DNA from: a virus
Length of the DNA stretch: 33,348 nt
Virus record (IMG/VR): IMGVR_UViG_3300042861_000720
Coordinates: 1-33,348 of that record
Reading direction: 5' to 3' (one strand)
Shown here: in pieces, positions 1 to 33,348 of the stretch
Numbering within the stretch: position 1 is the stretch's first letter
How the letters are laid out: each line of letters starts with the position of its first letter
Translations under genes and position numbers: made by a program
Notes under the pieces: generated by a model
Told to the model about the DNA's origin: nothing
The model's input: only the letters and a program-made list of their open reading frames with translations
Database searches by the model: none

Positions 1-31
1 ACTACAAGTTGATCATTGGTCAACAACACAA

Positions 32-62
32 CTGTGAAAAGTGCTCGTACATGCTAGATTTA
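32..62 (+). promoter_or_regulatory. possible promoter upstream of the ParB-like gene
   Basis: TAGATTTA at 55-62 matches the Bacteroidota -7 box TAnnTTTG except at the last base. The expected -33 region 20 bases upstream holds only CTG at 32-34 where TTG would be expected. It lies 32 bases ahead of the ATG at 95. Such boxes are frequent in AT-rich DNA, so this rests on position as much as on sequence. Confidence 0.25.
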
Positions 63-94
63 TAAACAAATTAATAATTAAAAACACAGAACAC

Positions 95-850
95 ATGAAA
101 AAAACATTGGAAATTAAAACATTAAAAACTACAGGAAATAAAGGATTTTCTGTATTAGCTGGAATCAATAGAGTTATTGTTCCTAGTCACGTTACAAAAT
201 TAGCAAACTCATTAGAAAAAATGGGAGTTGTAAGACCTGTTGTTGTATCAACAATTGATTTTGTTGATGGGAGTAAAAAAACATACATTATTGATGGACA
301 ACATTTGTATCATGCTTTAATAAGAATGGGTTGGGATGTTCCTTATACAGAAATATCAATTAAAAATTCTGTTGATTTAGCTGAACATTTAGCATTATTA
401 AATGCTAGCTCTAAATCATGGAGTATGAAAGATTACATCACTGTATGGGCTAATGTTAATAAAGACTACGTTAAATTGAATAAATATTTTAATACATATG
501 ATATTGAGCTTAATCAATTATCTGAAATATTAATGAATAATTCTTGTATAGCACGTTCAGGTGGTAATAATGTTATATCTAAAAATATTAAAAGAGGTGA
601 GTTTACTATTGATGATGAAAAACGTGCTGTTTATCTTCTTAATTGTGTAACTGATGCTCTTAAAATAGTTCCTAGAATGGATAGACTTAGTAATAAACTC
701 TTTATTGCTAGCTATGTTAGTTTTATTAATACTTGTGTAAAATATGATCATGCACAGTTTATGTCTAGTTTAAAGTTACACAAAGACAAGTTTAAACTTT
801 CTACACAAGATGAAGAAGAATTCAAAAAACTATTAAAATCAATATCATGA
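95..850 (+). CDS. ParB-like nuclease-domain protein
   Basis: The 251-residue protein has a ParB/Srx-type N-terminal domain: a VPSHVTKLANSLEKMG helix, then RPVVVS and IIDGQHLYHAL, with the DGQH signature at about residues 67-70. ParB-type domains bind DNA or act as CTP-dependent switches or nucleases; phage versions are often regulators, and which role applies here is not visible. The lysine-rich C-terminal half has no domain I recognise. The ATG at 95 is preferred over the in-frame GTG at 41 because the extension is unconserved-looking and 95 has the usual A-rich leader. The next gene overlaps its stop as ATGA, so the two are probably translationally coupled. Confidence 0.7.
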   Translation: MKKTLEIKTLKTTGNKGFSVLAGINRVIVPSHVTKLANSLEKMGVVRPVVVSTIDFVDGSKKTYIIDGQHLYHALIRMGWDVPYTEISIKNSVDLAEHLALLNASSKSWSMKDYITVWANVNKDYVKLNKYFNTYDIELNQLSEILMNNSCIARSGGNNVISKNIKRGEFTIDDEKRAVYLLNCVTDALKIVPRMDRLSNKLFIASYVSFINTCVKYDHAQFMSSLKLHKDKFKLSTQDEEEFKKLLKSIS

Positions 851-993
851 AAACAGTAGAAATGCAACCAACACAATTTCATCAATTCAAACAAAAAGCT
901 AATGATATTAGACTATGGTTTGATTATAGAATAACAAACAGCATTGTATATGTTACAGCTGATGAATATAGATTAGAACAATTGGGTTATTAA
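847..993 (+). CDS. small conserved-type phage protein, 48 aa
   Basis: This 48-residue reading frame begins at the ATG that overlaps the TGA of the ParB-like gene. The protein (MKTVEMQPTQFHQFKQKAND...YVTADEYRLEQLGY) reads like a helix followed by a short strand-helix unit and ends just before a strong terminator, so the pair probably forms the end of one transcript. I recognise no domain. Confidence 0.55.
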   Translation: MKTVEMQPTQFHQFKQKANDIRLWFDYRITNSIVYVTADEYRLEQLGY

Positions 994-1021
994 AAAATAA
1001 GTTATTAATTTGTTTGTAATT

Positions 1022-1050
1022 AGCCCTAAGCAATTAGGGCTTTTTATTTT
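1022..1050 (+). terminator. rho-independent terminator with GCAA tetraloop
   Basis: AGCCCTAA (1022-1029) pairs perfectly with TTAGGGCT (1034-1041) around a GCAA loop, a stable GNRA tetraloop. The stem is followed by a T-rich tail at 1041-1050. It closes the ParB-like unit and lies 14 bases upstream of the next start codon, so the downstream gene needs its own promoter or read-through. Confidence 0.85.
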
Positions 1051-1063
1051 AATATTATTTATT

Positions 1064-1249
1064 ATGGAAAAATATTTATTCTGTTATTATACAGAGATTA
1101 ATGATGAATGTAAAGATTTAGAAAAGATAATTGAAGCTGTTAATTTTAAAGAAGCTGTAATTGAGTTTGATAACACTACAGTGTATAAGAAAATAACTAG
1201 TGCTAGTGAAATTATAAATTTTAACTTTACACCAGATTTTACAAACTAA
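1064..1249 (+). CDS. hypothetical protein, 61 aa
   Basis: The start at 1064 (MEKYLFCYYTEIND...) is chosen because an upstream in-frame TTG at 1010 would put the coding start inside the terminator hairpin. The 61-residue acidic protein contains CYYTEINDECKDLEKIIEAVNFKEAVIEF, which looks like a small alpha/beta fold. No family is recognised. The following gene starts 12 bases after its stop. Confidence 0.5.
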   Translation: MEKYLFCYYTEINDECKDLEKIIEAVNFKEAVIEFDNTTVYKKITSASEIINFNFTPDFTN

Positions 1250-1261
1250 AAACCAAAAATT

Positions 1262-1528
1262 ATGAAAAAATTATTATTATCAGCTATTATAGTAATGGCT
1301 ATGTCTTGTTCATCTAATAGTGATGATACTCAAACAGTTGCAGAAGATTGTAATTGTGATAGAGTGGTTGAAGCTACAACTTTTAATGTAGTGGGTACTC
1401 CACAAAACCCTGCAATTAATTATTACACTGCTTATACAACAATTAATGATTGTACAGGTGTACAAAGAGAAAGAAATCACACAACAACAGTGGCTTCAGA
1501 AATTCCTAAAGTAGGACAATGTAGATGA
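1262..1528 (+). CDS. small surface lipoprotein
   Basis: The 88-residue protein starts with a type II signal peptide: MKK, hydrophobic LLLSAIIVMAM, then a lipobox ending at Cys16. The mature N-terminus is CSSNSDD; in Bacteroidota a serine/acidic stretch right after the lipidated cysteine is the known lipoprotein export signal that sends the protein to the outer face of the outer membrane. The rest (about 70 residues) has four more cysteines (CNC, C, C) and no recognised domain. A phage-encoded surface lipoprotein suggests receptor masking or superinfection exclusion, which is inference. It is followed after one base by a gene for a secreted protein. Confidence 0.7.
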   Translation: MKKLLLSAIIVMAMSCSSNSDDTQTVAEDCNCDRVVEATTFNVVGTPQNPAINYYTAYTTINDCTGVQRERNHTTTVASEIPKVGQCR

Positions 1529-1529
1529 T

Positions 1530-1904
1530 ATGAAAAAAATATTATTATTAATGTTATTGTGTAGCACAATAACATTTGCTCAAGAAAAATTTGTTAGAAA
1601 ATATGTTTCTATGATTGTAACTTCTGATTTTGTAACATCAGAGTCTCAAGAAGCTGATGTAACTGTTGTATTTAATGCTAGTGGAAAAAGAAAAATTATT
1701 TTTTATTTCTCTAATGGTAATAATAGAACTTATTATCAAATAGGAGGAGTTGTAGAAGGAAAAACAAATGGTGGAGAAGAATATCAATTTGTTAAATGTT
1801 TAGATGAAAAAGGAATAACAACATACATACAATTATTTGATACACTAGGATGTTTAAGAGTTATTATCTCTGAAGGATACAAAATTGAATTTTATACTTA
1901 TTAA
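1530..1904 (+). CDS. secreted or periplasmic protein, 124 aa
   Basis: The protein begins with a clear type I signal peptide (MKKILLLMLLCSTITFA, predicted cut after Ala17 before QEK). The remaining 107 residues look beta-rich (KYVSMIVTSDFVTSE, VVFNASGKRKIIFYF, YYQIGGVV) and carry no recognised domain. The start lies one base after the stop of the lipoprotein gene, so the two are probably co-translated and may act together at the cell envelope. Such exported proteins are unusual in the middle of small replication-region genes. Confidence 0.6.
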   Translation: MKKILLLMLLCSTITFAQEKFVRKYVSMIVTSDFVTSESQEADVTVVFNASGKRKIIFYFSNGNNRTYYQIGGVVEGKTNGGEEYQFVKCLDEKGITTYIQLFDTLGCLRVIISEGYKIEFYTY

Positions 1905-1906
1905 TT

Positions 1907-2209
1907 ATGTTCTCAATAGGTGATAAAGTTGTATGTATTAATGCAGCAATGAATTTACATACAATAGCTGAATTAAGAAAAGATATGCCACAGTGGGTGA
2001 AAGAAGGAGAGCAATACACAATAAGAGGATTTCATGATAATGATGGAATTGTTACAGGTGTATTGCTTGAAGAACTTCATAACCCACCAAGGTGGTTTCA
2101 GTTGATTAATAAGTTTCAAGAGCCTGCATTTAAACTTGATAGATTTAGAAAGCTAGAAGAAACAACAAAAGAGATTAGTATTCATCAAGAAGAACTTATA
2201 ACATTATGA
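1907..2209 (+). CDS. conserved phage protein, 100 aa, SH3-like N-terminus
   Basis: The N-terminal half (FSIGDKVVCINA... VKEGEQYTIRGF...GIVTGVLLEEL) has the pattern of a small beta-barrel seen in many short phage and prophage proteins of Bacteroidota; the C-terminal part is helical and charged. Function is unknown. The next gene overlaps by four bases (ATGA). Confidence 0.6.
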   Translation: MFSIGDKVVCINAAMNLHTIAELRKDMPQWVKEGEQYTIRGFHDNDGIVTGVLLEELHNPPRWFQLINKFQEPAFKLDRFRKLEETTKEISIHQEELITL

Positions 2210-2376
2210 AAAAATACAACATAGAAATAAAAGAAACATTAAGTAGAATTGTAACTGTAAAAGCTAGTAATGAAGACTTTGCTGTAAGAATAGCTAGAGA
2301 TAGATATATAAATGAAGAAATAGTATTAGATAGTGGAGATTTTGTATCTGTTGAAATTAATAACATTGAACTATGA
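2206..2376 (+). CDS. DpnD/PcfM-like protein, 56 aa
   Basis: The whole 56-residue protein matches the pattern of the DpnD/PcfM C-terminal domain: IEIKETLSRIVTVKA at the start, an alanine/arginine helix (EDFAVRIARDRYINEE) and IVLDSGDFVSVEI at the end. The family is named after a small gene of the DpnII restriction locus and a conjugative-plasmid gene; its function is unknown. It overlaps both neighbours by four bases (ATGA), so it belongs to a translationally coupled string. Confidence 0.75.
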   Translation: MKKYNIEIKETLSRIVTVKASNEDFAVRIARDRYINEEIVLDSGDFVSVEINNIEL

Positions 2377-2645
2377 CACCTAAAGAAAAAGCACAACAAT
2401 TAATGCAAAAAATGGATGTAATTCATTATTTAAAATTAAGAGGAAGAAATAAGGATTCAAAAGGTCTTCCTGTTTCCATGTATAATGACCAAATCAAACA
2501 ATGTGCTCTTAATGCAGTTGATGAGATTATAAATTCTTTCAATCTTAATACTGGAACTGATATTGTAGGAAATGCAGTTATTAAATTTGCAATTAGAGAA
2601 GGAGATTATTGGGAACAAGTAAAAAAAGAAATACAACAATTATGA
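2373..2645 (+). CDS. conserved phage protein, 90 aa (KQCALNAVDEI family)
   Basis: The protein carries TPKEKAQQLMQKM at the N-terminus, IKQCALNAVDEIINSF in the middle and YWEQVKKEIQQL at the end, a layout I recognise from many small Bacteroidota phage proteins of unknown function. It is predicted to be mostly alpha-helical. Start and stop both sit in ATGA overlaps with the neighbouring genes. Confidence 0.65.
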   Translation: MTPKEKAQQLMQKMDVIHYLKLRGRNKDSKGLPVSMYNDQIKQCALNAVDEIINSFNLNTGTDIVGNAVIKFAIREGDYWEQVKKEIQQL

Positions 2646-2902
2646 CAAAGAAAGAAGAGGCTAAGTTATGCCACACAATAGCTGTATTAATATCACTTTT
2701 AGCTGATTATACAGATGATTTAACTCCTGGTGGTACAATCAGTAAAGAATTTAAAGAAAAGGCTTTAGAACTCATGCCATTAGCTGAAGCAATGCTTCAA
2801 GCTACATATAATGTAAAAGAAGTTAGCTCTTCTACATACATTACAGATTTAAGTAATAAAATAGATACAGTGATTAGACATAATTTTAAAACAATATTAT
2901 GA
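2642..2902 (+). CDS. hypothetical protein, 86 aa
   Basis: The start at 2642 (MTKKEEAKLCHTIAV...) overlaps the preceding stop as ATGA and is preferred over an upstream TTG at 2609. The protein is predicted helical, with a hydrophobic segment (HTIAVLISLLADY) too short and interrupted to call a membrane helix. No domain is recognised. Confidence 0.55.
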   Translation: MTKKEEAKLCHTIAVLISLLADYTDDLTPGGTISKEFKEKALELMPLAEAMLQATYNVKEVSSSTYITDLSNKIDTVIRHNFKTIL

Positions 2903-3150
2903 TATATAGAATAAAACAAATTAGTGAAAATGAATTTATTCCACAATGTGGAAGTTTATTAGAATGGATATTTGGTTCGATGGATGGAGTTGATAAAGAT
3001 TCTAGCTATACTTGGTATTCAATTGATTATCAAAAAAAATATTGTGTTGTGAATTCATTAGAAGAAGCAAGAGAGATTATTAAAAAGGATAAAGTAAGGA
3101 GAAATCCTAATAAATGTCCTAAAGGCTATCCTAAATATCATAAACCATGA
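2899..3150 (+). CDS. hypothetical protein, 83 aa
   Basis: The protein (MIYRIKQISENEFIPQCG...YTWYSIDYQKKYCVVNSLEEAREIIKKDK) looks like a small alpha/beta protein with a basic C-terminal tail (KVRRNPNKCPKGYPKYHKP). The pattern strand, strand, helix ('SLEEAREII') is common among phage accessory proteins. Function unknown; ATGA overlaps link it to both neighbours. Confidence 0.55.
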   Translation: MIYRIKQISENEFIPQCGSLLEWIFGSMDGVDKDSSYTWYSIDYQKKYCVVNSLEEAREIIKKDKVRRNPNKCPKGYPKYHKP

Positions 3151-3269
3151 AACTAATTTATATGCAAAGAACATTCCCTCTCTTACAATTTAGAGAATGG
3201 GATGAAATTAAAAATGCTGAGAATGTAAAAACATTAAATAATGAACAATACGTAATTATAGAGAAATGA
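3147..3269 (+). CDS. hypothetical protein, 40 aa
   Basis: A 40-codon frame (MKLIYMQRTFPLLQFREWDE...) fills the space between two genes exactly and overlaps each by four bases. That fit, and the lack of any other frame here, are the only evidence that it is real. No domain is recognised. Confidence 0.45.
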   Translation: MKLIYMQRTFPLLQFREWDEIKNAENVKTLNNEQYVIIEK

Positions 3270-3541
3270 TAACAACAGCAGAAGAACTTATATGGAAAGA
3301 AGATTTTATTTCAGATGGATGGACAAGTAGTTGGGAATTTGAAACTGTTAAAAAATTAATGATTGAATTTGCTAAATTACATGTACAAGAAGCATTAAAA
3401 AATGCTAATGAAAAGGTTGAAATACACTCAGACTCTGGAAGTAACTATCATCGTGAATTTGAAGAAGGAATTAGAAATAACACAATATGGGTTCCAGCTA
3501 ATTCAATTTTAAACGCTTATCCATTAGAAAATATAAAATAA
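3266..3541 (+). CDS. conserved phage protein, 91 aa (NSILNAYPLENIK family)
   Basis: The protein begins TAEELIWKEDF, has the helix MIEFAKLHVQEALKNANEKV and ends NSILNAYPLENIK. This three-part layout, with a variable middle, is shared by a large family of small Bacteroidota phage proteins; its function is unknown. It starts in an ATGA overlap and is followed after one base by the next gene. Confidence 0.65.
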   Translation: MITTAEELIWKEDFISDGWTSSWEFETVKKLMIEFAKLHVQEALKNANEKVEIHSDSGSNYHREFEEGIRNNTIWVPANSILNAYPLENIK

Positions 3542-3542
3542 A

Positions 3543-3950
3543 ATGTATTACTACGAATGTGAATTAGTTCTTAAGAGCTATATGCCTAAAACATTAGAGA
3601 AAGGAATGTTGTTTATTGAAGCTTCTGAAGAAGGAATTCAATTATTTGAATTAGACAGCATTCCTAGAAATGAAGAGAAATTTATTATTGATAATGGATC
3701 TCCTGTAGAATTATTTATTGTTGATGGAGATGATGTTATTGTAGAACCTCATGAAATAGGTTTTATAGATGAAGGAGGAGATTCAGGAAATTTATATCCT
3801 ATATCTATAGAAGAAATAAATTACATTCTTAATGAATGTGATGGGTGGCTTGAGTTAGAAATTATTGAAGACTTCTTTGATGAAGATGAGCAAATAGTTC
3901 CTAACTTTGTAGATGAGAAAGTTATAATTAGAATACGTACAGAAGAATAA
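3543..3950 (+). CDS. acidic hypothetical protein, 135 aa
   Basis: The protein is strongly acidic and predicted beta-rich (YYYECELVLKSYM..., KFIIDNGSPVELFIVDGDDVIVEPHEIG, WLELEIIEDFFDEDEQIV). It lies three bases ahead of the DNA polymerase gene. Acidic proteins next to replication genes are sometimes inhibitors or DNA mimics, but nothing specific supports that here. Confidence 0.5.
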   Translation: MYYYECELVLKSYMPKTLEKGMLFIEASEEGIQLFELDSIPRNEEKFIIDNGSPVELFIVDGDDVIVEPHEIGFIDEGGDSGNLYPISIEEINYILNECDGWLELEIIEDFFDEDEQIVPNFVDEKVIIRIRTEE

Positions 3951-3953
3951 ATT

Positions 3954-5978
3954 ATGAATTATATAATAACAAAGAATAGAAGTTATTTTGAGAAAATAGG
4001 AGAATACAATTATTGTTCTCTTGAGGATATGATTCTTGGAGATGTAATAAGTTTTGACTCTGAAACAACTGGCTTGCAACCAAGAAATTGTGACATATTT
4101 TGTGTTCAACTAGGAACAGGAGATAACAACTATATCATTGTTATGTATAATGATGATTATGAATTTAAAGATGTTGTTCCCTATATTACTGGTAAGACAC
4201 TAATAGGTCATAACATATTGTTCGATTTAGGTTTTATGTATAAGCATTCATTCTATCCTGAGAAAGTTTATGATACAATGCTTGCTAGTAAAATATTGTA
4301 TAATGGAGCAGAAGATAAAGATAATTATTCTCTTCCTTATACACATGATTTTGGTGCTGTAATGAAAAGAGAGCTAGGAGTTGTGTATGATAAAACTGAT
4401 CAAAAGAATATACATTTAGTAAAGCTTAGTCAACCAAGTACAATAGAGTATTCATTTAATGATGTTGACAGACTTATAGAATTACATAATGTTCTTTTAG
4501 ATAAAATTGATTCTGGAGGGTTTACAGACACTTATAATTTGCATTGTAGATATATTAGAGCTTTAGCTTATATGGAGCAATGTGGTCTTCCTATTAGCTC
4601 TGAAGCATGGAAGAATAAAATGATTGAAGATGTAGAAAATAGCTTAAAATGGAAACAAGTAATTGAAGAGTATATTTATGACCATATTCCACAATATGCA
4701 GATAGACAAATTGATATGTTTGATGAGAGAAAAAGAATAAATGTATCAATAAGCTCTCCATTACAAATGATTAAAGTGTTTAATGCTTTTAAGATTCCTA
4801 CAAAAGATAAAGATGGAAAAGATAGTATTAATGAATCTATTATATCTAAATCTAAACATGAGTTTGTAAAAATGTGGCTTAGTTTTCAAGAAGCTAATCA
4901 TAGAGTTACAACATTTGGAGAAACTATATACAAACAGATTGAAAATGAACGCTTGTATACTAATTTTAATCCAATGGTTGATACTGCTAGATTATCTACT
5001 AGAAAAGGAAATATTAATTTCTTAAACTTTCCTTCAGATAGTGTAACAAGAAATTGTTTTGTTGCTAATAAAGGAAATGTAATGGTGGTATGCGATTATT
5101 CAGGTCAAGAAACTGTAGTTGCTGCTGATTTATCAGGTGATAAAGCTATGACAGCCTCTGTTGTTAATGGAGATGATTTACATTGTGCTTTTGCTAGAGT
5201 GTTATTTCCTGAACTAGCTTCTCTTGATGATGAAACAATCATTAAAGAGCATAAAGATAAAAGACAAGCAGCTAAGAGTCCTAGATTTGCTTTCCAGTAT
5301 GGTGGATCTGCATATACAATACATCAAAATGAAGGAATTCCTCTTGATGAAGCATATAAGATAGAAAATGCTTTTAAAGAATTACATGCAGGATTATATG
5401 AATGGGGTGATAAAGTGTTTAATGTAGCTATTAAAAAAGGATATATTGAATCTGCTGATGGTTGGAAATTAGCTCTCCCTAAGTTTGATAAATACTTAGA
5501 ATATAAAGAAAAAGTAGAAGCTATTACAAAAGAACAATGGCAAATGTATAAACAAGGTAAGCTTGATTACAAAAAGAAATTTGATGAACAAGAAAAAGGA
5601 AGAAAATATGACTACATATATCCTATAGCTGTTAAGTATTACAAATCTAAGAAAACAGAGGTTAGTCAATTCTTTAAACTTAAATCAGAATATCAACGTT
5701 TATGCCTTAACAACCCTGTACAAGCTAGATCAGCACATCAACTAAAGCTAGCCACAAGTATATTATTTGATTGGATTATACAAAACAATTACATTAATCA
5801 AATTAAAATTGTAAATACAATTCATGATGAGATTGTATGTGAATGTCCTGAACATTTAAAAGACATTGCTAAAGAAGCTGTAGAGCAAGCAATGTTAACA
5901 GGAGGAAATCATTATTTAACTAACCTAAAAATTAAAGCTGATGCAAACTATGGAGAATCATGGGGTAAAGCAAAATAA
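3954..5978 (+). CDS. DNA polymerase I (family A) with 3'-5' exonuclease
   Basis: This is the replicative polymerase, 674 residues. The DnaQ-type exonuclease shows Exo I FDSETTGL (D35, E37), Exo II GHNILFDLGF (D91) and Exo III YSFND (Y166, D170). The polymerase domain shows motif A CDYSGQE (D381, E386), motif B R437-QAA-K441-...-F445-...-YG (449-450) and motif C IHDEIVCE (H624, D625, E626). DYSGQE resembles the T7-type DxSGxE more than the bacterial DYSQIE. F445 sits at the position that decides sugar discrimination (Phe in E. coli, Tyr in T7). The protein has no 5' nuclease domain; that activity is encoded separately at 27669-28502. The start at 3954 follows ATT and the usual A/T-rich leader. 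Confidence 0.95.
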   Translation: MNYIITKNRSYFEKIGEYNYCSLEDMILGDVISFDSETTGLQPRNCDIFCVQLGTGDNNYIIVMYNDDYEFKDVVPYITGKTLIGHNILFDLGFMYKHSFYPEKVYDTMLASKILYNGAEDKDNYSLPYTHDFGAVMKRELGVVYDKTDQKNIHLVKLSQPSTIEYSFNDVDRLIELHNVLLDKIDSGGFTDTYNLHCRYIRALAYMEQCGLPISSEAWKNKMIEDVENSLKWKQVIEEYIYDHIPQYADRQIDMFDERKRINVSISSPLQMIKVFNAFKIPTKDKDGKDSINESIISKSKHEFVKMWLSFQEANHRVTTFGETIYKQIENERLYTNFNPMVDTARLSTRKGNINFLNFPSDSVTRNCFVANKGNVMVVCDYSGQETVVAADLSGDKAMTASVVNGDDLHCAFARVLFPELASLDDETIIKEHKDKRQAAKSPRFAFQYGGSAYTIHQNEGIPLDEAYKIENAFKELHAGLYEWGDKVFNVAIKKGYIESADGWKLALPKFDKYLEYKEKVEAITKEQWQMYKQGKLDYKKKFDEQEKGRKYDYIYPIAVKYYKSKKTEVSQFFKLKSEYQRLCLNNPVQARSAHQLKLATSILFDWIIQNNYINQIKIVNTIHDEIVCECPEHLKDIAKEAVEQAMLTGGNHYLTNLKIKADANYGESWGKAK

Positions 5979-5980
5979 TA

Positions 5981-6165
5981 TTACATATTATTAGAAATAA
6001 TCTTTTTTATGTAAAATAAAAGATTATATTAATATAAGTTTTTAAAATTAAAAAAGCATTGTAATAGTTTTAAATTAAAAAATAATTCAGAATGCTTGAA
6101 AGACCCGAAACTTAAAAAAGTAGTGAAGCTGTAAATTATTTTTCTTATATTAATATAATATGTAA
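5981..6165 (+). other. nested inverted-repeat element: candidate structured RNA or replication origin
   Basis: The 209-base gap behind the polymerase gene holds no gene but is full of complementary segments. ATTATATTAATATAAG (6023-6038) is an exact inverted copy of 6144-6159, and each contains the 14-base palindrome TTATATTAATATAA. TTACATATTAT (5981-5991) is complementary to 6155-6165. A local hairpin is possible at 5997-6006/6018-6027 (10 bp). Inside, AAAAATAATT (6078-6087) pairs with 6134-6143, continued by CAG/CTG (6088-6090 with 6129-6131) past a two-base bulge, and AAGCATT (6054-6060) pairs with 6091-6097, giving a pseudoknot-like crossing. The centre (6088-6131) is richer in G and C than the flanks. 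I match it to no known RNA family. Confidence 0.45.
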
Positions 6166-6187
6166 AAATTTAATTAATTATTTAATA

Positions 6188-6445
6188 ATGGAAAAAATAA
6201 CAAGAGAAAATATAGAAAGACATTTATTAGAATATCAATTATCTATGGTGGATAAAACATTAATGGATACTATGGATGATGATAAATGGTGGTTTAATAT
6301 TACTATGACACAAGAACAACATAATGAATTTAGAAATTATGCTGTTAAGCTCATTAGAAAAACATTTAGATGTAATAAAGCTAATGGAGAGAAAACTTTT
6401 GATTGGTTTAATGGAAATTTTGGACTGAGAATTAAAAACAAATAA
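6188..6445 (+). CDS. conserved phage protein, 85 aa
   Basis: The protein (ITRENIERHLLEYQLSMVDKTL...DKWWFNITMTQEQHNEFRNYAVKLIRKTFRCNK...FDWFNGNFGLRIKN) follows a pattern I know from many small Bacteroidota phage proteins: N-terminal helix, aromatic turn, a helix rich in charges and a C-terminal FGLRIKN. Function unknown. It is the first gene after the 5981-6165 element and could be controlled by it. Confidence 0.65.
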   Translation: MEKITRENIERHLLEYQLSMVDKTLMDTMDDDKWWFNITMTQEQHNEFRNYAVKLIRKTFRCNKANGEKTFDWFNGNFGLRIKNK

Positions 6446-6447
6446 TT

Positions 6448-6837
6448 ATGGAAAATAATTTAAACTATTTATTTATACCTTACAAACAAGCATTAGCTTT
6501 AAAAGAATTAGGATTTGATGAACCTTGTTTTGTATATTGGGTTTATAATAGAGTAGAAATAACATTTTCAACATCTCATAATAAAAGTGGATGGTCTATG
6601 ATTGGATTTAAAAACAATCAAATGGATAAAAAAGCTGGTTTATGTACAGCACCAACATTCTCACAAGCATTTAGATGGTTTAGAGAGAAGTATAAAAAAG
6701 TGGATTATCCTGAATTTGATTACGATGAACAAAAATGGTATTGTCATTCTAATTATCAATCTCGTATATTGTTTGATACCTACGAAGAAGCAGAACTTGA
6801 ATGTCTTAAAAAATTAATAGAAATAGTAAAAGAATGA
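6448..6837 (+). CDS. conserved phage protein, 129 aa (IPYKQALALKELGFDEPC family)
   Basis: The N-terminus LFIPYKQALALKELGFDEPCFVYW, the central APTFSQAFRWFREKY and the C-terminal FDTYEEAELECLKKLIEIVK form the signature of a widespread Bacteroidota phage and prophage family of unknown function. The AFRWFREKY segment is usually the best conserved part. The gene lies two bases after its upstream neighbour and overlaps the next by four. Confidence 0.7.
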   Translation: MENNLNYLFIPYKQALALKELGFDEPCFVYWVYNRVEITFSTSHNKSGWSMIGFKNNQMDKKAGLCTAPTFSQAFRWFREKYKKVDYPEFDYDEQKWYCHSNYQSRILFDTYEEAELECLKKLIEIVKE

Positions 6838-7052
6838 ATTTAAATACAGCTATTTACAATAGAATACTGGAGCCTAAATATCTTAAACTCTATCATCTAA
6901 TAGAATCTTTTAATAGTACAAAAATAATAAGATTTAAAGAAGACTATAGAAAAGATATTGTACAAATTATTAGTGACATAATTGTCATTAAAGAGAAATA
7001 TAAAATACCATATTCAGAAGATTTAACATTATTAGAAAAATATAAATCATGA
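6834..7052 (+). CDS. hypothetical protein, 72 aa
   Basis: The protein is predicted to be all helical (TAIYNRILEPKYLKLYHLIESF...RKDIVQIISDIIVIKEKY). No family is recognised. ATGA overlaps on both sides place it in a coupled set with the neighbouring genes. Confidence 0.5.
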   Translation: MNLNTAIYNRILEPKYLKLYHLIESFNSTKIIRFKEDYRKDIVQIISDIIVIKEKYKIPYSEDLTLLEKYKS

Positions 7053-7165
7053 AACAAAAAAATATAGAAGAATTAGATTTTACAAAAACAAGGTTTAAAG
7101 TTGTATTAAAAGTTTTATTAATAACAGTAACAGTTATATTTATAATTGATTACATAACTATTTAA
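7049..7165 (+). CDS. small single-span membrane protein, 38 aa
   Basis: The 38-residue product has a charged N-terminus (MKQKNIEELDFTKTRFK) followed by a hydrophobic run of about 20 residues (VVLKVLLITVTVIFIIDYIT), long enough for one membrane span. With positive charges before the span, the N-terminus is expected in the cytoplasm. Start overlaps the previous stop as ATGA. Function unknown. Confidence 0.5.
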   Translation: MKQKNIEELDFTKTRFKVVLKVLLITVTVIFIIDYITI

Positions 7166-7169
7166 AATT

Positions 7170-7382
7170 ATGAAAAGAAGTATTAACTTTGAAGACTTAT
7201 TTGATTGGGAGGTTGAATCAGACAGACATTATATTATGCTCTTAGAGAGACATAGACAAGAAGAATATGAATTTCAACAATGGGAAGAGGAAGAAAGAAA
7301 GAAAAGACTTCCTGCAATAATACAAGTATTAATACCAACAAAAGAAACATATGAAACTAAATCTTACTCCTTGGCATTATGA
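7170..7382 (+). CDS. hypothetical protein, 70 aa
   Basis: The N-terminal 50 residues are highly charged with a helical EEYEFQQWEEEERKKRLP segment. Its last 32 bases overlap the start of the next gene in another frame, a longer overlap than elsewhere in the window, which could mean that the C-terminus has shifted or that the downstream start is later. No family recognised. Confidence 0.45.
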   Translation: MKRSINFEDLFDWEVESDRHYIMLLERHRQEEYEFQQWEEEERKKRLPAIIQVLIPTKETYETKSYSLAL

Positions 7383-7968
7383 AGAACTAATTAAAAAATC
7401 ATATAGTTTAGATCATATATTTTTATTAAAACTTATACATGAGAATTATGATGTTTCTGAATTAATAGAAAACAGTTTAAAAATTAGTGCTATACACCAA
7501 GGCCTTGTAAGAAAAGGATTGATTACAGATAATGGAGCTCTCACTACAATTGGTGTTGAGCTCCTTGTTTTTTTAGACACTAAAGAACAAACTAAATTAG
7601 TGAAGAAAAAATCTACAACATCAGACTTTGAATTGTGGTGGAAAGCATTTCCTGGTACAGATACATTTACACATAAAGGAAAAACATTTACAGGAAGTAG
7701 GAACCTGAGACAAAATCCTAATGATTGTAGAATTAAATTTGATAAAATACTTATTGAAGGAGAATACACTCCTCAAGAATTAATAGAAGCTCTTAAATTT
7801 GATGTTCTTCAAAAAAAAGAAGCCTCTGTAAAAGAAAACACAAACAAATTAAAATATATGCAAAATAGCCTCACTTATTTAAATCAGAGGTCTTACGAGG
7901 CATATATAGAATTAATCAAAGAAGGAATACAGATTAAAGAAACACAATCAAACGGAACAGATATATGA
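7351..7968 (+). CDS. possible replication initiation or helicase-loader protein
   Basis: The first 80 residues look like a winged helix (DHIFLLKLIHENYDVSELI..., KISAIHQGLVRKGLITDNGALTTIGVELLVFL). The C-terminal half (FELWWKAFPG..., SRNLRQNPNDCRIKFDKIL, TPQELIEALKFDVLQKKEAS, LKYMQNSLTYLNQRSYEAYIEL) has the arrangement seen at the end of many phage replication initiators and loaders: an FxxWWxxxP start and a closing helix ending in a YM...YL motif. The assignment fits a phage with its own DnaB-like helicase but is an inference from pattern. No other ATG is available until residue 171, so the start at 7351 stands. Confidence 0.5.
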   Translation: MKLNLTPWHYEELIKKSYSLDHIFLLKLIHENYDVSELIENSLKISAIHQGLVRKGLITDNGALTTIGVELLVFLDTKEQTKLVKKKSTTSDFELWWKAFPGTDTFTHKGKTFTGSRNLRQNPNDCRIKFDKILIEGEYTPQELIEALKFDVLQKKEASVKENTNKLKYMQNSLTYLNQRSYEAYIELIKEGIQIKETQSNGTDI

Positions 7969-7984
7969 AAAACATTTATAACTT

Positions 7985-8458
7985 ATGAAAAACACTTACA
8001 AAAACAGATATGGTGATATTTTCACTTTTACAAGAGATGAAAACCATAATATATTATGGGAAGGAGACTTCAAATATAGTAGAATAGGCTTTCCTAATGA
8101 TTACACAAAAGCATATGAAGCATATTGTAATGATACAGAAAAACAAATGTCTTTAGAAGCATTTAAAAAAGCTGTACATGAATGGGATGATGAAACAAAC
8201 ACTTATTATTATCCTGAATATGTAACAATGGTTGAATCATTAAAAGATGAGATTGAAATGGTGGATCCAAGTGGTGGGCCATATATTACTAGAGGTATGC
8301 CATTAGATAGCTTTGGATTTAATAAGTATGTAGTTAAAGATTTACAACCTATTGATACAGGATACAAAATCATTACAGAAAAATGTGCCTATTGTAATCA
8401 AGCAGCTGGAATACACAAAATGGGATGCGAAACTAGAAAAATACAAATTAATTTATGA
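7985..8458 (+). CDS. phage protein with C-terminal zinc-binding motif, 157 aa
   Basis: Most of the protein has no recognisable domain. Near the C-terminus CAYCNQAAGIHKMGC gives a CxxC...HxxxC set that could bind one zinc ion. A central DPSGGPYITRGMPLDSFGF segment with several glycines may be a conserved surface loop. Function unknown. Confidence 0.55.
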   Translation: MKNTYKNRYGDIFTFTRDENHNILWEGDFKYSRIGFPNDYTKAYEAYCNDTEKQMSLEAFKKAVHEWDDETNTYYYPEYVTMVESLKDEIEMVDPSGGPYITRGMPLDSFGFNKYVVKDLQPIDTGYKIITEKCAYCNQAAGIHKMGCETRKIQINL

Positions 8459-8471
8459 AAAACATATTTAT

Positions 8472-9284
8472 ATGGAAAAGAAAAGAAATTTATGGGTAAT
8501 ACCAACGAATAAGCCAAGTAGGTTAGTGAAAGGGGAAACTACAGGTAGGTTACTGTTACACGATACTTATGGAACTTCAACTGACAGAAATGAAACTCAA
8601 AACATCTACATCACTTCTGATGAAGAAATTAAAGATGTAAGACCACATAAAGGTAAATGGCAATTAGAAAAAGGTGAAATTCTAAATAAATTCCCTAACT
8701 ACTTAACTGACTTATCAGAATGTAAATTAGTTATAATGACAACCGACCAAGACTTAATCAAAGATGGAGTACAAGCTATTGATGATGAGTTTTTAGAATG
8801 GTTTGTTAATAATCCAAGTTGTGAGGAGGTTAAAACTGAAAAATTATACAATGATTATGGTGAAACAAATATATTTGATTTAGTTTGTACTTCACATTCA
8901 TTTATTTATAAAATCATCATTCCAAAAGAAGAACCTAATAGAACACATTATCTAGATGAATTACCTAATATAGATAAAAAAATATTATCAAAAATGTGGG
9001 AAGATGTTGTGCCTGAGTTAGAACCTAAACAAGAAAAACTTGAAGAAACTATTGGTTTAAAGGCACACGAATACTCAATGCAATATGTAGGTACAGATAA
9101 ATACACTGTCTCTATGTTAGCAATAGAATTTGGTTATCATTTAGCTTTGGAACAAGAACAAGAAAAAAGTTATAGTGAGGAAGATATGCACAATTTAATG
9201 GATGAATACCAAAATTGGTTATTTAATACCAATACCGTAGTATTAACTTTTAGAGAATGGTTTAAGCAATTTAAAAAGAAATAA
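8472..9284 (+). CDS. modular conserved phage protein, 270 aa
   Basis: The start at 8472 (MEKKRNLWVIPTNKPSRL) is chosen over an upstream TTG because LWVIPTNKPSRL is the usual beginning of this Bacteroidota phage family. Typical blocks follow: QNIYITSDEEIKDV (about 37-50), KLVIMTTDQDLIKDGVQAIDDEFLEWFVNNPSCEEV (about 85-121), YKIIIPKEEP (about 145-155) and a helical C-terminus ending FREWFKQFKKK. These proteins are known for exchanging N- and C-terminal blocks between phages. Function is unknown. Its 3' neighbours (9286 and 9609) are the genes usually found beside this family. Confidence 0.7.
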   Translation: MEKKRNLWVIPTNKPSRLVKGETTGRLLLHDTYGTSTDRNETQNIYITSDEEIKDVRPHKGKWQLEKGEILNKFPNYLTDLSECKLVIMTTDQDLIKDGVQAIDDEFLEWFVNNPSCEEVKTEKLYNDYGETNIFDLVCTSHSFIYKIIIPKEEPNRTHYLDELPNIDKKILSKMWEDVVPELEPKQEKLEETIGLKAHEYSMQYVGTDKYTVSMLAIEFGYHLALEQEQEKSYSEEDMHNLMDEYQNWLFNTNTVVLTFREWFKQFKKK

Positions 9285-9285
9285 G

Positions 9286-9576
9286 ATGACAGCAATGCAA
9301 GATTTAAAAGAGGATTTGCAAGAAACTATAAATACTGCAAAAGACGCCCTTTTAGAAATAGAAAATGTAGGCATTAGAATAGCTTGTCAAGAGGTAGTTA
9401 GATTGACTTTAAAAAACATTATCAAAAGAATTGATGACGAACTCTTACAAATTGAAAAGCAACAGATAATTGATGCTTATGTAGAGGGTGGCAGAAAAGG
9501 ATTTAATGAATTTGCAGATGATTATGAGCAATACTATAACGAAACATTTAACCTTTCACAACAAGATAAACCCTAA
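9286..9576 (+). CDS. conserved phage protein, 96 aa (EKQQIIDAY...EQYYNETF family)
   Basis: The N-terminal two thirds are a long amphipathic helix (coiled coil likely), followed by IEKQQIIDAYVEGG and YEQYYNETF, a combination I recognise from many short Bacteroidota phage proteins of unknown function. The stop codon lies in the loop of a hairpin at 9566-9590. Confidence 0.65.
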   Translation: MTAMQDLKEDLQETINTAKDALLEIENVGIRIACQEVVRLTLKNIIKRIDDELLQIEKQQIIDAYVEGGRKGFNEFADDYEQYYNETFNLSQQDKP

Positions 9577-9590
9577 ATTTTGGGGTTTAT
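9566..9590 (+). terminator. hairpin across a stop codon, weak terminator
   Basis: ATAAACCC (9566-9573) pairs with GGGTTTAT (9583-9590) around a nine-base loop whose first bases are the TAA stop of the preceding gene. There is no T-run behind it (GTAAC follows), so it may protect RNA ends or terminate only weakly. Confidence 0.45.
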
Positions 9591-9608
9591 GTAACAACAA
9601 AAAGTAAT

Positions 9609-9860
9609 ATGACACTAAGAGAAAATTTTTTAGAATTAGCTTTTGCTAAAATATCAAGTGAAGAATTAAGAGACGAATGCGAGAAAATAGCAGATGAATT
9701 TGCTATTGGATTTGCGGAGTGGTTATCAGAAAAAGAAAGGACAAAGCTTCAATGCAAATCTTATTGTAAAAAACACACTATGTGGTTTACTGACAAAAAA
9801 GGTATTGGAGCTACTACAAAAGAACTTTTAGAAATCTATAAAAAAGAAAAAGGATTATGA
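9609..9860 (+). CDS. conserved phage protein, 83 aa
   Basis: The protein contains DEFAIGFAEWLSEKERTKLQ and ends TTKELLEIYKKEKGL. The FAEWLS unit and the closing 'elLeiYKkEkgL' helix recur in small Bacteroidota phage proteins of unknown role. It shares the FAEWL motif with the product of 12379-12600. The next gene overlaps by four bases. Confidence 0.6.
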   Translation: MTLRENFLELAFAKISSEELRDECEKIADEFAIGFAEWLSEKERTKLQCKSYCKKHTMWFTDKKGIGATTKELLEIYKKEKGL

Positions 9861-9994
9861 GTTTTGAAACATGGTTAGATGAAAATTATCCATACAGAAA
9901 CAGAAACTACAAACAAGAAACCCTGTATGCTAAAAGTAAGTATGATGAAACATATTTAAAAAATGAATTATTAGAAATATATAAAGAGTTATGA
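9857..9994 (+). CDS. hypothetical protein, 45 aa
   Basis: A 45-codon frame (MSFETWLDENYPYRNRNYKQ...) fits exactly between two genes with ATGA overlaps at both ends. Its closing helix KNELLEIYKEL resembles the end of the previous protein (KELLEIYKKEKGL), which suggests a duplicated tail module. No domain recognised. Confidence 0.45.
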   Translation: MSFETWLDENYPYRNRNYKQETLYAKSKYDETYLKNELLEIYKEL

Positions 9995-11061
9995 GTTTTG
10001 AGAAACTAAACGAAGAAGTTAATAAAGGACTTAGTGGTAATAACAATGGTATTCCTATGGGGTTTGATAGACTTAATAGATACATTGGTATTAGGAAGTC
10101 TATGTTTTTTCTTATAGGTGGTAACACAGGAAGTGGTAAAACTAGCTTTATTGACGACTGTTTTGTTTTAAATCCTTTTGATTGGTATATATCTAATCAA
10201 AACAAAACAGATATAAAGCTAAAAATTTGGTATAGGTCTATGGAGAGAAGCTCTACATATAAATATGCTAAATGGATATGTAGGAGAATATTCTTAGATC
10301 ATGGAATTAGTATATCTGTAAATAAACTTCTTGGTTGGACAGAGAAAATGAATAAAGATGAATATAATCTTTTTCTTTCCTATCAATCTTATATGGATAA
10401 AATGAAAGATGTTATTACAGTTATAGAAGGTCCAGAGAATCCTGTTGGTATAGCTAAAGAATTAAAAGCTTATGCTCTAAAGAATGGAAAAATTATACAG
10501 AAAGATCCTGATGATGAATATAGCAAAGTGTATGTTCCTAATGACCCTAATGAAATAACAATAGTTATTATAGATCATATTGGTCTTCTTAAAACAACAA
10601 AAGACCAACCTACTAAAAAAGATGCTATTGATAAGATGTCAAATGAACTACAGTATGCTAGAGATTTCTTTGGATTTACTCCTGTAGTAGTTAGTCAGTT
10701 TAACAGAAGTATTTCTAATCCTATGAGACTTAAAGCAGGAGATGTAGAACCACAACTAGAAGACTTCTCTGATTCATCAAGCACACAGAATGATGCTGAT
10801 GTTGTTCTTGCTCTATTTGATCCTTTAAGATATAAAGTGGAAGATACTTCTGGATATGATTTAAACAAACTTAAAGATGAGTTTGGTGGTAAGTATTTTA
10901 GAAGCCTTAGACTACTGAAGAATTCATATGGCGCAGATGACGTTCGTATAGGATTAGCTTTTTTAGGAGAATTAGGTATATTTTGTGAAATGCCTCGTAA
11001 AAGAGACATTACTGACCTTGACTATGATAATATTGTCAATAGAAGTTTTTTTCTTAAATAA
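9991..11061 (+). CDS. DnaB-like replicative helicase (RecA-fold ATPase)
   Basis: The 356-residue protein matches the C-terminal ATPase domain of DnaB/gp4-type helicases. Walker A is GGNTGSGKT (43-51), Walker B IVIID (191-195) followed by H196, the SQFNR motif lies at 235-239, and the region around 258-278 (DFSDSSSTQNDADVVLALFDP) matches the DnaB 'D..DS..I.QDADVV' segment. It lacks the N-terminal primase-interacting domain of bacterial DnaB; the primase is encoded separately at 16254-17252. It probably forms a hexamer that unwinds DNA 5'-3' at the fork. The start overlaps the previous stop (ATGA). Confidence 0.88.
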   Translation: MSFEKLNEEVNKGLSGNNNGIPMGFDRLNRYIGIRKSMFFLIGGNTGSGKTSFIDDCFVLNPFDWYISNQNKTDIKLKIWYRSMERSSTYKYAKWICRRIFLDHGISISVNKLLGWTEKMNKDEYNLFLSYQSYMDKMKDVITVIEGPENPVGIAKELKAYALKNGKIIQKDPDDEYSKVYVPNDPNEITIVIIDHIGLLKTTKDQPTKKDAIDKMSNELQYARDFFGFTPVVVSQFNRSISNPMRLKAGDVEPQLEDFSDSSSTQNDADVVLALFDPLRYKVEDTSGYDLNKLKDEFGGKYFRSLRLLKNSYGADDVRIGLAFLGELGIFCEMPRKRDITDLDYDNIVNRSFFLK

Positions 11062-11073
11062 AAAATAATAATA

Positions 11074-11105
11074 TTTGGTAGTATCATACCTTTTCTTTAT
11101 ATTTA
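11074..11105 (+). promoter_or_regulatory. promoter of the HNH gene
   Basis: TTTG (11074-11077) and TATATTTA (11098-11105) are separated by exactly 20 bases, matching the Bacteroidota promoter layout (TTTG, spacer, TAnnTTTG) with one mismatch in the last base. It lies in the 57-base gap before the HNH gene. The same layout and spacing occurs before the intron endonuclease gene at 23826-23857. Confidence 0.55.
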
Positions 11106-11118
11106 CAAAAAATTTATT

Positions 11119-11799
11119 ATGGAAAAAATTGATATTGCTAATTTTATTGGTACAAAACACAACAGACTTACAATATTGAAAGAAGTAGAACCTGTTTTAT
11201 ACAAAAAAGGAAAAGCTAGAAGAGTATTATGTAAATGTGAGTGTGGTAAAGAAAAAGTTATAGATTTTAATTCTATAAGAACAGGTAAAAGTAAATCTTG
11301 TGGATGTTTAAGTAAAGAAACATCTACTAAATTACATACTACTCATGGTTTAGCAATGTTATCTGCAGGAGTAAGACATCCTGATTATTGTATTTGGATG
11401 AAAATGAAATCAAGATGTTTAAACCTTAATGATAAATCTTATAGTAATTATGGAGGTAGAGGTATTAAAGTTTGTGAAGCTTGGCAAAAATCTTTTGTAA
11501 CATTTATAGATGATTTAGGCTGGAGACCAAATAAAAAATACTCTTTAGAACGAATAGACTATAACAAAGATTATTGTCCTGAGAACTGTAAATGGATTCT
11601 CAAATCAGAACAAACTAAAAACTGTAGAAGAGTAAAACTTATTTCTTATAATGGTAAAGAACATTGTCTAACTGACTTATGTAAACTATTAGGTTTAGTA
11701 TATTCTACTATGAGACATAGAGTTTATGATTTAGGTATTCCATTTGAAGAGGCTATAAAATATCCTCAACATTATAAATTTAAAAAACAAATAAAATGA
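11119..11799 (+). CDS. free-standing HNH-type homing endonuclease
   Basis: The 226-residue protein has an N-terminal zinc ribbon (CKCECG near residue 40 and SKSCGC near 73), then the block DYCIWMKMKSRCLNLNDKSYSNYGGRGIKVCEAW...SLERIDYNKDYCPENCKWI typical of phage HNH-related endonucleases, and a C-terminal DNA-binding part (YNGKEHCLTDLCKLLGLVYSTMRHRV). Such proteins cut one or both strands of phage DNA lacking the gene and spread by repair. It lies between helicase and small genes without interrupting either: its own promoter precedes it and its stop overlaps the next start. A lower-confidence alternative is a role in phage DNA processing. Confidence 0.8.
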   Translation: MEKIDIANFIGTKHNRLTILKEVEPVLYKKGKARRVLCKCECGKEKVIDFNSIRTGKSKSCGCLSKETSTKLHTTHGLAMLSAGVRHPDYCIWMKMKSRCLNLNDKSYSNYGGRGIKVCEAWQKSFVTFIDDLGWRPNKKYSLERIDYNKDYCPENCKWILKSEQTKNCRRVKLISYNGKEHCLTDLCKLLGLVYSTMRHRVYDLGIPFEEAIKYPQHYKFKKQIK

Positions 11800-11951
11800 A
11801 AAATTTAGAAATAAATACATATTGGGATTGGCATGAGTTTGGTTTTTGTTTTAAGTTTTCAAGACTTAAACATCACCCAGATTATTGGTGGCAAATTGAT
11901 ACTCATTTTTTATTCTTTAATGTATGGATTAATTTTATTAGTAAAATTTAA
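11796..11951 (+). CDS. hypothetical aromatic-rich protein, 51 aa
   Basis: The 51-residue product is unusually rich in Trp, Phe and His (TYWDWHEFGFCFKFSRLKHHPDYWWQIDTHFLFFNVWINF). The start overlaps the HNH stop as ATGA. The C-terminal LFFNVWINFISKI is hydrophobic but too short to be sure of a membrane span. No family recognised. Confidence 0.5.
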   Translation: MKNLEINTYWDWHEFGFCFKFSRLKHHPDYWWQIDTHFLFFNVWINFISKI

Positions 11952-11960
11952 AAAAGAACT

Positions 11961-12170
11961 ATGAGAAAAGAAAAACCAGAAGGATTTGTTCCTCTCTTTA
12001 AAGAGCAGAGCAATGAAGAACAATTCATGTTCAAGAATGATGAATGGGTTAGAACTAACGAAACAAACATTAGTGGAATGTGGTTTCAATGGGGAAAGCG
12101 TGAAGATCAAGCTAAATATGAAGATGAAGATAAATTTGTTATTTATGGATATATAAAGAAAGAAGAATGA
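11961..12170 (+). CDS. hypothetical protein, 69 aa
   Basis: The small charged protein (MRKEKPEGFVPLFKEQSNEEQFMFKNDEWV..., GMWFQWGKREDQAKYEDEDKFVIYGYIKKEE) looks like an all-beta or alpha/beta fold. No domain recognised. It overlaps the next gene by ATGA. Confidence 0.5.
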   Translation: MRKEKPEGFVPLFKEQSNEEQFMFKNDEWVRTNETNISGMWFQWGKREDQAKYEDEDKFVIYGYIKKEE

Positions 12171-12382
12171 AACTAGAAGACTTACAACAAATTAAATCTG
12201 AGGTGAAGAGATTTTCAGATACAATAGATGAAGCTATTCTTTTAGCTAAACAACAAACAGGTTATCCAATAGGTAATGATGGTTTGATTTATGGTAAACA
12301 TGATATTGCATCAACAAGAATGGCAGGGGCTGTTAAGAGAAGAGCTTTAGATTTAAAATATTATTTAACAAAGAAACTATGA
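12167..12382 (+). CDS. hypothetical helical protein, 71 aa
   Basis: The N-terminal KLEDLQQIKSEVKRFSDTIDEAILLAKQQ and C-terminal TRMAGAVKRRALDLKYYLTKKL are predicted helices, suggesting a helical hairpin. Function unknown. ATGA overlaps both sides. Confidence 0.5.
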   Translation: MKLEDLQQIKSEVKRFSDTIDEAILLAKQQTGYPIGNDGLIYGKHDIASTRMAGAVKRRALDLKYYLTKKL

Positions 12383-12600
12383 CAGCAATAGACTGGTTAG
12401 AAAAAGAACTTGGATGCTATTTACCATCTAGTATTAAAGAAGTTAAAGAAACAATTCATAAAGCAAAACAAATAGAAATATATCAAACTGATAATAAAGT
12501 AATTTCTTTTGCTGAATGGTTAACTGGAGAGCGTGCAATAAGATTAATGGAATTGTATGGAGAATTTGAAGAAGAATTTTATCCTAAAGAGAAATTATGA
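12379..12600 (+). CDS. conserved phage protein, 73 aa
   Basis: The protein opens TAIDWLEKELG, continues with a helix IKEVKETIHKAKQIEIYQTD and has the FAEWLTGERAIRL motif also seen in the product of 9609-9860. This TAxxWL...AK layout is common in small Bacteroidota phage proteins with no known role. Its stop overlaps the helicase start (ATGA). Confidence 0.6.
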   Translation: MTAIDWLEKELGCYLPSSIKEVKETIHKAKQIEIYQTDNKVISFAEWLTGERAIRLMELYGEFEEEFYPKEKL

Positions 12601-13673
12601 CAAAAACAGAAATACAAGAAACTATAATTAATACAATTATAGGGCATAACTGTAGAGGAATTATTCTTTCAAGTGTTAGAAGTGGTAAAACTAGAATATT
12701 GTTAAATTCTATTAAAAAACAATCTAAAAGAAAAGACATAAAAGTATTGTTGTTATATCCTAACATTGATATTAAAAAATCTTGGGAGAATGAATGTGAT
12801 TTAATAGGTTATCATCCAGACATTACATATTGCACATTTGCTTCTATTGGTAAAGTGAAACAATTTGGTTGGGACTTTGTAATATTTGATGAAGCTCATT
12901 TATTAGGAGAAGAAAATCAATTGCCTATTGCAGGAGAAATAGCAAAGAGTAATGATTATGTAATGTTTGCTTCTGGTACATACAATAATGATACACTTTC
13001 TGATATAATGATGTACACAGGAATGGACTTAATAGTTAATTATAGTACAGATGAAGCAATTAAAGATGGAATAGTGAGTGATTACACTATTTATATACAC
13101 AAATTTAAATTAGACACCTTAAAAAAAGTAGAGTATGGGAGAGTAAAAAAATGGACATCAACAGAACAGAAAGAATGCAACAGATTAACCAATAGAGTTA
13201 TGTTGTCTACTGGCCAACAGAAAATGTTTGCTTCTTTAGAGAGAATGAGATTTATAAATTCTTGTCAGTCTTTAATAGATACAGTGAATAAATGGATTGC
13301 TAAAAACGAAGATAAAAGATTTATATTGTTTAGCTCTGATGAAAAAACAGGACTTAGATATAATCTCCCAATGTTTAATAGCAAGAGTAAAGATGACACA
13401 ATATTAAAACAATTCCAACAAGGAGAAATAAATCAATTATGTCTTCTAAAGAAGGCATCAGCAGGTGTAACCTTTCCAAATCTTGAGAATATATTAGTTA
13501 CAGCCATTAATAGTAATGGAGAAAACCTTGAGCAAATGATTGGAAGAAGTTTGTTAAAAGATTGTGACAATTCATCAAATATTCATATCTTTGTTTCTAG
13601 TGAAACTTTTCAACTTAAGTGGTTAAGTAATTCTCTACAAAACATTGATAAATCTAAAATTGTTTATTTGTAA
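12597..13673 (+). CDS. SF2 DNA/RNA helicase
   Basis: The 358-residue protein has the superfamily 2 motif set: motif I SSVRSGKT (25-32), a DEAH box VIFDEAH (95-101), a motif III-like FASGT, and a motif VI EQMIGRSLLKD near the C-terminus. It is compact beside T4 UvsW or SNF2-type phage helicases, with no obvious extra domain. Likely roles are branch migration, origin unwinding or replication restart. The C-terminus looks complete. The following GIY-YIG gene begins inside the stop codon (TAATG), so that mobile gene has become translationally coupled to it. Confidence 0.85.
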   Translation: MTKTEIQETIINTIIGHNCRGIILSSVRSGKTRILLNSIKKQSKRKDIKVLLLYPNIDIKKSWENECDLIGYHPDITYCTFASIGKVKQFGWDFVIFDEAHLLGEENQLPIAGEIAKSNDYVMFASGTYNNDTLSDIMMYTGMDLIVNYSTDEAIKDGIVSDYTIYIHKFKLDTLKKVEYGRVKKWTSTEQKECNRLTNRVMLSTGQQKMFASLERMRFINSCQSLIDTVNKWIAKNEDKRFILFSSDEKTGLRYNLPMFNSKSKDDTILKQFQQGEINQLCLLKKASAGVTFPNLENILVTAINSNGENLEQMIGRSLLKDCDNSSNIHIFVSSETFQLKWLSNSLQNIDKSKIVYL

Positions 13674-14533
13674 TGAAAATATTAGGAATATATATTATAA
13701 CTAATCTTATTAATAATAAATATTATATAGGAAGCTCTAAGTCTGTCTTAAACAGATTAAGTTGGCATAAAAGCCATTTAAAGTCAAAAACGCATCATAA
13801 CGAACACTTACAAAAAGCATATAATAAATATGGGGAAAATTCTTTTACTTTTGAACTACTAGAAGAATACAAAAATGAAAAAGTGTTGTTTTCTTTAGAA
13901 AATTGGTGGTGTAATATGTTAAACACTTATAATAGAGAATATGGTTATAATATACAGCCTATAAATCCTGAAGGAATTCCTAGTCTATCTGAAGAAACTA
14001 AACTTAAAATATCTAAATCAAATAAAGGAAGAAAACATAGTGATGATACAAAACAAAAAATAGGATTAACTAAATTAGGTAATACTTATTTTAAAGATAA
14101 AAGTCATAGTGTTGAAACAAAAAATAAACTTAGAGAAATTAATTTAGGCAAAACACATTCAAATGAAACTAAAGAAAAAATTAGGCAAATTAATTTAGGT
14201 AAAAAACAATCAGAAGAAACTAAATTAAAAAGAAGTAAATCATTAACAGGTTATAAGCATACTGAAGAAACAAAGAAAAAACTTTCTATACATAGATTAA
14301 ATAATCCATTATGTCCTAATCTAGGTAAAAAATTGTCTAAAGAATCTATTGAAAAAAGATCTTTAAAAAGACTAATACCTATTAATCAGTATGATTTAGA
14401 TATGGTGTTTATAAAAACTTGGAATAGTACAACAGAAGCTGCTAAAACTTTAAATTTAAGTAAAAGTAATATATCAATGTGTTGCACAGGTAAAAGAAAT
14501 TATGCAGGAGGTTTTATATGGAAAAAACAATAA
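13673..14533 (+). CDS. GIY-YIG homing endonuclease with NUMOD repeats
   Basis: The N-terminal nuclease domain shows GIY (5-7), YIG (18-20), an arginine at 28 and the later FTFELLEEY segment with the catalytic-type glutamate. Residues about 103-235 are a string of roughly 20-residue NUMOD3-like repeats of the form G+xHSxETKxK (for example GRKHSDDTKQK, GKTHSNETKEK, GYKHTEETKKK). The C-terminus (INQYDLDMVFIKTWNSTTEAAKTL...GGFIWKK) is a NUMOD1 module. The repeats are DNA-binding units of homing endonucleases. The gene is free-standing, sits directly behind the SF2 helicase gene with a one-base overlap and shows no damage. Confidence 0.9.
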   Translation: MKILGIYIITNLINNKYYIGSSKSVLNRLSWHKSHLKSKTHHNEHLQKAYNKYGENSFTFELLEEYKNEKVLFSLENWWCNMLNTYNREYGYNIQPINPEGIPSLSEETKLKISKSNKGRKHSDDTKQKIGLTKLGNTYFKDKSHSVETKNKLREINLGKTHSNETKEKIRQINLGKKQSEETKLKRSKSLTGYKHTEETKKKLSIHRLNNPLCPNLGKKLSKESIEKRSLKRLIPINQYDLDMVFIKTWNSTTEAAKTLNLSKSNISMCCTGKRNYAGGFIWKKQ

Positions 14534-14574
14534 TAATTCGAGGATAAAATATGTATAATTAAAAAGATTATTCG

Positions 14575-14582
14575 TATCTTTA
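14575..14582 (+). promoter_or_regulatory. possible -7 box before the Sak4-like gene
   Basis: TATCTTTA resembles TAnnTTTG and lies in the 86-base gap 37 bases upstream of the ATG at 14620. No TTTG is found 20 bases upstream, so the promoter call is weak. Confidence 0.25.
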
Positions 14583-14619
14583 TACTCCTTAAAAAAAAAT
14601 AACTAAATAAATTAAACAC

Positions 14620-15285
14620 ATGGCAGAAGTAGTAGCTATCGCAGGAGAAAGTGGAGGAGGAAAATCCACAAGTATTAAGTTTCTTAATCCAGCAGAAACT
14701 TATTTAATTAACACAGCTGGAAAATCACTACCGTTTAAAGGTAGTGCTAAATTGTATAATGTTGAGAGTAAAAATTATTATGAACCAACTGGTATTCTTG
14801 ACACTCTTAACAAAATAAAAACAGTGAGTGAGAAAGCTCCTCATATTAAACAAATTGTAATTGACGATAGTAACTATCTTCAAACATTTAATATGATTGG
14901 AAAAGCTTTAGAAACAGGTTATACAAAGTTTACATTACTAGCTAGAGATGTAGTTACATTAATTCAAGAAGCTAAGAAACTTAGAAATGATTTAATTATA
15001 TTTTATATTTCTCATACAGAAACAGTAATGGATGGTGATGAAATTAATAGTTATAAGCTAAAGACATTAGGAAAAATGATTGATAATCAAGTAGTAATGG
15101 AAGGATTGTTTACAATTGTTCTTTATACTAATGTTGATTGTAAAGGAGATGTTTGTACATATTCTTTTGTAACAAACAAAATGGGTAAAATTCCCGCAAA
15201 ATCTCCAGCAGAAATGTTTGAAAACTTAAAAATACCAAATAACTTACAACTAGTGAGTGATACAATTAGAGAATATTATAACTAA
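14620..15285 (+). CDS. Sak4-like RecA-fold ATPase (recombinase accessory)
   Basis: The 221-residue protein has Walker A GESGGGKST (9-17) and Walker B QIVIDDS (78-84), and its length and layout match the Sak4-type AAA_24 ATPases of phages, single-domain RecA-fold proteins that help single-strand annealing or strand exchange together with the phage SSB. The next gene, 14 bases downstream, encodes an SSB-like protein, the usual partner. The window also holds a full RecA at 31515, so two recombinase-type ATPases are present. It starts a unit that ends at the terminator 16211-16241. Confidence 0.75.
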   Translation: MAEVVAIAGESGGGKSTSIKFLNPAETYLINTAGKSLPFKGSAKLYNVESKNYYEPTGILDTLNKIKTVSEKAPHIKQIVIDDSNYLQTFNMIGKALETGYTKFTLLARDVVTLIQEAKKLRNDLIIFYISHTETVMDGDEINSYKLKTLGKMIDNQVVMEGLFTIVLYTNVDCKGDVCTYSFVTNKMGKIPAKSPAEMFENLKIPNNLQLVSDTIREYYN

Positions 15286-15299
15286 ATTAAATTAAAATT

Positions 15300-16187
15300 A
15301 TGTCAGGAATTACTGGAAAGAAAAGAGAAGCAACAGGATTTACAGAACAAGAAAAGTATGTAGGAGTGTTTACAGCTACAGTGTTAGCTATTAATCCAAC
15401 AGAAGAACAGTTTAAAGACTTACTAGAAATTGAATTGAAAGAAGATAGTAAGGCAACAAACTATCTATCAGAAAACAAAGATGGTAACACTGTTTTGAGA
15501 GTGGATGTATGGATGGAAGATGATAAATTTAAAAACAAATTTAAGAAGTCTTTCTTTCTAGAAGATAGAGAAAGAGAGAATAAAGATGGAAGTAAGAAAC
15601 AATACATTAATAATGTAGGAAGTTGTTCTTGGGCTGCAGATGAATCTGAATTACCAGACTGGTTTACAAAGAGAGACTACAGACAAGCATATGTAGGAGA
15701 AGAGAAATTATATAATTTCTTAAAAACTTGGCTTGGTGCTTTAGATTTTAGAGATCCTGAAACAACCTTTCAATTAGATTGGAAAAAACTAATGAAAGGA
15801 AATGTGAAAGAATTGAAAGAACAACTAGATGGAGAATATGCTCAGAAGGTATTAGGTATAGCTACAATTAAAACTGTAGAGAAAACTAATGATGAAACAG
15901 GAGAATTAGAAATCAAAGAATATCAAGATATATATGATGATTTTCTTCCTGAGTACACTCATAAGTTCTTCAATGCTGTAGACTATGATAATACTAAAGT
16001 TCTTGAAGTGTTAGCATCTAAGCAATCTAAAACATTGAAGACACATGAAAGATTTGTTGTTAACATTCATGGAGAGTATGGATGCAAAAACTTCTTTAAC
16101 TTAAAGGAAATAAAACTATACAACCCAGGAGATAATTTAGCTGCTTCTAGCAATGCTGTTTTAGCTTCTGATGATGATGACTACTAG
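15300..16187 (+). CDS. putative single-stranded DNA-binding protein
   Basis: The assignment rests on two things: the C-terminus ends in a short acidic tail (ASDDDDY) like the protein-interaction tail of SSBs and T4 gp32, and the gene sits between a Sak4-like ATPase and a primase. Residues 20-90 (YVGVFTATVLAINPTEEQFKDLLEIEL..., TVLRVDVWMED) look like the strands of an OB fold, and ERFVVNIHGEYGCKNFFNLKEIKLY adds more strands near the end. No definite family motif is visible. The product would coat single strands during replication and recombination. Confidence 0.6.
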   Translation: MSGITGKKREATGFTEQEKYVGVFTATVLAINPTEEQFKDLLEIELKEDSKATNYLSENKDGNTVLRVDVWMEDDKFKNKFKKSFFLEDRERENKDGSKKQYINNVGSCSWAADESELPDWFTKRDYRQAYVGEEKLYNFLKTWLGALDFRDPETTFQLDWKKLMKGNVKELKEQLDGEYAQKVLGIATIKTVEKTNDETGELEIKEYQDIYDDFLPEYTHKFFNAVDYDNTKVLEVLASKQSKTLKTHERFVVNIHGEYGCKNFFNLKEIKLYNPGDNLAASSNAVLASDDDDY

Positions 16188-16196
16188 AAATTAGTT

Positions 16197-16225
16197 ATTA
16201 ATACATATAGAGCCTCTGTATTAAT
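16197..16225 (+). promoter_or_regulatory. alternative hairpin competing with the terminator
   Basis: ATTAATACA (16197-16205) pairs perfectly with TGTATTAAT (16217-16225). The second arm uses bases that also belong to the terminator stem, so the two structures exclude each other. The first arm begins ten bases after the stop codon of the SSB-like gene and would be covered by a terminating ribosome. This is the geometry of an attenuator, but its function is inferred. Confidence 0.35.
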
Positions 16226-16241
16226 TTACAGAGGCTTTTTT
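16211..16241 (+). terminator. rho-independent terminator before the primase gene
   Basis: AGCCTCTGTA (16211-16220) pairs with TACAGAGGCT (16227-16236) around a six-base loop, followed by a run of Ts to 16241. It separates the Sak4/SSB pair from the primase gene, which starts 13 bases after it and has no visible promoter of its own. Confidence 0.85.
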
Positions 16242-16253
16242 AATAATAATTAA

Positions 16254-17252
16254 ATGATAAAAGGTAAAAAGAAAATAGCATTAACAAAAGAAAACATTCT
16301 AAATCTCATATCGCAATATGACATATACAAATTGTATATGCCTAATAAATGGGAATTAAATAAAATGTGTCATTCTCCATTTAGAAAAGATAGTCACAAG
16401 TCTTTTATTATAGGAACTAAGTTTGGGGAAATAACACATAAAGATTTTGCTGATTCTAACATCAAAGGAAACTGTTTCAATTTTGTTCAACAGTTATTAC
16501 AATGTAATTACATAGATGCATTAAAATCTATAGATAGAGATTTTTCTTTAGGAATTTCTTCTGGAGAAATTAGTAGACACACAACAATTGTAACAACATA
16601 TAAACAGCCTGAGATAGAAGAAAAGAAGTATTCTAAAATACAATGTGTAACTAGAAAGTTTACAAATGAAGAGCTGCAATATTGGAATGAATATCATCAA
16701 GATATAGAAGACTTAAAAGCTAATAATGTATTTTCTATTAAAAGTGTATTTCTTAATAAAGAGAAGTTTGTACTAAAAGATACAGAGCTTAGATTTGGAT
16801 ATCTATATGATGACAGATGGAAAATCTACAGACCTTTTAATGATAGCAAAACAAAATGGATGCCTAATAATGTTCCTCTTGATACACTAGAAGGAAAAGA
16901 AAACATTATTGATTGTGATACAGCTATTATTACTAAGTCTAAGAAAGATTTAATGGTGCTTAAAAAAGTATATCCATGTGTATGTGCTGTTCAAAATGAA
17001 AGCAATGGCTGTTTCTCTACAAGTAATGTAGAATTTCTTAAATCTAATAGCAAAAAACAAATATTGGCATTTGATTCTGATAAAGCTGGGGTACATAATA
17101 GTTTACAAATAACAAAAAAATATGATTTTGGTTATTTAAATGTTCCTAGAAGTTATTTATCAGATGGAATAAATGATTTTGCTGCATTAGGAAAAGAGTA
17201 TGGACTAGAAACAATAAAAAAAATATTAACAAGAAAAAAAATAATAACATAA
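16254..17252 (+). CDS. DnaG-like primase with TOPRIM domain
   Basis: The N-terminal part (MCHSPFRKDSHKSFIIG at 38-54, then FGEITHKDFADSNIKGNCFNFVQ) matches the zinc-ribbon-like start of phage primases ('SPFR.E..PS'), though only C39 and C74 remain as clear candidates for metal binding. The TOPRIM region has IITKSKKDLMVL (225-236) and LAFDSDKAG (271-279); the DSD pair is intact. The usual Glu of TOPRIM motif 1 is replaced by Lys (K228). It would lay down primers for the DnaB-like helicase/PolA fork. The 332-residue length suits a phage primase without a fused helicase. Confidence 0.8.
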   Translation: MIKGKKKIALTKENILNLISQYDIYKLYMPNKWELNKMCHSPFRKDSHKSFIIGTKFGEITHKDFADSNIKGNCFNFVQQLLQCNYIDALKSIDRDFSLGISSGEISRHTTIVTTYKQPEIEEKKYSKIQCVTRKFTNEELQYWNEYHQDIEDLKANNVFSIKSVFLNKEKFVLKDTELRFGYLYDDRWKIYRPFNDSKTKWMPNNVPLDTLEGKENIIDCDTAIITKSKKDLMVLKKVYPCVCAVQNESNGCFSTSNVEFLKSNSKKQILAFDSDKAGVHNSLQITKKYDFGYLNVPRSYLSDGINDFAALGKEYGLETIKKILTRKKIIT

Positions 17253-17269
17253 AAGTTTTATTTAACACA

Positions 17270-18043
17270 ATGATTATGGAAAATTATAATACACTAAAAA
17301 ATGCACTTGTACACACAGCTGTACCAATGGAAACAAAAACTTACAAACCAGTAAGTCATGCACAATTAATGGATTTAACTCTTGAGAGTATACATCAAGC
17401 AGGATTTACTCTTGATAAAGAAATGTATTCTTCTGCTAGAGAAGGAAAGGTTGCTAATGGTAAATTTACTATTAAGAATGTAGCAGATAATGAAATGCAA
17501 TTACAGATTGGCTGGCAGAATAGCTATGACAAATCATTGTCATTAAAGTTTGCTATTGGAACAAGAATATTTATTTGTAGTAATGGATGTGTATCAGGAG
17601 ATTATGGAGCTTTTAAGAAAAAGCATCAAGGAGAAATTCAATCTTTCACTCCACAAGCTATTACAGAATATATCAAAAGAGCTGGAGAAGCATTTACAAG
17701 AATGCAATCTGAAAGAGAGCTTATGAAAACTATTGAAATAGATAGAAGAGTTCAGGCTGAGTTAATTGGTAGAATGATGATTGAAGAACAGTTTATTGAA
17801 TCTACACAGATGAATATTATCAAAAGAGAACTAGATAAACCAACACATGATTATGGTGCTCCTAATAGTTTATGGGAGCTTTATCAATTTACAACTTTCT
17901 CTATGAAAGAAGTACACCCTAGTTTGTGGATGAATAATCATATTGATGCTCATTCATTCTTTGTAGAAGCATCAGGAATGGTTACAAAGAAACAAGAAAT
18001 CATTCTTCCTGTTGCTAATCAATTAGAATTGTTTCCAGTATAA
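17270..18043 (+). CDS. DUF932-like phage/plasmid protein
   Basis: The central part (LSLKFAIGTRIFICSNGCVSGDYGAFKKKHQG, about 88-120) carries the 'ICSNGCV' signature of the DUF932 family found in phages and plasmids, and the protein ends in a short LPVANQLELFPV tail of the kind seen in proteins that bind a replication clamp (QLxLF-like). The first property is observed; the clamp idea is inference. The start may be the ATG at 17270 or the in-frame ATG at 17276, which has the more usual ATTATGG context. Its stop shares one base with the YopX start (TAATG). Confidence 0.7.
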   Translation: MIMENYNTLKNALVHTAVPMETKTYKPVSHAQLMDLTLESIHQAGFTLDKEMYSSAREGKVANGKFTIKNVADNEMQLQIGWQNSYDKSLSLKFAIGTRIFICSNGCVSGDYGAFKKKHQGEIQSFTPQAITEYIKRAGEAFTRMQSERELMKTIEIDRRVQAELIGRMMIEEQFIESTQMNIIKRELDKPTHDYGAPNSLWELYQFTTFSMKEVHPSLWMNNHIDAHSFFVEASGMVTKKQEIILPVANQLELFPV

Positions 18044-18417
18044 TGAGAGCTATTAAATTTAGAGCTTGGGATGGTAAACAAATGTATTTTTCTCCAGATG
18101 ATGTTTTTGTATTAGATTATAAAAATTGGAAATTAGGAGAAATGGGATATGGTTGGGATGTTGATGGAGCAAATTCAGATAATGGTAAATTAATGCAATT
18201 TACAGGTCTCACAGATAAAAATGATAAAGAAATTTATGAAGGAGATATTTGTAATACAAGAGATGGAGATTTATTAACTTGCCATGATTATAATTCTTTT
18301 ATTTATATGGTATTATTTAGTGAAGAACATAGTGGTGTAAATGGCTATGCACAAAGAGATTTAGAAGTAATTGGAAATATTTACGAAAATCCTGAATTAT
18401 TAATTAATAAACTATAA
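18043..18417 (+). CDS. YopX family protein
   Basis: The protein has all marks of the YopX family: IKFRAWDGKQM at the start, MQFTGLTDKNDKEIYEGDI in the middle and LEVIGNIYENPELL at the end. YopX proteins are common in phages and prophages and probably form a beta-barrel oligomer; their function is unknown. Length (124 residues) is normal. It overlaps the previous stop by one base. Confidence 0.92.
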   Translation: MRAIKFRAWDGKQMYFSPDDVFVLDYKNWKLGEMGYGWDVDGANSDNGKLMQFTGLTDKNDKEIYEGDICNTRDGDLLTCHDYNSFIYMVLFSEEHSGVNGYAQRDLEVIGNIYENPELLINKL

Positions 18418-18418
18418 A

Positions 18419-18595
18419 ATGGAAGAGTTAGTACAATGGGCTAAGAAGTATAAAGATACTCACCCAAAGAAGTTTTATGAAATATGGGAGTTTATTTCTC
18501 TATGTCAAGATGAAATAGAGCAAGGAGGTTTTCCTACACACGAAATAGAACTGTGTAAACAATCTATTATGCAATTAGTAGATGAACTGGAGTAA
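18419..18595 (+). CDS. hypothetical protein, 58 aa
   Basis: A 58-codon frame fills the space between the YopX and UDG genes and overlaps the UDG start by 14 bases. The product (EELVQWAKKYKDTHPKKFYEIWEFISLCQDEIEQGG..., CKQSIMQLVDELE) is predicted to be three helices. No family recognised. Confidence 0.5.
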   Translation: MEELVQWAKKYKDTHPKKFYEIWEFISLCQDEIEQGGFPTHEIELCKQSIMQLVDELE

Positions 18596-19295
18596 ATTTA
18601 AGGAAAAATTTCATGAATCATATCATGAAATTATGCAACCTTTTATTGAGAGTGAAGAGTGTGATGCAATATATGCATTCTTAAAAGCAGAAAGTGGAAG
18701 AGGGGCTCAAGTGGCCCCTCAGTCCATTAATACATTTAAAGCTTTTAAAGAAACTCCTCTTGATGAATTAAAATGTGTACTAATGTTTCAGGACCCATAC
18801 TTTGTATATAAAGATGAAATTCCTGTTGCAGATGGTTTAGCTCTTGGTTGTAGTATTTCAAAGAAATTGCAGCCTACATTAAAACAATTCTATAGTGGTA
18901 TAGAAGATGAATTATTTAATGGACTTAACTTAGACTGGGATATGGATCAATATGATGTGAATTATTTAGCTAAACAAGGAGTGTTAATGTTTAATGCATC
19001 TCTCACTGTAGAAAAGAATAAAGCTGGAAGTCACAAGTATATTTGGAAACCATTTACAGACTATGTAATTAAAAATATTATTAATCCAACAAAAGTTCCT
19101 ACAGTGTTATTTGGTAAAGATGCTCAGGAATATGAACATTTATTTACTAATGATGTATTAAAAGTGTCTCATCCTGCTTCTGCTAGTTATAATGGAAACA
19201 AATGGGATACAAAAGGAACATTTAAAAAATTAAATGAAATAATCTGGGAACAACAAAAAGACACAGTGGTGTGGCTTGATGGAATTCCTTTTTAA
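18582..19295 (+). CDS. ung: uracil-DNA glycosylase, family 1-like
   Basis: The protein shows the water-activating motif as MFQDPYF (D71, with F74 where E. coli Ung has His), the uracil-binding FNASLTV (N138, with GSH at 149-151 matching 'ANSH'), and the leucine/histidine loop SHPASASYNG (H197). The N-terminal VAPQSINTFKAFKETPLDELKCVLMFQDPY follows the Ung layout. It would remove uracil from DNA. Length of 237 residues fits the family. It differs from cellular Ung in the changed last residue of GQDPYH and in HPAS for HPSP, as in other divergent phage UDGs. Confidence 0.85.
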   Translation: MNWSKFKEKFHESYHEIMQPFIESEECDAIYAFLKAESGRGAQVAPQSINTFKAFKETPLDELKCVLMFQDPYFVYKDEIPVADGLALGCSISKKLQPTLKQFYSGIEDELFNGLNLDWDMDQYDVNYLAKQGVLMFNASLTVEKNKAGSHKYIWKPFTDYVIKNIINPTKVPTVLFGKDAQEYEHLFTNDVLKVSHPASASYNGNKWDTKGTFKKLNEIIWEQQKDTVVWLDGIPF

Positions 19296-19306
19296 AAATT
19301 AAAACA

Positions 19307-19648
19307 ATGGAAAATAGAGAAATTACAATAGAAGAATTACAAATAGGTGATGAAATCCTAACCCTTACACAACAACCTAAATATTTAAAAGTGTTAGAAA
19401 TTCCTAGAAAGAGTAAAAAAGGTTTTTCTTGGAGAACAGATGTTGATAGATATGTATCTGTAAAATGCAGAGTTAATGCAGATATTACTTATAGACAAGC
19501 TAATAGATATGATTATAAAACAAGAAGCTACGTTAATAAAACAATTGAAGATAAACATTATAATATTAAAGCTCCAGAAGAAAATAGTCCAATTGAAAAA
19601 TTTGATTTGAATTTTAAAAAAATATGGCTTGTTAAAAGAGAAATATAA
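19307..19648 (+). CDS. small phage protein, first of a tandem paralogous pair
   Basis: The protein (ITIEELQIGDEILTLTQQPKYLKVLEIPRKSKKG...VKCRVN...FDLNFKKIWLVKREI) matches the next gene's product in layout: 'ei.iGDEIi....s..KYLK+...P+k', a Lys/Cys/Arg strand, and the ending +IxLVKRE. The family is common in Bacteroidota phages and looks like a small beta-barrel; function unknown. The stop shares a base with the next start (TAATG). Confidence 0.65.
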   Translation: MENREITIEELQIGDEILTLTQQPKYLKVLEIPRKSKKGFSWRTDVDRYVSVKCRVNADITYRQANRYDYKTRSYVNKTIEDKHYNIKAPEENSPIEKFDLNFKKIWLVKREI

Positions 19649-19926
19649 TGGAACAAAAATTAATAAAAGTAAGTGAAATAGAACTAGGAGATGAAATAAT
19701 CATTTCTAGTTATAGTAGTTTAAAGTATTTAAAAATAGTACAGCTTCCTAAGAAAAAAGAAAGTACTAGATTTAAATGCAGTATTAAAAGAATGCAAAGA
19801 ACATCAGGAAATTGGAGCTGGGGTGTAAATGCATTTGAACAAGATGTAACACAACATAATCATGTGTTTTATCAAGACTTTTATGATAGAGATATATTTT
19901 TAGTAAAAAGAGAAAATAACATTTAA
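19648..19926 (+). CDS. small phage protein, second of a tandem paralogous pair
   Basis: The product (KLIKVSEIELGDEIIISSYSSLKYLKIVQLPKKKESTRFKCSIKRMQ...DFYDRDIFLVKRENNI) is a shorter copy of the preceding protein, sharing GDEI, KYLK, the K-C-x-[IV] strand and the LVKRE end. Duplication followed by divergence is the simplest reading. Function unknown. Confidence 0.65.
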   Translation: MEQKLIKVSEIELGDEIIISSYSSLKYLKIVQLPKKKESTRFKCSIKRMQRTSGNWSWGVNAFEQDVTQHNHVFYQDFYDRDIFLVKRENNI

Positions 19927-19941
19927 AACTTAGAAAAATGA
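19921..19941 (+). repeat. 21-base leader repeat, copy 1
   Basis: TTTAAAACTTAGAAAA plus the start codon and flanking base recurs exactly at 20180-20200. Both copies end in ATGA at the first codons of a gene (19938 and 20197). It may be a duplicated translation-start region. Confidence 0.6.
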
Positions 19942-20180
19942 AAATAGAATATTGGAATGCAGAATATAAAGGGGCAGAATCAAAATTAATTAGAATAGAA
20001 GATTGGCCAGATACAGAAGAGTCTTTTGTTAAATTTTATGATTTAAACAATCAATTAAAATATTGTAATGGTTGTCATTATGCATTTGTTGATCAAGAAG
20101 TGGCAAATAGATATTATAAGGAATTTATTCCTGTACATAATACAATTGCAAATTATTATAAAGGAGGAATAGTAGATTAA
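19938..20180 (+). CDS. hypothetical protein, 80 aa
   Basis: The protein (KIEYWNAEYKGAESKLIRIEDWPDTEESFVKFYDLNNQLKYCNGCHYAFVDQEV...YYKGGIVD) has the look of a small alpha/beta phage protein, with YCNGCHYAF as the most distinctive part. It contains only one close Cys pair, not enough for a zinc site by itself. Its leader is identical to that of rIIA. Confidence 0.5.
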   Translation: MKIEYWNAEYKGAESKLIRIEDWPDTEESFVKFYDLNNQLKYCNGCHYAFVDQEVANRYYKEFIPVHNTIANYYKGGIVD

Positions 20181-20200
20181 TTTAAAACTTAGAAAAATGA
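20180..20200 (+). repeat. 21-base leader repeat, copy 2
   Basis: This is the exact second copy of 19921-19941, overlapping the rIIA start codon. An AAGGAGG at 20160-20166 lies about 30 bases upstream of the ATG, too far to act as a ribosome-binding site. Confidence 0.6.
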
Positions 20201-22506
20201 TTTTAGAAAAACAAAAAGAAGCACACATTTTACAAGAAGGAGAATCACAAGATTCAATTGGAATGTCATTAGACTTAGATTCTGCTCAGATATTGATGCA
20301 GATGTTAAGTAAGAATCTATATTCAGATTCAATAGGCTCGACTATTAGAGAATGGTCAAGTAATGCTTTAGATAGTCATAGAAGAGTTGAAAGTGACAAA
20401 CCTATTATAGTATCATTTACTAGAAACTCTAGTGATAACTATGAGTTTTCAGTTGAAGATTTTGGGTTAGGATTAGATGCTGATGATGTTACAAATGTGA
20501 TTAGTAAATATGGTAAAAGCACTAAACGTACAAGTAATAATGAGTTAGGAATGTTTGGCTTAGGATTTAAATCAGGTCTTGCATATTCTAGTAGTTTCTA
20601 CTTTATATGCAGAAAAGATGGTGTAGAACGTAAGTATATGATGTATGAAGGAGAAGATGTTAATACAATTGATTTGTTGTATGAACAACCTACTACAGAA
20701 TGTAATGGTGTAAAAATGATATTGCCTGTTAAGTGGCAAGATAGAAGTGATTTTATCACTAAGATTAACGAACAACTTGCTTATTTTGAAAATGTATATT
20801 TTAATGTAGAAGGAATCAATAATGATTTTTTAATTCATAGAAATGAAATATTCCAATTCTCTGAATTATCTAAACAAAATGAATTACATATATGTTTAGA
20901 TAATGTTTATTATCCTCTCGATTTTACTAAATTAGGGATAGATAAAATAAATATTCCTGTTGCTTTGAGATTTTCTCTAAGCGATGGATTATTTCCTACA
21001 CCTAACAGAGAAACATTGCATTACAATAAGGACTCTAAACAAGTTATTCTTGATAAAATAGCTAAGCTTGCTGATTATATAATTGATAAATATAATGAGT
21101 CAATTACAGACACAACAAATATTAAAGAAGTGTTTGAATATTATAGTTCTAATTCTAAAAGTGTAAATATTCTTAATCAAAATTGTGAAGTTACACAACT
21201 ATTGAAATTTACAGTGAAGAGAATAAAAGAACCAAAGCTTAAAGGTATTGAACTTCTTAATTTAAAGAGTTTATATAAACACAAAGACTATATTCTTGGA
21301 GAATATGAAACTATGTATAAACTATCTCGTAATAAAATGATGGATTGTAAAAACTATTGGGATAAGAAAATTAAACCAAATGATGTTAAAGATGGGAAGT
21401 ATTATACATATGATGGTGTACTTGGAGGTAATAAGCGTCTTTACATGAAAGAATTATTAAATACAGGAACTGGTTATTATGGGCCTGAATATTATTTCTG
21501 TAAAAAGAAAACTAATTACACTCTTGGAGATAGAAGCTCTAGGGGATCAGATACATATTTTGAGATTCTTGAATTAGGAATGTATTCTAGAAAAGAATGG
21601 AGACAACGTATACAAGAATTTCAAAAGATTCAAGAAATGTACACTTCTTATTTCAAAAATGTTGATGATATAACTATTCCTAAAGATTGGCTTGATTCTC
21701 GTAAAAAAGTTTATTCTAAAGGATCATCTGTCTCAAGAGTAGATGAAAACGGTAAACGTATTATTAAACTACAAGGAGAGATTGTAGGTAAGATAGGTGT
21801 TGAATTAGCAAGATATAATGATGGGAGAAAATGTAAATTTGTTCCAACAACATTAAAACTTGCCGATATTTCTAAACAAAAGTTTTTAACTGTATATGCT
21901 CATCATGATGATGCTTTAAAAGTTGATCCATTGTATGAAATATTTGCAAAACAAAAACTTAAAGTGATGACATTCTCTACTAGAGAAATGAACATCCTTA
22001 AAGATATAGAAATACACAACCTAATACCTTATGATAAATTTATGGAAGGAAATAATAAAATGTTTAAAAGAATTGTCACAGCTACATTGATATACAGATT
22101 GACAAGAAAGTATAACCATGCTTTTAACTCATCTTATAAACTAGAAGGAAATTGTACTGATTTGTATAATAAACTCAATAGATTAAATGATTATCAAAAA
22201 ACACATTATAGACATTGTGATGATGAAATATTTAAAGCAATGTTAGAATTAGCTGATGCTAATAATTTATATGATCATGAAATTTACTATTTGTATAAAG
22301 AAGTTGAAGATGTTCTTGAAAAACTTCCTTTCATTAATAATTTAATGAGATATGTTAATTCATACAATGATGATGTTATATCATCTATAGTAGATTTGAT
22401 GAAATATTATAAGTATAAAGTGGATTTAGAGAAGTATAATCTTAGAATAGATGATGAAATTGTTACACCAGTAACAGATGAGTTAATAGAAGAATTAGCA
22501 AATTAA
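20197..22506 (+). CDS. rIIA: rIIA-like protein (GHKL ATPase)
   Basis: The 769-residue protein begins with a Bergerat-fold ATP-binding domain: the N box REWSSNALDSH (E52, N56, D59), the G1 box VEDFGLGLD (D88, G90, G92) with a conserved ISKYGKSTK after it, and the G2 box ELGMFGLGFKSGL (117-128). Size and gene order, directly before an rIIB-like gene, agree with T4 rIIA (about 725 residues). In T4, rIIA and rIIB form a membrane-associated pair that protects the phage from lambda Rex-type exclusion; the biochemical role is not settled. A strong terminator follows, so rIIB is expressed from read-through or separately. Confidence 0.85.
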   Translation: MILEKQKEAHILQEGESQDSIGMSLDLDSAQILMQMLSKNLYSDSIGSTIREWSSNALDSHRRVESDKPIIVSFTRNSSDNYEFSVEDFGLGLDADDVTNVISKYGKSTKRTSNNELGMFGLGFKSGLAYSSSFYFICRKDGVERKYMMYEGEDVNTIDLLYEQPTTECNGVKMILPVKWQDRSDFITKINEQLAYFENVYFNVEGINNDFLIHRNEIFQFSELSKQNELHICLDNVYYPLDFTKLGIDKINIPVALRFSLSDGLFPTPNRETLHYNKDSKQVILDKIAKLADYIIDKYNESITDTTNIKEVFEYYSSNSKSVNILNQNCEVTQLLKFTVKRIKEPKLKGIELLNLKSLYKHKDYILGEYETMYKLSRNKMMDCKNYWDKKIKPNDVKDGKYYTYDGVLGGNKRLYMKELLNTGTGYYGPEYYFCKKKTNYTLGDRSSRGSDTYFEILELGMYSRKEWRQRIQEFQKIQEMYTSYFKNVDDITIPKDWLDSRKKVYSKGSSVSRVDENGKRIIKLQGEIVGKIGVELARYNDGRKCKFVPTTLKLADISKQKFLTVYAHHDDALKVDPLYEIFAKQKLKVMTFSTREMNILKDIEIHNLIPYDKFMEGNNKMFKRIVTATLIYRLTRKYNHAFNSSYKLEGNCTDLYNKLNRLNDYQKTHYRHCDDEIFKAMLELADANNLYDHEIYYLYKEVEDVLEKLPFINNLMRYVNSYNDDVISSIVDLMKYYKYKVDLEKYNLRIDDEIVTPVTDELIEELAN

Positions 22507-22512
22507 TTTAAC

Positions 22513-22544
22513 ACAGGGAGACTACCATATCTCCCTGTTTTTTT
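22513..22544 (+). terminator. rho-independent terminator after rIIA
   Basis: ACAGGGAGA (22513-22521) pairs with TCTCCCTGT (22530-22538) across an eight-base loop and is followed by seven Ts. It lies seven bases behind the rIIA stop. Confidence 0.9.
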
Positions 22545-22581
22545 GTAACTTAACACATTAAATAAATAAATAATTAAAACA

Positions 22582-23744
22582 ATGGAAAACAAATTTATGT
22601 CCTTAGAGTGGTTTAAAAACTCTACAGAAAGAGCAATTGAAAATGTAATTTCTAAAAAATTAGAGAATTTAATGGAACAAAAAGGAGAAACAAATGTTTC
22701 TCAAGATGGTCCATTATATAAAAATCTTAAATTGGTAAATGACACTCTCACTATTGTTACAAACAATGGTAATGTATTGAGTAAGTCAGAAGCTACAGAA
22801 GAAGATTATCATGCAATAGTTAATGCTAAAACATTTGATGAAATCTTTAATATTATATCAACAGCTAAAGTGACTGATGAAAGAAAGGCACATGAGGCTG
22901 AAGTAAAAAGAATGCAAGCCTTAAAGAAAGGAATTAAACTTCTTGCAGATTTAGAAGACTTCACTGTAGAAGAAAATTCTGTATTCTTAACAGGAACATC
23001 TAGAAGCCTTCCTCAATTACTTGTAGAGAAGTTTATAGAAGTGGTAGATAGAGTTGGAGAAGAGCTAGACTATCCTTGGGAATTGCAAGTTAAACTTAAC
23101 CAAGATGAAGAATATCTTTCTCTTAAAAGATTCTTTATGTGGTGTTGTTTAAATCCTAGAGCTGAAGTTGCTAATGAATTGTATAGATTCTTAACAGAGA
23201 ATAGCTTTAGAATTACTAAGCAAGGATTCTTTGTAGCTCTTAGAAATGTTGTAACACTTCATGGATCTCCAGAGCTTGTACATTTTATTAGTAATGCTTA
23301 TAACAAGGTTAAAGCTGTATGGAAGAAAAATCCAAATGAATATACAATTTTCTTACAAGATGGAGAATACAAACTTGTACATGATGATAAATTGTATGAA
23401 GAAAAAACTCATACATCAACAACATGTCCAGATTGCGATGGAGAAGGACAATTCTGGAATGATTATGATTGTAATGAAGAAGACTATGAAGATGATATAG
23501 AATTATGTGAAACATGTGATGGTACAGGAGAAGTGGAAGAATATGAATATAAAACTATAGTGCCTATAAACCATGGACAAAGAATTGGAGGATTAACAGA
23601 ATTGTATCTCGATCTTCCTAACAGAGCAGAGAATAGATTTACAGATGATTGGACTAAAACATTTGATATTCGTATTGGTAGAACTGTTAGTATGCCTAAA
23701 GAACAATGTAACTGGAGTACACAAGATTGTGCTGCTGCAGGGCT
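22582..23744 (+). CDS. rIIB: rIIB-like protein, exon 1
   Basis: This is the first 1163 bases of a gene continued at 24922-25300 after splicing; joined, they encode 513 residues. Read without splicing the frame stops at 23766, inside the intron. Exon 1 ends in the rIIB-typical ...QDCAAAGL (compare the C..GLH motif of T4 rIIB), and exon 2 supplies the H. An unusual segment at 282-316 holds two CxxCxGxG motifs (CPDCDGEG at 282-289, CETCDGTG at 309-316), as in DnaJ zinc fingers. The N-terminus is helical. It pairs with the rIIA gene upstream. The start at 22582 has the ATTAAAACAATGG context also seen at 19307. Confidence 0.85.
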
Positions 23745-23825
23745 AAAATATGTGGCCTCCCTGTAAGTAATTACAAGGTAATAAATTGGGCAAAAACGGT
23801 AAAGGCTAAAATAGTTTAAAATAAA

Positions 23826-23857
23826 TTTGGAAAATTAAAAATTTTGTTATATGTTTG
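23826..23857 (+). promoter_or_regulatory. promoter of the intron endonuclease gene
   Basis: TTTG (23826-23829), a 20-base spacer and TATGTTTG (23850-23857) match the Bacteroidota promoter exactly. It lies inside the intron, 27 bases upstream of the endonuclease ATG, so the gene can be expressed independently of rIIB. Confidence 0.6.
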
Positions 23858-23884
23858 GGTGTAATCCTAAAATAACAAAAAAAA

Positions 23885-24742
23885 ATGGCTAGAACAACAA
23901 ATATTCCTTACGAGGAAATAATTAAACTAAATCAAGAAAAAGGTATACCTATACCTGAATTGGCTAAATTATATAACATAAAACAAACTTATATTTATGG
24001 TTATTTACATAGAAGAAAAATTTCTTCTAATAAAATGATTCAAGATAGAAGAAAAAATAAACCGATAGATACTTTTTTAGATGTAATTGATACAGAAGAA
24101 AAAGCTTATTTCTTAGGGTTAATGATGAGTGATGGTTATATAAATGAATCTAGTACAAAAGGGTATATTTATGAAAGATTTGGTATTTTTATAAAAGATA
24201 GCGATAAAGAAGTAATTGAAAAAATATGTTCAATTATGGGGGTAAAAGCATCTTATAGAAAAAGTACAAAAATGATTGGATTTAATGTTGGTTCTATTCA
24301 AATTATATCAAGACTAAATGAATTAGGAATCTCTAAGAATAAAACATACAAAGAATTATCTATACCAAAAATAGATAAAAATTTAGTAAGACATTTCATT
24401 AGAGGTTATTTTGATGGAGATGGTAGCATTTCTGTAAGAAGTTCTAGACCAAATCAAGTTCAAGTTTATATTTGTGGAATATGTAAAAGTTTTTTAGAAG
24501 AAGTTTCTGAAATATTAAATAAAGAAAATATTTCTTCTAAGCTTTATACAGAAGTTAGAAATAAAGAAAACAGAAAAAACATGTTTACTTTAAGAATAAC
24601 AACACACAAAGATAGAATTTTGTTTTTTGATTATCTCTACAAAGATTCAAATATAAAAATTGATAGAAAGTATTCCAAATACAAAAATTATTATGCTAAT
24701 ACCGTGCTAAACATAGAAAGTAAAAAATCTATGTCAGTGTAA
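23885..24742 (+). CDS. intron-encoded LAGLIDADG homing endonuclease
   Basis: The 285-residue protein has an N-terminal helix-turn-helix (IPIPELAKLYNIKQTYIYGYLHRRKIS, about 21-47) and two LAGLIDADG motifs: AYFLGLMMSDGYI (74-86, D83) and HFIRGYFDGDGSI (170-182, D179). One protein therefore carries both active-site halves and probably cuts as a monomer at the intron-free rIIB site. The gene lies wholly inside the intron between the catalytic-core halves. It is intact, suggesting recent mobility. A possible maturase role cannot be excluded. Confidence 0.92.
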   Translation: MARTTNIPYEEIIKLNQEKGIPIPELAKLYNIKQTYIYGYLHRRKISSNKMIQDRRKNKPIDTFLDVIDTEEKAYFLGLMMSDGYINESSTKGYIYERFGIFIKDSDKEVIEKICSIMGVKASYRKSTKMIGFNVGSIQIISRLNELGISKNKTYKELSIPKIDKNLVRHFIRGYFDGDGSISVRSSRPNQVQVYICGICKSFLEEVSEILNKENISSKLYTEVRNKENRKNMFTLRITTHKDRILFFDYLYKDSNIKIDRKYSKYKNYYANTVLNIESKKSMSV

Positions 24743-24921
24743 CGCATAGTGGGTGAAACTTAGAAATAAGAATATAAACCACCACGAGTGTCCGACACCC
24801 TTATGGGGTGAAAATATATGCTGAGCTGTCTGATGATTAAATCAGAATATTCCACAGGCTAGATGGATAAGGAGGAAACTCCCAGAAGTAGAGGATAAAA
24901 AGCCTTTACGATAACAAAATG

Positions 24922-25300
24922 ACATTTTACAGCAAATGAAATACACTACGTAGGTTGTGGTGATCAATCTGTACTTGTTATTATCAATCCTATGAAAATT
25001 GTAGGTATTGGACAACACAAAGGTAGATGTTATGAATATCTTCCAATTATGACTGTTGCAAGAGAAGAAGCTACAAGTATTTTACATGATTTATCATTTG
25101 ATACTCTTGAGCTTGATGAGAGCTATGCTATTAAAGAACTTGAAAGCTTAACAGAAAGAGTGAAAGAAGGTTTTACAGCTGAAGCTAATAAACATCAGTT
25201 TAATCTTCCAACTCTTAGCTCTAATGAATTAGCAGTTATTGTTTCATCTTTAGATGAGATTAAAAATGAAATTAGCAAGCGTATTGTTACAATTGACTAG
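24922..25300 (+). CDS. rIIB: rIIB-like protein, exon 2
   Basis: Exon 2 starts with the last base of a split Leu codon and continues HFTANEIHYVGCGDQSVLVIINPMKIVGIGQHKGRCYEYLP, which matches the conserved rIIB pattern 'GLH.......VLVNP.DVV.....+.RCY.Y'. The rest (to residue 513) is helical and acidic, as in T4 rIIB. An ATG at 24992 inside the exon could be mistaken for a separate 102-residue gene, but the open frame runs back to 24922 with no stop and the family match spans the junction. Confidence 0.85.
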
Positions 25301-25308
25301 TTGAATTA

Positions 25309-25347
25309 ATTATTAGCCCTGAATTTATTATATTTGGGGCTAGTAAT
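25309..25347 (+). terminator. hairpin after rIIB, possible weak terminator
   Basis: ATTATTAGCCC (25309-25319) pairs with GGGCTAGTAAT (25337-25347), ten Watson-Crick pairs and one T-G, around a 17-base loop. Only a short T-run follows. The loop ends in TATATTTG (25329-25336), a -7-box match, so the site may also contribute a promoter for the next gene. Confidence 0.5.
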
Positions 25348-25361
25348 TTAATGATAACATT

Positions 25362-25769
25362 ATGGCAAAGAAGGTAGTAAAGAGAAAAGCAACAACAGTG
25401 CTCTCTAGAAATGGAGGAACAATGACAGAGAGTCAATATTTTAGTAAAATTAGAAGTATTCTTAGAAGTGGATTTAGATATTGGAAACCTATGCAATTAG
25501 CTTTAGAAAAAGCTAGTAGACCTTCTCAATCTTTGAATAAACGTATTAAGAAAGAATACCAATGTGCTAAGTGTAAGAAGTGGTATAAAAGAGCTGACGT
25601 GGAGATTGATCACAAAGAAGAATGTGGTAGTCTCTCTAATTATGAAGACATAGTTCCATTTATACAAAGACTTACTAAAGAAAACATTGATGCTTATCAA
25701 ATTCTCTGCAAACCTTGTCATAAATTAAAAACAGAAGCATTTAGACAATCTAAAAAGAAGACAAAATGA
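25362..25769 (+). CDS. HNH endonuclease-like protein, 135 aa
   Basis: The C-terminal half has CAKCKKWY (CxxC), VEIDHKEECGSL with the HNH first His, NYEDIVPFIQRL and LCKPCHKLKT (CxxC plus His), a compact zinc-stabilised HNH fold. The basic N-terminus may bind DNA. It could act in phage DNA processing or be a mobile nuclease; the short gene-linked form argues for the former. The next gene overlaps by ATGA. Confidence 0.8.
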   Translation: MAKKVVKRKATTVLSRNGGTMTESQYFSKIRSILRSGFRYWKPMQLALEKASRPSQSLNKRIKKEYQCAKCKKWYKRADVEIDHKEECGSLSNYEDIVPFIQRLTKENIDAYQILCKPCHKLKTEAFRQSKKKTK

Positions 25770-25873
25770 TAACACTATTTCAATATTGTGATAAATGTAA
25801 AACAGAAAAACTGTTTGATGTAGAAACATTAAAATGTAAAACGTGTAATAATAAAAACAAATCAACAAAATGA
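25766..25873 (+). CDS. zinc-ribbon mini protein, 35 aa
   Basis: The 35-residue product is little more than a zinc ribbon: YCDKCKTEKLFDVETLKCKTC, two CxxC pairs twelve residues apart. Start and stop overlap both neighbours by four bases, which supports it as a real gene despite its size. Function unknown. Confidence 0.6.
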   Translation: MITLFQYCDKCKTEKLFDVETLKCKTCNNKNKSTK

Positions 25874-26073
25874 TTGATAAAGTAGTAGAATCTGTAAGAG
25901 AAGATTTATTAAAAAGATCACAGGTTGGTATTAATAAATACAACACAACTTTAGAAAGAACTGATTTAAATCTTAAAGATTGGTTACAGCATTCTTATGA
26001 AGAATGTTTAGATATGGCAAATTATTTAAAAAGATGTATAATAGAACTAGAAAACAATGGAAAATATAAATGA
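25870..26073 (+). CDS. conserved phage protein, 67 aa (KYNTTLERTDLNLKDWLQHSYEE family)
   Basis: The protein (DLLKRSQVGINKYNTTLERTDLNLKDWLQHSYEECLDMANYLKRCI) matches a phage family with the layout R...GI.KY.TTL...DL...DWLQHAYEE.LD.A.YL. The Glu/Asp pattern in the last helices recalls small MazG-like or DUF5664-type nucleotide pyrophosphatases, but the protein is too short to be sure. It overlaps the next gene by 17 bases. Confidence 0.6.
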   Translation: MIDKVVESVREDLLKRSQVGINKYNTTLERTDLNLKDWLQHSYEECLDMANYLKRCIIELENNGKYK

Positions 26074-26446
26074 AATAAGAAATTCTTTTGAACAAGAAAT
26101 GATTGACAAAGGATATAAGGTTTTTAAATCAGGATTTAATAATTCTTTGAGAGGGTTTCAAAAAAGATTTGATGATGATAAGGGGAAGAGATATTTTATA
26201 ACTATTTGGCATTACAATCATGCTGAACAGTTAAATAGAGATGATGTTTCTAGGAAAGATTCTTATACAGCAGATAGTCAATTTAGATTTGAGAAACAAG
26301 ATAAAGATGCCACTTGTAATATAGAGTTTTGGGGAGATGTTCTTCCTAACGAATATAGACCTTTAACAACTTTAAAAGATATAGAAGATTTTTTTGAGAA
26401 GTTTTGGTATTTAATGAAACCTGATTATTATGAGTCGTACAGTTAA
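26057..26446 (+). CDS. conserved phage protein, 129 aa
   Basis: The protein (EQEMIDKGYKVFKSGFNNSLRGFQKRFDDDKGKRYFITIWHYNHAEQ...CNIEFWGDVLPNEYRPLTTLKDIEDFFEKFWYLM) appears to be an alpha/beta fold with a C-terminal helix that follows a conserved TLKDIEDFFEKFW. No known function. Overlaps both neighbours by 17 bases. Confidence 0.55.
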   Translation: MENINEIRNSFEQEMIDKGYKVFKSGFNNSLRGFQKRFDDDKGKRYFITIWHYNHAEQLNRDDVSRKDSYTADSQFRFEKQDKDATCNIEFWGDVLPNEYRPLTTLKDIEDFFEKFWYLMKPDYYESYS

Positions 26447-26576
26447 ACAAGCTTATAGAAAATCTAGAGTTTTTGATAAGTCATGTAGAAATCATGGTAG
26501 TTGTCCTTATTGTTATAAAAATAGAATGTATAAAAATTTAAAAAGAATGGATGAATCAGATAGTTATAAACTATGA
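26430..26576 (+). CDS. conserved phage mini protein, 48 aa (CRNHGSCPYC family)
   Basis: The protein (TVKQAYRKSRVFDKSCRNHGSCPYCYKNRMYKNLKRMDES) matches a very common Bacteroidota phage family with the core SCRNHGxCPxC...NRLYKN. The Cys/His set (C19, H22, C25, C28) can bind one zinc ion. Very basic overall, so nucleic acid binding is likely. Overlaps the following gene by ATGA. Confidence 0.7.
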   Translation: MSRTVKQAYRKSRVFDKSCRNHGSCPYCYKNRMYKNLKRMDESDSYKL

Positions 26577-27424
26577 AAATTATAAAACAAAAAACAAAAA
26601 CATTAACTACTAAAGATAATGGGAGAAGCTCTGATGCAGTTTCTCCCAATTTTATTTATGGCTGTCTTGGAGGTTGTATGAAGTCTTATTGTTATGTAGG
26701 TAGATTTAATAATAACAAACTATTTATTAATGAAAATACTAGTGAGGTATTAGCATCTATAAACAAATGGGTAGAGCAACAACCAATGCCTAAGACACCA
26801 AATCAAGTTGATGATAAGTATTACTGTATAGATATAGGATGTAGTACAGATGTAGCATTACATGGTAAGCATTACCAATGGCAACAAGTATTTGATTTTT
26901 TTAATACACACCCAAAGTTAAAAAGTACTTTTGCTACTAAGTATCCTTCTAAATTTAGAATAGGGGATTATACTTTAACTCCTGGTAAGCACAGAATCAG
27001 GGTGAGTTTAATGCCTCAAAAGTATTCAGATGTATTAGAACCAAATACTGATAGCATTGTTGATAGAATTGCAATGATACCTAAGCTACAAGAAAAAATG
27101 GAAGTACATATAAACTTTAGCCCTATTATTTATGAAGAAGGATGGCTAAAAGAGTATGAAGATTTATTTCAACAAATAGCTATGAAAGGTATAAATGTTC
27201 CTTGTGAATGTATATTTTTGACGTATAATAATACATCTTATAACAATGCAAGTGATACTGTAAATGCTTTATGTTGGAAACCTGAAATACAGGAAAAGAA
27301 AAACTCTCAATATGCTGCAGATAATATTAGATATAAATATCAGTTAAAAGCACAAATGATTGAAAATTTTAAGAAACTGTATGGTGAGTATTTTAATACT
27401 AAAAACATTAGATATATATTTTAA
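26573..27424 (+). CDS. radical-SAM-like protein related to spore photoproduct lyase
   Basis: The 283-residue protein has a cysteine cluster YGCLGGCMKSYCYVGR (C31, C35, C40), followed by YYCIDIGCSTDVALHG (about 83-98) and STFATKYPSK (about 118-127), a layout similar to spore photoproduct lyase, which uses an iron-sulfur cluster and S-adenosylmethionine to repair thymine dimers. The cluster spacing is C-x3-C-x4-C, two residues longer than the normal C-x3-C-x2-C, so the enzymatic activity is not certain. Similar proteins occur in other Bacteroidota phages. The gene directly follows a zinc mini protein with an ATGA overlap. Confidence 0.5.
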   Translation: MKIIKQKTKTLTTKDNGRSSDAVSPNFIYGCLGGCMKSYCYVGRFNNNKLFINENTSEVLASINKWVEQQPMPKTPNQVDDKYYCIDIGCSTDVALHGKHYQWQQVFDFFNTHPKLKSTFATKYPSKFRIGDYTLTPGKHRIRVSLMPQKYSDVLEPNTDSIVDRIAMIPKLQEKMEVHINFSPIIYEEGWLKEYEDLFQQIAMKGINVPCECIFLTYNNTSYNNASDTVNALCWKPEIQEKKNSQYAADNIRYKYQLKAQMIENFKKLYGEYFNTKNIRYIF

Positions 27425-27435
27425 TTATAAAAAAT

Positions 27436-27672
27436 ATGGATAAAATAATAAAAATTGAAATAAACAAACAAATGTCTTTTTCAGAAAATTGGTTTGAAGG
27501 GGCTGTAACACATAATGGAACAGAACATAAATTCTGGCTTATTCATCCACAAGGAGTAGATCCTAATGGATATGAATATGAAGTAGAAGTGCGTTGGTTT
27601 TTTCAAAGAGTACCAAGGGAAGTGAGAGCTATGGTTCCACAAATTATAGAATCATTTAAACAAAAAATATGA
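27436..27672 (+). CDS. conserved phage protein, 78 aa (HKFWLIHPQGVDPNGYEYEVEVRWFF family)
   Basis: Nearly the whole protein follows a well-conserved Bacteroidota phage pattern: HKFWLIHPQGVDPNGYEYEVEVRWFFQRVPREVRAM and a closing helix IIESFKQKI. It looks like a small beta-sheet protein with one helix. Function unknown. Overlaps the exonuclease gene by ATGA. Confidence 0.65.
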   Translation: MDKIIKIEINKQMSFSENWFEGAVTHNGTEHKFWLIHPQGVDPNGYEYEVEVRWFFQRVPREVRAMVPQIIESFKQKI

Positions 27673-28502
27673 TACAAGGACCAGTAAAACAAAACATAGA
27701 AGAAGAGATTGTTAGAACTGTAAAGAATTGTCCTACTAAGTATGATGATTCTGAGAGAGTGTTATTAATAGATGCTGATAGCATAATGTACACATCAACA
27801 TATTTTCCTGAAGATTCTTTAATTGAGTTTCCTACAGAGGAAGAACAATTAGAAGAAGCTAAATATAGAACTAGAACTAAACTACAAGAAATACAAACTA
27901 ATGTAGAAGAATGGTATAATATTGTTCAGACATATATATTTATAGGAGGAAAAAATAATTTTAGATATAAAATATTTCCTGAATATAAAGCTAATAGAAA
28001 AGATGCTATAAAGAGTCCTCTTCTTCCTTTTATTAAAGAGTATATGATTGAAGAGCTAAAAGCTATTGAATCACATGGAGGAGAAGCTGATGATTATATT
28101 ATAGATGCTGTTAGTGAATGCTCTGGAAACTGTGTAGTAAGCTCTGTAGATAAAGATGTTTTATATTATAGTCCAAACACACCTTTATATGATTATAGGA
28201 GTTATGGAGATGTTTTAGGAGAGTTTAAATCTATATCTAAAAAAGAAAGTAGACTTGCTATAGCTACACAAATTGTAACAGGAGATAGTATAGATGGTGT
28301 ACCTGGTGCAAAAGGAGTGGGAAAAGCATGGTGTGAAAAGAATATGCATATTGATATGACAGATTATCAATTTATCAAAGCAATATTTCTTGCTTATCTA
28401 AAAGCCAATAAAAATGATTCTATAGAATCAAAAAGACAAATTAAACTGTATTCAACAGTTTTAAAATTACACACTCGTAAAGAGATTGATAAATTAATAT
28501 AA
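27669..28502 (+). CDS. 5'-3' exonuclease / flap nuclease (PIN/FEN fold)
   Basis: The 277-residue protein has the acidic metal-binding residues of the FEN family: LIDADS (D35, D37), FPEYKANRK (103-111), GEADDY (E139, D141, D142), SVDKD (D161, D163) and the helix-three-turn-helix TGDSIDGVPGAKGVGK (204-219, with D206 and D209). It would remove RNA primers and process 5' flaps. The polymerase at 3954 lacks this domain, so the phage encodes the two halves of a Pol I-like activity as separate genes 22 kb apart. Confidence 0.88.
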   Translation: MIQGPVKQNIEEEIVRTVKNCPTKYDDSERVLLIDADSIMYTSTYFPEDSLIEFPTEEEQLEEAKYRTRTKLQEIQTNVEEWYNIVQTYIFIGGKNNFRYKIFPEYKANRKDAIKSPLLPFIKEYMIEELKAIESHGGEADDYIIDAVSECSGNCVVSSVDKDVLYYSPNTPLYDYRSYGDVLGEFKSISKKESRLAIATQIVTGDSIDGVPGAKGVGKAWCEKNMHIDMTDYQFIKAIFLAYLKANKNDSIESKRQIKLYSTVLKLHTRKEIDKLI

Positions 28503-28504
28503 TT

Positions 28505-29062
28505 ATGACTGTAAGAAAAACTATAACTACTATATTTATGGTTCCCACTCTTAAAGTTCCTTTAAACTCATTAAAAGATAATGGTATTATCAATGGGTAT
28601 ATTAAAGATGTAGATAGAGATGTATACCCAAACTGTATCTATCTACTCTTTAAGCCCGATGATATGGATAAGTTTAGAAACTTTTTAGACTCAGAGCATG
28701 AAAGAACAAATGATATAGTAGAAGACTATGATTATGATGGAGGATATGTTGTTGTAGTTTATAAACTAAATCCTAAATTTGAAAAAGATTTTGAATTAAT
28801 TAGACAAGGAAAATATTCTAAAACTTCTAAAGAATTTCAAGATGTATTTCCTAAAGCTGTAAAGATTGTTACAAATGGTTTACATAGAGATGAAATTTCT
28901 CTTCAAGTTAGAGTGTTTAGAAAAACAGAAGATTTGAGAGAATTCTGGGAAGAAAAAATTGGAGTAAACTTTGATGAAGAACAAGAAGTTTGGGAAGGTT
29001 GGGATGAACAAAAAGAAATATTAAACATTAATAAATTTAAAGAAGAATATGTACAACAGTGA
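28505..29062 (+). CDS. conserved phage protein, 185 aa
   Basis: The protein (TIFMVPTLKVPLNSLKDNGIINGYIKDVDRDVYPNCIYLLFKPDDMDKFRNFLDSEHERTNDIVEDYDYDGGYVVVVYKLN...GKYSKTSKEFQDVFPK) matches a phage family I recognise by the NGxINxYIxDxxRD...IYLLFKP and DYDY..GYVVVVYKL segments. It looks like a globular alpha/beta protein without known catalytic motifs. Two bases separate it from the exonuclease gene. Confidence 0.65.
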   Translation: MTVRKTITTIFMVPTLKVPLNSLKDNGIINGYIKDVDRDVYPNCIYLLFKPDDMDKFRNFLDSEHERTNDIVEDYDYDGGYVVVVYKLNPKFEKDFELIRQGKYSKTSKEFQDVFPKAVKIVTNGLHRDEISLQVRVFRKTEDLREFWEEKIGVNFDEEQEVWEGWDEQKEILNINKFKEEYVQQ

Positions 29063-29249
29063 AATACTAAGTAATATAATTAAGAAATTTGATATTGAAA
29101 AAGCAGCCATTTTTTGTGAATGTGCTGCTTTAATGTATGATATTAAATACAATGCTTGTAAAGACATACATTGTTTAACTGAGTATGATTTTGAAAGAGA
29201 TTGGTGGAACCAAGCTTATATTGAATTAACCAAAGAAATAAATTTATAA
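29049..29249 (+). CDS. conserved small phage protein, 66 aa
   Basis: The protein (ILSNIIKKFDIEKAAIFCECAALMYDIKYNACKD...EYDFERDWWNQAYIELT) follows a common Bacteroidota phage pattern with FCExxxxMYDIKY and YDFERDWW. Predicted helical. Start overlaps the previous gene by 14 bases. Confidence 0.6.
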   Translation: MYNSEILSNIIKKFDIEKAAIFCECAALMYDIKYNACKDIHCLTEYDFERDWWNQAYIELTKEINL

Positions 29250-29250
29250 T

Positions 29251-29664
29251 ATGAAAACAAATGAATTATTAGCTAAATATCCTTTAGCAACAGAAGTGGT
29301 GAGAAAATTTTATTTTGATAAAATGATAGCATCAGTTGAATCAGCTAAAGATATTCCAGAAGAGTTTAAACAATCATTAATGAATGAAGCTATAACAGAT
29401 GAAAGACTTGTTATATTTATTGATTCACAGCCAAGAACATTGTTTGATGTATTTGATGATAATGAAATATATTTAAATATATCTAGAATTAACAATATAT
29501 TTATGTGGTCATTAGCTGAAAATCAATTTTTAGATCCTAGAATATTTAATAGTAGAAAAGAAGCAGAATTGGCTGCTATTGCTAAAGCTTTTGAACTGTT
29601 AGAGGATAAAATAACACCTATTGAATTTCCTAATATAGAAGATGAAGCTGTTAACAACGACTAA
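29251..29664 (+). CDS. conserved phage protein, 137 aa
   Basis: The protein (ELLAKYPLATEVVRKFYFDKMIASVE...PEEFKQSLMNEAITDERLVIFIDSQPRTLFDVFDDNEIYLNI...RKEAELAAIAKAFELLEDK) matches a Bacteroidota phage family with xKYPLxxxVV+xFxxxKM and PRxLFDVFDxNxI. The C-terminal helix recalls the 'EAELECL' helix of other proteins in the window. Overlaps the next gene by 23 bases. Confidence 0.6.
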   Translation: MKTNELLAKYPLATEVVRKFYFDKMIASVESAKDIPEEFKQSLMNEAITDERLVIFIDSQPRTLFDVFDDNEIYLNISRINNIFMWSLAENQFLDPRIFNSRKEAELAAIAKAFELLEDKITPIEFPNIEDEAVNND

Positions 29665-30325
29665 TTATAAAACTTCAAAAGGAGAAAAACTTGGAATCTT
29701 AACAGGGATCTTATACTTGGCCCCTGCTAAGATTTCAGGATATGAAGTATGTCCTATGAGGAGTGCTGGTTGCACTGCTGCTTGTTTATATACAGCTGGT
29801 ATGGGAGCATTTTCTAATGTCCAACAAGCTCGTATAAAGAAAACTAAAATGTTCTTTGAACAAAGAGAAGAGTTTTTTAAATTATTGCACAAAGACATTA
29901 AGAGTTTAATTAAAAAAGCTAAGAAAGAAAATATGATTCCTGCTGTTAGGCTTAATGGTACATCAGATATTAATTGGGTGAGGTTTAAAATATTTGAACA
30001 ATACCCTGAAGTACAATTTTATGACTATACAAAGATGCTTAATCATTTAACTAAAGATGTAGCTAATTATCACATTACATTTAGTAAGAATGAAGCTAAT
30101 GATATTGACTGTAAAATTGCATTAGATAGAGGATATAATGTAGCTGTTGTATTTAATACTAAAAAAGGCTTATCTTTGCCTTCCTCTTGGAATGGTTATC
30201 CTGTATATGATGGAGATGATACAGATGTTAGATTTTATGATCCTGAAAATCATGTAATAGGACTTAGGGCTAAAGGAATGGCTAAGAAAGATAGTAGTGG
30301 ATTTGTAATTAACGTAAATAAATAA
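29642..30325 (+). CDS. gp88 family phage protein
   Basis: The protein matches the 'gene product 88' domain: KTSKGEKLGILTGILYLAPAKISGYEVCPMRSAGCTAACLYTAG (about 10-53), PAVRLNGTSDINW (about 99-111), VQFYDYTK (about 123-130), NYHITFSKNEAN, VAVVFNTKKG and a closing VYDGDDTDVRFYDP...VIGLRAKGMAKKDSSGFV. Function is unknown; the conserved Cys-rich N-terminus and strict motifs suggest an enzyme. Its start overlaps the previous gene by 23 bases. Confidence 0.85.
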   Translation: MKLLTTTNYKTSKGEKLGILTGILYLAPAKISGYEVCPMRSAGCTAACLYTAGMGAFSNVQQARIKKTKMFFEQREEFFKLLHKDIKSLIKKAKKENMIPAVRLNGTSDINWVRFKIFEQYPEVQFYDYTKMLNHLTKDVANYHITFSKNEANDIDCKIALDRGYNVAVVFNTKKGLSLPSSWNGYPVYDGDDTDVRFYDPENHVIGLRAKGMAKKDSSGFVINVNK

Positions 30326-30330
30326 ATATT

Positions 30331-30669
30331 ATGAGAAGTAACGAAGAGTTTAATACTAAGTACAAAGAGTATATTGATGAAGATAATTATGGAATGGTTA
30401 TATCTATTCCTGCTGTATTACATTATGTAGATACAGTGTTTAATGATCTTGTAAAAATTCCAGGGTTTAAATACTCTCAAATTAAAACTAAGTTTGGATT
30501 AGCGAGAGTTTATACAAACCTTGATGAACTTCTTCCATTTGTAGGAAGAATTATTAATCAAGAGCTTGAAGAAAAAATTAATTTTATTCTTAAAGTGGAA
30601 TATGAAATCGAAAACAGATTATTAACTTTAAACTTAGATAAAGATGGAAAGCCTATTCAAAAAGTTTAA
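30331..30669 (+). CDS. conserved phage protein, 112 aa
   Basis: The protein (EEFNTKYKEYIDEDNYGMVISIPAVLHYVDTVFNDLVKIPGFKYSQIKTKFGLARVYTNL) matches a Bacteroidota phage family with the core IPxVxxYxD...IPGFKYSQIKxKFGxARxY. Function unknown. It overlaps the next gene by 26 bases. Confidence 0.65.
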   Translation: MRSNEEFNTKYKEYIDEDNYGMVISIPAVLHYVDTVFNDLVKIPGFKYSQIKTKFGLARVYTNLDELLPFVGRIINQELEEKINFILKVEYEIENRLLTLNLDKDGKPIQKV

Positions 30670-30892
30670 AGGAACAATTATAACCCACCCTAGATATACT
30701 GGGGTGGTTTGTGGATATAACGATAGCCATTTCATCCTAGCAGTAGAAACTAAAGATGATAAGAACTTCTTTAGAAAACTTGAAAATCCTTTTATATTAG
30801 ATGAATATAAAGATAGTAAGTATCGATATATTTTTGAGAATGAAAGTGAAATTGAAAAACAAATAAAGTATGGATCTAAAAACAATATCTGA
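30644..30892 (+). CDS. conserved small phage protein, 82 aa
   Basis: The protein (FKGTIITHPRYTGVVCGYNDSHFILAVETKDDKNFFRKL...YRYIFENESEIEKQ) follows the pattern HPKY.GVVCGYN.+HFILAVE...FF+KL of a small beta-barrel phage family. Function unknown. Starts 26 bases before the end of the preceding gene. Confidence 0.65.
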   Translation: MESLFKKFKGTIITHPRYTGVVCGYNDSHFILAVETKDDKNFFRKLENPFILDEYKDSKYRYIFENESEIEKQIKYGSKNNI

Positions 30893-31178
30893 GCAATACA
30901 ATATTCCTTATCATAAAGTTAGAAAAATTAAAAAAAACTTAAGAATAAGATTTTTAAAAAATAAATTATCTTATGAGCAAATGAATTTAATAGTTAGTGA
31001 ATATGCAAAAGAATTTGAAATTTCTTTAAATACAAAACTACTAATATATGAGTATAAAGAAAGATGGCCATTCTTAGATGAAAAAGATATTGCTTATTCT
31101 TTTTGTTTGGATTTAAAAAAAGTGGAAAAAATATTTAAAGATGAATATTTAATAATTCCTTCCAAGTTAAACAATTAA
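30870..31178 (+). CDS. putative DNA-binding protein with helix-turn-helix, 102 aa
   Basis: The first 25 residues (LKTISEQYNIPYHKVRKIKKNLRIRF) resemble a helix-turn-helix used for DNA recognition, and the rest is helical and basic. It could be a small regulator of the next transcription unit (RecA), but no operator is visible. Confidence 0.45.
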   Translation: MDLKTISEQYNIPYHKVRKIKKNLRIRFLKNKLSYEQMNLIVSEYAKEFEISLNTKLLIYEYKERWPFLDEKDIAYSFCLDLKKVEKIFKDEYLIIPSKLNN

Positions 31179-31194
31179 TTTGTATATTAGCAAT

Positions 31195-31377
31195 ATGAAA
31201 TTTATCAATGTTATGACTAATAAAGAATTTATAGAAGGCGAAGATTATGACTTGCTTAATGGTAGAGTTATATTCTCAGAGAAATACCTTAAAGAGCGTG
31301 GAGAATGCTGTGGAGGTAAATGTGAGTTTTGTCCTTATACAGACAATACAAAAGGTAATAAAGAATTAAAAAAATAA
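31195..31377 (+). CDS. small Cys-rich protein, 60 aa (CCxGxCxxCPY motif)
   Basis: The ATG at 31195 is preferred over an upstream in-frame TTG at 31180. The protein (KFINVMTNKEFIEGEDYDLLNGRVIFSEKYLKERGECCGGKCEFCPYTDN) has a C-terminal CC-x3-C-x2-CP motif like that in small Bacteroidota proteins with 'CCxxGCRHCPYG' (DUF5522-like). It probably binds a metal. It is the last gene before a terminator. Confidence 0.55.
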   Translation: MKFINVMTNKEFIEGEDYDLLNGRVIFSEKYLKERGECCGGKCEFCPYTDNTKGNKELKK

Positions 31378-31410
31378 TTTCTATTTTTCTATTTTTAAAT
31401 TGTGAATATT

Positions 31411-31444
31411 CCCCAAGAGAACCACCTATTCTCTTGGGGTTTTT
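31411..31444 (+). terminator. rho-independent terminator before recA
   Basis: CCCCAAGAGAA (31411-31421) pairs with TTCTCTTGGGG (31429-31439), an 11-bp stem with a seven-base loop and five Ts. It ends the long unit starting after rIIB. Confidence 0.92.
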
Positions 31445-31480
31445 CATCTAATAAAATTAGGAAATAACTAAAATAATTAG

Positions 31481-31488
31481 TAAATTTA
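31481..31488 (+). promoter_or_regulatory. possible -7 box of the recA unit
   Basis: TAAATTTA resembles TAnnTTTG, with TTAG at 31457-31460 at the expected -33 position (three of four bases of TTTG in register). It lies in the 70-base gap between a strong terminator and recA, where a promoter is needed. Confidence 0.35.
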
Positions 31489-31514
31489 TAACACAATAAT
31501 TAAACCAATTAAAA

Positions 31515-32564
31515 ATGGCAAAACAGAAAAAAGAAGCAAAACAAGGAATTAGTCTAGTATTAGAAGGACTAGAAAAAAAGTATGGACTAGAAAGACTAGA
31601 ACCAGCAGAACTTACAATTGTTAACACAGGTAGTTTACAATTGAATCAAGCTATGGGTGTAGGTGGTACAGCTTTAGGTAAGATTATAGAAATTTTTGGA
31701 CCAGAGAGTTCAGGTAAATCAACTATTGTTTTACATCAAATAGCAGAATACCAAAAAGCATTTCCTGATAAAAAAGCAGCATTGTTTGATTATGAGCATT
31801 CATTTGATAAGAAGTATGCTAGAGCTTTAGGAGTAGATGTAGACAATTTATTAATATATCAACCAGAAACTATGGAATCTGGTTATGATATGGTGTTAGC
31901 TCTTATAGAGAATAATATTACATCATGTATTGTGATAGATAGTCAATCTGCTGCACAACCAAAGGCTGTATTAGAAGGTGATATGGGTGACTCTACTATA
32001 GGACTACAAGCTAGAATAAATAGTAAGTTTTGTATGAAGGTGAAGGGGTTGTTAGACAATAACAAATGTACATTATTTATTATTAGTCAATTGCGTGATG
32101 CTATTGGTTCTATGGGAGAACCTACTACAACTACAGGTGGTAAAGCTATTAAGTTTTATGCTGATGTAAGATGGAAGGTTTGGAAAATGAATGACAAGAT
32201 TAACGAGCTTAATAAAACAACTGTAGATGTAATTAAGAACAAATTAGCTTCTCCATTTGGCCAAGCTAAGTTTGCTATACAATGGGGACATGGTATTGAT
32301 AAACTAAGTGAGATTATTGACTATGCTGTAGAATTTGATTTTGTTAAAAAAGGAGGAGCATGGTTTACTTATGGAGAAAACAAGTTTCAAGGAATGGATA
32401 AAATGAAAGACTACCTTGAAGAAAACTATGAAGATCTACTAGATTTAGAACAAAGAGTTATAAATAAACTTAATGGTGTAGAAGTAGAAGAGATTGAAGT
32501 GGAAGCAGAAGAAGTTATTGAAAATAATGTTGAACAAGTAAAAACAGTAGAGAATGAATATTAA
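31515..32564 (+). CDS. recA: RecA recombinase
   Basis: The 349-residue protein is a full-length RecA. It has Walker A GPESSGKST (62-70), the catalytic Glu in DYEHSFD (E94), Walker B CIVIDSQSA (138-146) and loop L2 SQLRDAIGSMGEPTTTTGGKAIKFYADVRW (191-220) with the ATP-sensing Gln192. The C-terminal 40 residues are strongly acidic (EVEEIEVEAEEVIENN), like the regulatory tail of bacterial RecA. It would form filaments on single-stranded DNA and drive strand exchange. It differs from bacterial RecA in several core residues (SQLRDAIG for NQIRMKIG), as expected for a long-resident phage gene. The next gene overlaps its end. Confidence 0.93.
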   Translation: MAKQKKEAKQGISLVLEGLEKKYGLERLEPAELTIVNTGSLQLNQAMGVGGTALGKIIEIFGPESSGKSTIVLHQIAEYQKAFPDKKAALFDYEHSFDKKYARALGVDVDNLLIYQPETMESGYDMVLALIENNITSCIVIDSQSAAQPKAVLEGDMGDSTIGLQARINSKFCMKVKGLLDNNKCTLFIISQLRDAIGSMGEPTTTTGGKAIKFYADVRWKVWKMNDKINELNKTTVDVIKNKLASPFGQAKFAIQWGHGIDKLSEIIDYAVEFDFVKKGGAWFTYGENKFQGMDKMKDYLEENYEDLLDLEQRVINKLNGVEVEEIEVEAEEVIENNVEQVKTVENEY

Positions 32565-32958
32565 TGATTATCAAAACAAAGCAGCACGTACTTGTGCTAA
32601 AATAGATGGAGCAATATTAGATGATTTGCATATGGTGTTAGGTATGCAAACAGAAGCTGCAGAAATAGCTGATGTGTATAAAAAACATATTGCTTATAAA
32701 AAAGAATTAGATTTAGTTAATGTAAAAGAAGAGATTGGTGATCTTATGTGGTATATTGCTAACTTATGTAATATGAATAGTTGGGATCTTAGAGAAATCT
32801 TAGACACAAACATTGCTAAACTAGAAGCTCGTTATCCAGAGAAGTTTACAGAAGAGCAAGCTATTAATAGAAACCTTGTAGCTGAAAGAGAAATACTAGA
32901 AGGTCCTTCTCTCACACAACACATAAATTTTGAATTAGATAATCAATCTACAACATAA
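32554..32958 (+). CDS. MazG-like nucleotide pyrophosphohydrolase
   Basis: The 134-residue protein has the all-alpha NTP-pyrophosphatase signature: TEAAEIADVYKK (E34, E37) and KEEIGDLMWYIANLCN (E60, D63), followed by the family's typical LEARYPEKFTEEQA. Such enzymes hydrolyse NTPs or dNTPs, sometimes lowering (p)ppGpp or removing non-canonical nucleotides. It overlaps the end of recA by 11 bases and the next start by one (TAATG). Confidence 0.8.
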   Translation: MNINDYQNKAARTCAKIDGAILDDLHMVLGMQTEAAEIADVYKKHIAYKKELDLVNVKEEIGDLMWYIANLCNMNSWDLREILDTNIAKLEARYPEKFTEEQAINRNLVAEREILEGPSLTQHINFELDNQSTT

Positions 32959-33348
32959 TGAAATGTAAGACATGTGGAAAAAATAGTCAATCAGACTATT
33001 GTTTTGCCCATAAACCTAGAAAACCCTTATCATCTGGTAAGGGTTTATCTAAAATGTCAAGTAAACCACACAAAAAACTTGACAAACCAAGTCTAATGAA
33101 AGAGTTTTTTATGGACTTCTGGAAAAATAATAAACAACACAATTGTGAAGTTTGTAGCAAACATTTAGGAAACGAACCTCGTACATATATGTTTGATCAT
33201 GTTCTTGAGAAATCAAAATATCCTGAATTAGCTTTTGTGGAAGAAAATATTATGTATCTTTGTCTTAAATGTCATGATGAAAAGTCTAGAGGGCATTACT
33301 CTGAAGTAACAACTAAGAGAATAGAATACTTAAAAGCTAAATATGAAA
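32958..33348 (+). CDS. HNH-type nuclease, cut by the window edge
   Basis: Only the first 130 residues are inside the window. The N-terminus has a small Cys cluster (MKCKTCGKNSQSDYC). The nuclease part shows NCEVC (C63, C66), YMFDHVLEK (D80, H81), YPELAFVEENIMYLCLKCHDEK (C102, C105, H106). This fits the compact HNH or NinG-like recombination nucleases of Bacteroidota phages. Its position behind recA supports a role in recombination. An inverted repeat AAACCCTTA/TAAGGGTTT (33021-33046) lies within the coding sequence. Confidence 0.75.
   Translation, partial: MKCKTCGKNSQSDYCFAHKPRKPLSSGKGLSKMSSKPHKKLDKPSLMKEFFMDFWKNNKQHNCEVCSKHLGNEPRTYMFDHVLEKSKYPELAFVEENIMYLCLKCHDEKSRGHYSEVTTKRIEYLKAKYE

Follow-up and report, generated by a model that had tools for sequence, protein, structure and literature searches.

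A putative mobile group I intron with its own endonuclease gene in the rIIB gene of an uncultured phage

The rIIB gene of the virus considered here comes in two open pieces, and the question raised by this locus is what the insert that separates them might be. It had been predicted, from the letters of the window alone (the window is the whole stretch of 33,348 nucleotides that was analysed), that splicing from 23744 to 24922 would remove a group I intron and restore a protein of 513 residues. The exons, 22582-23744 and 24922-25300, indeed join in a single frame of that length, and the spliced protein is RIIB: it matches PHROG 609 in a profile search (E 6.4e-14), as do 14 of 14 RIIB relatives, and rIIA lies directly upstream, which places the gene in the RIIB family. 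The same protein is continuous in intron-free relatives. Among 80 rIIB relatives collected from viral contigs, the junction, crossed by the invariant G387-L388-H389, is read through unbroken in 78 (counting L012, whose contig ends 7 residues past the junction), while the two others, L011 and L014, carry an intron; the alignment to homologues that had been proposed as a check is thus continuous across the predicted site. With the spliced protein as query, the distant rIIB of the crAss-like phage cr116_1 was recovered, among others; exon 1 alone as query matched no named phage, and a scan of cellular genomes reaching close relatives only found none for RIIB. The closest matches of the window's DNA polymerase, with some 30% identity, come from crAss-like phages and a Leptolyngbya phage. 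RIIB of this group also displays a pair of DnaJ-like CxxCxGxG zinc motifs (residues 275-323, window 23404-23550), near-invariant in relatives.

Read from DNA alone, the splice boundary has a 1-nt ambiguity, because an A comes after both sites; it is fixed by the U.G pair at the 5' splice site and by the terminal G. P1 pairs GGGCU (23740-23744) with GGCCU (23754-23758), the splice-site pair being U23744.G23754, and consists of 5 pairs only, two of these G.U. P10 pairs ACAU at the start of exon 2 (24922-24925) with AUGU of the guide (23750-23753), and the last intron base is G24921. All three predicted elements are present. The early end of the unspliced product was also borne out: the frame meets a stop 22 nt into the intron and would yield 394 residues. 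Both exons are still open and conserved up to their last residue, and splicing restores the Gly-Leu-His motif.

The insert escapes the standard tool. A covariance search over 23745-24921 had been suggested to confirm the intron, yet RF00028, the Rfam group I family, has no match in the window or in the intron alone, either at the gathering score or with E up to 10. The weak matches in these scans (microRNA families, SAM-II, ROOL) were judged to be due to chance, and a group II intron was set aside, its ends being unfitting and no group II family appearing among the Rfam scan matches. A short relative devoid of an open reading frame, located in a tape-measure gene (L091), has a 45-nt 3' block identical to that of the window; it led to a conserved block, CACGAGTGTCCGACA, and scanning for this block retrieved 57 viral DNA stretches, many with the same flanking elements (matches to the 3'-block pattern in L088 and L090 are chance coding matches). 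A structure was derived by hand from 22 of these introns, with the window excluded (alignment A1): 97.8% of the cells are paired and 35 of the 46 pairs have changed on both sides, while versions slid along the alignment were 28-43% paired and no shuffle came close. The covariance model built from these 22 other phage introns, R1, gives one match in the window, at 24698-24916, with 153.3 bits and E 4.5e-37. It also matches both other rIIB introns and, more weakly, introns called by RF00028 in L084 and cr116_1, which ties the class of the window's intron to group I through an independent model. A second alignment (A2), in which the 5' half was added, comprises 17 sequences, the window included, and covers P3, P4, P5, P6, P7, P7.1, P8 and P9.2; 98.2% of its cells are paired, P3/P7 pseudoknot included, with two-sided change in 28 of 46 pairs.

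In the R1 alignment all core helices of the window's intron are intact (Table 1). P3 is almost invariant, so that taken alone it is weakly informative. P7 is of a different kind: the helix is 100% paired in A1, its pair beyond the bulge is AU in 13 sequences, GC in 8 and CG in 1, and the G-C pair of the guanosine site never varies. We take this covariation around an invariant guanosine-site pair as the decisive detail for group I identity, as far as sequence comparison can tell. In A1, 4 of the 5 pairs of P7.1 have changed on both sides, and this extra helix between P7 and P3' assigns the intron to subgroup IA, with one composite hairpin seen at P7.1/P7.2. The P9 hairpin region differs in L082. 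Two early proposals were abandoned: a long-range stem joining 23799-23807 to the 3' end (a 9-bp complement), of which the 3' strand forms the covarying local hairpin P9.2 in relatives, and a placement of P7/P8 within 24820-24860, overturned by comparison with the tape-measure relative.

Table 1. Features of the rII region and of its intron, in window coordinates
Feature	Position	Strand	Basis or remark
rIIA	20197..22506	+	intron-free in the window; PHROG 612, E 1.2e-55
rIIB exon 1	22582..23744	+	387 codons and two bases of Leu388
P1 exon strand GGGCU	23740..23744	+	U.G at 5' splice site; direct reading
Group I intron, 1177 nt, ends in omega-G	23745..24921	+	covariance model R1; same-site copies in L011, L014
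Internal guide	23750..23758	+	AUGU (P10) then GGCCU (P1); no difference among the three copies
P2 hairpin, UGUAA-guaa-UUACA plus CC/GG	23759..23778	+	simple hairpin, putative; direct reading
In-frame stop TAA	23764..23766	+	read upon intron retention; direct reading
P3 5' strand UUGGGC	23786..23791	+	pairs with GUCCGA 24790-24795, pseudoknot; 100% of A2 cells paired
P4 5' strand ACGGU	23796..23800	+	pairs with ACCGU 24701-24705; UA/AU two-sided changes
P5 5' strand GGC	23804..23806	+	pairs with GCU 24695-24697; all three pairs with two-sided changes across A2
Hairpin just 5' of endonuclease start codon	23842..23880	+	-10.8 kcal/mol, z -3.6; kept in L081
LAGLIDADG homing endonuclease gene, 285 aa	23885..24742	+	in loop L5; overlaps ribozyme core
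P6 (GCU/AGU) and P6a (ACAUAGA/UCUAUGU)	24706..24738	+	covariation alignments
P7 5' strand A-(bulged C)-GCAUA, guanosine-binding site	24742..24748	+	partner UAUGCU 24817-24822
P7.1 (GUGG/CCAC), inner hairpin 24759-24770	24749..24782	+	between P7 and P3', IA-type extra helix
P3' (GUCCGA) then P8 (CACCC/GGGUG)	24790..24810	+	covariation alignments
P9 domain	24826..24885	+	CUG/CAG closing; inner hairpins CUGAU/AUCAG, GGAG-GAAA-CUCC; R1 alignment
P9.2 hairpin GUAGAGG/CCUUUAC	24888..24909	+	two-sided changes in 6 of 7 pairs (A1)
rIIB exon 2	24922..25300	+	begins with last base of Leu388 codon

The intron houses a gene, absent from the original prediction, whose product matches Pfam LAGLIDADG_3 (E 1.3e-17) and the endonucleases of PHROG 4645 (E 1.3e-48). 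The two LAGLIDADG motifs, YFLGLMMSDGYI and FIRGYFDGDGSI, occupy residues 75-86 and 171-182, with the acidic residues Asp83 and Asp179, and the N-terminus has an HTH-like stretch. Coding sequence and ribozyme are intertwined: the last 16 codons or so double as P5', P4', P6 and P6a, the stop codon provides the first base of P7, and the last 45 coding bases show no difference among the three rIIB copies. With dN/dS at 0.18-0.24 (NG86), the gene has been under selection for a working protein. No solved structure was matched by sequence, and a scan of cellular genomes that reaches close relatives only returned none for the endonuclease. The hairpin just upstream of the start codon could possibly control translation of the endonuclease. 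The window has two more homing-type endonuclease genes, at 11119-11799 and 13673-14533 (HNH; GIY-YIG with NUMOD motifs), apparently free-standing; at both loci R1 finds no intron.

The three intron-bearing rIIB genes (n=3, all from uncultured phages) have their insert at exactly the same base, and the three introns align end to end, the first 60 bases or so being identical. The introns of L011 and L014 are 96% and 94% identical to that of the window, whereas the corresponding RIIB proteins are only 66-71% identical to the window's. In the RIIB tree the intron-free L001 and L002 are the window's sisters (support 99/93) and the intron carriers are scattered. An intron so much better conserved than the protein encoded by its host gene, with sisters that lack it, has by this comparison moved horizontally. 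The site itself keeps a signature: GGG CTA CAT is present in all three carriers, and together only in intron-bearing genes, the GGG codon being found in 3 of 3 of these and in 0 of 60 distinct intron-free genes; it is also the sole GGG codon in the rIIB gene of the window. These site-specific changes are synonymous and fall exactly on the bases engaged in P1 and P10. Such a pattern is expected from co-conversion during homing, and selection for splicing after arrival would yield the same bases. Three rIIB genes (L001, L002 and L057, residues 389-448) show a divergent exon-2 allele, GLHFAGYTAPYVLCGDTT, which starts at the very position of the intron and is shared between distant genes to a greater degree than their upstream parts are; this allele may be resistant to the endonuclease. 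The core of the original prediction, that the insert at 23745-24921 is a group I intron within rIIB, is supported by the out-of-sample covariance match, by two-sided covariation, by the intron-free homologues and by the exon signature, all of them read from sequence.

We can therefore propose, with a probability of about 0.93, that rIIB hosts a mobile, presumably self-splicing, IA-type group I intron spread by its own LAGLIDADG endonuclease. In the transcript, GGGCU of exon 1 would pair with the internal guide, a guanosine bound in P7 would attack the U.G splice site, and ligation of the exons would produce full-length RIIB. The endonuclease encoded in L5 would have the conserved Gly-Leu-His codons of intron-less rIIB as its target; during repair, the cut gene would receive a copy of the intron with flanking exon bases. 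Splicing, the activity and target of the endonuclease, and this homing route are what we infer from intact parts, cleavage of the intron-less allele being indirectly supported by the spread of the intron and by the exon signature.

A real intron may have decayed, splicing inefficiently and leaving the phage with a RIIB of 394 residues or obliging it to live without full RIIB. The rII genes of T4 are dispensable on most hosts, and reading into the retained intron stops almost at once; early in-frame stops are, however, usual in phage introns. Phage introns that do not splice have also been reported (PMC7344957). Against such decay, all the core helices are intact, the exons have stayed open with conservation reaching their last residue, and the invariant motif is rebuilt by splicing, so that we consider it very unlikely. 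The original prediction had gone in another direction, suggesting that the state of the intron could switch rII function. Truncation of RIIB on retention would fit, as would L014, with introns in both of its rII genes; yet the element has the features of a selfish one with its own endonuclease, its distribution is patchy and the nearest relatives are without intron, so that no such switch is conserved. The suggestion thus finds no support, and we regard it as very improbable. As the window comes from one virus record only, which may be a fragment, one may finally think of an assembly artefact, or of rIIB broken by a free-standing endonuclease gene. This is scarcely credible, because two other assemblies have this insert at the identical base, independent copies that refute it, while a ribozyme core with covariation and an exactly restored frame also speak against it. 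The mobile, IA-type intron remains the reading we retain.

Related phages have introns in the other rII gene as well. Upstream of rIIB, R1 has matches in nine contigs (L008, L012, L014, L015, L016, L060, L064, L068 and L069), where rIIA is split at residue 121/122, within the GHKL ATPase motif, by a different group I intron. These introns measure about 995 nt and contain a LAGLIDADG gene whose product is about 30% identical to that of the window, except for the intron of L064, which has 301 nt, lacks the gene and otherwise corresponds to the L068 intron (98.8-100%). In GenBank, rIIA of crAss-like phage cr116_1 (NC_055882) is also split by a group I intron, which RF00028 detects with 80.8 bits (L156 2713-3007); from our reading of the alignment, the break falls within a few codons of the same site, and the record annotates the rIIA pieces and an 'intron-encoded endonuclease' as separate genes. 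The rIIA introns share with that of the window the association of a group I intron with a LAGLIDADG endonuclease in the rII operon, but they lie in another gene and belong to another subfamily, with the canonical GAUAUAGUCC, their endonuclease being only distantly similar. All seven distinct carriers have GGT|CTA GG at the site. The rIIA genes of L064 (266-2861, with intron) and L065 (3641-5965, without) are about 99.6% identical, and near the site their sole differences are GGA TTG versus GGT CTA, synonymous and at bases of P1/P10; together with the exon signature, this pair preserves a clear trace, left in nature, of an intron gained with co-conversion. One might go further and consider the rII operon as a recurrent homing hot spot, with independent invasions of rIIA (at the GHKL ATPase motif) and of rIIB (at the GLH motif) by different group I introns, at times both in one phage, and a load tolerated, or even used since splicing would tune the timing of RIIA and RIIB, but we deem this proposal very unlikely.

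The kind of intron is known and its mechanism standard. With the IA introns of phages (T4 td, nrdB and nrdD; Twort, SPO1, Bastillevirinae) it shares the P1-P10 layout, the P3/P7 pseudoknot, the bulged P7, omega-G, the additional helix that separates P7 from P3' and a loop-borne endonuclease gene that runs into the core, an overlap described before (PMC11878797). It differs from them in its J8/7-P7', AAAAUAUAUGC rather than the usual AAGAUAUAGUC, in going undetected by the Rfam model, and in its host gene: the phage introns described so far reside for the most part in genes for polymerases, terminases and nucleotide metabolism (PMC11878797). Many introns in core genes are known in the Delta and Zeta groups of crAss-like phages (PMC7886860). 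The introns of the CACGAGUGUCCGACA class, from many viral contigs (L091-L147), have the same core, conserved blocks and helices as the window's intron; where examined, their hosts are other genes such as terminase, capsid, tape-measure or polymerase-like genes, as judged by eye from exon translations. These introns make up a widespread phage group I class with block CACGAGTGTCCGACA, in several host genes, of which the window's member is missed by RF00028. The contig of L003, an rII relative of the window, is free of the rIIB intron, and its member of this class (L118 9491-9754) lies within a polymerase-like gene. The endonuclease belongs to the same double-motif LAGLIDADG family as that of the recA intron of Staphylococcus phage Romulus, with 29.5% identity over 91%, but the target gene is different. 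Searches of the open literature, which reach few subscription journals, turned up no report of rIIA or rIIB with a group I intron, and rIIB, which the original prediction had offered as a new host gene, appears to be one, within the limit set by the split rIIA of cr116_1 already deposited in GenBank.

The sites occupied by group I introns are, as a rule, under functional constraint. The function of RIIA and RIIB is unclear even in T4, and intron sites placed at the most conserved motifs of the two proteins hint at constraint, suggesting that it is strong on both genes in these phages. As the standard Rfam model does not see the window's intron, members of its class may cause rII and other phage genes to be annotated in pieces.
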